DNA from: Eremomyces bilateralis CBS 781.70
Taxonomy: Eukaryota; Ascomycota; Dothideomycetes; Eremomycetales; Eremomycetaceae
Direction of reading: 5' to 3'
NCBI RefSeq assembly: GCF_010015585.1
Contig: NW_022985071.1
Coordinates: 561,979 to 625,978 of the forward strand
Length of the DNA stretch: 64,000 bases
The number at the start of each line of letters is the position of its first letter. The stretch's first letter is position 1. A program made the position numbers and the translations under genes. Positions 1 to 64,000 of the stretch are shown piece by piece. Below the pieces are notes generated by a model that was given only the letters and a program-made list of their open reading frames with translations, searched no databases and had not been told where the DNA came from.

Positions 1-648
1 GATCGCGACAGGATTTGCTCCTTTCACAGCCTCAGAGCTGGGAAGTGGTCAGTCGCATTTCGCGTTGAGGTCGGAATGTAGACTCACGAATGGTAGCAGC
101 CAAATCCCTCCAAATACTCATACTTCTCCTCTACGGCAAACTGGGTCACTGGCATAATGATGGCAGTGACTTGTATTTCCTAGGTTTGAAATTCACGTCC
201 TACAAGGGGAGTTTCTTGGATGGGGATAGCTTCGAGAGCGCATTCAAATATGATGAATTGACCAAAAACCGGGACGACTAAACCGACCGGCACGGGATGT
301 GGAGTATCCGACTCCGCATTCTACAGTTTCTACTTAACTTTACACCACTCCACAGTTAAGCGGACATCCTTGACTTGAACAGCCTGTTCAAGGCCCGAAA
401 AGCATGTCGGGATAGGTAATGAGGGGACATACATCCGAACACCCCGCTTTTTGCGAATCAGCAGTCGCCGAGGGTTCACAAGCAATACATGTGCCCGAGG
501 ATGAGCGTGTCGTAACTCGCAACCGTGATATGTAAAGCGCAGAGGGGAAGTGTAGAGACGTTATAGAAACCTAGAAACGGTACTTGATGTTGACTTGTTG
601 AGTGACACGATTCAATTCCGAAATAATATCGCAATATATCGTCTCACA
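1..648. other. left-edge non-coding stretch
   Basis: No gene was recognised here. A 63-codon open frame at 90-281 on the plus strand has no family resemblance and could be the tail of a gene lying further left or chance. The last 100 bases are the probable promoter and leader of the gene starting at 649. Confidence 0.4.
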
Positions 649-1396
649 ATGGTTCTCGCCAAACCCACCTCCCGGTGCACGCAGATGATCCTGCTTAAGG
701 TCCCTGTTCAACATAACCTACGAGAGAAGACGCAAGGGACGGGTGCAATATGGTGGAAAGCACTTGCTGTGCTTCAGAAAAGCCCAGGCTTCGTACGTGT
801 GTACTTTGGAAGACGAGTGGAGATACCCGACTCCGTTCATTTGCATGTCGGTATGCTGAGCCGCACTTGTCCGTTTCAATGTCCGATGCTGAATGATATC
901 AGTCCGAGAGACGCTTGAGCAAAGCCAGGATTTCTTGAAATCGCCTCTATACCAAGAGTTCAAGTCAGCCATCGACCAGCTCACCAATGTTGAACCGACC
1001 ATTCGTCATGCATTCATCGGCGAATATAGCCCCGGATGCGAAAGCCTTGCAAAGGGAGCCCCGGTGACTGGAACGGCTATATACGTGGATCTCCAGGATC
1101 TCTGGGACGAACGCTGGGATCAATGGACGGGTATTGTGCCGAAGGTCGAAGGGTTCATGGGGATCGCGGGCGGACCGCTGGTGGAGTCCGTCGCCGGCTT
1201 CAAAGATTGCTATATCGCTTTGGTAGGATGGAAGAACGTCGAAGTACACGATACATATCATCATACGGCGGACTTTGCGAGCAAGAGTCATATTCTATTG
1301 GATCCGGGAAGGAGCAAGAAGAAGTTCACCGAGTACGGACATATTGCGTTCGAGAGTGATCTGGTGGTAGAGGCCGATTCTGCTAGCAAGTTGTAA
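649..1396 (+). CDS. ABM-like dimeric alpha-beta barrel protein, duplicated domain
   Basis: Two exons, 649-850 and 903-1396, joined by a 52-base intron (donor GTATGC, acceptor ATCAG, CTGAAT-like branch site). The product has about 231 residues. The junction restores one reading frame through a Val codon. The first half carries a 'GFVRVYFGRRVEIPDSVHLH' stretch followed by 'FLKSPLYQEF'; the second half has 'GWKNVEVHDTYHHTADF'. Both are the pattern of antibiotic-biosynthesis-monooxygenase-like (ABM) ferredoxin folds, so the protein looks like a tandem duplication of one fold. Such fungal proteins are usually small, cytosolic and without an assigned substrate; no catalytic residue can be named. 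The start was chosen as the ATG at 649 because an earlier in-frame ATG at 595 adds only a poorly conserved-looking leader. Confidence 0.7.
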
Positions 1397-1865
1397 TTGA
1401 TGAAATGAAGATATTGACTCGATGAATACGCTCTCCTAAACAAATATGATAGTTGGAACTGAAGAGAAGACCTTCCAAGCAGTTCGGAGAGGCATCTGAG
1501 GATGACTGAAATGAGTTGATTGTGCCAGACGCACATTGCTCAACTGTCCAGCTTCGAGTAGCAAATCACCTAGAAAAAACAAACCATCGACTCTGCAATC
1601 CCAATTGATGGTTTCAAATAAAGCATTTAATATGAAGTTGGAATGTCGAAAGTTGAAGATTGAACAGAAGAGTCAGAAGTATTTATTTCCCGTCCCAATT
1701 ATTGTCGTATTCCCACCTCACTAATTATGACATCAAATGCTGGATGCTCCTTAGCCTGATTTGTTGTTCAGTTCACCAGACCTACGACGGAGACCTGGAT
1801 ATGAACGGAAATATTAAAGGAACCCGACAACCACCAATTTCCTTCCTCCAACAGGATCAAACACC
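1397..1865. other. intergenic, tandem gene spacing
   Basis: This is a 3' flank followed by the promoter of the Cwf19 gene. Nothing else was identified. The sequence is moderately AT-rich and short open frames here match no family. Confidence 0.4.
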
Positions 1866-4073
1866 ATGGGGCTAGAAGATTTTGAGAAAGAGCTTGCCGA
1901 ATCGCAAGCGAAGACTGAACGGCGAGATCGAGATCGCAGCCGCAGTCGAGATCGTCACGGCGAGAAATTAAAGGTACGGTCATTTCCGAGACCTCACAAA
2001 CTATTGAAGATATATGTTATACGCGTTGGAATAATGAAACTGAGATCTATCTAGGAGGAAAAGAGAAAGCACAGTCGCCACCGCCATAAAGACCGCGAAC
2101 GACACCGCCATCGATCACGCGGGCGCGACGATGACCGACGAGACCGAAATCGCGAGAAAAGGTCACGGCATGACAAAGATGACGAGGGACGAGAGCCGAA
2201 ACGGGATTCCAAACGTCGTCGAAAAGAGTCCAAGTCCCCATCCATTTCCTCGAACGATGCACCCCGGGAGCGCGATCCCGCCGTCCCTAGCGACAGGATT
2301 CTCGACAACGCGGTCGAGGAGTATCGCGATTCCGGAGTTAAGCGCGATGCATGGATGGAGGCACCGTCAGCGTTGGATGTAGACTACGTGAACCGGGCGA
2401 AGCCGCCAGCGGAGGAACCCCGGCGTGGGCACTCACTGCACGACGAATACAATCTCAAGATGCACAAGAACGAGCTGAATCGACATCTTGCCGATGTGAA
2501 AGGCAGCGAGGATGAAGGTGCCGTGGAGGACGAGTCAGCGCAACATGAGGTAGCCTACGAGTTCGGGGATGATGGTTCCGGATGGCGGATGACGAAGCTG
2601 AGGGCCGTTTATCGCCAAGCGAAGGAGACGGGGAAGGCGGTTGAAGAGGTGGCGCTGGAGCGGTTTGGTGGGCTCCGGGAGTTTGACGATGCTCGCGAGG
2701 AGGAGGTGGAATTGGACCGCCGCAAGATGTACGGGAAAGACTACGTTGGGAAGATCAAACCTAGCGGAGAGCTCTTCGAGGAGAGGAAGTTAAACATGGG
2801 CATCCACCGGCCAAGCTCCAGCCACAGTCGCCGTTCGAGCGAACTTCAAGAGGTTGAGGGGCTTCCTCAAGGGGAAATTATCCAGGACAGCGGCCCGGTG
2901 CTAAGTCCGACCGAACTGAACAAGCTAAAAGCGCAGCTCATGAAGGCCAAGCTACGAGGCGGTCCTGAGGCCGCAAAGCTCGAGAAAGAGTACAACCGAG
3001 CATTCGAGGTATCCCAGCGCGAGCGTCCAAGTACAATCGTCATCGGCGGACGCGAATCTCGCCAACTGGCCGGAAGCCGCACCGAAGAAGTCAACGCCAT
3101 CGACAGCAAACGCGGCCGGGAACGGGGCTTAGTCGAAGAGAACGAAGACATGTCAATCGAAGACATGGTCAAGGCCGAGCGACGCAGCAAAGGCGTCGGC
3201 TCGAGCAAGGACATGGCGGAGCGGATCGCGAAAGACGGCAAGTTCGACAACGACCTAGACTATATGGACGACAACGCGGCGAAGCTGGCGAAGCGGGTGG
3301 TGAAGAGCAACATGAACCTCAAGAACACCGCCGTGCACGAGCTGCAGAAGATGAGCCGCATCCTGGACGCCTGCCCGCTATGCCATCGCGAGGACACCCA
3401 CACACCGCCCACCGCGCCCGTCGTGTCCCTCGCGACCCGCACCTTCCTCACGCTGCCCACCGAGCCCGAGATCGGCGACGGCGGCGCGGTCATCGTCCCC
3501 CTCGAGCATCGCCTCAACCTGATCGAGTGCGACGACGACGAGTGGGAGGAGATCCGCAATTTCATGAAGGCACTGACTCGAATGTACCACGGCCAAGGGC
3601 GCGCGGTGCTGTTCTACGAGAACGCGGCGCACCGCGCGCGGAAGCGGCACGCGAGCCTGACCGCGGTGCCGATCCCATACGAGTTCGGGGAGACGGCGCC
3701 GGCGTTCTTCAAGGAGACGATGCTGGCGAGCGACGAGGAATGGGCGCAGCATCAGAAGGTGATCGATACGGGGAAGATGGCGGCCGAAGGGGCGGGGCGG
3801 TCGGCGTTTCGGCGGGCGATTGCGAAGGAGATGCCGTATTTCCATGTATGGTTCACGTTGGATGGGGGCCTGGGACATGTGGTGGAGGATGAGAACCGGT
3901 GGCCGAAGGGGGATTTATTCGCGAGAGAGGTGATCGGTGGCATGCTAGACCTTGGTCCGGAGGTGATCAGGAGGCAAGGAAGGTGGGGGAAAGGGGATGG
4001 GAGGAGGGTGGAAGGGTTTAGGAAGAAGTGGAGGGAGTTTGACTGGACGAGGGTTTTGATTGAAGGGCAGTGA
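1866..4073 (+). CDS. cwf19: pre-mRNA splicing factor Cwf19 (CwfJ family)
   Basis: Exons 1866-1973 and 2055-4073, with an 81-base phase-0 intron; the product has about 708 residues. The N-terminus is an RS/RD/RH-rich basic low-complexity region (residues 18-100), typical of splicing proteins. 'DYVNRAKPP' near residue 146 and the middle region match the CWF19-like family. The CwfJ C-terminal domain 1 begins around residue 470 with 'ILDACPLCHRE', and a HIT-like core follows with 'MPYFHVWFTLDGG' near residue 628; the CwfJ C-terminal domain 2 runs to the end. In fission yeast Cwf19 associates with the Cdc5/Prp19 complex and spliceosomes at lariat disassembly. The C-terminus 'WREFDWTRVL' is family-typical. 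The gene converges on the kinase gene to its right. Identification is firm; the 5' exon depends on the RD-rich frame continuing across the intron, which it does. Confidence 0.92.
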
Positions 4074-4606
4074 TGGAGATTAGTACAGATATTAAGGCTG
4101 CTTCTAGAGACTATCTCATCATCATCGTGAATGATACCATTGTAAATGTCACTTCCACCCCGCTTTAACGTCGACAGCGCTCAAGAGCAACAAGAGTCCA
4201 AAAGAACATAAACGACGAGCTCAGAGACGTCGAAAACGATAATGACCAACAATAGGGGCATCTACGCATAAAAAGCACTGCACTTTGTCGGACGGAACCA
4301 ATGCGATGAATTGCATGCCAAGTAGGACACACGCCAAGTTGGACACATCGTGATCGCTCATATACAAACGCGTTGTTTCCAAATTTGCCAATAAAAAAGA
4401 ACAGGAGTGGGAAGGGCATACCACATGAATGGACGGGTCGTTCCAGTGCCTTCGCAAAAAAACGTGCAGAGAACCCAATGTCGACCGTTACCCCCGGCTG
4501 ATTAAGGAATTCTCAACTGAAGGGAGAAAAAACCGCTCACGCTCCACGCTCTCCCCGCACTCAACGAAGACAACTCTTATGCACGCACGCGCTGTATCCA
4601 TCCCGC
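4074..4606. other. convergent 3' region between Cwf19 and KIN1-type genes
   Basis: This holds the 3' ends of two converging genes. Nothing else was identified; the short open frames on both strands look random. Confidence 0.4.
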
Positions 4607-7600
4607 TCACAATCGCAACGCGTTCAATATCTCCTGCGCCAGATTCTTATACTGCATGATGTTCCCGTCCACCTTCTTGAACTGAATCCCGTAGAGCTGA
4701 AACAACGGCACCTTCACAACGAAGATCTCAAACCGCAGCGCCATCGCCCCCCGCCCCACGTCGTTCTGCACATGCGTCGTCGTCTCCCCCGCCGCCCGCT
4801 CACGCGGCTCCCGCCGCTTCCCTCCCCGTTCCCGCTCGCGCGCCGCCGCCCCCTCGGAGCCGTCTGAGTCGTCCGACCCCGTGAACGATCGGTCGGTCAC
4901 GTCACGCCGGGAGCCCGGGTTGCGGGGTGAGCGCTGCGGCTCGGCCGGGCGTTGGGTGTCGCGGAACTCGTCGCGGTCGCGATCGCGGTCGTTGCCGCGG
5001 AGGCCGCCGAAGCTGATTTTCCGGCGGTGGCCGGAGGGAGTGGGGGCGGCCAGGGAGGGGCTGCCTTCTTGTGAAGGGAGGGGGTCGATGCTGGGCAAGT
5101 GCGTGCAGTTGAATCCGCCCTTGATTTCATTGTAGACGACGCCTTTTTGCTTCAGCACGCGGATGATGTCCGAGCGGATGACGGGGAGGGGTTTGCTGCT
5201 GGTCGTGCTTGCGCTAAACAGCCCTTTCAGGTAGACGGGCTTGAGGCTCTCGCCCGTCTGGCCGGAACGCGCGTCGGCCTCCGCCTCAATCTCCGCGTCG
5301 GTCTCCTCGCGGAGATTATCTTCACGTGCCTGTTCCCGCTGAGCACGCCTGGCCTGAATGCTCTCGCGTCGTGCGTGGCCTAGTGATTTGGTTCGCGAAG
5401 TGGTTGCGGTGCGGGGACGTGCTGCGGGCTGCTGGTCGTCCGAGGCGGCATCTCCGGCTTTGAGACGGTTGTCAAGGCTGGACCGGTCCGACCCGCTAGT
5501 GGCAGGAGGTTCGGTGGTGTTGTCGTCAGAAGCTCCATGACGCCCTATCCGCCGTCTAATCTCTGCGGAGTTAACACTAGTCGACCGTCCAAGGCCTTTC
5601 AATCTTCGAGAGAAATCACCGCCAGCACTAGCAGGTGAAAGGAATTCGGGTTGCTGGTGCTGGGTCGTTCCTTGGAACGACGTGGCTGATGCCGGAGCAT
5701 CTAGCTTTCGATTCCTCCGGACACTGAAACTCTTCCTAGGAGTGCTCGGCTGCTCCGTGCTCGGCGGCTCACCAGGACTCGGGGCCACCGACACAGACGG
5801 AGGGGGATTGGTGACTTTCTCCTTCTCGAGATCTTTTTCCCTGTCCCTGTCCCGATCTCGATGTCGTCGAGTGCTCAGCCGCCGCAAGATCGCACCGGCC
5901 GTGCTCTCCTTCCGAGTAGGTTCGATAGGAGGTGTGACCAACGCGGGGGATACTGGTACATTCGCTGCACCGAGGTTCATGTTCTTCACGCCCTCTTGAA
6001 CTTCATCTTCTCCCTGGGTTCTAGCTCTTGGCCTTGATCGACCGCCAGTCGGCTTTTCTCCTTTCAGTTCATAGGTAGCTTGATTCGTGTACGCAGCTTC
6101 GGGTGCTTGAAGTTGTGGCATATCAAACGGCCCCTCACCTTCGGTCTTCGGCAAACCGAACGCGCCGGGATTCTTCTCCGTGCGCTCGCGGTCTTGCTTC
6201 TCGCGAACCAGGTAATAAATGGAAATGAGCGGGCTAAACGCATTGACTGGGTCGGCTCCCAGTTGGACTTCTTCTTTCGAGGGGTTGGTAAGGGTGTCAC
6301 GACTAAGCGAATTGCGACGCTTGTAGAAATCAAACACCCCACGCTTACGTTCTGTCTCGGGAGTCTGCACCGGCTGTTTCCGGCTCATGTTTCGAATGGC
6401 TGCCTGGTATTCCTCGGATTCGATAACTTTCGTGAGTTGGTTGGTGATAAATTCGGGTGGTCCAAAGTCGAAGCCAACCATCCCATCGATCACCTCGGCA
6501 TCCAAGGGTAGGCTCAGAGGCTCACGGTGAGGCAGGAAGTTATCGGGAGCGGAGTTGAAGCCTTTCGTCATCCAAGGATGGTTGATGATCTCGGTTAACG
6601 TCGCGCGTTGTCGGGGGTCGGTGACGAGCATCCTGGAAATCAGATGCTTGCACTCTGGACGCTGAATGTCAGACATACGGGCCGTGTAAGTCGTGGGACC
6701 CAAACTTACCGGTCGATAACCATGGTGGATAATCGACGTATCCTTTTTTGATCTTGGCATGCAGCTGCGGCATGCTTTGGTCATCGAACGGTACCTTCCC
6801 GCAAACGAGGACGTAAAGAACAATTCCAAAACTCCAGATGTCCACCTCGGGGCCGGTATACTGTCGGGCTTGAAGCAGCTCCGGTGCTGCGAAGTACAAG
6901 CTGCCACAGAATGTTTTCAGGTAATTTTGTGGCGCGAAGAGGTTCGACAATCCAAAATCAATGATCTTGATATCGCCCGTCTTGCTGATCAGGATATTCT
7001 CGATCTTGAGGTCTCGGTGGACGATGCTATTTCGGTGACAATAGTCCAGAGCACTCGCAATCTGCCTTGCGAACTTCCGGGCCGGTTTCTCCTTCAACCG
7101 TCCATGAGAGATGATGTAATCTAGCATCTGTCCGCCATTGACATATTCGAAGAGCATATACCAATGGTAGTTGGTCCGAACAAAGTCTCGCATCCCACAG
7201 ATATACGGGTGGCTGACCAGGCTGACGATCGCTGCCTCTCGTGCGGTTCGGACTTCTTTAGAGTGGTCTGCTCTTTCCTTTTCTTGGGGAGTTCGGTGAT
7301 CATCGGTCGAGTGACGTGGAACTATCTTAACCGCAACCTATATACAATTAGAGGTGTGCCATATATCGATCCGATATAGGTATATACCTGTTCTCCCGTC
7401 TCCAGATGCTTCGCCAACTTGACCTTGCCCATACTCCCGGCGCCAATGGTCTTCCCGAGTGCCCATTGGCCGCTCGGGGTACCGATGGTGGTCCTCCGCC
7501 GTGTTCCACCAGTTTTATGCGAAGATCCAGGGTTATCCATGGCGATACCGTTGGTCGGCGGTTGTTGGGTATGGGATGGGACGTCGGAAGTCCTCCGAGT

Positions 7601-7969
7601 GTGCTGATGAGGATTTCTCGTCGGTTCGGCTCGATGCGACGTCGATGATGCATGCGAGCGATCCCGGTCCCGAGATTCGCTTCGGCGCGAGGAGGAAGAA
7701 CGGGCTAGATTAGTCTGCTCCGCGTCCCGACGCGTATCGTATGCGACAGGTGGACCGGGACGGCCATGACCATGCGATTGAGACTGGGAGCGATGCGGTG
7801 TCGAAGAATGGTGCGAAACAGAAGGACGGACGGCAGTGGAGTGGGAACGGTGGGGTCGATCGGGAGGATTTGTGGTGGTATAAGATGCCTGTTGTTGACG
7901 GCGAGAGGTTGAGCTGCTTCTCGTGACAGTGGGGGAGGCTGGGGTGGCAGCCGACATGACGGGATTCAC
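4607..7969 (-). CDS. kin1: KIN1/KIN2-type serine/threonine protein kinase with KA1 domain
   Basis: Exons 7969-7388, 7337-6710 and 6654-4607; introns of 50 and 55 bases; about 1085 residues. A Ser/His/Arg-rich N-terminal region precedes the kinase domain. Its glycine loop GAGSMGKV lies at about 176-183, the catalytic Lys is in VAVKIV right after the first intron, HRDLKIEN starts near 301, DFGLSN near 321, and AAPELL follows. The second intron is placed so that the frame reads '[17 protein letters not shown]', which is conserved in the family; the nearer CAG acceptor would break it. A long disordered region rich in Arg/Asp/Ser follows. The last 45 residues ('[20 protein letters not shown]' and '[14 protein letters not shown]') form a KA1 membrane-binding domain. 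Yeast Kin1/Kin2 act at the plasma membrane in polarity, exocytosis and ER-stress RNA handling; that role is inferred from family. Confidence 0.93.
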
Positions 7970-9155
7970 AAGACGAACAGGAGTTGTGTCTCGTTAGTTG
8001 TCAGGATCCCAGGAGCCAGAACTCGTGACCGCCGAGGAAACCAGGAAAAGGAGCGAAAGCCGAAAGGCAACCAAAGCGTCCGTGAGTCCGAAGTCTCTCA
8101 AAGCAGGCAAAGGCCAAAGCACTTCCAAGTTCGAACTTGAAGCGTACTGCGGAGCTGCGTAGGTGAAATTAGGGACAAGCTAGTGAGGATTGACCGATTG
8201 AGGAGGCGTTCTGCAGTCGAGTCCCAGCGAGTGGCGAGGATGTGTTGGACAGACCGCCTTGGGCGGCGGACGCCAGTTGGTGGGTTGGCGTTTCGGTGCT
8301 ATCAGTGCGGGAAGACCCCAATGGCAAGGTGGATGCTGGTCGTCATGACATGGGAACGCTCCAGGGTGGTGGGACGACAGACCGTAACCAGGTTATCGAG
8401 GAGATTAGTACACAAGGAACGAACCGGAGAAGGTAAGGTGAAATCCCGCAGTCATGAAAGAGGATATGCAAAGGAATGGGGTCTAGGGATGGGGAAAACA
8501 AGGTGAAAAGGTCGGATGAGAGAGACGAGGGGGGGAGCGGAGCAGGGGGAGGAGGTGAGGACTGTGGAAACTGAAGCAGGGGAGTATTGACGATATCGGG
8601 GAATGGGAGAATTATTGTAATCTCCGCCAGAGAGTTCAGAGTTGTATGTGTGAAGTGACTGTGAAGGGGGAACAGTTCACTCACTTCATTTCACTCTGAA
8701 CTGTGATCAGATGTGTCATGTGTGATCTGATGTGTGTGATGACTTGTGTGTGTTGATGTCTGGTGAGAGAAGGGAGTCCTGCCTTGTTGCCTTGGGTTGG
8801 TGCCTGATGAATCTCCACCTGCACCGTCCTCCACTCCTGCTCCAGTCCTGCTTATCATCAGCCACATCTGGTCCTGTGCACCGCCACAGCATATCCAGGC
8901 ACCTCAGGCACGCCAGGTCGCCAGGTCCACAGCCCACAGGGCATATCCAGGTCCGCTGTCCGCATCCACCAGTGGCACATTGACGGTTGACAACTGACAA
9001 GGACAGGACATTCCAATCTCCATCCTCTGATCCTCATGTCGAATTGAGTCGATTCATTCCCCTTGGCCGCCGTTATATCTTCGTCGCATCTATCCTAGCC
9101 TAGTCATGGATGTACTCCGTCGATTTTCCCTCCGAGGACCACCATAATAGACACC
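7970..9155. promoter_or_regulatory. 1.2-kb divergent promoter region
   Basis: This lies between the divergently transcribed kinase and G-patch genes. It has no supported coding frame. Bases 8686-8760 are rich in TG/GATG repeats and 8815-8990 in CA/CCA-type sequence, simple-sequence bias rather than a defined element. The kinase probably has a long 5' leader here. Confidence 0.45.
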
Positions 9156-11316
9156 ATGTCATTCAAGAGATCCAGAGAAGCGTTCGAGAATGACTCCGCT
9201 CCATATGTCATCTACGGGACGGCGCTTCCACAGTACGACCCAGAATCCCGCGACGATGGCTCCTATGTCCCTCTCTGGAAACAGGAGGTGCGCGACGAGA
9301 GGGGCCGGAAACGCCTTCATGGCGCATTTACCGGAGGTTTCAGTGCTGGGTAGGTTCCCAATCCAGAACATATCCCCCTATTCCTCTGCTAACCCGACGG
9401 TCAGATACTTCAATACGGTAGGCTCCAAGGAAGGATGGACTCCATCAACCTTCGTCTCCTCCCGCACCAACCGCGCCGCAAAACAACCCGTCCCGCAGCG
9501 CGCCGAAGATTTCATGGACGAGGAGGACCTGGCCGAAGCGGCCGAAGCGGAGAAGCTGATGACGGCCGAGAACTTCGCGGGGCTGGGGCTGACGGAAGAG
9601 GATGCCGGGAGGAAAGGGAAGAGTATTTTCACGGACTCCATCACGAGCAGCGGTGCGAGTATGGGCGTGAAGTTGCTCCAGAAAATGGGTTGGCGGTTGG
9701 GACAGGGACTTGGGCCACGGGTGCGGCGGAAAGCTCGAATGGACGATGAAGGGCGCGGCCAGACCAAAAACGGGGACGAGGAAACGCACCTATTCGCTCC
9801 CGAGAACTCGAAAGTGATTACCTACCACAAGAAGTCCGACACAAAGGGGTTGGGATATAGCGGAGAAGCGAGGCGGCTTGATGAAACCTCGAAAGAGGAT
9901 GAGAATGTCGAAGAGGACAACGAGGATCGCATTTTCCAATCCCGGAAATCAAAGATCACCCTAGGCAAGCCTTCGGCGAAAAAGTCAAGCTTTGGAGTCG
10001 GTGTTCTCAACGACACCGGCTCGGACGACGAAGATCCGTATGCCATCGGCCCTAAGATATCCTACAACCGGACCATCGGAGGCAGTAAGAAATCGAAGAA
10101 GGCCGAGAAAGTGAAAACCTCATCCACCACCGCCAACCCACTCCTCCGCGCCAAACCCGTCTTCCTCTCCAAGAAGATCCAAGACCGTACCGCAGGCTTC
10201 CACAAATGCCATGATGGCCGACTCCCTCTCAAAGGCTTCATCCTCGCCACCCAACCATACGTGCAAGGTCAAACCTTCCCGCCACCAAAAGTCCCCGACG
10301 GCTGGACATCCTCGCGCGAGGGGGGTGACCAACCTTCCCAACCCGATCCGGAGACCTACCAATCGCTCCGCGACGTCGCCAAGGCCTCCACGCTCGACCC
10401 CCGCGCTCGCGCCGCCCTCCTCGGCGAGGCCGCCCTCCCAGGGAAATCGATCTTCGACTACATCTCCCCGGCCGCCCGCGCACGCCTCGCCGCGGCGTCC
10501 GGACGCGGCGACCTCCCCCTTGCAAAAGGTGAGGCGCCGCCGCCGGAGCATCGGAAGAGCGAGGCGGACAAGCGGAAAGATCTGCGGGATGTGATCCCGG
10601 AATTGGATAGGGAGAGTGCGGTGGGGGCGCTGAGGAGGGGGGGGAGTGGGTGGATGCCGTACGCGGACGACGAGGCGAAGCGGGGGAGATATAGGGCGTT
10701 TCTGGAGTTGTCGGCGGGGATAACGGAGACGATCCCGGAGAAGGCGGCGGGGGTGTCGAGGGATGACTATCTGAGGGAGATGCATGAATTTCTTCGTGCC
10801 GCGCGCGTGTTCAAGCCAATGACGGGCATGATGGCGTCGAAGTTCACCTCCTCGTCACGCGCGTTCGAAGGGTCCAACGATTCAGGGGACGACTCCGTGT
10901 TGCGGAAGCCGGAAGCGAAGCCGAGTGATCCCGCCGAGGAGGCCGCGAAGCTCGGAATGTTTGGGCCAATGACGAGAAGTGTACAGCAGTTCTATCCGAC
11001 GCGGCTACTGTGCAAGCGGTTTGGCGTCCGACCGCCCGACCATGCGCAACAAGACCAAGAAGCCGGGCAGGAGGGCCCGATGTCCGATTTCGTGCCAAAC
11101 CAGCCCCTAGACGTCGTTTCCAAAGCGACTATGCAGGAGATGATGCGCGAGTCGGCGGCGAATCGAACCGGTGGTAACGCAGAGCAAGGCGTGGTGGATA
11201 TTCCGGCCCCTGTGGTGGTCAATGTGGAGAGGAACGAAGCGCTAGAAGGAGATCGTCCGGGAGATGCAGTCTTCCGAGCCATATTCGGTGATGATGACGA
11301 CGAAGACGAAGAATGA
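9156..11316 (+). CDS. G-patch domain protein, GPATCH1 type
   Basis: Exons 9156-9349 and 9405-11316, a 55-base intron with GCTAACC branch site, about 701 residues. The N-terminal domain (YGTALPQYDPE, 'GRKRLHGAFTGGFSAGYFNT', 'GWTPSTFVSSR') is the DUF1604 region that defines GPATCH1 orthologues; the intron falls exactly inside the conserved FSAG/YFNT junction. The G-patch follows at roughly residues 155-180 ('GVKLLQKMGWRLGQGLGPR'). Further on are 'DDEDPYAIGPKISYNR' and, near residue 585, 'FGPMTRSVQQFYPTRLLCKR', both typical. The C-terminus is acidic (DDDDEDEE). GPATCH1 proteins are nuclear and stimulate a DEAH helicase in the spliceosome; the partner here is inferred. A second ATG at 9190 opens a different frame through exon 1 and is a shadow. 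Confidence 0.92.
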
Positions 11317-11372
11317 AATAACTTGCATTAAAGTCTGATCCTGTCCACATTCTCATCATCGTAAACTTGCCG

Positions 11373-12512
11373 CTACATGATCGGCGGTATATCCCTCGCG
11401 ACGTCCTCGCTTTCCAAAGGCACCATCGCAAGCCTCTCCGCCCAATCCCTCCGTCCAGTTTCCTTGATCAACTCCTTCGCCATGTCCCCCCTTCGCTCAT
11501 AGTACTCCCTTCCCACCACACGCATCACCTTCCCCTTGATCACCAAATCCCCTGTCATCGCATTCCCCGCTTGAACCAAGAACGTCTCCAACACGAGCAT
11601 CCCGACGAAGATTCCTTTACCCACAGGACTGATCATCCCTGACAGCACGATCGCCCCATACACCAACAAGAGCACCACGGCCATGAGCGCTTCCTCCACG
11701 AAACTCATCGCCCGAAGCCATGTCCCCGACGTCACCGCCTTCACATCATCCACCCACCCCCTGATCCGCACAAACCGATCCTGACTCAACAGCACCAGCA
11801 AATCACTCCGCTTCCCCGGTTCCGCCGCCCCGTGCCAGCCCCGCCGACTCCGCGCTCGCAGCACCAACATATCCACCGTCCGCGCAACAACCAACATCCC
11901 CAGCACCACCACCCCCCACCCGTCCCCCAGCTGCACAAACCCCGCAAACGCCCCCCCGGTGACCCCGATCGCCGCGCAATACGCCGCATTCCCCACCACC
12001 GCTCCTCCTTTCTCCCCCGCCCTCCTCCCATCCACCTCCACCGTCGTCAACCACCCCGTGCGCCCCACGCGCTGCAGGAACGCGACGGTGGCGGGGTTCT
12101 CGATGCGGAACACGTAGCCGGTCGTCATGGCGGCGGTGGCGGGGTATTCGCCGGCGTGGAGGGAGGCGGCGGTGGAGTGGGGTTGGTAGAGGCCCGGGCA
12201 GAGGAGGAGGGGAGAGAGGAAGGGGGGTGGGGAGCGGAGGGAGAGGAGGCGGGGGAGGTAGGGGAGCGGGGGGAGGAGGAGGAGGCCGAGGGGGAGGGAC
12301 TAGGATGGGTTAGTTCTGATGGCGAGGAGGGGAGGTGGTGAGTTTCTGAGGGGAAGGGGAGGGTAAGCGCATTGGGGACGGAACGCAACCCTGTATGGGT
12401 AATACTGTACCGAGAAGTCTAGATCTATTGTCATTCTAGGAGCTGTAATCATGCCGGCTTCGAGATTTGTCTGGGTGTCTGGAACAGGAGCTATACTACT
12501 TCTGGGTTTCAC
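11373..12512 (-). CDS. multi-pass fungal membrane protein of unknown function
   Basis: Exon 2 spans 12299-11373 and is well supported; exon 1 at 12512-12411 with a 111-base intron (GAACTAACCC branch site, CCTAG acceptor) is my best 5' end and less certain. The product has about 342 residues. The start of exon 2 codes for a Leu/Pro-rich hydrophobic stretch ('LGLLLLPPLPYLPRLLSLRS'), then 'LCPGLYQPHSTAASLHAGEY', then several hydrophobic segments (around 'GFVQLGDGWGVVVLGMLVVA', 'ALMAVVLLLVYGAIVLSG', 'KGIFVGMLVLETFLVQAG'), giving four to six membrane spans. An internal ATG at 12128 would start a 251-residue form that loses the first hydrophobic stretch. I recognise no catalytic motif. It faces the G-patch gene tail to tail across only 56 bases. 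Confidence 0.65.
12131..12299 (+). repeat. polypurine tract (plus strand), low-complexity coding DNA
   Basis: On the plus strand this stretch is almost all G and A (GGAGG, GGGGAG, GAGGAGGAGG units), so the coding minus strand is polypyrimidine. It encodes the Pro/Leu/Ser-rich start of exon 2 of the membrane protein. Its composition differs sharply from its neighbours. Confidence 0.6.
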
Positions 12513-15500
12513 TTGCGGGTCATTACATCGTCAGATTCATGGTCCAGATCCGCTGCCAGTATTGAGGAGATGCGCTGGCAGCCTCGCAAGACTCGCGGTC
12601 GGATTCATCCGATGCATATCACGAATTCAAACGACACCGCAGCCTGCAAGGCGGTACCGGCCACACAGTTCACAATGCTGCCACTTCCCTTGCTGCATTT
12701 TAATTCCTAATTAGCTAGACAGGGCTAGAATACACACGGTACATGTATACCACATTAGGGGCAATGGTCGGATTGTCTACCCGGATGTTAGCACTTCCCC
12801 CATGGAGTGAATAGAAGGTTCCTAATAGACTATTGAACAACATCGAGTTCCAGTCAGTACAGATAAAGTCGTAGGTGGACTGATGTAGTCACGACTTGTT
12901 TCGGATGCGAATCAAGGGTTTGAACCTAATCCCTAGGACGATCCCAATGCATACTGTGCAGGCAGTTACCTACTTGGCACAGCGCAGTTTGACTTCTAAT
13001 CCAGTCAATAAGGAGCCAATTCTCGTCGCATATATCGTGGCTCGTCCCAGGTTGATTGACGATGAACAATAACTTAAATTAGAAGCACACGTTTCCCCGG
13101 ACTCCACGAGTCCACATCTTCAGGTTTCCGGGCCGGGCATAACTCACATATTGCGCCCTAGGGGCTGGCGCGTTTGAAAAACTGGAAGGCGGTCACGCCA
13201 GACTATAGGCAATATATACTCCGTAATTCAATGAATTATGCACGGAAGCCGTCACCGCATCATGGAATGCAATGCTCGGGCCTCGGGGTCATTTAGTACG
13301 TACAAACCTTCCCTTATGTCAGACGGCAGTGACTGAAGTCTAAATCTAGACGTTTGAAGTGTGAATCCGTCCCTCGTTCAGGCCGTCAAGGTGGATTCCG
13401 TTCCTATTGGGGAATCCTAGCTCAGCTAATGGAATGCGGCCTACCGTCAGATGAAGTATGAGGAAAGCGCAAGGATCGAGTTCTCGTCTTCTCGACGCTT
13501 CCATAATCCATACCGTTAACCGTAAACATGGGTGGAGGCTGAGGTGACGAGTTACGACATCGGCCGTGCAACTCGAGAACTCAATGAGTGACTGCATGTG
13601 GTGGCTCTCTTCGAGTACGCCACGATAATTGCCGCCCGAAACCGGTCCCAAAGGGACGCTTTTGGTTACCCCATCGCCTCGGTCGAGCTAGAAATTCCAT
13701 CGTGACCGGAATACTGCAGGATGGAGTGACAGAAGACGTGACAGAAGGATCGAAGGGGTTTGGTTTCGGCGTGCTAAAGCGTCAGTCCGCTCCGAAAGTC
13801 CGTATTAATATTGTTAACTTCGGAAGAATTCTCTCATGAACGGCGTCGGGTAATCGGCATGAAGCCAATCCGATCGATGGAATCAAACTCAGTCAATATT
13901 GGTGGCAAGGGAAATATTAAAGCCGCTATCACATTCTTGTCATCGTTGATTCGTCTCATCGCAATCCGAAAGTCTTGAGCCTGCCAGCCTGGCACCTCTG
14001 GTGGTCAAATGTGGTGTGCTTGGTTGTGCTCATCAGGCGCACAGCCCATGATGATCAGTCGGAAGTTTTCTTGAGCCCCCAGTCCATGCCACCAACCCGA
14101 AGCAAGGTTCGTATTTCGATGACTGATCTGAATTCTGATGAATTCTACTATGATCGTGGTCCTCGGATACACCGTGCCTAGGACCTAATTCTCTCTCCCG
14201 AAGCCTCAAGGTCTTACTGTACCGACTAAGACCGAGTACTTACGCTGGTAGCCTAATGTGCGAGTACTGCGAGGTACACAGGGTGTATTGTGCAATGCCA
14301 TGGGAAGGAAGGAAAACAATGATAATTAACTCCATCTGTTGTCCAGTTGACCGAAAATTACGAAGGTATTATTAATTAAAGGGCTATACTACTACCATAA
14401 ACCCTCAAGGATGTTCCCGAGAGGTTGATCTGTCGTTGATGAGACGATCCGGATCTTGTCTTCATTGGGAAGCCAAGTCAGGATTCAGGAACAACAAGTC
14501 CAATCCCATCCCCAACAGCTGTGAACTCCTTGCCGGACAACGAAGGAGGCGTCGTCTGCTTCCTCACTTGATAGAATAGATGCGCCTGAAGCCCTGCACA
14601 GAACGGCTATCCTTGGAAACGGGGGGCGCCGCCACTGCCGGAATGGCGGGGTCGTGAAAATGAGCGAATGTAACAGAAACCCAGGTTGGAGATAACTTGC
14701 CAGGCTCCCCAGTCGACTCATCACCTCAAGGCTCAAATGCCAAGGCGAGAACCTCCAGCAATTCAAGTTTTGGCATCGTTTAAGTATGCGATTCACGATG
14801 ATCAACCAATTGGAGCGGATCAATATGGCTGGGCAGGGAGCGTTTCGCTCTGGGCAACCGGCAGCATCTCCATGCGCCATCGAAAAGCTTTCTCTTCCAT
14901 GTCCTGGACTCCCTGACGTCCCAGTTCTCAAACTTTCAATCCACGACTCTGTACTGGACAGCTGTGGCCCGGCGTACCACAGGGTGTTTCACAAACGCAC
15001 GCCCCTTCGCTGGTCACTCGACCGCAATAGGGCCACGTTCTGCTTGACACTGTAGCCGATCGTTTTCCTGCGGCGCTCTTTCTGGCGTAAATACGGACGA
15101 AACTGGTGTATGTTGTGTTCTAAGTACCTTCTCGTTGGGACTCTGCGTAACCGACGAGAAGCTGGCACGACCTCCTTGACGCGGTAATAGGGAGGTCGAT
15201 GGCAAATGGCAATAACGATACCGTATCCCTTCCCTATTGTGGCATCCACTGTTTTCCACTTCAACCATGCGGCTGTCCCTTGGCCCAACCCTTCCCCCAG
15301 TCCCTCGCATCACGACCGAAAGAAGGAGCGCCAGTTGCGTGATGGAGTGGGAAGTGGGAAGTGACTTGATGCCTGATGATGTGACGTCCGCCAGAGTCGC
15401 TCACGCCAGTGGATGGTCCGGGAGCGAAATTTTCCAAAGTTTGAACGAGATTGATTGACTGATGGCTGAAACTTTGCAAAAGCCTGGACCGGATCATGGA

Positions 15501-16787
15501 AGCATGGAATCATCCCTAGACGCCAATGCGGAGGCTAACGATTTAACGAAACCCAAATGGCAAATGGCAAATGGCAAATATCTCCGTCGTCAGTGGTAAC
15601 TGAAGGTAACATGAAGCAAAGTAAATTCATCACAAAAGTCCAGGCCTCCAGAGCATCCTCAACCTCAACCGGGCCACTATTCTATCCCGTCTGACTTAGA
15701 GATTTCATAATACCGCAATTCCACCGCATTGCCATATTCGCCTTCCGGCCAATCCGTTAAAGGTCGTATTTCGTTATTAAGATGATGCAGATCCATTGAA
15801 TACCGTCGCGGCTAACCCAGGATGGATCGGCGTTGAGGAACTATTTCTGGATGGAGTGGATATCCCTCCTGGTCTCCCGGCGTCCTGCCGTCCAAGCGGG
15901 ATTTTGCGCTGGAGGGGATTGGTCTGGAAGGAAGCCTTAGGATGAATCCACCTGAATACCCCAATTGAGCACTGTAATGAACACAGAGGGGATGGGACGG
16001 TGCCATGTTTTCTTTTCATCCCGTACTGCTGGCACTGCTGTGACACCCGACGGTTACGTTACTGGCATGCTTTCTTCCCGGATGTTAAAATCTACTGACT
16101 TCATGTTTCCTTAATTCCTTTCCCCACCAATTCGTCGTTCGCTCAAGAGCCGGGTCTCGATTTTGCCTTCGTTTAGACTCTTAAGTCTCTAATTAACGAC
16201 GCTCGCTCAATATCTATTATGGTGTAATCCAAGTCCAACGTCTTCCTGTGATTCTGCGGTTCACTTGCTTCTTGGTCTCCCATCTTCACTCGCAGATCGC
16301 CGTTAGTGCACCAAAGATTGCTCGCTGCGCCCTGTGCCGTCCGATTTTTCTCGAGAAAACCTCAAAGGTCCCCTCTCTTAAATCCTGATTGATCCTCTCT
16401 GGGGAACCCCATCAGATCCGTGGAAGCCGGTGGGGAAAAGTCGATTTGCCGTTCGGTTGGGGATTGAAGACATCGCAGACCTGAGTTCCATATCCTCATC
16501 CAATTCACTTGTGCCGTCGTGCTTCATTGAATCCGGAGATTACCTGAACAAGCAAGCCGTGGGCTACATCAGTACAACCTGCGGAATCTCTCACTACCCC
16601 TCCATACACACTCGCTTTACAATTCGGACCCAGATCTCGAGCAATTCACATATTTATCGCCTCCATGGAATAACGACTCTCTCTTTTCTACGACTTCCCT
16701 CCGATCCGGTATCGCCTCCTTGCCTACATCACCTGTCGCTAAAGCTTTCACCTCCACGCTTTCTTTCTTGTACCATATATTCCCACG
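12513..16787. other. gene-poor 4.3-kb stretch
   Basis: No gene, tRNA or terminal-repeat element could be supported here. Open frames are short, without splice-compatible continuation or family resemblance. A short run of four ATGGCAA-type units lies at 15556-15579. Bases 16080-16787 are pyrimidine-rich and probably hold the promoter and 5' leader of the membrane-protein gene at 16788. The rest could be old, decayed transposon sequence, but I saw no terminal repeats to show it. Confidence 0.4.
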
Positions 16788-18362
16788 ATGAGCGGGGAGT
16801 TTTTTAACAGTTGGCCCTTGTGGGCGAAAATGACATTCGTAAGTGATCCAAGGCACAATATATGTAGCTCCCAACCTTCAGACCCAAACTAACTCTCATC
16901 GCAGGTTTTAGGATGTGCTATAGTATGTCGTCACCTTCATATCACTCAACAATCGTTCTAACCAGTACCTACCCAGGTTATCACATTCGCTATGGGATGT
17001 TTCAAGTTATGGCACAGCCATCGCAAGTTGAAGAAGTACGTTCTAGCCGATGAGAAAGAAGCCACGCCGGCTATGGTAGAAGCACAGGTATCGCTGGACA
17101 CCGAATCAGAGGTTCCATTCGGGGTCCGGGCCTTGGAGAAGGGCATCGAGGTGGATGGAGTATGGATATCGCGGACAAATACTCCGAACTCAAGCGCGCC
17201 TGGTAGTCCAAGGATATCGTTCGCCAAAGGCTCGCCAGTTCTCCTTCCGAATCTCGATCTCCCGTCGGTCTCTTCGAACGATTTTACCCTACTTGGATCG
17301 AAGCCCAGCAGTCCGTCGAGCTCCCGAGCTCCGAGCTATGTATTCGAACGCGCGGTTGGCGCAGAGCGGTTACCATCAAACCCGTCCTCCTCGACTTTAG
17401 CAGTTAATGTACCGGGCGACGGCGGTCGACAGTATTCTTCGAGATACGAGCCAGTTCCGACGAGTACGGCATCAATGAGAGACGCCGAATCATCCCCAGA
17501 ATCCGGGTCACCCACCGAAGACGATACCCGGGACCGGACCTCCGGCGGCAGCTCCCTAGGATCCGTAGAAGGCTCAACCTCCCAGGAAGACGATGCAACA
17601 ACAGGAAAGGGCAAAGTTAAGGCCCAAAGACGTCCAAGAAATGAGAGAGCCAATCTCGATCTTCTCCACAGTCACCGACTCTCCCATGTCGCCGAAACTG
17701 GCCAGCTGACCCCACGGGTAAAGCGACCCGCCCTCGGCTCCGATCTTACAGGTGTCTCCGCAGACGGCGCTCGATTTCAGACCGCCGAATACACCATGAA
17801 CCGCCGAAGTGCCCCTTTGCCTCCCATGCTCCAGCTTGCGAATCGCAACTCTCTCCCTGACCACGCCGAGTCCCCCAAAGCGGATCGCAACGCGCTGAGC
17901 ACCATCCCCGATGACACCATCATACCAGGCAGCGGAGCCTTCCAACCTCACCGCAACACACTCGCTTTCCTTCCACATGCGCCCTCCGAATCCGGACATC
18001 CGGCCGCCATCCCCCCATTCCCAGAGTTCGACCCTCCTCGCCGCCCCGACCCGCTTCCTTCACTACCGTCACCGACACAGAAGCCTGGCCTTGTCCACTC
18101 ACACACCGAACCCATCCTCCCCGAGCAAGCGCACGCAAGGCCTGAATCTCAGGTATGGCGGAAGGTGAACTCCGGATTCGAGGTGCTGGCGCCCGGCTCG
18201 AAGCCGCGGATGTCGATCAACGTGGACGATGCACGGCTGGAGGACGACAATTACGAACCCAAGGAGAAAAGGCAATCCAAGCGGTTACAGAAGAAGCGCC
18301 AGTCGCCCCCAGCCGATGGCATAGCACGGGTATCAAAGTTCGTGGAGGGAGGGTTGATATAG
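16788..18362 (+). CDS. single-pass membrane protein with long disordered tail, contains 18-nt exon
   Basis: Exons 16788-16838, 16905-16922 and 16977-18362, all joined in phase 0; introns of 66 and 54 bases; about 484 residues. The first two small exons complete a hydrophobic span: 'MTFVLGCAIVITFAMGCFKL' begins at about residue 15, followed by the basic stop-transfer 'WHSHRKLKK'. Using only the ATG at 16992 would remove most of that span, which is why I chose the upstream start. The remaining 440 residues are Ser/Pro-rich and look disordered, with a basic C-terminal 'KEKRQSKRLQKKRQ'. I know similar fungal proteins only as hypothetical ones. The topology suggests a short lumenal or outer N-terminus and a large cytosolic tail, but the compartment cannot be told. 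Confidence 0.75.
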
Positions 18363-18949
18363 AGGATACTTCTGAACACTTGGATGTTAGAGGAGGCAAT
18401 TTTCCATCCGCCGTCTCGGCACGGTCAGGATATGTATTGGTTGGAGCATACTGGCGCAGATAGACGGATCGGAACTGGGATGGACATTGGACACTTGGAA
18501 ACTGGAAAATGGAAGGGTTCTGTTTATAGGCGGAATAGGTTAGGTCGTGATTCGAACGGAGTCAACCACGTCCGTGGACGAATATCACGATTGAGCGATC
18601 AGTAATTAGACGTAACTTCATCTTGACTGAATCTACATGAGAGAACCATAGGAATGACTTGATACAGTATTGAGATTCGAGGCGCAGTGTTGATATCTCA
18701 CAGTTCAGACTTCCAGGCGTAAATCCAGGTCAGGTGATCAGGCGTCTTAGGTGGTCAGTGCACGCGCCCAGCGACGCGTCTCAGCAAGAAAGAACCGCCA
18801 CTCCTACGCGTTTCTGCCTTGTCTTGTCGTCTGCAGATTTCCAGATTTCGCATCTCGCATCGGCTCGCTATTGTTTTCCATCCGTTGTGTCACCAAATTC
18901 CATTTAATCTGACTCCTCATTCTCGTTGTGCCTCTCTCAATTCGCTAAG
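18363..18949. other. intergenic, promoter of RAD51
   Basis: No coding frame is supported. The last 200 bases are pyrimidine-rich and are the likely RAD51 promoter and leader. Two ACGCGT-type sextets occur at about 18774 (GACGCGTC) and 18806 (TACGCGTT); they resemble the MCB cell-cycle box known upstream of DNA-replication and repair genes, but I cannot show function. Confidence 0.4.
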
Positions 18950-20204
18950 ATGAGCGCTGAAGATTCTGGTGCCGTTGATGAGGGTATGGGGGGCCCAGGC
19001 GCGCCCACTCCTCTTAGCTCTCTAGAGGTTGGTTGATACTTGATGGATGATGTGCGAGGGGACATGTAGCATTGACATGAGTTACAGGGAATGAACGGAA
19101 TTACGGCCCGAGACATCAAACTCATGGTTGATGCTGGCTATCATACAGTGGAATCCGTGGCATATACGTACGATCAGATCTTCCACTAGAAAGACATGCC
19201 ACTGACAATAGATCACAGTCCTACCAGGGCCCTCGAACAGATCAAAGGTGTCTCAGAGCAGAAGGCACGAAAGTTTCTCGATGAAGGTAAGGCATCCTGG
19301 ACTTACTTCATGGCCAACCGCTGACGATTCACAGTCACCAAGCTCGTCCCCATGGGCTTCACCACGGCCACCGACATGCACCAACGACGGAGCGAGCTGA
19401 TCTCTATCACGACCGGCTCGAAACAACTGGATACGTTGCTGGCCGGCGGCGTGGAGACCGGGTCCATCACCGAGATTTTCGGCGAGTTCCGGACGGGAAA
19501 GAGCCAGATCTGCCATACGCTCGCGGTGACGTGCCAGCTGCCATTCGACATGGGAGGAGGTGAAGGCAAATGCTTATACATCGATACCGAGGGCACCTTC
19601 AGGTAAGTCGTGGAAGCTCCACGTTCTACTCTAACCAAATTCTAACTCTGTCCTTTCTAGACCCGTTCGCCTGCTTGCCGTAGCCGCTCGGTATGGCCTC
19701 TCCGGGGAAGAAGTCCTCGACAACGTCGCCTACGCCCGCGCATACAACTCCGACCACCAACTCCAACTCCTCAGCCAAGCTGCGCAGATGATGACCGAGA
19801 CGCGCTTCGCGCTTCTAATCGTGGACTCCGCCACCTCGCTCTACCGGACGGACTTCAGCGGCCGTGGCGAGCTGTCCGCACGGCAGATGCACATCGCCAA
19901 GTTCATGCGGATGCTGCAGCGCCTTGCGGATGAGTTTGGCATCGCGGTCGTGATTACGAATCAGGTGGTGGCGCAGGTCGATGGCGGGCCGAGCGCGATG
20001 TTTAACCCGGATCCGAAGAAGCCCATTGGGGGGAACATCATTGCGCACGCGAGCACGACGAGGTTGAGTCTGAAGAAGGGGAGGGGGGAGACGCGGATCT
20101 GTAAGATCTATGACAGTCCTTGCTTACCAGAGAGTGACTGCTTGTTCGCGATCAACGAGGATGGTATTGGGGATCCGAGTCCGAAGGATTTGGAGAAGGA
20201 TTAG
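18950..20204 (+). CDS. rad51: RAD51 recombinase
   Basis: Five exons: 18950-19027, 19088-19167, 19219-19286, 19335-19602 and 19661-20204; about 345 residues. The N-terminal helix-hairpin-helix region reads '[20 protein letters not shown]', then '[14 protein letters not shown]'. The RecA core holds Walker A GEFRTGKS at about 125-132, Walker B 'ALLIVDS' near 215-221, [15 protein letters not shown] just after it (DNA-binding loop region), and '[14 protein letters not shown]'. The conserved C-terminal '[20 protein letters not shown]' is intact. Rad51 forms filaments on single-stranded DNA and carries out strand exchange in homologous recombination in the nucleus. Length matches other filamentous-fungal Rad51 proteins. 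All junction phases agree. The gene is convergent with the NAD synthetase gene. Confidence 0.97.
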
Positions 20205-20468
20205 ATAGAGAGGGATAACGTTGTAACGTTCTCGATGGGTCAAGGCGTTTCAGTGGCATGGTGAAATGGTGTTATGGGAGCCAACCACAGATCAATTTAA
20301 CGAAAGCTCAGAAACGAGCTCTCGTGGATCGTGTATCATTTTATGCGAATATCAATAGGTGCAATCACATATTATCGAACCTATCGTATTGATTGCGCAC
20401 GTTTTGATTTCTATAATAGCGAAATACAACCGTTCTTCTGATTTTGGCCCAGTGCATCCACTTCCATT

Positions 20469-22985
20469 TCAGGCACCTGGCTTCTTCCCCCTTGTCCTCT
20501 GAATCTTCTCCAGCTCCTCATCAATCTTCTTAAAACTCCAGGAATCCCAAAACGAAGGGTAGAGGAACGGCCGCAGATCAAACCGATTGTCGTCTGGGGA
20601 ATAGTCATTGCAGTGCAGTGCTGGCGTGAGCGTCGTCATCTTATGCCGATTGATGGCATAGTAATGGAAGAAACGCTTCACCTTCTCCGCCACCTGCTCC
20701 GGCTCGTACCGACCGCCCCATTCGTGGACCAGGCGCTGAAACATCCCGAAGGGACCGAGTTTGTGGACCTTTCGCAGGCGACCGAATTCGGTCAATTCAC
20801 CGTACGTCATGCCCATGTCCGCCTCGTCTGACTGCACGTAGTTCTCTGTGATCGGCTCCAGTTCGGCGGTGGGTGTGGCTGTTAAGAAATCATGCAGGAC
20901 AGGAATGCCGAAGCTCGTCTCCGCCCATGCCATGAAGCGCTTGAGGTCACTCTTATCGATGCCACCGATCGGATTGATATCAGCGGACGAGCAGTCGTAC
21001 TTTGTGAGATACCCACGGAGCGACTCTCCAACGTTCGCACTCCCTAGGACGAGGAGACTACCCCCTCCAGGACGGTTCCGAGTGGTCGGGAGGATCTGAG
21101 CGAATTCGTATGCCGTTACCATCCGCGATCGGGCCTGGATATTTTGTAACATAATGTTCTCGGCGGATGATCCGCCCTCGACCTTGAATTTCGGTTCGAA
21201 GTTGAGGGCGTTTACCACCAGGTTTCTTTGCGCTTCGTAGACTTGGTCGATGTCAAGATCGACGTGGTATGAGCCAATGGCATCGGATAGATCCTTGGCT
21301 CTCTGTCTCGTCTCCCTATATAAGAAGTTAGCAAAAGTGAAAAGATGGGGACACCGGCTCGACATACTCCGAACTTTGCTTAGACATGCCCATATATACA
21401 GTGTGGAAGAGCTGATTGCACAGCTCTTGCGGTGTCTCAGGCAGTTTGTCGGAATATCTTGCAACTCGCTTGACGTCCGCAATAACTTGCTCTTCCCCAG
21501 CCCTGATCGCATCCATGACAAGACTACACATGCCATAGACCATCGTTGATGTAGAGGCTGAATCAATCCCGCCTACCTTAATTTAGTGAAATACTCCGAA
21601 CCACTTAAGGGGCATTGCGTACCTGATAGAGGACAAAGGTATCCCGCCGCACCACATCTCCTCAAATAATCCCACAGATAGCACCCGCCGACATATGCAA
21701 TCTCTTCTTCAGGAGCGTGAAACCTTGGTTCAATCGCCGGACTTGGTCCAAGGCTGACATCCAGATCCGCCTGCTCAGAACTGAGCTCGAAGGGCGTCTC
21801 GATTCTATGATACTTCCTAGTCGACGTCGCTGCCTGCATGGCACGGGAGATGGTTGCCCGATTTGCGCGGACATCCTCAAGCTCAACGGTAGCGGTGATG
21901 ACTTCTACATCTTTAAGGGAGAATTGCGACGCCTGCGCAACAACGTCGCCGTTGATGAAGATCATGGCACATCCATCGTAATACAGACGGTCTCCATCGC
22001 ATCCTCTTTGGTTGGCGTACAGGTAGACTCCGCCGCTCTTCCTCGTGGCTTCTTGGATAAGCTGAAGTCTCTGGTTCAGCTTGCGGAGTGTGAAATGGGA
22101 GCCACTGCTGTTAGTGATGATCTCTACGCCATCCAAGCACATGGGAATGTGAGGAGCATCTGGAGTGAAGAGCTCCTCACAGGTCTCTGCACCGAAGCAG
22201 GTATCCTGGTAGGTCGGTGTCAGCAAGATGACTCCGTCTGCGCCTTCGAACTGAACATAGTCTTACTGGCGTTGAGATTACAGCGTCGCCGAAGAGGACA
22301 TGAGTCTCTCCTTGTAGCTTCTGGATTCGCCGCGGCAAGTAATATTGCTCATACTCTTGGGGCCTGAGCCAAGGGGTAAAGTGCCGCATCTCCCGATACT
22401 GAACAACCTAATTAATCTTTTTGGTCGTCAAACTCCCTGAATCAAGACCTACGTTTCCATCTGCATAGCAATCATTAGCAGGTATTTTCTGCTTCCATTC
22501 CAACACCTCTTCACATACCGTTTGCAAGGACCATCTTTGGCCGAATGAAGAGGATCTTTCCATTCAGACAGATGATTCGACAGTTATACCGAACGTTCCG
22601 GTGCTGGACTGGCATGCCAATGTCGAGCAGGATATCGAAGCAAGACTTGTCCTGGAGGATACACTCCATCTGCTCCCAGCAATGCAGATAGAGGTCCTGT
22701 TCCAACAGGTGGTCGAGGCAGCCATATCTGAAGGACATCAGTGGACGAATCTCCAGGCATGGAATCATTCAGCAAGTTGCCATACCCGCAGACCTCCAGC
22801 TCAGGTCCAACACGTAGCCTTGCATTCCTGCTTTTGGCCTCTTGAATACTCTGGATGATTCTTTGCCGATTCCCTTCAAAGTCAAGAGCCTATTTCTGAT
22901 ATGAGTGTGGTTGTAACGTGAAAGAAAGTGGCTTACACACCCATTGATTCAGATTGCAAGTCGCTACTGTCACAAGGTGGCCCAT
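20469..22985 (-). CDS. qns1: glutamine-dependent NAD+ synthetase, with an 8-nt microexon
   Basis: Eight exons: 22985-22941, 22889-22786, 22727-22519, 22460-22453, 22398-22267, 22205-21623, 21572-21368 and 21315-20469; about 710 residues, the usual length. The N-terminal nitrilase-type glutaminase domain has its catalytic Glu in GPELE (about residue 45) and the nucleophile Cys in AETCEE (about 175). The C-terminal synthetase has the ATP P-loop SGGIDS at 360-365, restored only by splicing to the second of two neighbouring AG acceptors. Exon 4 is just ATGGAAAC; with it the frame reads '[18 protein letters not shown]', as the family requires. The enzyme converts nicotinic acid adenine dinucleotide, ATP and glutamine to NAD+, the last step of the de novo and Preiss-Handler routes, in the cytosol. 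Confidence 0.95.
22453..22460 (-). other. 8-nt coding microexon of qns1
   Basis: The exon sequence on the minus strand is ATGGAAAC. It is flanked upstream by TATGCAG (acceptor) and downstream by GTAGGT (donor), with introns of 58 and 54 bases. The preceding exon ends on one base of a codon, so the exon gives D-G-N, and the next exon starts cleanly with Tyr. Skipping it would shift the frame. Confidence 0.88.
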
Positions 22986-23293
22986 GACGCTGAATGGTAT
23001 GCTTCTTCAACAGGAATTTTATTTCTTTGTCAGTAGTGGTTTATGAAAAGGGTTGGAATCTTCATGATGAGCTCATGTAATCAGTTATATGAAATTAATA
23101 AGGGTGGTGTGTGACAAACGGAAGGGATGTACCCAGTTTGCACAGCTCGTATTCCACCCGAATCGGCCCGGACACACCGAATGGGTAGCAGGTATGGGGG
23201 TGTATATATAGCACTTCCCGCAAAACAATAGCAATTGCTCCCTCCCCTCCAAACCAGTCGCTCTAGTGAACTGGTAAATTGAATTATCGAGTA

Positions 23294-23466
23294 CAGTCAA
23301 CCACCGCTATAACGATTACCGCTACAGCGATATTCGCGTTATAGCGATAAGATTCCCTGCACGGTTTCTCAATCAATGCTGCCAAGAAAATTCATTTTAG
23401 CGATATCCGCGATATAACGATTGGATTCGCCTGTACGGATTCAATCGTTATAGCGAAGGTTGACTG
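23294..23466. mobile_element. MITE with pogo/Fot-like terminal inverted repeats
   Basis: A 173-bp element starts with CAGTCAACCACCGCTATAAC and ends with the near-exact inverse (GTTATAGCGAAGGTTGACTG). It is flanked on both sides by TA, the target duplication of Tc1/mariner-superfamily elements. The inverted repeats run about 25 bases with two mismatched positions (AC against AA when inverted). Further GCGATA/TATAGCG subterminal motifs occur inside. It has no coding capacity, so it must have been moved by a transposase encoded elsewhere. Because the ends are still nearly identical and the TA duplication is intact, it looks fairly young. Confidence 0.85.
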
Positions 23467-25184
23467 TATTCCATACGGAGAAACCGTTTCAAAAATTAGA
23501 TACATTCTAAGTTAACCTGTTCTGATTTCCAAGCTTATCTAAGTGCCGAAGTACCAGTAGGTGTGTCAATGTCATAGAGTCGGTCTTAGTGCCGAATCCT
23601 AGGCAGGGTGAATGGGCAAGTGCCCAACTATGGGCTGGCTCACATCACCGTGTCGGAACAAGCACCGAACGAGTCACAATTCTGTACGATGGTCGTTGTA
23701 GCAACCGCGGAGCGCAACTTACAAGGCGCCACCAGTAAATGAACGATCTCGTACCTAGAAATCAATCGCCTTTCCCATGTTACTAGGCCGCCGCTGCCGG
23801 TACGGCAAGCGCCACCCTCACGAACAATGCCAACATTTTCAAACACCAAGAGTGTTATCCTCATGTCGGATTGACCATCCAAGGCCAGAATCATGCTCTC
23901 AAATTTGGTCTCCAAAATTTTTCATGATAAATTAGTGAATTTTACATTCCCCGTTAGCGGTGCAGGCTCGCTCTGCAAGTCCCTGGTCGGTTAACGCTGT
24001 CGAAATATTTACTTGGGAATTATAAGCGACGGAGCACTATCTAGACGCTTGTTCTGACTGAGGGTTGCATGCCCAGCTCCACCACTATGCCTAGGCTTTG
24101 ACTGCGACAACACCCGCAGGGCCCAGAGCACATCAACTTTGATTAGAAGAGCAATCAGTATAGGCACTATCCTTTCAACTATCGTCAGGTGCCTTGACAA
24201 TAGTAACGGGTGCAGAATGCGAGCCCCCTTCCTGTAGAAGTTTTGACGTTGTTGATCCCAGCTGTATGCAGTTCCTGACCGTTCTTGGCATGCCCTGTGG
24301 GTGAGAAATTGCAATCGAGAGTACTTGCGAACAAAATGGCCATCGCGGAGGAACAAACCCTTTGGAACATGGGAAGTTTTGCAAGCTGAAATGATCGCCG
24401 TTTAAGACTCACACTGACTGTAAGGACAATATTGACCTAGCAAGGATGCTTTTTGTGATTTAATGGATATGGAGACGCTTCTACATACGCGGACTCTCTC
24501 TCTCCATCTATAATTTATGACGGCACGAGGGTTCCACATCTTCTGTGAACATTGGTGCACGAAGGAAGGACATGCCAGGAGCAACAACTCCAGCGGTTGC
24601 CCTCGAATCCCATGTCTGGTGGGACCTAATCTGGGTATTCTGGGCGGTGCCCATGTACTACTGGTTTCAAGTGTCATGAATTCATGATGGAATTGTCGAC
24701 TAATAGCACAATATGCTTAATATATACGTATACCGCAAGATCTAATCTGAGGATCGTTCAAAACTGGCGAAGTGAGATTACAACTTACAAATAATAAACG
24801 GTCAGGAGTCAGAACTTGGTTTGTTTCCACCGGTTTTGAACAGCTTTCAGATCGTGCGGTATGAGATCAACCCAGACAGACTTTTACGGACGTGGAAGGT
24901 ATTTTTCACTGGTAGAATGATATATCTTTGGACGAAAAGTAGGAGAATTGATCTATCATTGCGTAGAAAACTTAGGCTGCCTTGGCAAACTGAACCAAAT
25001 CGGGTTGACAAAAAAAGGTTGAAGATTAGAAAATGAAAAGTATTCGAGAGATTTTCTTCCATAAGTGATGATATAAGTCCTCAATTAAGTACATTTCATA
25101 ATTCATTCAGGACAGTAAACCCCGCCATACCCCTCATGAGATCCATATACCCTGAAAAACGATAAAAAAAAATAAAAAATTCAA

Positions 25185-25320
25185 TGCCTCAATTCGGAGT
25201 TGAACCGAAGACCTTTGCATTTCTAGAGATACTAGTCTGTGATGTTTATTAGTGTCCATTTTATTCGTCTGCAGCTTGGGAGGAACATACGCAACGCTCT
25301 ACCAACTGAGCTATTGAGGC
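25185..25320 (-). tRNA. intron-bearing tRNA-like gene, isotype not assigned
   Basis: Read on the minus strand it starts GCCTCAA and ends TTGAGGC plus A, a perfect 7-bp acceptor stem with discriminator base. The A box TAGCTCAGTTGG forms a GCTC/GAGC D-arm, and the B box GGTTCAACTCC lies in a TTCGG/CCGAA T-arm. The anticodon stem halves (TTGCG and TGCAA) are separated by about 70 bases, so there is an intron or insertion of roughly 60 bases. A run of six Ts follows the 3' end, a good RNA polymerase III stop. The base after the 5' stem half does not place a clear U33, so the anticodon is ambiguous. The acceptor and D-arm resemble elongator Met, but no CAT sits correctly. It may be a pseudogene. 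Confidence 0.65.
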
Positions 25321-26747
25321 AGTTGTCGGAACGATTTCCGCCAATGACTCCAGGTTCCCATTTCGATAGGTTTTTGCGTGAGTGGGGGTTTAACGAGAGC
25401 ATGGCTTTCAGTTAATGACCCACCCACCCCATGAGACCTGTGTCGTCCAGGTGTTTGCTAAATCAATCATGAACTGCCTGGGGCATATTCCTCGGGCTTT
25501 GGAGTGTTTAAACTCCAGGAGTCGCCCCGCTCCGAAGATGGACCCCGAGCGATTTTCAGGAGAGAAATACGGAAAACCCTAAAGCCCTAATGGCCTTCTC
25601 GGGAAAAATTACGGAAACGCGGGTGTCTGCAGATGCCCCTATGTCTAAGTTAGGCCAATGCTAATGATGTATTCAACGAACGAATTCCGTATCACGGTGG
25701 TGGTATTCCGCCGGATTTGGATAGGCCATGCTTCGGGGAGCAGCTGCAATTGCGTCAGCGACCAGTAGTACCAGACAGGATTGTGATATCAGCGTTCGAT
25801 CCCCCTGTTGCAGCAACATGCACCTTTGAATTGGCACACTCCGGTCTCAGTAACGGGAGGCAGTTTGGTCCAGACCATCCTCAGGGTCGTCGTTGACTTC
25901 GACGATGAAGTACAGAGTAGTCCGTGGCCGAAAGCTGCGAAATCCGCCATTTCTTTCACATTCTACCCTTCTAGCTTGCTAGATGTGATCAAGGTCTCAA
26001 TGGCTTATTATCCAAAGATATTTTGCAGGCGCTTCTAGCCTCAGTCCTCAGAGCATGTTACAGGCTTACAGCTCTCTGATCCATCGGTGGTGTTTTGACG
26101 TGACTGTACTTGAAATGACTCGAAAAAACACCGTTGACAATAAGACAGCAAGTGACTTTGCAAAACCCGGTGGCATCACATAAGTTCGTCACCAGCAAGG
26201 TTGGCGGTTAAGGGACTTCGGGCAGTGGATTCAAGATAAATGCAGCTGAGTAGGTCATATTTGATATTATGTAGTTAAAAACATTGTGAAGGCTACGGGA
26301 GCTAACGCTTCGATAACTGAATCAATAATACGCTAGCTGATACATATCGATTATCAAACCCCCTGAAACTAAGCAAGCATCTGGTGGTGATGTGTTGAAA
26401 TCACTAGCTTGAAAGCAACTTCACAAAGCGAACGTGACGGCAATCTGTGTACTGCTGATTTATGCGACAGAAATCAGAAATGCAGAATAGAATATCCTAA
26501 CGATCAGATGGTGCCCCCCAAAAGCTTGAGTGGCTGGTGTGCTGGTCTTGTCCAGTTCGAGTTTCTAGAAGTCCTTGATGGTGCGTTTAACGATCAGTAG
26601 AGAAGACCAAATTTGATTGGTGCAGGTACCAAAGTCTCCAACAGCACTCGGAGAATTTACTACAATGAATTTGCCCCGACACTTCTTCTTCTAGATGACA
26701 TATTTCTAGTCGATGGAAAAACTGAGAAGCAATAATACAGAGTCACC

Positions 26748-28323
26748 ATGGAATATCTAATAAGGTCGGCTCAACAGCACGAAGACTTTCGTGAAGCAGA
26801 GATCAAGGCTCTTGCAACTCTTCATGGTTTCGACGTGGAGATTCTCTCCTATAGCAACGAGGTATGTGTTTGAAGTCTTTATGCCCCTCTATAAATGGTT
26901 TTTACCTGTCTAGTCGATTCGTTGATGCGGGTGAAAGTCCTTGAATGAATGAGACGCCGAATGTCCTTCCTAAACAAATATTTACAAGTCTCAAACAGTC
27001 ACCCTACTGCGTCGTCCGCCTCCCATCAGACGATGCAGCGAAGCTCCTCATTGAAAGAAGCATCCTAGCATGTGCTATATACCGTCTCTGGGGCCAAGGC
27101 AGCGACTACGATAGTCTACACGAAGATCTCCGTTCCAGGACCGAGTCAGAATGGTCCAAGTACAAAGTCAGCTCCTTCTGGTTCCAAATCAAAACCTTCC
27201 AATCCAAACGGTCGGCAACAGCCCGACAGGATATCGTGGAGTCATTCAGTTACTTGCCCTTTGATGGCCCAATAACGCCCCAGAACCCGGATGTGGAATT
27301 TTGCGTTTGCGAATACTTCGACAAGGGCACCTTGACTCCAAAACAGATATACATGGGCCGACTGATTGGCAACAGCTGTCGCGATGTCATCAATGTATAT
27401 GACCTCAAAAAGCGAAGTTATATCAGTACGACATCTATGGACGCAGAACTAGCCCTCGTCACGGCCAATCTTGCATTGGCTGGTCCAAATAAGTTGATGT
27501 ATGACCCCTTCGTCGGCACAGCCGGGTTCCCCATCGCCTGCGCACACTTTGGATGCATCGTCCTTGGTAGCGATATAGACGGTCGCTGCATCCGTGGCAA
27601 GGGTGAGAAGGATGTTCTATCCAACTTCCGACAGTATGGGATAGCCGGGCGGTGGTTGGATGGGTTCACAGCGGACCTAACCAACACTCCCTTACGAAAA
27701 CGAAGATTCCTGGACGCAATCGTATGCGATCCGCCCTATGGTGTCCGCGAGGGTCTAAAAGTCCTGGGCTCGAAACGGGGGCCGGTAGAGGAGGTATATA
27801 TCGACGGAAAGTCTGCTTACAAGTACGTATATCAGGGATACAGGGACCAGTCAAGGCTAACATGAATGAAGACAGGCGGATTACGTGCCACCGAAGAAGC
27901 AGTACAGCTTTACTGCGATGTTGAGAGACATTCTCCAGTTCGGAGCCGACACTCTCGTGGACAATGGGCGCGTAGTGCTCTGGATGCCCACTGCCAACGA
28001 TGCGGACGTCGAGCTGCCGTTCCCCCAGAACCCATATCTCGAGCTCGTTAGCGTCAGTGTACAAGAATTCAACAAATGTAAGTCGAGTACATAGAGATCT
28101 GTAATCCTTTATCTGACCTTCATAGGGTCCCGAAGATTATTAGTCTATCGCCGGTTGCCGAGCGTGGAGGTTGACGCCGCAGCCATTTCTGCTTACAACC
28201 ATCAAGCTGGCCACACGGCAGATGAACTCAATGACTTTCGCCGCAAGGTATGCGCTGCATAGTTATTTATGGTTGCTCTATTATGCTAATTGTAACTAGT
28301 ACTTCCAGGGTTTCAAGTCTTGA
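26748..28323 (+). CDS. trm11: tRNA (guanine-10-N2)-methyltransferase catalytic subunit Trm11
   Basis: Five exons: 26748-26861, 26999-27822, 27872-28077, 28126-28247 and 28300-28323; about 429 residues. The first intron is long for this region (137 bases), but the joined frame 'LSYSNESPYCVVRLPS' matches the family's THUMP-like N-terminal region. The Rossmann methyltransferase core has 'LMYDPFVGTAGFPIACAHFG' for S-adenosylmethionine binding and the catalytic/substrate motif DPPYG after 'FLDAIVC'. The segment 'NGRVVLWMPTAND' and the tail 'LNDFRRKYFQGFKS' are also typical. In yeast Trm11 with Trm112 makes m2G10 in cytosolic tRNAs; the partner is not in this window. Exon 3 begins at an AG inside GAAGACAG so that 'YKQADYVPPKK' is read. 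Identification is firm. Confidence 0.94.
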
Positions 28324-29265
28324 ACCTGCCAGTGCCCATCAGCGAGATCTCTCTCACAAATTGGGGGACTGTCCAGAATGATGCCCACCTATAGTGTTCT
28401 TTTCGAGAACTATTTAAAATTCCTCTCACTACTGCATCAATGCTATGAGGCCATACGGGTAGCCGGGCTTCTGACGATGGAGGCTAGGGGCAACTCTAGA
28501 GAGATAAGTCCGCGAGCACAAGGAGTGCGATAGGATGGAGCCATCTCAAATGACAAGTGTCAAGGAGTGCGATTGTGGGACTGTCGCATCGGTCTCTGCA
28601 CTTCGCCATGAGCTCCAGGTTGATAGGCAATCCTTATTCATCAGATGAGGATTTCCGTTCGCTCTAGGCATTTGGAAACGATGATCCACTCGAAGAGACA
28701 GAAAGATTAGTTGTCTTTCATGTTAGATAGACATAGCTACTGGTACACTTCCCACGAAAAGAGTACCTAGTGATACCCGAGCAATCCCCACTATAGGGTC
28801 CAATATCAGTTTGTAAGATCACGGATGCCCTCACTGGCTCACGGGCTGACTCCCTTAATTTCTGGTTGGAAACTCGTACTGAAGCCTGAAAATGGTGTTG
28901 ACTGTTGACTGTTGACTGTTGGCTGTTGAGTGCTTGTTGACAAATGAAGAGATCTTTGTTGGTGCGGTCGTGCGGCCCTGGTTTCTTGGCAGACGTGTTG
29001 CTTGGACTTCATTTTAGACGGGGTCGAAAGCGGAGCTGGCTGGATGGAATTCAAGTTCTGTTACCACTATCCAATATACACTTCCACGGTATTCCGATGA
29101 ATGATTTGGATGAGCCGATGAATTCGGATGTCGTGGACATCCTCGAGCCCGCAGTATCGTTCGTGCATTACGCCGAAACCCATCGTCATCCTTTCCAGCC
29201 ACTGCCCACATCGACAGCGGATTCGAGTTATGAATGTCCCAAGATAACAATCGTCGGTCAAGCCC
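28324..29265. other. intergenic, promoter of carrier gene
   Basis: No supported gene. It includes the short tandem repeat at 28896-28930. A 137-codon open frame at 28944-29357 overlaps the carrier start in another frame and matches nothing I know. Confidence 0.4.
28896..28930 (+). repeat. 5 copies of a 7-bp tandem repeat (TGTTGAC)
   Basis: Three exact TGTTGAC units are followed by TGTTGGC and TGTTGAG. It lies about 340 bases upstream of the carrier start codon. Whether it has regulatory meaning cannot be told. Confidence 0.7.
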
Positions 29266-31501
29266 ATGATGAGGAACGTAGAGTCTTCGAATGCACAAGA
29301 TGCACGTCTGGAGAGATTGTGGGACTCACTGAATCCCAACGGTCGGAGCTCTCTTGACCTGGAAGGGTTGAGAATAGGTTTGAGGCGGATTGATCACCGT
29401 ACGTTTCGCACAATCCAATCTGTGGCGATTCGGCTAACCACGCAATTCCTCCTGTAGCTCTTAAAGATGCGGACCATGTCCTCGGAGATGTTATGAAGGA
29501 TGTCGACGCAGATGGCGACGGTCGAATCCAATATCCCGGTTCGTAAACAACCGCAGACGAAGACGATGCCTCGACGACTAATGCTCCTGGAACAGAATTC
29601 CACGCCTTCATGAAGCGGACGGAGAAAGATTTGTGGGATCTTTTCATAAGCATCGACCATAATTCGGACGGCAAGATCGATAAGAATGAATTGCGACAAG
29701 CCGCTGAAAGTGCCGGCTTGCATCTCTCGAATACCAAACTCGACCAATTCTTTCGAGAGGTTGACACAAACAGCGACGGAGTAATCAACTTCCAGGAATG
29801 GCGGTAAGTGCCTGATTTCACGTTTCACTTCACTTGTGTCCCAATGTAGCGCATGGGGATCCATGTGGGTGCTGTTGATGACCGGACTGATCGTGATAAT
29901 TCACAGAGACTTCCTATTATTTCTCCCCTCCGACTCACCGAACCTGCGCTCTGTTATGTCGTACTTCTCGTCCACCGTTAAAGTCAACCCAGAAGGCGAT
30001 GTACAAATCAGCGACTGGGCTATGCACTCTCTAGGTACTATATCTGCATTTCTTAAACCTGCTTTCGGTTCCCTTCTCCTCCTCGCCAACGTCGGGCAAA
30101 CCCATCTCTCCCGGACTGCCTCTGCCGCCACGCAACCCCACCACTTTGATCGATTATCACACGAAATCGACAGCGATATGGCCGCCCTAATCGAAGACGA
30201 AGTGCACAATCTCATCGTCGACCTGCCACCGGCTTTGGAGCACCCTAGCACGGCATCGTTGAAATCATGGCTGATCGCATGTGTGCCCACTCCAGGCTAC
30301 TTCGTGGCCGGTGGCATTGCAGGTATCGTCTCACGAACATCGACGGCTCCTCTCGATCGCTTGAAGGTCTATCTGATTGCTAAGACCACGGTCTCCCCAA
30401 CGATCGAAGCGGCCAAATCCGGATCACTCCGCGCGACGTTGCGCAACGCATGGAGGCCCCTTGCGGAGGCGTCGAAGGAGCTTTGGGCCGCTGGTGGAAT
30501 TCGCAGTCTCTTCGCTGGTAGGTCATTATCCTGTGGCGCGCAATATGCCTTCTAACCCTAGTTCACTAGGCAATGGCATCAACGTGGTCAAGATCATGCC
30601 CGAGTCAGCCATCAAGTTTGGCGCATACGAGGTAAACATCAACAATGACGCTACATTTTCCGATGCTTACCTACTTAAAGGCCACGAAACGTACTCTAGC
30701 GAGGTTGCAAGGTCTTCATGATCCCACTCAACTAGGATCAGGATCTCAATTCACAGCTGGTGGCATTGCTGGCATGGTTTCTCAGTATGTTTACGTCTAT
30801 CGTTATTTCACATCTTTACTTAGCAACCTAACAACCATAGATTTGCGATTTATCCACTGGATACTCTCAAATTGTAAGTACACTTCTTCCGCAAGTCCGA
30901 ACACCCCTGATAATTCTCCCATAGCCGCATGCAGTGTGAGACCGTCGCCGGAGGACTTCGCGGGAACAAACTCATCTTCGCGACCGCGAAGAAGATGTGG
31001 GTGCAAAACGGGTTCCGCGCCTTCTATCGCGGTCTCCCGATGGGACTCGGTGGAATGTTCCCCTACGCCGCTATCGACCTCGGGACGTTCGAATACCTGA
31101 AGCGACGCATCATCGCACGAAATGCACGCGTGTATAAATGTTGTCGCACCGACAAAGCCGCGCAACCGGGCCCGTTCTCGACTGCGCTCATCGGGGGGGT
31201 CAGCGGAGCGAGCGGAGCGAGCATCGTCTACCCGCTCAATGTGCTTCGCACGCGGCTGCAAAGCCAGGGGACGGTGCTGCATCCGAGGACATACAAAGGC
31301 ATTGTCGACGTGACGCGGCAAACGATAGAGGGCGAAGGGCTGAGAGGGTTGTACCGAGGCCTCGCCCCAAATCTATTCAAAGTTGTCCCGGCAGTTTCGA
31401 TTGTAAGTCCATGTCTATCATCCTTTGTATCCATTGTACTGACTTACCCTTAGACATATGTCGTATATGAGCAATCCAAAGTGATGCTCGATTTAGATTA
31501 A
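29266..31501 (+). CDS. EF-hand calcium-regulated mitochondrial carrier (ATP-Mg/Pi type, Sal1/SCaMC family)
   Basis: Nine exons: 29266-29398, 29458-29538, 29596-29803, 29907-30517, 30570-30631, 30681-30784, 30841-30873, 30925-31402 and 31454-31501; about 585 residues with all phases consistent. The N-terminal half has EF-hand loops DADGDGRIQYPEF, DHNSDGKIDKNEL and DTNSDGVINFQEW. The C-terminal half has three mitochondrial carrier repeats: PLDRLKVYL preceded by 'AGGIAGIVSRTSTA', PLDTLKFRM, and PLNVLRTRL preceded by 'GGVSGASGASIVY'. The second signature is split by the 33-nt exon 7. Such carriers sit in the inner mitochondrial membrane and exchange ATP-Mg for phosphate under control of external calcium. 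Substrate is inferred from the EF-hand plus carrier layout; aspartate/glutamate carriers are larger, so that alternative is less likely. Confidence 0.92.
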
Positions 31502-31891
31502 GGAAGGTTGAGGCCTTCCATAGAAGGCACAAGATCTTATGCCCCCGAGGCAAAGGAAGCACGCTCGATACAACTTGCCCCTTGACACGAGGTCTTACAT
31601 TAAGATACCACAGCAGGCATTGGGTTGGCGTTCTGGTTTGGATCCCGCCGGCTTTGGGATGTATAAGCTTAGCAAGGCGTACCGGTTTCGGAAGGGGACT
31701 ACATGCGACATGCGTAGACATTACGAGCAACGCGAGATCAACCACAACGGCTCAATTTGCGATTAAAAAATCAAATGCTAAATCCTTTCGGCTCATTTCC
31801 ATCACTAATAATCATGCCAAGATGAAACGCCTCCGATGGGCGTCCGTCTACGTAACCACAACGCCATGCAAATGCCATATGAAAAGGATCA
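31502..31891. other. convergent 3' region
   Basis: 3' flanks of the carrier gene and the SNARE gene. Nothing else identified. Confidence 0.4.
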
Positions 31892-32735
31892 TCACTTCAG
31901 GATTACTATCAACAGAATGAGAATGACGATCAGCAGAATGATAATCGTCATGCTCCAGTTGTCCCGCGCCGCCCTCCCGATCTTGTTCACCCGCGTTTTC
32001 GCTCGGTCCAGCTGCGATTGATGGCGGTCGGTCCGCTCGTCCACATCGTCGAGCAGCAGCGCCTGATTGTCGAGCTCATCGCCGATCTGGATGCTCAAGT
32101 CCCGCTGCCGACCGATCGACTCGCCTAACGCATCGAGCTGCGTATCCTGCTCGCGGAGGACTTGTGAATGATATTGGTGGATCTGCTGGTTGTTCAGGTG
32201 CGATTGATCCGGTGATTCGTCATCGGGGTCATCACGGTACGGGAATAAGGCGTTTCGATCCTCGTCTTCGGGGTTGTCGGTGAATCGGACGGATTTGGAC
32301 AGGGTGGCATTGCGCCCAGATTGTGGGACGGGGCTCTTTGATGCCCTCTGTGCGGCGGAGAAGTCGGATTGGAGAGAGGGGTCATTTGGGGTCGTCAGCG
32401 CCTTGTCGGAGCCGTCGCCGGTCTCGAATTGGGCCGATAAGTCCCTATACTGTGTTTGCAGTCGGAATAGTTGGTCGCGCAGATCTCTGGACACTCGATT
32501 AATACTCCGAAACAATTAATGCATCCGTAAATGTTGCGACTTACGAATCCTCGGACTCCGCCAGGTGTGTCTCGATCGCATCCAATCCCGCCTTGAGTGA
32601 ATCTAAGGACCGGGATATCTGCCCATCCTGAGAGTTAGGTGATAGGTTCAGTGATACGGCTCTCTGTCTTTCTAGGAGTGATAGTTTTATGTGATCCGCG
32701 AGGAGAAATAGTTGTGAGGGGTTGGAGGATGTCAT
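31892..32735 (-). CDS. syn8: Qc-SNARE, syntaxin-8/Syn8-like
   Basis: Exons 32735-32545 and 32486-31892, a 58-base intron with phase 2, about 261 residues. The N-terminal part is a helical, polar region ('LFLLADHIKLSLLERQRA'). The SNARE motif spans roughly residues 175-235, with heptad hydrophobics in 'VLREQDTQLDALGESIGRQR' and 'LLLDDVDERTDRHQSQLDRA'. The central residue is Gln (LREQD / LDALGESIGRQR region), as expected for a Q-SNARE. A C-terminal membrane anchor of about 20 residues (MTIIILLIVILILLIVILK) ends the protein with one Lys, so it is tail-anchored. Syn8-class proteins work in endosome/late-Golgi fusion. A different Qc member (Tlg1, Vam7-like) is less likely, since Vam7 lacks an anchor. 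Confidence 0.85.
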
Positions 32736-33344
32736 TGTGACAGACTGTATGTGAGGGGAGAGGGTGACTGGAGGAGATAGGCGTCGCCGGCTCGCCGCGG
32801 TGGTCGAGATCTCAGGGTTATATCTAAATCATGAGGCGGTAATGCCGTTCTAGCCTTTCGAGGTTTGAGAACTGTGTAGACTTCGCTGTATCCTGTTTGA
32901 TTCACCGGCTCATTGAATCCATACTGTACTGTAACTTGAAACGTTGCCTGCTGGTGGAGAGTCCCAACTGCTCCAGCGGATGATGAAGCAGGTGTGGCGC
33001 ATGCAGATATTATCCACGTGACTATTGTCATGGATGTGAGATTAACATATATAGTATCACATGACTCTTCAACGATTGAAGCCAAAGGCCGGGCCTGGAT
33101 GAAGTCGGGCTCAGCGCAAGTATAGCCGACGTCACGTGGTAGATGAGTTGGTGGGGGAGCCCATACAGTGGTCATTCCATCTCCACCTCCACCTCCACAC
33201 CTCCATCTCTATCACCAGCTCGCTCTTAATCTCCCTTCCTCGCCCTTTTCATCAACTTGAGCGAATATCCGCCCATATAAGCCCATGGACCACCCTCTCC
33301 GGAGCCAGAACTGAGAACCGACCATCCACGCGAAGAATCCGAAC
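32736..33344. promoter_or_regulatory. divergent promoter between SNARE and RING genes
   Basis: A head-to-head promoter region. It contains a CTCCACCTCCACC-type pyrimidine repeat around 33180-33205. A 147-codon minus-strand frame (32732-33175) ends at the SNARE start and looks spurious. Confidence 0.45.
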
Positions 33345-34920
33345 ATGTCCGCCCATCAACCGCGGCGAGCCCGGTCCATTACCGCTCGTCGTCCCGCCGA
33401 TCGGATGCGACCCAGCGCTGAGGAACATCTTGATGGAGCTCGGCCTCCTGTATCTCTGAACGACCTGATGAGAGAGACGCTAGGAGCCCCGCCACATGCT
33501 ACAACAACTGAGCTCTTGTCACAATTCGCTCGAGATGCCGACCCTCCACCGCCGCCATCCAAGGTCGATTACGGCCTCCTCGAGTATGTTTCGCCGGTGG
33601 ACAGCAATCTTATTTGCGCGATATGCCAGTGTCCTTTCAACCAGCCCATGCAACTGGTATGCGATCACACCTTCTGCAACGATTGTCTCAAACAATGTTT
33701 CAAGAATCAAGAAGGGACAACACGCATATGTCCGGCGTGTCGAGGACCGATTGAAATCCTGAATTTTAAATCGAAGACAAGGAAATCACCGAGATATGTC
33801 ATACAAATGCTGGACGATTTGTTAGTGAGGTGCCCCAACAGCAAAGCGGGCTGCGAAAGCCATGTCAAACGAGGCGAAATCGAAGATCACGTCGACAAAT
33901 ACTGTGACTACAGTGTCCTGGAATGCTCGGATGACGAGTGTACTCAAGGGATATGGAGGAAATATTCGGAGCAGGGATGCTTGCATTTCATGACCATGTG
34001 CGAAGATTGCGGTGAATCAATGATGCAAAAGGACATCTTTGTATGGCTGATCGACAATCCCCGCCGACGTGGTTGCTAATGAGGAGTAGGAACATCAGGA
34101 AAAGACTTGCCTGAAGCGATTTATTCGTTGCCAGCATTGTTCCGATGAGCTAGCGAAGCCACACCTCAAGCAACATTTGGCATCGATTTGCCCTATGGTA
34201 CCTGCACGATGCACAGGCCAGCCATTTGGGTGCCCATTCGAGGGGACTCGCGCCACCGTCAATGCGCATGTGATCTCATGTGTGATCGCAACCATGGCTC
34301 CATATCTTTCGACCCAGAAAGCTGCGTTCGAAGAACAAGACAAGGCCAACAAAGTGCTGCAAAGGAAGCTGGACCTGTTCGAAGGAGGCTTGACCGCGAT
34401 GCAGAACATCCTCTACTCCGACAACCCGCCGACCGCGGCATCGTCTGCATCGCGAGCTGCCGAAACGTCCATCGATACCCCTATGACAGAGACCGGAGCC
34501 ATGGCCGTCGACATTCCCAACCGCCATTCCCAACAAGGCATGTCTACCGGCACCCCTCCCTTCGATACCCCCATCTCCCACCTCCTCTCCCTCCACGAGT
34601 CCCTCCGCGAGGAACTGTCCCGGTTGGAAAACACCATCGCCGAACTCGACTCGCGCACCACGGTCATGATCCTAAACGAGGGCCAGCGCTCGAAAGACGA
34701 GATGACCCACGCGAACGCCGCCATCAACTCCATGCGGATGCAGCTGCATTGGCTCATGAGCACGCGGCTGCAACAGAACCAACGACAGCCGCCGGGAGGG
34801 GGAGGAGGGGGGCCGGCGGGAGAGGGATCGAGTAGGAATACGAGTAGTGGGTTAGCCCTGGACCCCGAAAGTGGTGAGCAGCCACGGTATGAGTTTGGGC
34901 GGCAGGATACCAAACTGTGA
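33345..34920 (+). CDS. RING finger / TRAF-type zinc finger protein
   Basis: Exons 33345-34040 and 34090-34920, a 49-base phase-0 intron with GCTAATG branch site, about 508 residues. The RING is C3HC4: CAICQCPF, then CDHTFCNDC, and CPACRGP, at about residues 90-140. Cys/His-rich TRAF-type fingers follow ('CPNSKAGCESHVKRGEIEDH', CEDCGESMMQKD, 'EHQEKTCLKRFIRCQHC', CTGQPFGCPFEG). After them come a helical stretch ('QDKANKVLQRKLDLFEGG') and a coiled-coil-like segment ('SLREELSRLENTIAELDS'), ending in a Gly-rich tail. This domain order suggests an E3 ubiquitin ligase; substrates cannot be guessed. Many filamentous fungi have one or more such uncharacterised RING-TRAF proteins. Confidence 0.85.
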
Positions 34921-35122
34921 TCGGATGGCGGGAATCCGGATTTGTTTCACTCCGTGCTTTCCATAGCGACCAGGCGTCTCGGAGATATTCGGAAGGGGAT
35001 GGGACCGTTGGCAGTATCGGACTGGCACGGACATGGGATGCATTGATGACTTTTGATGAATGACCGGGAGGCGTACATCGCCTAAAATACCACTGATATC
35101 AAATCTGCACGGACGTGGCCTG

Positions 35123-37074
35123 CTATTGGCGTTGATTTGGTGTTCGCAGCGCAGAGACGATATCCGGATGTAGACTACGATATCGGACCTCCCAATCCAA
35201 CTCGCTCGCGAGACGCTGCAACTTGAGGTATAGCAACGTATCTCTTTCCGAGTTCGCCGGGTTTAACTTCGCCTTGTCCAACTTCCAGCCGATCGTGGGT
35301 AACGCTATAACAGCACAGTCCTCTGAATTTCCAGATATACCATCGTCTGGAATCGCGATGACCAGCAGTGTGAATCTCACCGACCCCGGCGCGTTCGCTT
35401 TGAGCATGTTCCGAAAGACACTTCGTGATTTTGCGTCAATCCGGGATTGGATGCTTGCGATGTCACTTTCAGTCAAATAACGTACTACGACGGAGAGGCG
35501 ATGACATGCATCATGAGGCGGCTCCTCCGCTGCGACACTCGAACTCCGAGAAACCTCCTCAGCGAGATCACGCTCGCGCCACATTCTAAGCCAGTAGCGA
35601 GAGTCGATGAGGTGAAAGTCCTGCTCGTGACCGCTAGCCGCATTCGGAGGGTCGAGTTCGAACCGTCTCAAAACTTTGGGCGTGACTTTGGGAGTGATTC
35701 GCCACGCCAGACCCGTCATCACCCTTTCCTGGCCCATCGTCGCAGCCCCCAGCGGCGCATGAATTCCTGCAGGTGCAAGCGGGCGCGTGGCAATAGGCAT
35801 GAAAGCAGCTCCGGCTGCATGGAAGGCCTTCGAAGGTAACCCGGCTAAAGGAGACCGCTGAAAGATCTGTCGCGCAACGTCTTTGAGCCGGGTAAAACGT
35901 GGCTTGTCGGTAGATACCACAGATATGATCCGTTGCAGCATAACGACTAATCGATGTAAATGCTCCTCGCGTTCTGCTTCCGAGTGAAAGTCCAGATAGA
36001 AAAAGTCGGGAAACGTGACCGTCAGGGCCCCGGATTGGGGATTGAAGCCCATTGCAGCCTGAGAGATCAGTGTTGCGGCTGCTGCATCTAGATTTGTTGC
36101 AGTCTCACCGCAAGAATCCGACAGAGAAACCAGGGCGTCCGATCGAAGAGCTTGCGGCACATTCTCCGCCCGAAAGAGTTGCCGTATGGCATTTCTGACC
36201 GTCAGAGTCGGGTCGCGATTGGTCGCGTCTTCTCTATGCTCAATTTTCAGATCCCGGGCCGTCTTGGATAACACAGCCTTGGTGAAGCCCAACAATGGCC
36301 GCACGACGCTTACCCCACCCGTTTCAAACATAGAAACGGTGCCTTGAAGGGGTTGGTGACCGGTAGGAAATCGTACGCCTTCCCCGCTGGCATCCACTCC
36401 ATAGATACTTTCGCACTCCGGGATAGCAGCGAAGGGCTTCAGTGCTCTTCCTAAACCGACAGTCCCATGGCCTTGGATGAGTCTTTGTAGCACCGATTCG
36501 GCCCGGTCGTCCTTATGGTGACCGACGAGAAGGTGATGTGCTCCAATCGAGGCGCACGTGCGCCCAAGCATCTGGTATCGAAGCCGTCTGGCGCGCGTCT
36601 CGAATCCATGTGGATCCGATGGGCTTAGATTTCCGGGCCATACAAGCGGCCTCCGGATGGTGGAAATGCCTATAGTTATCCCGTCTGTCAGTACTAGATC
36701 AACCTGCATAGAGACCCTGACATAACCCGTACCATGTACGGTCGACAGTTCGTGTTCCACCCAGCGGGCATCTTCGGCGCTCTCTGCACGAGCACCATGG
36801 TCAATGGTGATGGCCGTTAACCTCCATCGCTCTTGCATGCAGAGCTTCCCCAGGAGCACTGCAAGCACCATGGAGTCAATGCCACCGCTGACGGCGACCG
36901 CTAAGGAACATGAGCAACCGTTCAGAGACCGAGAGGGTGGTGAACTATACCCAGGTGGCGCGGTTGGCTACGGGAGCCATGGTGCCCGACGTCCAATGCC
37001 TTAGACAGGGCGCTATGGAGGTGTTCGAGCGTAATAGAGCCGCATCGAAGGGTCTGAGTTGGCGCCAGGCGCAT
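35123..37074 (-). CDS. tilS: tRNA(Ile)-lysidine synthetase, TilS-like
   Basis: Exons 37074-36951 and 36900-35123, a 50-base phase-1 intron, about 633 residues. Splicing makes 'RHLAVAVSGGIDSMVLAVLL', with the PP-loop ATPase motif SGGIDSM at about 46-52. Further family motifs are DHGAR, 'FETRARRLRYQML', 'LLVGHHKDDRAESVLQRL' and 'VVRPLLGFTKAVL', then NRDPTLTVRNAIR. TilS changes C34 of tRNA-Ile(CAU) to lysidine so that it reads AUA. In fungi the only tRNA of bacterial type is mitochondrial, so the expected site is the mitochondrial matrix. The first 41 residues before the P-loop have few acidic residues and could be a leader, but this is not compelling. The start at 37074 is the first ATG after an in-frame stop. 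The gene is head-to-head with HSP10. Confidence 0.88.
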
Positions 37075-37211
37075 CAGTGTATCCTCTGGACTGCAGCCAT
37101 TCAGTCCGATGGAGCTTGACAGTGTTTACTGCGGTGCTATGCGGACTCGGGGGTTTCGAATCGTATCGACATGACTCCGGATGTTCAAGAGCTTCGATGG
37201 TCCGTGCACAC

Positions 37212-37226
37212 ATTCTCGAATTTTCT
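37212..37226 (+). promoter_or_regulatory. heat-shock element upstream of HSP10
   Basis: The sequence ATTCTCGAATTTTCT contains three alternating pentamers (nTTCn, nGAAn, nTTCn) without a mismatch. This is the canonical binding site of the heat-shock factor trimer. It lies about 127 bases upstream of the HSP10 start codon and about 140 bases upstream of TilS on the other strand. Confidence 0.75.
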
Positions 37227-37352
37227 CCCCGACGCCGTTCTCATCTTTGATATCTCCTCGATTGCTTCCCGACTTCGCATTATTGACTTCGAATTGACCT
37301 TTTACATCTATTTACCAACCCTCTACAGACTTTATCCATCAAATCCAGGACC

Positions 37353-37872
37353 ATGGTACGTGTTCCGCAACCGCAACCGCAACCCAGCATCTCCGCCATC
37401 GCATGCTTCCCATGCGCCGCAACCAGCACACCGGCTAACCATCCCCTCTCATCCAGGCCGCCTTCAAATCGATCAAATCCCTCGTCCCCCTCCTGGACCG
37501 CGTCCTCGTCCAGCGCGCCAAGGCCGAAACCAAAACCGCCACCGGCATCTTCCTGCCGGAGAGCTCCGTCAAGGAGCTGAACGAGGCGAAGGTCCTCGCC
37601 GTGGGACCGGGAGGGTTGGACCGCGATGGAAAGCGGACGCCTATGTCGGTGCAGACCGGTGACCGGGTGCTGATTCCTCAGGTACGTTGGCCGATGGGTT
37701 ATGGGTGTGTCTGGTCTAACCTTCTGTTCGTAGTATGGAGGCAGCCCGATCAAAGTTGGCGAAGACGAGTTCTCCCTGTTCCGCGATCATGAGTACGTGC
37801 TCTACCTGCCGAGTTGGATGAGATGGTCGGTACTAATGATGCATTAGGCTGTTGGCGAAGATCAAAGAGTAA
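37353..37872 (+). CDS. hsp10: HSP10, mitochondrial co-chaperonin (GroES family)
   Basis: Four exons: 37353-37355 (ATG only), 37457-37681, 37734-37792 and 37848-37872; about 103 residues, the usual length. The protein reads 'LVPLLDRVLVQRAKAETKTA', then GIFLPESS, the mobile-loop region, 'VLAVGPGGLDRDG', 'GDRVLIPQYGGSPIKVGEDE', and ends LLAKIKE. It caps the Hsp60 chaperonin in the mitochondrial matrix. The first intron (101 bases, donor GTACGT) follows directly after the start codon, so the rest of the protein begins Ala-Ala-Phe-Lys. The two other introns are 52 and 55 bases. A perfect heat-shock element lies upstream, consistent with heat induction. Promoter DNA is shared with the divergent TilS-like gene, which also has a mitochondrial role by inference. 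Confidence 0.95.
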
Positions 37873-38204
37873 ACACGCGACCGAAGTTCCTCCCGATGCG
37901 TCCAGTCCCATCCTCGTGATCTCGAACCGGCCGATCGAATTGTTCCTGTACCACCACCATGCATGGCTCGCGCCTTTCGGGCCGCTGGCGTTGCGGAATA
38001 CCACAAATAACCTCCATTATCCGCATGGGAAAACTGATTGATCAGCGTTGTACAATTTTCTTCGATGTGTAAATAATGCTGTACAATCTCGACTCTTTGG
38101 AAGACTATTTGGAGTACTAGTTCTACGACTCGTGCCATTGTGTCTTTTATACAAGCTATACCGTATGCTATCGATGGAAATCAGTAGACGGCTGTGATCA
38201 TGCC
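37873..38204. other. convergent 3' region between HSP10 and HET-C
   Basis: 3' flanks of two converging genes. Nothing else identified. Confidence 0.4.
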
Positions 38205-40586
38205 TCAATACCCTGCCCCGCCATATCCTTGGCCGTATCCGCCATGCGGTGGAGGGTTTTGCTGGTACTGACCCGGAGGCCCCTGGCCAGGATACTGCCC
38301 TTCTTGCCCATAAGGTTGGTTCGACTGATATTGCTGCTCATATCCACCTTGATAAGGGGGCTGAGACGCGTACGGGCCAGGCGCCGTATTCGACCCGGCC
38401 CCAAATGCCTCCGGCTGCTGCCAACTAGTCGAAGACCCCTGGTACCCTGATCCGCTCCCCCCAAGGTCGGCCTCTCGTTTCTTTGTGAACAGATCGAAAG
38501 GTGAACCGCTGACTTTGCCTTGACTGGCGGATCCGTGACCGTGACCGTGACCATGGCCATCGCCGCCGACATGATTGTGCCCAGCACGCACGCTTTCGGA
38601 GCCGAGAAGCTGGTTCAAGGAGCGGCCGCCATCGGGTCGCGACCGCACCCAGATGTCGACCGCGCTGAACATCTTCTCGTGAATCTCGCATCCGGGTTGG
38701 CGCAGAGCCGGATGATGGAAGACCCGGACCACGTCATTGAGCACTTCTTGAACGGGGACACCGGGATTCTCCCATGAAAAGATAACGCGTGGCGCAACAT
38801 ATTGGAGGATCGTCGACGCTACCTGGCCCGCTGGTTCGTTCAAGATGTTGGAGAAGTGGTCTTTGGACAGGAATGAATGCGTGGGGTCGGTGCAGTTCGG
38901 ATCGGTCCACGGCTCATATTGATGTTTCCCACTGGCGTCGATGACCGACGATGAGCCCTGCTTCAATTGAGCGGAGGCGGCTTTGATGATCGGCTGGATG
39001 AACGGGGCGAGGAGAGACATGACGAAGATGGTAACTTTTTCCGAAATGGTGTCGATGAGAGACTCGAGTCCCGGGATCTTCGATATGATGGCCGATATCG
39101 ACCGCACGACTGCGATGGTTAGTGTCCGTCCGCAGGTCTCGCTGAGTAATTGCTTACCTTTGTCGCGGAACTGCAGAATTGGATAGATCTTGGGGATGAT
39201 GGTCGTCGGATCGAGGTTAGGATTCATGCCTGGTATGCCTGGGCCTGGCGGTCCTCCCGTAGATCCAGGAGGTCCGGCGAATGAGGTGGGAGCTCCGCCT
39301 GGGGGATGGGAGGCCCGAGAGGTCTCGTAGGGGTCATCAAATCCTCGTTGGCCAGAGTTGGCCGCCGCCTGCGAGTTCGACAGGTCTTGAAGCTTGTGGG
39401 CTTCCTGGATCAGACCCTGAGTCCCCGGCACTTTCCCCAAGAGATCGGCCAATCCACTGGCCCCTCCGGAGCCGCCTTTCTTTCCGTTGCTCGAGGCATC
39501 CCCGAGGGCGACGTTCATCTCATCGATCTCCGATTGAGTGAAGTGGTCGGTGGCCTCCCCAAGAACCGAGTGCAGGAAGTCGACGCCGCCGAACGTGCCG
39601 GTGACCAGGGGGAAGATGTGTTTCCCATGGACGTTCATTTGGGTTGCCGTGCCAGTATGCGGGAAAACGTCGTGGAACCCCAATTCCTTTAAGACGAGCT
39701 CGGTATAGTTCGTGTGCGCACCCCAATCCTCGAGACAATGCAACGCTTGACCGAGACATCGCAAGGCCTCGCAGAGATCCTCTTCCTTCCCGCTTGTCCC
39801 ATGAGCACCGCTGGTGTACATCCGGCCGAAGTGTATACTCCTGGCAAGACTGTGTTTGACGTAGCCAGTACTGGTTGCCCAGCCGCCACTTTCGTTTGCA
39901 ATGTAGTTCTTCATACCTGCAATACGTATGAGCAAATGGAGACCGAGAAAGAGCAAACCACTTGCCTGTGTTGGGATCCACAGCAAGTTCTTGAGGATGT
40001 ACCGGCCCTCTCAGGCGTTGGTCATACTGGCGAGCATCCTGATTGTCCGCATAATCTAGTTCCCGGCTTTCCGTTAGTATGAAAAAACCCGTGTGTTGGA
40101 CATTCCATACCCCGCGGATTATCTATATGCTCCTGCATGGTTTCAGTCGGAGCTGTCTTTCATACTACACAAGAGAGAACCCACCTCCGCTCGATAAACG
40201 CCCAACCTTTCTGGAGTGACTTCGAACTCCGCAGTGGCATATCCGAAGGACATGAAAGCCAAGATCCAGACGAGGACTCGTATCGTATCGGCTTGGACGC
40301 CTTTCAATGTACCCACATCCAGCGCTTGAGAGTAGTCGCGAAGCCAGTTGCCAAAGTACACCCGCCTGATCATCAAGCTACTCCATTTGTGATGGCGGAG
40401 GCACGCCACTTTCTTGAGCATGTCTTCAATGTCTCCATGGCGCCAGTTTTTCCCCTCGACTTTCGATATCGAAGCGATGTTTCCGGCGCCGAACGCACTT
40501 ACGGGAGTGCATAGGAGAAGGACTCCTAGGAATAGGAGAGCGACCTGGAAGCTAGATAACCCGAAGCGCTTCATTTTTAACAACAA
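38205..40586 (-). CDS. het-c: HET-C family protein (heterokaryon incompatibility protein Het-C)
   Basis: Five exons: 40586-40185, 40132-40111 (22 nt), 40055-39966, 39916-39158 and 39109-38205; about 725 residues. A signal peptide or anchor ('LLFLGVLLLCTPVSAFGAGN') starts the protein; the ATG at 40574 is an equally possible start. Family hallmarks are 'NWRHGDIEDMLKKV', 'VYFGNWLRDYSQALDVGTLK', 'FEVTPERLGVYRAEEHIDNP', 'ALHCLEDWGAHTNYTELVL' and 'IIPKIYPILQFRDK'. The C-terminus is rich in Gly, Tyr, Gln and Pro, with a GHGHGHGHG run. Intron 3 has a GC donor (GCAAGT) and restores DPNTGMKNYIA. Intron 4 is 48 bases and open in frame, so an unspliced reading adds 16 residues. In Neurospora crassa, het-c alleles control non-self recognition together with the nearby HET-domain gene pin-c; no such gene is next door here. 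Confidence 0.93.
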
Positions 40587-42045
40587 CGAGGAGTGAAGTC
40601 AAGGTGAACTGGATGTCAAAACTCAAAACGTCGATGCGGTGGATTTGCGCTAGACAAGTACTACTCCAGTTGTTCCGGTTGTTCCGTCACCGCGACCCAC
40701 GCAACTATTAGCAATTTAGCACCCTCGTAGCGTCAGCCAGGTAAACAATAATGAGCCAACAAAAACGATCGGAAACCGAATGTTCAGCTCAGTCTGACGG
40801 GCGATGGCGACTTTTCGCCTGACGCGTTGCATAGCTGCGTGCGATACGTAAGCCCTAAGGCGCCAACGAGGGGTATGAGGTAGCAAGGAAACTTAAGCGC
40901 CAGGGCGAAAATGTGGCGCAGTCGCGGATAGGCGGTTAACCGCGCTTGCTGGATTTAGCAGCAGAGCGGACTCCGCGCGGTAGCTGGCGCCTGGCGATTG
41001 CGGCAGTTGCGCTTGAGTTGTGCAAACCGCCCTGTGCAAGGCGCTGGATTCCAATGCCCTGTATCAAATCCGTCAATTCCATGCCCATGAATTCCAACGA
41101 CGTTATCTTTCAGCTTTTTGGGTCATTTGTTCAGTTGTAAATTTCAGACCTCCTGGATGGTTGATGTTGTATGAATATCAGAATATCACGTATATAGAAT
41201 TTCAATGTTCCTCTCTACTCCATAGCGCATATTGGCTGGGAGCATGTTGACCAGCACAAGAAGGAGTTTCTACTCTCCCAACTCCCATTATCAAAAAACC
41301 GTGGCTGAGTGACGTATATTACAACCTTGGGAGCAAAGCACCATTTCAGTTGTTCTAAATACCGGTCACATTCACCCGTTTCATTTCATTTCTTACCGCA
41401 AACGCACACCCTCCAGAACCCCCCCTCCGCCTTTGCAACCACAACCCGCCGGTGACTCAAGTTCCTGCAGCACCGTCACATTCCCCTCCATCCGTGCAGT
41501 CTCATCTACAGCGCTAAAGGGAGGCTGGAATCCGGTTCGCATGCCCTTTTTCCTGGTTCGAATGCCCCTCGCAGGGATCAAATGAGGGTGGTTGGGTTCC
41601 CAGCCTCCCGAATTATCCAACATCCCCCAGCTCCAAGGGCGGATGCGCGACGGGGCGAGTCAAGGATGGGGGACACGGTAGTGCGTCGTCCAGTCAGCGT
41701 GCGTGGAGCGTATCAAGGGGTTCCGGTGCCTTTTACGCAACAAGCGCCGAGCCATGAGGGGGGGCGGATGGGACCATCGGCTCGACAAGACTTGCCGTTC
41801 GGGAGGTTTGTAGGTGTAGTTCTGAGAACGTCGAGGGATCGCATCGACGTCGCCGGATATGAGCTGTCGGTGTGGAGTGGGTCGTTGCATGCCGGGTTGT
41901 ACTTCTACGCTTCATCGCGGTCTGATATTGGGGGGTTGAATCAGGGGCCGCTGGACGAGCCTGGGGATGGATGCTGCTTTAAGACCAGAGTGCCTAGGCA
42001 ACGAGGCCGGTTGCTCAAGCAACTCTCACCTTTCATCTCTTCATC
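40587..42045. other. 1.5-kb intergenic region upstream of HET-C
   Basis: No gene could be supported. A 163-codon plus-strand frame at 41582-42073 and several shorter ones show no family resemblance. The first few hundred bases are the probable HET-C promoter. Confidence 0.4.
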
Positions 42046-42632
42046 ATGTTCGGCGCATATCGGTCCTGGATGAGACCGTTCATTGGCTCCCGCCCGAGGT
42101 CGGTCTGCCCGCGTTCCTTCCAAGGATGTACGGCGCGTCGACACTATCAACAGGGCCGCTCGGATGGGGATCAACAAACAAACGAAGGAGGATCAAGATG
42201 TGTGACGCCCTTGCGAGTGGGGTTAGCGGCCACGGCTGCGGTTGATGGTAAGTCGCTGGGAGTCCCCGAGAACAACCGACAGAGAACGCTGACTGAGATC
42301 TAGTGAAACATAAAATTGTAGTCGAAGAGAACATTGCGAGTGGGGGAGCATCGCTGCTACTCCTTGATCTACGTCCATGCAACTACAGACGAAACGTGAG
42401 GACCCTTTCCTATATGACATTGACTGGCAGGACTGAACTGACTTACGCCTAGGGGTCCCTAACGGTTCGAAGAGCGCCATCCGCACCTGGCGATCAACTG
42501 GCCATTCTCATCTATTCAATCACACCGGCTACGATGTTGTTGTATTCAAGAAAGTGTTCGTCGACGGGGGTGGCTGGTTGGGGTTCAGACATGGCACAAG
42601 AGCATAGGCGCAGTGGCGTTAGACGACATTGA
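42046..42632 (+). CDS. possible small novel gene with leader-like N-terminus
   Basis: A three-exon model (42046-42247, 42304-42395, 42453-42632) gives 157 residues. Introns of 56 and 57 bases have good donors (GTAAGT, GTGAGG), CTGAC branch sites and CTAG acceptors, and phases 1 and 0 agree. The first 38 residues contain about eight Arg and no acidic residue (MFGAYRSWMRPFIGSRPRSV at the start), like a mitochondrial presequence. The rest ('VKHKIVVEENIASGGASLLL', then a Ser/Arg-rich end) resembles nothing I recognise. It could be a lineage-specific gene or chance; the minus strand here also has a short acidic frame at 42590-42512 that I rejected. Confidence 0.3.
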
Positions 42633-42841
42633 AGACTCTGCTCGCGGTATATACCGGGCCTAATCCATTCCTCATTTTCCATGAGATCATCTATTCGTAC
42701 AAGCTGCGTGCCCATCGTGAGTCCGCGTACCATGAAGAAGAATCATCCAGTACCTCGACCCGTGGACCGCCCACCGATCGGCTGTCGGCGCCGACCTCAC
42801 GCCTGCGGGAATGTTCCTCGACCGGGTTCCGAACAAGAACC

Positions 42842-44551
42842 TCATGCTTTGGCCGCACCGGCTTTGATGAGCAGGATGTCGCCGTCCTGGACCACGTAGT
42901 CCTTCCCTTTGGTCATGATCTTCCCCTTCGCCCGCACGGTGGCCTCGTCGCCCTCCTCTCGTAACGCGTCGTAGTTGTACGCGATGGCTTGAATGAACGT
43001 CTTCTCGAAGTCTGGTAGGCTGATTAGTAACCGCGCTGATGCAGCAGGTGAGGGGTCCACATACCTCCATGGATGACACCGGCCGCCTGAGGGGCCTTGG
43101 TGCCGTTTCTGATGGTCCATTGTCGCACTTCGTCCGTGCCAGTCGTGAAGAAACTTCCCAAATTCAAGGCTTTCCTCATCGTAATGATGACCTTTGGTAG
43201 AGCAGACTTGACGTTCAGCTTCTTGCATTCTTCAGCGGCCTCCTCGTCGGAAATTGTCGTGAGGCGATCTTCGAAGCAGACGGAAATTGGGATGATCGGA
43301 TCCCCTTCCGCGTGCTCCTTGACCCATTGGGCGATCTTCGGTAGATGCTTGTTCTTCTGCCTTAGATAGTCCTTCTCGCTCAGATTGACTAGGTAGACGA
43401 CAGGCTTGGCCGTGAGAAGGAAAAGCGGGTTGATTGTTTCGACCTGCCGATGTCAGTTCATTGTACATCAATTGTAGAATTACAAATTGTTGTGTGAGAA
43501 TGAATCAGAATTAAAACGAATGTCATGAAGCCTAAGATCTTGTCTTGGCATTCAAAGAGCTGGGATTATAGAGCGGAATCGCTCTTGTCATCACCAAAAG
43601 GAGAGGGTGTAGGGTAACGGAGATGCATCTTACCTCCTTGGGAGCCCAGTCTCCGTGGCGAACATTCTTCCCCGCCTTAAGCATCTCGAGAACCTTCTCC
43701 ACGGTGGCTTGCTCTTCCTTAAGTTTCCTCATCTCCAAGGACTGTCCGCCGCGGCGGGTCTGCTTGACGAGGTTCTCGTGGGCTTTCTCCACGAACTCGA
43801 TGTCTTTGATCCGTAGCTCCTCGGAGACGATCTCCAGATCTCGCACCGGGTCGACGTCACCCTCGACGTGGATGATCTCCGCATCGTCGAAGCATCGGAC
43901 CACCTGGAAGATGGCGTCGACGGCGCGGATGTGTGATAAGAACGCATTGCCTAACCCAGCACCGGTGGACGCACCGCGCGTCAAGCCTGCGATGTCGTAG
44001 ACAGTGAGGTTGGCGGGTACTCGAGACTTTGGCTTGTAATGTTCACATAGCCAGTCGAATCTCTCGTCGGGGACAATCACCCGCGCCTCCTCGGGGTCGA
44101 TGGTGGCATAGGGAAAGTTCTAAGCGTCGTTAGCACGATAATGTACTCGAGGAGTAAGGTGGAACCAACCGCGGGGTTTCCAAGTTTGCATTTTGTGATG
44201 GCTTGGAAGAGTGTGGATTTGCCGACGTTCGCTAAGCCCACCTGGTTGGTCGTCAATTGGCTAACTTGGGTGCGCGTTCAGCTGCAAGCTTACGATGCCG
44301 CTCTTTAGACTGTTGCCCGGCCGTCCGAGCAGAATCTTCTCCTGCTTGACTTCTTTCTTGGGAGGCATCCTGCGTTTCTTCGAATACGACCTTGCGAAGA
44401 TAGAGGAAGGTGATGTGATGCGGTTGTGAAGGGGGAGTTGAGTGACGGTGACAGTACTTGCTGCTCGCCGAGATGGAAAAATTAAGGTCGAAATGAAAGT
44501 GCGAGAAGTGGAGAGAGGTGAAATAGCTAAGCTATGGAGGGTGACGAGCAT
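42842..44551 (-). CDS. ola1: Obg-like ATPase OLA1 (YchF family), with alternative upstream start
   Basis: Five exons: 44551 (or 44368)-44294, 44241-44170, 44119-43634, 43443-43065 and 43011-42842. From the ATG at 44368 the protein has 393 residues, exactly the family length, starting '[19 protein letters not shown]'. The P-loop reads GLANVGKST (GLPNVGKST in most relatives). Next come [14 protein letters not shown], '[20 protein letters not shown]' (Switch/G3) and '[15 protein letters not shown]' (the atypical G4 that explains ATP over GTP preference). The TGS domain ends the protein ('[20 protein letters not shown]'). An in-frame ATG at 44551 would add 61 residues without a single Asp or Glu. 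Intron 3 is 190 bases, long for this window. OLA1 binds ribosomes and takes part in stress control of translation. Confidence 0.94.
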
Positions 44552-45174
44552 TCAAGGCGGGGGAGCCTGCTCCTCACAGCACTCAGGAAATGGGCGACGA
44601 AGGGAAGAAATTAAGGTATGAGGGTTCAATTGGGGGAATTGATGAAGTAGCGATTGCTCTTATTGATGTTGAGACGAGAAAGAGATTGTTACAGCTGCCG
44701 AATAGAAAGAATTCTCACCCAAGCGTCTCTTACGGACGACGTATTCTTCCGCTCCGAATCCCCGATACTCCGATGCGAAGCTGCCCCACCGCTCCACCCC
44801 AGAAGCACCGAACCACATTCTCCGCTGTAGAAGGGCGGAATGCGGCGAGGAGCCTCACCCCAACCGCGGATGGGAACCGTGAAGTGACCTATTCCCCGAT
44901 CAGTTGGTAATTAATATGAGGGGCTCTTTCACGTTAACTTTACGACCTTATACTTGACTCCCTTGACCAGAGAGATTTACTGAGTATGATTATTGAATCG
45001 GTGCATCCAAACGTCCATGCCATCATTCCCTTCTGACAAGTGACATCGGCTGTGCCGCATCGTCTGTATCACCGACATCACAGGCAGCAAGCAACGTGAC
45101 GGTCTGCGATCGCAATTGCCCACCTTCCCCCACCCTGACCCCATCCGCGTCCAGAAGGAGAGAAGACCTCTAGG
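44552..45174. promoter_or_regulatory. divergent promoter between OLA1 and PPPDE genes
   Basis: A head-to-head promoter. A 106-codon plus-strand frame at 44590-44910 has no recognisable content. No specific site is proposed. Confidence 0.4.
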
Positions 45175-46102
45175 ATGCCATCGTCTACCCGTCACGCTCG
45201 TTCAAGTTCAAATTCCCATCATGCAACCCCGTCCGCACAGAAAACAGAGGTGCGGATACATGTCTACGACCTGCTACCAGTAAGAAAGTACCCAACGTGT
45301 ATCTTTCGCCCTAGCTAACCCTACCGCAGCCAGGCCGGCTTTCTTCGTTCCTCTGGTTTATCGGCGGGCCTCTGCTCCACACGGGCGTCGTCGTAAGAGA
45401 CAAGGAGTATGCGTTTGGCGGGCATCAGAGGGAAGGCGCAACCGGCGTATATTGGACACGGTCAGTGGGAACGTGGGATGCGAATAACTAAAAAAAATAT
45501 TGACATTCGGCAGGCCGCGACTAGAACCGCCGGGTGGAACATTTCGGAGCGAGATACTACATGGATTCTGCCTATTGAACGAAGCGGAGACCGAGGAGGT
45601 CATTCGAAAGGTGAGACGCTTGAAGCTTCGTGGAATTTGTATTTCGCGGAACTAACGGCGCTGTCGCATCCAGGCGGCCCACCGATTCCTCGGCACCTCG
45701 TATACCCTACTAACCCAAAACTGCAACCACTTCACCTCGTACCTCTGCGAACGCCTCACCTCCCGCCCGGCCCCACGCTGGATCAACCGCGCCGCCGCCA
45801 TCGGTGTCGCGCTGCCGTGCATGGTGCCGCGGGAATGGGTCGCGCCGCCGGACGTGGAGACCGCTGACGGGGAGCTGGTGGACGAGGAGGACGACGAGCG
45901 GGCGGTGATGCTGCGCACGGAATATCAGCGGAAGGTGCGGGCGGTGTCGGATGGGGAGCAGCGGAGTTGGGAGGTGGAGATGGATCGGATCTCGCAGGGT
46001 GGTCGTACGGACTCGATAGCGTCGCTAGAAGGCCCCGTGAACGATGGCGTCAGGAGATATTTACCAGCCTCGGAGCGAGCGCCGGTTCCACATCGGAGGT
46101 AG
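45175..46102 (+). CDS. PPPDE/DeSI-type cysteine isopeptidase
   Basis: Four exons: 45175-45279, 45330-45460, 45514-45610 and 45674-46102; introns of 50, 53 and 63 bases; about 253 residues with consistent phases. The domain begins at residue 26 with VRIHVYDLLP. The catalytic His is in GGPLLHTGVVV and the catalytic Cys in 'LLTQNCNHFTSYL', the pair that defines this fold; 'EYAFGGHQREGATGVYW' and 'RFLGTSYTLL' are also typical. The Cys motif is followed by LCERLTSRPAPRWINRAA, as in DeSI/PNAS-4-like proteins. The tail of about 70 residues is acidic and then Arg-rich, without a known domain. Family members remove SUMO or ubiquitin from targets in cytosol or nucleus; the specificity here is unknown. 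Confidence 0.9.
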
Positions 46103-46375
46103 TCGTTGAGTCTTGTAGTTGTTGTTTCCGCTTTAGCAGGCTAGGGATCTTTCGGTTTAGCGAATTGTACATTGTCCCAGATATCAATATAACCCATCTT
46201 GCGATCAAATCTCTCAGATAACTCCAATCCGCGCCATGCAATATGCTTCATGCTTCCACCAACCGGAAGAAATGCAGTATACAGTCCGCCGACTAGACAA
46301 TGCTCGAAACCATCGCGCCACACTTCCAAGATAATAAAAAACCACAACGTTCCCAGCAGACGAACGTCCAACCGG

Positions 46376-47071
46376 TTACAGTCTCCTTGGCCTCTTACTT
46401 CTCGTCCCTCCGAACTTCAACCGCGTCGCATCCGTCACCCTCGTGATCTTCCCCCTGATATGCCTGCCCTCCTGCCCTAGCAGCGCCTTCGTGAAAGCCT
46501 CTCTCCCCTTCCCCCACCCCCGATACACGAGCTCGAGGTCCTCGATCTTCGGCAGCAACCCCGTCGTGTTGATCTTATTCATCACCCACGCGGTGAGCTG
46601 ATACCCGGCATCGTACGTGCCGCGCCCGGCTTTCCGGAACCCGATGTTCCCGCAGGACACGCTGATCAACGCGTTACGGTCCGGCTTCGTGAGCGTGATG
46701 TGGGTGTTGTGCTTGTGCGTGTAGACGTGCAGGTGGTACGGTTCGGTTTCGGCGGGATCAAAGGATGGGATTGCAGACTGTGGCGAGCCCCGCATGCCAG
46801 GCATGCCCGGCACCGTTGGGGTTCGAGGGGAGTTGAAGAGAGAGGAGTAGGTCTGCTGGGTCGAGGACGGGGTGGACTTGGACTTGTCTAGGGCGTCGGC
46901 GAAGGTTTTCTCCCACCAGCTATCTTGATCTCCTGATGGTTTTTCTGCCTTGAAGGAGGCGATTTGGGAGAATTTCCGGATCTGCTCTGGAGCGGTTCGT
47001 CTTGTGAGGGTGGACCGACATGAGTTGCAGATAGGAAGCCGGAGCCAATTGGACAAGACGTGACGAGACAT
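46376..47071 (-). CDS. mrps18: mitochondrial ribosomal protein uS11m (yeast Mrps18 type)
   Basis: A single uninterrupted exon of 231 residues. A basic N-terminal leader ('MSRHVLSNWLRLPICNSCRS') suits import into mitochondria. The conserved core begins around residue 110: 'YHLHVYTHKHNTHITLTKPD' followed by 'SVSCGNIGFRKAGRGTYDAG', the S11 pattern. The protein ends 'ATRLKFGGTRSKRPRRL', the RNA-binding basic tail typical of S11 (GGxRxKRPRR). It is a part of the platform of the mitochondrial small subunit. No intron was found, unusual in this window. It is divergent from TIM44, another mitochondrial gene. Confidence 0.93.
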   Translation of the reverse strand: MSRHVLSNWLRLPICNSCRSTLTRRTAPEQIRKFSQIASFKAEKPSGDQDSWWEKTFADALDKSKSTPSSTQQTYSSLFNSPRTPTVPGMPGMRGSPQSAIPSFDPAETEPYHLHVYTHKHNTHITLTKPDRNALISVSCGNIGFRKAGRGTYDAGYQLTAWVMNKINTTGLLPKIEDLELVYRGWGKGREAFTKALLGQEGRHIRGKITRVTDATRLKFGGTRSKRPRRL

Positions 47072-47435
47072 GGTTCAAATTATTATTACCGGCACTCCTC
47101 CTGCAGACGATAATGGGAGGAGCAACAGGAGGGTGGGAATGTGGATGTGAGAGGATGAATAAATGTTGATATTGATGAGCTCCAAGCAGTAGGTGCGAGA
47201 ATTGAGAATTGTCAGTTGTCCCTTCCTTATTTGGTCCCCCCCCTGTCCGCCCGGAAATTGCCGATCCAAAAGATTTCGATTTTCCATTCGTCGCCATTGG
47301 GAAGGAACCATCAATACCCTCATCCATCACCTTCCTCTTCAACCTTTATTCCCTACTCACCCTATCGCCTTTTTCTTCTACTTCTTTCTTGGGGAGAAGG
47401 GGATTTTGCGGGAGGCGGAACCGAAAAAGAAAATC
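47072..47435. promoter_or_regulatory. divergent promoter between uS11m and TIM44
   Basis: A 364-base head-to-head region between two mitochondrial-protein genes. It is pyrimidine-rich on the plus strand near TIM44 (47320-47390). An open frame continues upstream of the TIM44 ATG to 47193, but without a better start. Confidence 0.45.
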
Positions 47436-49126
47436 ATGAGCGCCCTTGCTCGAGGTGCCGTGGGCACGCGATCGAGGTTGAAAGTGCCGCAGAGAACGTT
47501 CGCCTCCGCTCCGGCGTCCGCGTTCGGTCGAACAGCTGCATATCGAAGGATATCCTCGCAACCGGAATCCTCTCCATCATCGTCATTACGGCCTGCGGTG
47601 TCTGCCCACTCGGCTTCTTCTCCCACCCGTCTCTATCTCCAACCATCTAGTCTACGTCTTCCCAGGTTCTCGGCGCGGACGTTCCATTCGCAGGCCAGCG
47701 TTTGGCAGCAGGCGAAGCCGAAAGAAGAGGCTACGAGTCGTGAGGAGTCCCGGGCGGCATCTGAGCAATCCGGACAAGAGGACCCGAGTGCTACTGGCAA
47801 GGAGGATGGACGAGTGAACGAAGAGGGAGCCAAGTCAGAAAAGGAGTCCGAGGGAGACAAGGAGGGGGAGAAGGACGGAGAAAAGGATGGAGAGAAAAAG
47901 GCTCCTCCACCACCGCCACATGGAGATAAGACCCCGTGGCAAGTCTTCACCGAAACCCTGCAGACCGAGTTCAAAGCGTCGAAGGAATGGAACGAATCCA
48001 CCAAGGCCTTGGCGAGCGGCTACACCGAATTCACGCAGAACGAAAAGCTCCAGAAGGCGCGCAGCGTCTACAGCCAAGCGTCCGACGTCGCCTCGTCGTC
48101 CACCGCCACTGCTTTCAAGAAGACCGGCCGCGTGATCGGCTCGTCGTCCGCGTGGGTGTGGAATTTGACGGTCGTTCGATGGGCCCGGAAAGGGCTTGCC
48201 ATCCTCGGAATTGGGTTGGAGAGGGTGACGCGGCCTTTGCGGGAGACGCAGGCTTACAAGAGCGTTAAGAACACCATTGACGATGGGAGCTCGTTTAGGT
48301 ATGGTGGGTGGGTTGAGAAGGAGGAGCGGCGGCGACTTCGCGAGGAGCGGGAGCAGTTCAAGTCCACGCGGAGGACGGAGGTGCATGAGGAGGATATCAA
48401 GTACGTGTACTCCCAAAGCATGCTCTATGTTCGTAACTAATCTCTGACAGCGCCGGAACCAACGTGACGCTTCACAAGGATGCCAAGTGGAAAGAGTCGT
48501 GGCGCGATTTCCGCGACACCAGCCCCGTGATGCAGTCCATCTTCTCCATCAAATCCACCTACCAAGAATCCGAGAACCCCCTCATCACCACGGCGCGCAG
48601 CATCTCCGACCGCGTGGCCGGCTTCTTCGCCGAGACCGAGACCGCCACCGTGATCAAGAAGTTCCGCGAGATGGACCCCAACTTCCAGTCCGAGCCGTTC
48701 CTGCAGGAGATGCGCGAGTACATCCTGCCCGAGGTGCTCGACGCCTACGTGAAGGGGGACGTGGAGACGCTGAAGCTGTGGCTGTCGGCCGCGCAGTTCT
48801 CGGTGTATTCCGCCTTAATGCAGCAGTATACCACCGCGGGCCTCAAGTCTGACGGCCGCATCCTCGACATCCGGAACGTGGACATCCTCTCCGCCCGGCT
48901 GCTCGATCCCGGTGAGATTCCGGTGTTCATCATCAGCTGCCGAACGCAGGAGGTCCACGTGTACAAGAACGCCAAGTCCGGGGAACTCATGGCCGGCATG
49001 GACGACAAAGTGCAGCAGGTCACCTACGCCATCGGCATAACGAGGATCCCCGAAGATGTCAACAATCCCGAGACGAGGGGATGGAGGTTGATCGAATTGC
49101 AGAAGAGTGCGAGGGATTACCTGTGA
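47436..49126 (+). CDS. tim44: TIM44, import motor subunit of the inner mitochondrial membrane
   Basis: Exons 47436-48400 and 48451-49126, a 50-base intron (CTAAC/CTGACAG), about 546 residues. The N-terminus (MSALARGAVGTRSRLKVPQR) is Arg/Ser-rich and almost free of acidic residues until about residue 90, a presequence. A highly charged Glu/Lys-rich linker follows, with a run of PPPPP. The conserved part starts at 'TPWQVFTETLQTEFKASKEW'. The C-terminal Tim44 domain has 'SDRVAGFFAETETATVIKKF', 'FLQEMREYILPEVLDAYVKG' and 'IPVFIISCRTQEVHVYKN', ending ARDYL. Tim44 anchors mtHsp70 at the TIM23 channel on the matrix side. Start chosen at 47436 because the frame upstream is not leader-like. Confidence 0.95.
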
Positions 49127-50265
49127 GGTGCGTGCAGGCGAAGACCGCGGCTTTTGCTTCCACTCGAAACTTGCGTGGCTTTTCACGGCGCCATTTGGCC
49201 AAAGCAAGCTTGAGAGACTTCTTTTTAGAACCACCAAGGCGCCCAGTCCACACGCCGGCGGAATTTTGGACACGGGGCGTTTGGATATGGAGTCTTATCT
49301 TCTCCTCTCCAAAATCCACGGGATTGTAAGATATGTTGAGGGTTGTATGTATGAGTTATTTGACATGGGTGGAATACAGGGCGGCTTGGGGAGAAAGGAG
49401 AAGGGGATGCTCTGCTTCGCTGAGATGTCCGGTGGCTGCACATAACGGCTTCATTGAGTTCGAGCACTGTACGAATATGTGAAGGATATTGGCCGCCTTG
49501 GTTGCCGGCAGCTCTATCTCTATGGGATGCTGTGTATCCAACTGTAATAAACCACAACTACGACCTCATCCGCTCGCCCAGCGGCGCAATTCTCAGGCCA
49601 ATAATCCCGCAAAGTGACAATCGTTAGAAATCATAACACTCCAGATGTCGGTGATGAATCCGACACCGGAGGCTCAGTAGAGATTTTGATGTTTGGACAT
49701 CCTTTTGATGTGTGCTGGTAGACCCACAATCCCGCCACGCACTAATATAATAGCTCTTCCGACGGAGCGAGTAACTGACCATCTCGTCGAATATGGCAGC
49801 CCGCCGCGTACGACGGTTTCTTTCGCGTACCAGAAAATCTCCCCGCAAGAAACAGGTCGCTCGTAGAAAAGTCGGGATCCGACTCTACAGTGGAGCGCAC
49901 TGTCGATGAGGCGACACGTTGGTTAGCCGCAAACCCTGGACTTCACGTTATTCGCCACTGATGCAGGGCCCACCTCGCCCATCGGTGCCGCAGAACGTCG
50001 AGGGAGCTGGGCGGGTTGCTACCTCGATGCGTCCTCGAGTGGATCGATCCCCGTTGCGGCTCACGGTTGTAGAGAGCTAGCAGAAGACTCACCAGCGGGG
50101 AAGGCGTTCGATGGGGGTGAGCCACCGTTCGCGAGTTGTAAAGGGTCCCGGCCAGAGTCAATATCTTGCTCCGACGGTGGTATCCGGGACTCTCGGGTCT
50201 ATCCAAACAGGTCAAGTTAGAACGATGCACAAAGGTATTGGCGATGCTAAGTAAGGGCTATGGGG
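49127..50265. other. convergent 1.1-kb region between TIM44 and PEX20
   Basis: No gene was supported. Short frames on both strands match nothing. The length is unusual for a convergent pair here, so a small non-coding transcript cannot be excluded. Confidence 0.4.
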
Positions 50266-51564
50266 TCAAGGCGCGTGATATGTGCAATGGGCGGAGCCAT
50301 CACATCCTAACACCTTGCAAGCGACCGACTCAGGTTTATGGTTATGGAGGAGGTACGCGGGGTTGAGTCCCGACACGTCCATGCCATGGCCATCATACGA
50401 ACCTGGCCGCGAAAGTGAGGATGACACGAGGCCCCACTCCAGAGACATCCCAGGGTCTGGGAAGGGGATGGGTGTGAACTCAGTTGACGGGGTCTCAACT
50501 GTCGTTGTGCTTAGAGGAGACGAGGGCAGACTGACTTCGACCATGTGATCTCCCTCCACCTTGATCTCTTTGTCCCGGATCTTGCGCATCAAGGCCAAAA
50601 AGTTGCTTTCCTGGAACTTTTGGCTCGTGTTATCGGATACACTCTGCAACAGCTGTCCGGCAGTCTGCGCGAGGGCGTCATCGTCAATCACCTGGGGCTG
50701 CTGCTCCGCTACCCCCTGTCCCTTTTCTCTGTGCTCCCGCTCTATTCGTTGGAGCTCCTCGGGCGTGTATTGCGTGTAGTAGTCGGCCTCGGCGTCCAGG
50801 CCTTGGTTTTGCAAGTAGCTGATGGTGTCGTGTATCGACTCATCGTGCACTGGATCGTACGTTACATCTGGGTTTAGGAGTTCTCTCTCCACATTCTCTC
50901 CCAAAGAAATCTCTGCTCTGGCGTCGTCGAAGGCTCTCTCGAACGCTGCATCATCGAATAGGTTCTCCTCATAAAACTCGGCCCGCTGCTTTCCGGGCTG
51001 CTCGCTGACTTGATTCATCGGCGAATACATCGGCGCGTAGAGAGGCTGATGAGCCATCGGCGAAAATGACGGGCGTAATTGCGATGGTTGCATAGTCTGC
51101 GGCGACGGTCCGCTCTGCTGTTGCAGGAAGTCTTGGTGCCATGATGCCCCGCCTTGCCCCACGTGCGACTGCGCCTGGTGCGACGGAGCAAACTGAGGAG
51201 GGGCGGATCCTATGGTCAGGTTCTGGAAGTCTGAAGCCCAGCCAGGAAGAGACGACTGCGGAGCAGCATGGTGCTGAGGGGGTAGGTGATGGTTGAAATG
51301 GCTGGCTTCGGAGAGGGTCTGTGGAGAGGCGCCGGCTTGGAAAGCCTCGAATTCCGGATCTAAAGTTCCCGCTGGTCCCGGTGATGATCGAAAGCCCTGC
51401 TGCTATGCATAAATAGACGGTACAGATTCGGATAGCAAGAAATATCCTACCTGAGAAGGGGAGTGTCGTTGCACCAGTCTGTCTTGTTGCAGAGTCCGGT
51501 CTGTCGCAGCATGTTTCTGGAAGCTTTGCAGGGCGTTCGACGGACCGCACAATGCATCGGCCAT
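50266..51564 (-). CDS. pex20: peroxin Pex20, PTS2 co-receptor
   Basis: Exons 51564-51451 and about 51399-50266, roughly 415 residues. Three AG acceptors in a row (exon start at 51402, 51399 or 51396) would change the length by one Gln each. The N-terminus 'MADALCGPSNALQSFQKHAA' is the Pex20 signature; its Cys at residue 6 corresponds to the conserved cysteine that is ubiquitinated for receptor recycling. Two WxxxF-type motifs for Pex14/Pex13 docking are visible (WASDF and WHQDF). The middle has 'YEENLFDDAAFERAFDDARA', and the C-terminal part 'MSLEWGLVSSSLSRPG' lies in the Pex7-binding region. In filamentous fungi Pex20 escorts Pex7 with PTS2 cargo to the peroxisome. The PEX5 TPR domain is absent, which rules out Pex5. 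Confidence 0.9.
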
Positions 51565-51908
51565 TTTGGTCTCGTTCCTGTTGTCTCCAAATCTCTTACG
51601 CACAATACCTGTACATGAATATTACGAAGAGAACTAGGAAATATAAGAAACGTCGCCGGAGAGAACGAGAGGCGGAACTTCATATGAGAAACCGTCGGAG
51701 GCAACGGCGAATTCCGGCCTCGGTCGCTCTTGCCCAATGCCAATTGGTCATACCACGTGATCTATACCATGTGACCCGACTTTTCGAGAAGATTAGCTAA
51801 GCATGATTCTGATATGGCATACCGTAGCTGTAGAGCTGCTCCGTAAAGGCGTAAACATTATCGCAAATAGAAGAGAACGAGGCCCGCATTGCCCACAAAC
51901 ACGCCATC
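51565..51908. promoter_or_regulatory. divergent promoter between PEX20 and SEC13
   Basis: A 344-base head-to-head region. A CCAATTGG palindrome-like stretch (around 51738-51746) is a possible CCAAT-box, but no function can be shown. Confidence 0.4.
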
Positions 51909-53100
51909 ATGGTAAGCTGATCCTACACTCTTGGGTTTTCGGCCTGGATTGAAGCTAATCCTATCAATCTAGGCGCAAGTCATCTCAAATACCGGTCACG
52001 ATGACATGATTGTAAGCCAGCACAGCACCAACTTCGAAACCTGGCCACGGAAGTAACAGCCTGTCCTTAGCATGATGCCGTCCTCGACTATTACGGGCGC
52101 CGCCTTGCGACATGCTCCTCTGACAAGACCATCAAGATCTACGAGATCGAGGGCGAAGCACACAGGCTGATAGAGACCCTGAAAGGCCACGAAGGCGCAG
52201 TATGGTGTGTCTCATGGGTACGTGGACGTCGCATCGTGAGCGGACATGGCCAGTAACAATCTCCAGGCACATCCGAAGTACGGCAACATCCTCGCATCCG
52301 CCAGCTATGACGGTAAAGTCCTCATCTGGCGAGAGCAGAACGGTCAATGGTATATTCAGGACACCCTGTCTCCCCCGCATGCACCCAAACTAATGCAGGA
52401 CAATCCAGGCAACGAATTTACGACTTCTCCCTCCACACCGCCTCCGTAAACCTCCTCTCATGGTCTCCCCACGACAGCGGATGTCTCCTTGCCTGCGCCT
52501 CCTCCGACGGCAATGTCTCCGTCCTAGAATTCAAAGACAACACCTGGGCCCACACAATATTCCAGGCGCATTCCCTCGGCGTGAACGCCGTCAGCTGGGC
52601 ACCCAGCGTCGGCCCCGCCGGTGTCGCGAGCGCCATGCCATCGGCGAACGGATCAGCCACGCGTCGGTTCGTCACTGGTGGGAGCGACTGCCTGGTGAAG
52701 ATCTGGGAGTATAACGCGGCGGCGTCCCGCTACGAGAACACCACCACCCTCACTGGGCACCAGGACTGGGTGCGCGATGTCGCCTGGGCGCCGACGATCC
52801 TCGCGAAGAGCTATATCGCGTCGGCCTCGCAGGATAAGACGGTGCGGATCTGGAGTTCGTCGACCGCATCCGGAGGTATGTCACCGCCGTCGCCGCTCGT
52901 GCGCGCCTGCTGAGGAGTGTCGCTAACCGTTTGTAGGAGAATGGCAGCCGGAAGTCCTCACGTTCGAGACCGTGGCATGGCGGGTGAGCTGGAGCTTGAG
53001 TGGCAATGTTCTCGCTGTTAGCACCGGCGATAACCGGGTTAGCCTCTGGAAGGAACGGCTAAAGGGCGGTTGGGAATGTGTGAAGACGATCGAGGAATGA
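51909..53100 (+). CDS. sec13: SEC13, COPII coat and nuclear pore WD40 protein
   Basis: Six exons: 51909-51911 (ATG only), 51973-52011, 52071-52217, 52267-52349, 52409-52875 and 52937-53100; about 300 residues, all phases consistent. The protein starts [19 protein letters not shown], then '[20 protein letters not shown]', '[20 protein letters not shown]', '[18 protein letters not shown]', '[14 protein letters not shown]' and '[14 protein letters not shown]', six WD40 blades as in Sec13. Sec13 pairs with Sec31 in the outer COPII cage at the ER and also belongs to the nuclear-pore Y complex. The first intron interrupts the gene directly after the start codon, as in HSP10 in this window. The last blade ends '[19 protein letters not shown]'. 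Confidence 0.95.
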
Positions 53101-53722
53101 TTGCCGTCGAACTGTTTGAATCCTTGAATTAATAAAGCTATCCGTGACGGTCTGCTCCCTGAGAGCTCAAGGATCACTGGCTTTACGGATGGCGGATCTC
53201 CATCCCAACGGTATTTGATGATCGCAAGTCGTTTGAAGTAGCAGGCGTACCTGCATACAGAGGCGTCCATGAAAACGGTTTGGATTGGAGGCAAGGGAAT
53301 ATTGATGGGGCGAGTGCGGCGCTGCGTAAACTCAAGACTTTCACGGAATGAAACGCTGAAACCCCGTTGATCTGAATCATGGACTGAATTGTCCTTGTCG
53401 AATATATTTAACCGCCTCACTTACTAAATCACTTTTTGGCTGCCGTGGATAATCGCCCTCTCCATATCCCCCTCAAATGCACGCCACCTGCCTCCCCTCA
53501 AGACCTTGCCAACTTGCCAAAGGTCCAATTCCCTCTACCTCCGGGCCCTCGACTGATATGACCGAAAACGATAGCCATAGAAAATTTCAAATAAAACGCC
53601 TTTATGAACCCCTCCGTCAGGGTGCCATGTAGATTGAAATGCATGAACTGCGTGCGTAATGTCATGACCTTCGCAGAGCTAAATGCTGCGTAAAAGGTCT
53701 GTTGAGATCCGGCGAGCGTCGC
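53101..53722. other. convergent 3' region between SEC13 and F-box gene
   Basis: No supported gene. A 165-codon minus-strand frame (52923-53420) overlaps the end of SEC13 and is its shadow plus flank. Confidence 0.4.
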
Positions 53723-55629
53723 CTACACATCGACGAAACCATCACGCTCGCGATCGTTTTGCCAGGACCAGTCATCCTGAGCATCATCCACTTCCCACAT
53801 GATGAACGGCCCGCAGTACATCTAAAGATGGGGGTTCAAGTCAGCATGAGCCTGGTAAAGTGAACGGCAATACGAATGATACGAACAAAGTTCTCCGGCT
53901 CCTGGGGCTGATAGCTCCACCAACGGCCGACGATGATCTTCGACCCGGGCAAAACCACCCCTTCGTACGCCCAAAGGGCGTCTTCGAAGGGATTGCCATC
54001 CTCAAAATATTTCATCATAGTAATTCGCTGGAAACCGGGAACGCCATTCTGGGAAGGTAACGGATTGAGAAAGCCTTGAGAGAAGAAGTCCCTGGTGGTG
54101 GTGTTAGTATGAACTTAATTGCCGATGGAGAGGTGGTCCCCAGGACATCGATCGAGGGCGGGGAACTCACTCGTCATCGTAGCCAGTGCCGATGAAGCGA
54201 CGAGAAGCCTCTCGCATGCTCTTCGTCTCCAATTCGGGGATTCCGCCACGGTGCTGGGCTCGGGTGCGGCGGGGACTCGGCTCGCGCAAGGAGTGCAGGA
54301 TTTGTTCGAACCCTTCCGGCCAATCGGTCGCAAAGCTCTCCGGGAAGTCGATCACCAATTTCTATTCTTCAGTCAGTTCAGATAAATGAATCTCGGAATG
54401 ACTGTGCTGTTACCTGGATCGATTTGTCCCCCTTGTCAAGGTTGCGGTCATCGAAGAGAGACCCAGAGTCGGGTCCCGCGCTACGGATATCGAGCACGTC
54501 ATGGCGATCGAGGTAAGCTATTTTCTGGTGTTAGATCACTCATCAATGTGATCGACTGAGATGTGCACATACAATAGGTTCCATTCCAGCGTCGACCAAT
54601 TGGACGAGCACCATTGACGAGATCCGAGTCGGGACCTCGCGGGCGTTGCCGGGAATCCAGCGAGGTGTAGGTGGCCCACATCGTCCCCAGATATGGAAGC
54701 AAGAAGTGAGATCTGAAGAAGTTGATGACGTGCAGAACCCAGGGGAGATTGACCTCCATGTTGTTGTATCCACCGAAAATGGGACACATTCGGTCATCCG
54801 CGTAGGCCATGTACTGCGACATTTCGGGATTATGAATCTCCATCTCTAGAGTTGGATCGAGCATATGATGTGCAAAGAGCAATATGATCGCGGCTTGAGA
54901 TCGAGCCTGACTTTTACCAGCCCTGTAGCTAACCAAGCCCGCATATTCCTTGCTACAAGGGTTCGTGAAAGGGCGACGGTAGTTGCTGAAGACATGCTTC
55001 AGAAGATCGGTCCTGCGCATGAACTTCTCCACAAGGGCGGCATTCTTCGACTGCTTCTGTTTGCCATGATCAGTAGATCCTGAAAAGGCTTCTACAGAGG
55101 ATGAAGATTAGTGTCCGAGGAGTGAGTGAGCAACAACAAGCAATGCCGAAATCAAGGACTTGAAACGATTCGCTCAAAAAACAAACTGCTACTGTCAAAG
55201 CTGATCAGTAACCAAACGCTGCCAACTATGTCACATACCAGTGACCATGGCGCGAAGAGTGTACAGGATATGTCGCTCATCATCGCTGATGGTGGAATAG
55301 CCGAAACTGTCATCCGGTGCGGCGAGGTCACGCTGACGACGTTGATAATCCACCTTGTACGTGGAGGTCTCCATGGGCATATTGGGAGGATCGAAGGTGT
55401 CGTGCCAGCGGCTCCTCCAGAACGAAGTGTCTTCCATGGCCTCGAGGAGTCCTCCGCAGACGCCTCTAAGGCTGCAGAGGTCCTTGTCATCGAGGTTGCT
55501 TGCGATCAAGTGCTTGATCTGGTTGCGAGTTAGTCAGTGACCTCAAGTGCTATCCGGAAGTCGACTTACCTCGAGGGGCACTCCAACCAAAGTGGCACCA
55601 CCACCAGGGGAGTGCCGTGAACCAGTCAT
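53723..55629 (-). CDS. fungal F-box protein with conserved C-terminal GPFI segment
   Basis: Seven exons: 55629-55570, 55518-55239, 55091-54573, 54517-54414, 54361-54171, 54091-53866 and 53821-53723; about 492 residues, all phases agree. The F-box lies at about residues 16-50 ('VPLEIKHLIASNLDDKDLCS', then LRGVCGGLLEAM). The remainder is a large conserved region with 'ARSQAAIILLFAHHMLDPTL', 'GTGYDDEDFFSQGFLNPLP' and 'VVLPGSKIIVGRWW', ending MYCGPFIMWEVDD. F-box proteins bind Skp1 and choose substrates for SCF ubiquitin ligases; the substrate-binding part here belongs to no domain I can name, but proteins of this layout are common in filamentous fungi. The last intron is only 44 bases, and its placement rests on the GPFI motif. 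The second intron (147 bases) is the longest. Confidence 0.8.
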
Positions 55630-56370
55630 GATGGTTGTTGTTCAGATGCTTTGCTTTGATAATGGTAGCAGATGTACCAGATGTCGTTGTATATTTTTGC
55701 GGACCTGAGGAAATGAGGTGAGGAACTGAGATTGAGGATCGGAGGTGGAAAGTAAACGAAGATCGGGAAAGGAAGATGTTTTTATAGGCAACAGAGAGTT
55801 GGCGAAGGAGGCAGAGATCTCATAAATCTAATCTTCTCAATAATGAATGGCTCAATGGGACAATAGTTGTAGAGGATAAGCATGTGTAAATAGCATAGTA
55901 TATCATCAATAGAAGGCCAATCACGATGGTTGCTATTGATCGATTCCTATTGAAAGTGAAAGTGAGCGGATGAACAACAGGTTATTATCATCGAAGGCCG
56001 TAGAGAAGGTGATCATGTGTAGGCTCATCGGTGCAGAGTGAAGTGAGTGAAGTGAATATGCCAAGCGCTTAGTCCTCTGGTGAACATCTCCCAACATACC
56101 GAACAGTCAAAACGGGTGACCTGGTTGACTGAATGCAATGGAAGTGAGCCTGGAGGTGAATGTCAACGGTTTGTCAAAGTTAGACAATGTCCTTAACCTG
56201 TGTACCAACCAATCTCACATGCAGGCCGCACAACAATTGAAAATCTTTCGACCTCGTGGGTGAGATCCACTACGTCTGGTATTGGCATGTGAGTATGTAC
56301 AATCTCGTGGACATTGATAAGACCGAACGTGAAACTGGCACGAATCTTGAGTGAGTGTGAGATCCCCTTC
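55630..56370. other. 741-base intergenic region upstream of the F-box gene
   Basis: Promoter of the F-box gene plus 3' flank of the dehydrogenase-like gene. An AGTGA-type short repeat (AGTGAAGTGAGTGAAGTGAA) lies at about 56037-56057. No gene supported. Confidence 0.4.
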
Positions 56371-58167
56371 CTATGCGACAAACATGCAGTACGCCGCAAG
56401 GCCAGCAAAGGCATTGTTAGCGCAAGGTGCGTATCGACCGACAAGACCTGCTTGCGTTGAAGTACTGCCCGCCCCTCCAGCCGTTGAACTTCTCTGGGTC
56501 ACTGTTGTCGACGGTCCCACCGGTGCACCATCACGGCGAGTGACGACTATAATATCGCCGGTCGAGTCGCTCGACACGAAAAGGCGACCCTTTGGATCGA
56601 ATGCCAACCCCACGGGTCGAAAACAGCCATTGGGGCACTGATCCATGGCCGAATTGGCCATGATATCGATGGCAGCAGTGCGGGAATCCGATGGTTCCGT
56701 TGGTTGGCCCGAAGCCGCGTTGAAGCGAACAACGGAGAGTTTGTATCCAATTGGCTGATCGCGGTTCCTTGGGGAATGTTAGCGAAAACGGAACGGCGAT
56801 AGAGGCGAGCCAAAGAAGACATACCAACTACCGTGGAACGTAACCCACGCATTGGAACCACTGGGGTCGAACTTGATATCAAGCGGAGCCATATGCGCGG
56901 CAAATGTGATCCGAGGAGCCACTCGCTGCGCACAAGCTGCATCGTCAATTCTCCCGCCGGCATCTCCCATGGCAAATTGACTGCCAACTTTGAGGCCCGT
57001 ATTTCTGGGAATTTCTGAGGGAGTCCACGCAGCAAAGCAGTCAGGGTAGCCATGGTTGCCTCCTAGGAGTTGAGAAGCGGATCCGCTCAGGGAGCCGTGA
57101 TAGTTCAACTCCTCCCCAGGGTTGTCATCGTGAATATCGCGGCCGTCCCGCTTGATGTTGTCAACCGAGTTCTCAACACTCCAGATTCCCCCGTCGACGG
57201 GATGTTCGGTGACACCGACGGAGTTCCGGAGGCCCCATCCCACAACCAACCCGTCTCGAGAATAGTTGTATGGGGATGTCGTATTTTTGATATTGAAAAC
57301 CTTTATCATGCTGATCCCATTGGAGGGGTCCGAAGCTTCGGAATCAATATTTGGCCCACTTCCACGACTGACGAACAGCATGCCGTCCTCGTGCCTCGAA
57401 AGCCAGATTGTCCGGGTGGAGTGTCCCGTGTTTGCCATCCCGGTGACTAGCGTGCGAGCTTGCGATGTGGTTTTCTTGGCTGTAGCATCGTAGGACCATG
57501 AAAATGCGGAGGCGGCGCTGGAAGCATACAAAGTTGACCCGTCGGCCGAAATGTCAATGCCATGATTCAGCTGCGGTTGTTTTGTTAGTGGACACAGCAA
57601 TGCTGTCTACGAGTTCGGATCACCGGAGAGAATACGCGGCAAAAGATGAGATCATGAGATACCCCCTTTCGCAGATCCTCCAAAAATAGGAAACAAACCA
57701 AACATTTCGGGTCAGGCATCGGTATGCGGAGCATCTTAACAGTGGCATCGGAAAGCAAAGTCTCAAAAACAAAGACTCAAATAATCGACGAGATGTAAAA
57801 TCAATCGACACGCGCGAAGAACCAAATTCAAAAATCAAAATAGACAAGACAATAAACTCATTCGACGAAGGAAGAAACCACTCACATTTCGATCGCTCAC
57901 CACCTCCGTCGTCGACACCGCACTCAAACAGCCTGCGCCGTCCTCTCTAAAGGTGACGGCGTAGATTCCCCGTCCGGTGTCCGCGACGAGAAGGTTTCCC
58001 GCCGTGTCGAAGACAATGCCCCTCGGTCGTCGAAACCCGTTGGCGATAAGGAGAGATTGGTAGTCGGGTGCCATCGACGGCGCGGGATAGCTAGCCGTGA
58101 GCGCGCTGCGGCATTGCGCGAACGCGTGGCTCGCGAGAGTGACGGTGAGAATGAGTGAGGACAGCAT
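56371..58167 (-). CDS. secreted sorbosone/glucose dehydrogenase-like quinoprotein
   Basis: Three exons: 58167-57886, 57570-56825 and 56767-56371; about 474 residues. The first intron is 315 bases, the longest in the window; the second 57. A cleavable signal peptide is clear (MLSSLILTVTLASHAFA, then Q). The beta-propeller of the glucose/sorbosone dehydrogenase family is seen in 'GFRRPRGIVFDTAGNLLVAD', 'LNHGIDISADGSTLYASS', 'LLGGNHGYPDCFAAW', 'APLDIKFDPSGSNAWVTFHG' and 'FRPVGLAFDPKGRLFVSSD'. Relatives bind PQQ and oxidise sugars outside the cell; whether this one does is inferred. A Ser/Thr/Gly-rich linker precedes a weakly hydrophobic C-terminus (FAGLAAYCMFVA), so a GPI anchor is possible but not certain. 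Confidence 0.85.
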
Positions 58168-60272
58168 CGTGCAAATTCGCGAGATGAACGAGGGTTCTGA
58201 TGAAAGAAATAGGTTGTAGGTGATTGGAAATGGTTTGCGACGACAGAGAAGAAAGGCGAGCTTGGAGTAACTTAGTTCTGTTCACGTATCACAGCCGATG
58301 ATAGCAGTTCTTGCTGTCGTCCGAAGAAAGCGCACAGCACCTTGTATATGGAACTTGTCAGGAGCAGCGGAAGGGAGCCGAACTTGCTTCGAGATAGGGA
58401 TCTGACGCCGATTTGCACCTTCAAGTACTCTCTGTCCCTCGGATTTCCGGGCGTGATCTCTTTAGATCGAACGGTCCTTGAATCGATCGCAGGTCATCGT
58501 CATCCAACCAGATGCGACAGCGAAACCCGACGATGATTTGATTGTCGCGGAGATGATCGCCCTTGCCCTTTCCGGTCCGATATCAAATCAAGATGCCGCT
58601 CCAAGAGAATCAGAGTACGGCAATATGAGCGATACTTTGATTTAGGGCACGTTCTGGTCAATCTCCGTCGGGTGCAGTGTCTGGGAAAACTACGGAAGCT
58701 GGGGTCAGGCGTTCGGGATCGTAGATCGTGCGAGCATACGGCGGACTTGAAGACCTGGAATAGGGACGTCTAGATGATCTTCAAGACATTTGCTCTATAA
58801 CTCCAGCGCGGATTTCTCGACGATCCGTTTGCGTTTCCGTGCAAGAAGCTGAAGTCCCTAGAGCGGAGGAGACCCAATCCCCAGGTAGATGAGCGAACGT
58901 CATGAAGGTCATGGATTCCATCTCCAAGATTCCAACACGTGGAGCTTCCATCTCGCAACGATGGAGATGATTGGTCCCTGCGTGTCGTATCATCTCAGAG
59001 TTCATGAAACTGCTGATAAATAGTCAATTGAAACAAGGTTGAAAGGCGGGACATTTCCGTGAGGAGTGATGTCAAGCTTGGGATTGGTGGTTGGATCGGC
59101 TGGGACAACCACCAGATGCGGCAAAAAGATTCGACTTTGGCTCACTCGGTCCGTAGATGAAGAGCAGGTGGATAGCAGCACGCTAAATATATTATTCCCT
59201 ATAATCCGTCCATTTGCGACATGCCTCATAATAATAATGAAGAGCTCCGTTCATGTCGTCTGGTTCGTCTACGGGTTTTCATCTGTTTTTACCAACACGT
59301 GCTCAAGCACCGATATATCCCGCTCCAAGCTCTCAAGACTCCAGCGTCCCAAGCCATTGCAAGGCCAAACGAGACGCGTCAATCAGCGGTCTAGAGCTGG
59401 AGGTTCCGGTAAAACAACGCAACATGGGATCTCGACACAAAAAGGTAACATGCCCACGAAAAGATACCTGCACGCTGACATGAATCAACCACACTATTGG
59501 TAGCAACACAACAAACAAAACAACAAAACCTGCTATTTCTTTTGGACGAATCGCAATGAATTGTTATCAAAAGCGCCCGGCAAGCCTCCCGAGTATTTTT
59601 CCGCCTGTCGCTGCAAAACCCTACCGTACACTTCGCTGCCGACCGTGGGGTGCTCTCGAGAGAGAAAAGGAAAAAGGAGTTGGATAGTCAAGGGGCTCAT
59701 GATTCATGGGCGATCGGGACGAGAGTTCCCGCTGGGGATGAAGTGACGAGGCTCGTCAGTTGTGGCACCCGAGGCCGAAATCGCGATGGGAAAGGATGTG
59801 GTGGAGAAGTCGAAAAGTGAATTGTCAAACGACCCAGACGAAAGACCCTGGGTGTTCCCGTGTTTTGTAGTCCATAGGCGGATGACAGTGAAATCGACCA
59901 TCGTCCTGAAGCCCAGGTCCCAGCTAAGTCAAATCGCTTAGCCATGCGCGGCCCAATGGGACCATAACGATCCCGTATAATCATCCGGAGAACAGTGGCC
60001 GAATGGTTCGCCATGACTCCGGTATCCCGTTCCAGCTGACCCATCAGATAAAGAAAGAAACGTGTGGGTAGTCCGACTGAGGAAACCATTAGAGTAGGAG
60101 GCCATCGATGTATGACGCCATCAAGGAATGACCCAGGTTTCCACGTGCAGGCATCGCTCGACGACACGGAGCACATTCGCTCACTTTCGTCGATCGTCTC
60201 GCCCATACACGTACCCCTCGTCCACCACCACGCATCAATTCACTCCACTCATTCGCATCCCGCTCGTCCACA
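58168..60272. other. 2.1-kb intergenic region
   Basis: The left part is the promoter of the dehydrogenase-like gene; the right part is the 3' flank of the large Ser-rich gene. Open frames at 59066-59503 (plus, 145 codons) and 59697-60206 (minus, 169 codons) have no recognisable content and no convincing splice continuation. Confidence 0.4.
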
Positions 60273-63200
60273 TCATATAACAGTCATCAGTTTCATCTGA
60301 CCGGTCAACTCATCAACGCCTGCACCACTCCTCGCCCCCCCTTCTTCCGGCACCACTCCCCCGTTGTTCGCCCGCGTCCGGCGATTTCTCCTCGAGGACG
60401 GCGATCCCGTCGCCGATCCGATGCCCGAGGGCGTGGTGGAGCCGGCGCGCTTGGTGGGTGAGCCGAACAGGTCACTCTTGGTATTGCCGGGATCGAACAC
60501 CCCTGTGGTAGAAATCGTGTCGGTGGTGATGTCCCACTGCCCGAGTATTCCGTCGTCAGTACCGTTCACGCCGTTGGCCTTGCCACCGTGGCCGCTCGCG
60601 TCATATTGAAGCAAACCCAGAGCTGGACTTGAAAGACCCTCGACATCACGTAGGAGTGTTCGGACTTTGCGGACCAGGCCGTTGACATACGGCACGATGT
60701 GCTTCAGTGTCGCCGTGTCGAACGGCACTTTCTTCTCTTTCGAGGTCCGCGAGAATGTGATCGGCTCCGACACCGTGCTCGGCCGCTTCTGGAGTGCTTC
60801 GATGACGGAACGCGCGATGGCTTCGGAGTCTTTGCGAGGTCGGGTGGTCACGGTGGTCGGGGTGGTGCGGCTCGAAGCGTGCTGACCAGATGGGGTGCGC
60901 GGGATACCGAAGCTTTGGGTAGGGGGAGACGTGGCGGCGGGTTCGGAGAATATGTCGCTGTTGGTGGGGAGAACTGATTTGCGGCGGGACCGAGGGGAAG
61001 ATTGGGGGACCGAGGTGGGCCCGTCAAAGCGAGCACTGGTGGAGCGCCTGGTGCGTCGATTCTTATTTACTGGTGCCGGAGTCGTAAGCCCAGCTTCTTC
61101 TTCGAAAGCATCAGCATCAAATCCGGGAGACGAAGGAGGTGTCACTCGAGGAGCGGTGTCTTCTTCGGCTTCTTGGTCGGCCAGATCAATCATGGCATCC
61201 ACCTCTTTCCAAACTGCCGCGCCCACCCCGTCCAAGACTCCAAGTTGTGCTGCACGGATTTTGAGATCCTTAAGCTCTTCAATTATAATCCCCCATTCCT
61301 TCAAGAGACCAATGTTGGCAAGGACGTTCAATTGCTGGTCGCGGATATTCTGAGGAACCACAACCGCCATGCCACTATCCACCCGTTTCTCCTCGCCTCC
61401 GGTGGAACTCTGGCCGGCTTCATGATTCGGATTTGTGAAATCGAAATCATCATCCCAATCTTCCGTGACACCTTTGCTGCCGACGCCCCAAGTTCCGAAC
61501 TTATTCATGACAACGGTGTCTCGCTTGCCGGCGGGGTCGGGGACCACGGGAACACTCTGACTTCGAGCGTGCAGAGCGCTGGGAGCTCTTCTGCCAATGG
61601 ATCGACTTCCTCGAGAATCGGTGTCCTTCTTTCCGTGAACGGTCTGCGGTCTCGGTGGAGTGCGGTTACCCGGGCTCTTGTCCGTGTGTGGGTGCTCCGA
61701 CCAGTCGAACAAGTTACTTCGACTGTCCCGCTCACGCTCTGTAAGCTGTGAGTAACGGTGATTGGGGGTGATGGCGGGCGGACTCGAGCTCGACCCGGTT
61801 GCAACAAGGTGTGGACTACTTCGACGGATGGAAAGTGGAGTGGCGACTTGCTCGACTTGATCGAAATTGAGGCTCAGGTCTTCCAGTGAGATGTTGGGAG
61901 AATCATTGCTCGGTTCACCCATTGACCAGCGGCTCTCATCATCCTGGTCTTGGAAGTTGTCGTATTCCAAGGAACCGAGATTGAGTGACTTTGCAGCCTC
62001 AGGTGGAGACGAGGGGATGCGTAAAGGTTGGTTTTGCAATTTGCTGCGAACACGAACGGTTGTGGGCGATCCGCCTTCAGCAAGATCGGATGCGATGGCC
62101 ATTTCGTCATTTGTCGACACACTTTCTTCCTCTTCGGTGATACTGTCTGGACCAACCAATTCCATCTCTTGATCGGTTCCCATGCCCTTCGGAAGCATAT
62201 CTCGCAGGAAATTGGATCTTGGTTTGGCCATCACGGTGGAGGACGGTGGCATATCAAAGATTTGGTCGATGGATGGACCTCTCGCACCGGACGTGCTGCG
62301 AGTCCCTCGAGTTCTAATGGAATCGAACACCGTTTCACTTGCTAGATCTGTCTCCTCCTCTTCCGCTGGTGTCACACCCCGTAGTTCGCTGTCCGATCCG
62401 ACGAGTGTTGAGGTGCGTTCTGATTGGGGTATGGAATTTCGAACGAGCCGATGTCCAGGCACCTGTGTGGATGGAGAGAGTGGAAAATGGTCGAGGTCGG
62501 TTGATGTTGTACCGGTTTGATAGGGTGGTGGTGATGAATGGTTGTGTGTGAGGCCGTGCACGGAATGTGAAAGCGGTTTCTGCGAGGGGTTTGCCACATG
62601 ATTGGATTGAGATGAGCTCATGTCGTTTATCGAAGCACTGTTGCTGGAAGAGGTGTAAATCTCCCGCTTGAAGATGGTTGGGTCCGTGGTGTCCCTCTTC
62701 TTGATGGGCCGCCCGGAGTCAGGATCAGAAGAGGATGTCTCCTGGGTGCTGGGGAGCGGGGCAGATATGGCTCTGCTTTCGCTGCGGCGGGTGAGTCGGC
62801 TGCGACCAAGATATTTGGAGGAACGTGGTTTCCGGAACGATGAGCTGCTGGGAAGGAATTTGTCGAGGGAGAAGGAACGGCGTCTGTGTTGGTAGGCGGA
62901 CGTATCTTCAGGTGGAGGGAAGTCTCGTTGGGAGTCGGTAGTGCCTGAAGGATGATATGAACCCCGCGAACCATCAAAGGACTCTGAAGGAGAGGGACGG
63001 CCAAACCCCAAACCCAAAGGAGTTATCGGTCGGCTTCCACCAAAATCACTATCGTCTGCCAGACTTAGCGACTCATCCACCTCGATGGACGACGCCATCA
63101 CGGATTTTGCCAGGATCAAAGTGGGCCGAAATCGATCGTCCGGAAAGATCTTCCGAGCGCTTCTCTCGCCGCCGAACCGCTTCTTCGACACCGTGTTATC

Positions 63201-64000
63201 CTTGGAGACCTTCGCGGTGAAATATTGCTGGTACAACGGTTCGGGAGGGGATTCCACGACGGGAACCGGAATCTGGACATCGCGAGCCCGATCCATGGAG
63301 ACACCTCTTGATTGCGAGTGCATCTGCAATGTGGCGGACCGCTGATGGCTGGTAGCAGGCCGTCTGAGGGTGGGGCGCCGCGATTGGATGTGTTCCTGCA
63401 TCTGTCCTTTCGACAAACGAAACGAAGACGATCGCTTGACCAGCTTATTCGGGGGGAGCGGAGGGGGAGGGCACTGGCCGATGATCGGAGCGGTAGAGCC
63501 GCTGTGGGAGAAAGCAGCGGACCCATTCGAGAAGGAAATCGGAGGGGATTCGGTGGCGGGACTCCCTAAGGGACTGGAGTGGTTGGAGGAAAGCGTTGAT
63601 AGTCGTTTGATCCAGGAAGACTTCGATCGGAGCGTCACACTGGGATCCCTCTGAGCTACGTCGTGTCGAAAACCGAAGTCCGAATGTTCGTCAATATCCA
63701 TCACGTCCCCCCCAGTTGTAAGTCGTCGACCATTGCGAGACCGTAGCACGTCGCCGCTGGCTCGACCGGTGAACTGAGAAGGTCGATTCTCGAGCGGGGT
63801 GGAGGGGACGCTCAATGTTGTGGAATATCGAGGCATGGATTCGCTTGGGCGTACGGTGGGAAACGGCTCGGAGGAATACTTCCTCTTCTGGAGGTTCGGT
63901 TGGGAGGACTGGTCATCGGGGCGACCTATGGCATATCCAACGGCAGACACACCCACGATGGTAGCAGTAGCGCAGACCTGGACAATACAAGCACCGTCAG
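60273..64000 (-). CDS. large Ser-rich cytoplasmic-type protein, 5' end beyond the window
   Basis: One open frame runs from the right edge to 60273 (over 1240 codons) with no stop, so the start or an earlier exon lies outside; an acceptor-like CAG at about 63979-63977 could be an exon border. The first 900 residues are Ser/Pro/Arg-rich and look disordered. Two more ordered blocks stand out. The first has 'MNKFGTWGVGSKGVTEDWDD' followed by DFDF, and then 'LNVLANIGLLKEWGIIIEEL' with a helical stretch to VDAMIDLADQE. The second is near the C-terminus ('TLKHIVPYVNGLVRKVRTLL'). The acidic DWDDDF motif recalls septation/mitotic-exit regulators such as Byr4/Bfa1, but the match is too weak to claim. 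I do not recognise the protein with confidence. Confidence 0.75.
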   Translation of the reverse strand, partial: DGACIVQVCATATIVGVSAVGYAIGRPDDQSSQPNLQKRKYSSEPFPTVRPSESMPRYSTTLSVPSTPLENRPSQFTGRASGDVLRSRNGRRLTTGGDVMDIDEHSDFGFRHDVAQRDPSVTLRSKSSWIKRLSTLSSNHSSPLGSPATESPPISFSNGSAAFSHSGSTAPIIGQCPPPPLPPNKLVKRSSSFRLSKGQMQEHIQSRRPTLRRPATSHQRSATLQMHSQSRGVSMDRARDVQIPVPVVESPPEPLYQQYFTAKVSKDNTVSKKRFGGERSARKIFPDDRFRPTLILAKSVMASSIEVDESLSLADDSDFGGSRPITPLGLGFGRPSPSESFDGSRGSYHPSGTTDSQRDFPPPEDTSAYQHRRRSFSLDKFLPSSSSFRKPRSSKYLGRSRLTRRSESRAISAPLPSTQETSSSDPDSGRPIKKRDTTDPTIFKREIYTSSSNSASINDMSSSQSNHVANPSQKPLSHSVHGLTHNHSSPPPYQTGTTSTDLDHFPLSPSTQVPGHRLVRNSIPQSERTSTLVGSDSELRGVTPAEEEETDLASETVFDSIRTRGTRSTSGARGPSIDQIFDMPPSSTVMAKPRSNFLRDMLPKGMGTDQEMELVGPDSITEEEESVSTNDEMAIASDLAEGGSPTTVRVRSKLQNQPLRIPSSPPEAAKSLNLGSLEYDNFQDQDDESRWSMGEPSNDSPNISLEDLSLNFDQVEQVATPLSIRRSSPHLVATGSSSSPPAITPNHRYSQLTERERDSRSNLFDWSEHPHTDKSPGNRTPPRPQTVHGKKDTDSRGSRSIGRRAPSALHARSQSVPVVPDPAGKRDTVVMNKFGTWGVGSKGVTEDWDDDFDFTNPNHEAGQSSTGGEEKRVDSGMAVVVPQNIRDQQLNVLANIGLLKEWGIIIEELKDLKIRAAQLGVLDGVGAAVWKEVDAMIDLADQEAEEDTAPRVTPPSSPGFDADAFEEEAGLTTPAPVNKNRRTRRSTSARFDGPTSVPQSSPRSRRKSVLPTNSDIFSEPAATSPPTQSFGIPRTPSGQHASSRTTPTTVTTRPRKDSEAIARSVIEALQKRPSTVSEPITFSRTSKEKKVPFDTATLKHIVPYVNGLVRKVRTLLRDVEGLSSPALGLLQYDASGHGGKANGVNGTDDGILGQWDITTDTISTTGVFDPGNTKSDLFGSPTKRAGSTTPSGIGSATGSPSSRRNRRTRANNGGVVPEEGGARSGAGVDELTGQMKLMTVI

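Follow-up and report, generated by a model that had tools for sequence, protein, structure and literature searches.

The minus strand of the window (the whole 64,000-nucleotide stretch of DNA that was analysed) encodes a glutamine-dependent NAD+ synthetase, qns1, between positions 22985 and 20469. Splicing out seven GT-AG introns leaves eight exons that form a single open frame of 710 residues (Table 1). As expected, Pfam assigns the spliced product a CN_hydrolase domain (E 8.5e-45) and an NAD_synthase domain (E 5.7e-24). This fusion of an N-terminal nitrilase-like glutaminase domain to an NAD synthetase domain identifies the protein as a eukaryote-type Qns1/NADSYN1 enzyme. Compared with human NADSYN1 (6ofb), the spliced product is matched over residues 1-703 with 57% identity (E 1.7e-261). 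At the donor of intron 5, an alternative 16-nt intron at 22266 (GTAAGACTATGTTCAG) also restores the frame. It was dropped by eye for the 61-nt intron 22266-22206 because the product of the longer intron agrees with the human sequence VT-W-DTCIGSEICEELWTP.

Table 1. Exons and introns of qns1, in the order of transcription (positions in the window).
Feature	Position	Strand	Length (nt)	Details
Exon 1	22941..22985	-	45	Start codon at 22985; aligns with human NADSYN1 from residue 1
Intron 1	22890..22940	-	51	GTGTGT...TAG
Exon 2	22786..22889	-	104	Contains catalytic Glu45
Intron 2	22728..22785	-	58	
Exon 3	22519..22727	-	209	Contains catalytic Lys114; 3' end ...GCA AAC G, phase 1
Intron 3	22461..22518	-	58	GTATGT donor, CAG acceptor; CTAAT branch-site match 14 nt from end
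Exon 4 (microexon)	22453..22460	-	8	ATGGAAAC; two bases of Asp120 and the whole of Gly121 and Asn122
Intron 4	22399..22452	-	54	GTAGGT donor, CAG acceptor
Exon 5	22267..22398	-	132	Starts TAT CGG GAG, Tyr123-Arg-Glu125 of the YRE loop
Intron 5	22206..22266	-	61	
Exon 6	21623..22205	-	583	Contains catalytic Cys175
Intron 6	21573..21622	-	50	
Exon 7	21368..21572	-	205	
Intron 7	21316..21367	-	52	
Exon 8	20469..21315	-	847	Includes stop codon; Lys614, equivalent to human Lys609

A RAD51 gene at about 19000-20204 on the plus strand lies tail to tail with qns1, with approximately 264 bases from stop codon to stop codon. Its ORF at 19788-20204 matches PF08423 (E 2.9e-65), and the frames, inspected quickly by eye as a partial gene model, are separated by ordinary short introns. 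A MITE-like element occupies positions 23292-23468, roughly 300 bases ahead of the start of the qns1 coding sequence. The element ends in CAGTCAACC...GGTTGACTG, has TA on both flanks (by eye) and carries 33-nt inverted arms (88%). It has at least 22 matches in the host genome, and at least 14 of these, the window copy included, align over 166 or more of the 186 query bases with an identity of 93% or higher. The copies are highly similar, suggesting that the element may have moved recently. On the basis of the TA and the ends, we take it to be Tc1/mariner/pogo-like.

The fourth exon of qns1 comprises only eight bases, ATGGAAAC at 22460-22453 of the minus strand, with ...TTGCTATGCAG on its 5' side and GTAGGT on its 3' side. 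An earlier note made from the letters of this DNA had proposed an 8-nt exon at 22453-22460 between introns of 58 and 54 nt, and the gene model returns the same coordinates and lengths. Exon 3 ends with PKMVLAN and one additional base, G; the eight bases complete the Asp codon and add Gly and Asn, and exon 5 opens with YREMRHF. The spliced reading at the microexon is PKMVLAN-DGN-YREM, and a spliced message with the microexon would read AACGATGGAAACTATCGG across the exon 3/4/5 junctions. As an internal coding exon of no more than 15 nt between two spliceosomal introns, exon 4 belongs to the ultra-short coding microexons, an assignment made from sequence and homology only.

Every GT-AG solution that is open and ends in the frame of exon 5 was enumerated, with a minimum intron length of 35 nt and splice sites within about 22600-22290. 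The conserved stretch PKMVLAN[DE]GNYRE is kept intact by none of the 21 one-intron in-frame solutions and by a single one of the 384 two-intron solutions. This sole solution contains the microexon, in agreement with the earlier claim that the motif is readable only with this exon. Four more two-intron solutions also yield [DE]GNYRE, but the upstream sequence is broken there. When the whole 120-base stretch, including the eight bases, was dinucleotide-shuffled and introns of at least 35 nt were required, an arrangement of AG-[8 nt encoding D/E-G-N]-GT appeared in 181 of 400,000 shuffles (4.5e-4). This probability alone is not tiny, and the position of the exon is suggestive; homology carries the case. 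The pattern AGAYGGNAAYGT-N38-68-AGTAYMGNGA, which consists of an acceptor, the eight bases, a donor, 38-68 bases, an acceptor and TAYMGNGA, occurs once in the host genome (26.6 Mb, 62 contigs), and this occurrence is the qns1 site. A reversed control of the pattern has no occurrence in the same 26.6 Mb. The anatomy, frame, uniqueness and homology of the exon can be read from the DNA itself, and from these we infer that it is included in the mature mRNA. It is very probable that ATGGAAAC is a real coding microexon that is normally included, a judgement that overlaps in part with the alternative, considered below, in which a real microexon is subject to regulation.

The alignment with human NADSYN1 is gap-free across the microexon. 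Scanning of genome_contigs with two peptide patterns provided 38 homologous loci, which represent a sample and not a census. The microexon region is spanned by 33 of these loci; the remaining five match later parts of the protein only. [DE]GN is present in 31 of the 33 loci, with DRN in L007 and DHN in L017 as the exceptions, and YRE is present in all 33. Insertions or deletions at the microexon region occur in none of them. The 33 loci are labelled Poribacteria (30), Anaerolinea/Anaerolineae (2) and Verrucomicrobiaceae (1, L034), and the codons equivalent to the microexon are contiguous in the bacterial loci as well as in L034, whose gene is interrupted. No other fungal qns1 was found in the viral_contigs search or among the 38 genome_contigs loci, none of which is labelled fungal. 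A degenerate microexon pattern matched 16 loci in viral_contigs, and none of these encodes NAD+ synthetase (best tblastn E 0.13). In the host genome, a second NAD synthetase gene was not found, all six protein matches being exons of qns1. The other PF02540 match sits in an ORF that reads, by eye, as GMP synthase.

Two observations concern the homologues themselves. Full-length eukaryote-type NAD+ synthetases are encoded in Poribacteria (30 loci) and in two Anaerolinea/Anaerolineae MAGs (L003-L033 and L035). These bacterial proteins share approximately 54-59% identity with the fungal one, which puts them at the same distance as human NADSYN1, and horizontal transfer of the gene between bacteria and eukaryotes is possible. 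In L034 (3001-5626), which is binned as Verrucomicrobiaceae, the NAD synthetase frame is broken by many short stop-containing stretches. One of these interrupting stretches, 33 nt long by eye, is offset by a single base relative to intron 5 of the window gene. By inference, L034 probably comes from a eukaryote with very short introns and was binned wrongly.

The numbering of the fungal protein coincides with that of the human enzyme both at the catalytic triad (Glu45, Lys114 and Cys175) and at the loop D120-G-N-Y-R-E125. The passages of PMC6946656 on the YRE loop assign it to human Glu120-Glu125 and describe it as contacting the substrate and as forming or touching the tunnel constrictions, Asn122 included. 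According to the same passages, Glu125 helps to hold the catalytic lysine, and the loop is tied through a Glu120-Lys609 pair to helix 17 beside the synthetase site. A hand count on the alignment shows that Asp120 and Lys614 of the fungal protein occupy the places of human Glu120 and Lys609. In human numbering, the microexon thus accounts for residues 120-122, the N-terminal half of the YRE loop, through which the glutaminase and synthetase sites are coupled.

With introns of 50-61 nt, the intron itself is expected to be the recognition unit, and in principle there is no lower limit to the length of an exon flanked by introns of this size. Each of the 50-60 nt introns flanking the microexon would be recognised as a unit (intron definition), in which case the length of the exon would matter little. 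Only 8 nt separate the acceptor of intron 3 from the donor of intron 4, and two spliceosomes should not fit together there. Because they would collide, introns 3 and 4 would be excised in succession. Intron 3, the upstream intron, would probably be removed first because its signals are stronger, and the eight bases would then become the end of a 217-nt exon. Removal of intron 4 would join this exon to exon 5, and the microexon would complete the YRE loop (D120-G-N-Y-R-E125), steadying the catalytic lysine and linking the glutaminase and synthetase sites.

The splice signals bear on this order. Within the 2517 nt of the gene, GTRNGT occurs just five times, and both donors flanking the microexon are among these sites. 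The combination of GTRNGT, CTRAY and YAG yields two candidates in the gene, one of which is intron 3. A CTRAY match is absent from intron 4, where the closest branch-site candidate is TTAAT, 13 nt from the end, and an additional AG is located 9 nt ahead of the acceptor. Intron 4 fails this strict consensus filter; however, the filter misses five of the seven introns of the gene, intron 4 included, so failure says little against any single intron. In plants, the introns around microexons are removed consecutively, for which collision has been argued as the reason, and the upstream intron is more often the delayed one, as reported in parts of PMC8831610. Removal of intron 3 first is contrary to this plant tendency and is put forward as the probable order. 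The earlier note had placed an exon of this size outside both exon-definition and intron-definition models. The conflict with exon definition stands, but that with intron definition, under which each 50-60 nt intron is recognised alone, is much smaller; the claim was too strong because exons down to 1 nt have been experimentally verified in plants, according to portions of PMC4674806 and PMC8831610.

Skipping of the microexon shifts the frame and removes DGN, as the earlier note had stated, and gives a computed product of 135 residues before a stop. Retention of intron 4 gives 136 residues, and retention of intron 3 or of both introns gives 121. The microexon looks necessary for a working enzyme, and mis-spliced messages, which meet an early stop, would yield none. 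Since mis-splicing truncates the protein and no second gene was found in the host genome, inclusion has to be the normal outcome for the enzyme to be produced, and constitutive inclusion is most likely from the sequence.

A regulated switch, in which a real microexon is skipped or an intron is retained under some conditions and NAD+ synthetase is lowered through message decay, appears very unlikely, and the control point suggested in the earlier note finds no support in the analysis. The early stops would allow splicing efficiency to set the dose, the signals of intron 4 are weak, and in Trichoderma virens Xlr2 a microexon of 20 nt is glucose-responsive (PMC11121469, in part). However, any intron with an early stop could serve likewise and nothing here is specific to the microexon, the host genome yielded no second NAD synthetase gene, and the length of the exon is not divisible by three. 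In this last respect it differs from most microexons, which are usually multiples of three and keep the frame with or without inclusion, as stated in a passage of PMC11121469. A more elaborate and quite improbable version holds that the microexon is old in a fungal lineage and has been kept since slow sequential splicing sets the amount of NAD+ synthetase, with the intron-4-retained RNA forming a held-back pool that responds to the NAD+ state.

Apart from the junctions proposed here, another pair might encode the motif, for example with an acceptor ending at 22408 in place of 22399, which would introduce Val-Val-Gln between Asn122 and Tyr123. This solution was in-frame and open in the enumeration, and it uses the AG present 9 nt upstream of the acceptor. 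The extra residues would nevertheless split the YRE loop, a place at which the human protein and all 33 loci are free of insertions. Moreover, this AG is about 4 nt past the best branch-site candidate of intron 4, and an AG approximately 4 nt after a branch site is closer than those usually used. The junction at 22408 is highly unlikely as the explanation of the locus, and its use for a minor isoform, with Val-Val-Gln added inside the loop, is possible.

Removal of the 120-base stretch 22518-22399 in one piece, as a single or a nested (twin) intron, with DGN absent from the protein, is barely credible. The stretch starts with GTATGT and ends with CAG, and twin introns exist in ascomycetes. In a twin intron (stwintron), the whole stretch is excised, nothing is retained and the frame is restored, whereas whole excision here shifts the frame and leads to a stop after 135 residues. 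In addition, no one-intron solution of the 21 keeps the conserved stretch, and DGN or EGN is present in the human protein and in 31 of 33 database loci. An assembly or base-calling error that broke a normal exon and left the microexon as an artefact deserves equally little credence. Nothing specific speaks for it, the missing codons are framed precisely, in the correct phases, by a pair of GTRNGT donors and a pair of CAG acceptors, and the microexon pattern occurs once in the host genome.

An origin of introns 3 and 4 as duplicates of one another was also considered and rejected, their similarity being no greater than that of shuffles (287 of 300 shuffles scored at least as high). A search of the host genome with the 461-bp region gave no other match. 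The most alike among the 21 intron pairs are introns 2 and 3 (8 of 300 shuffles), which is unremarkable for 21 pairs.

The qns1 microexon offers a clean sequence-level case of an exon of fewer than ten bases in a fungus, located in the loop through which a central enzyme couples its two active sites. The locus is also a simple one for studying intron definition with splice sites eight bases apart. A gene model without the microexon acquires a shifted frame or a broken conserved stretch, which provides both a warning and a check for fungal annotation. That gene predictors commonly miss such exons, as the earlier note had supposed, agrees with the relevant passages of PMC8831610 and PMC11121469. 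The literature search found no paper joining a microexon with NAD synthetase or NAD+ synthetase, and none on NAD synthetase exon structure in filamentous organisms.

Exons this small are already known elsewhere, and the qns1 case is notable for its position. Parts of PMC8831610 report 2398 exons of 1-15 nt in ten plants, with conserved clusters that include an 8-nt phase-1 exon of RECQ3 and a 9-nt invertase exon that encodes D-P-N as part of the invertase motif. Exons of 1 nt occur in APC11 and VPS55. The 1-nt exon of Arabidopsis APC11 was demonstrated and is constitutive (PMC4674806, in part). The plant ultra-short microexons resemble the qns1 exon in that they are below 10 nt, several are not a multiple of three, some lie in an important motif and they are often unannotated, and the RECQ3 cluster is equal to it in both size (8 nt) and phase (1). 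They differ in kingdom and genes, in the tendency of the upstream intron to be delayed, and in that their inclusion was shown by RNA-seq or RT-PCR, whereas that of the qns1 exon is deduced from sequence.

Fungi provide further comparisons. The 20-nt microexon of Trichoderma virens Xlr2 (PMC11121469) likewise belongs to a filamentous ascomycete, forms part of an essential domain and is absent from the annotated gene model; it is longer than the qns1 exon, lies in a transcription factor and responds to glucose, and the qns1 sequence gave no hint of regulation. The codon-sized microexons of NACHT-ankyrin genes in Tuber melanosporum (PMC4986451) are also ascomycete exons of a few bases, but they are alternatively spliced and diversifying, whereas the qns1 exon is needed for the frame. 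The P450 genes of Phanerochaete chrysosporium (PMC1184071) combine introns of 45-55 bp with exons of a few codons, the shortest of 6 bp, and thereby resemble qns1 in exon and intron size, although that fungus is a basidiomycete and the work is a genome-wide survey of one gene superfamily.
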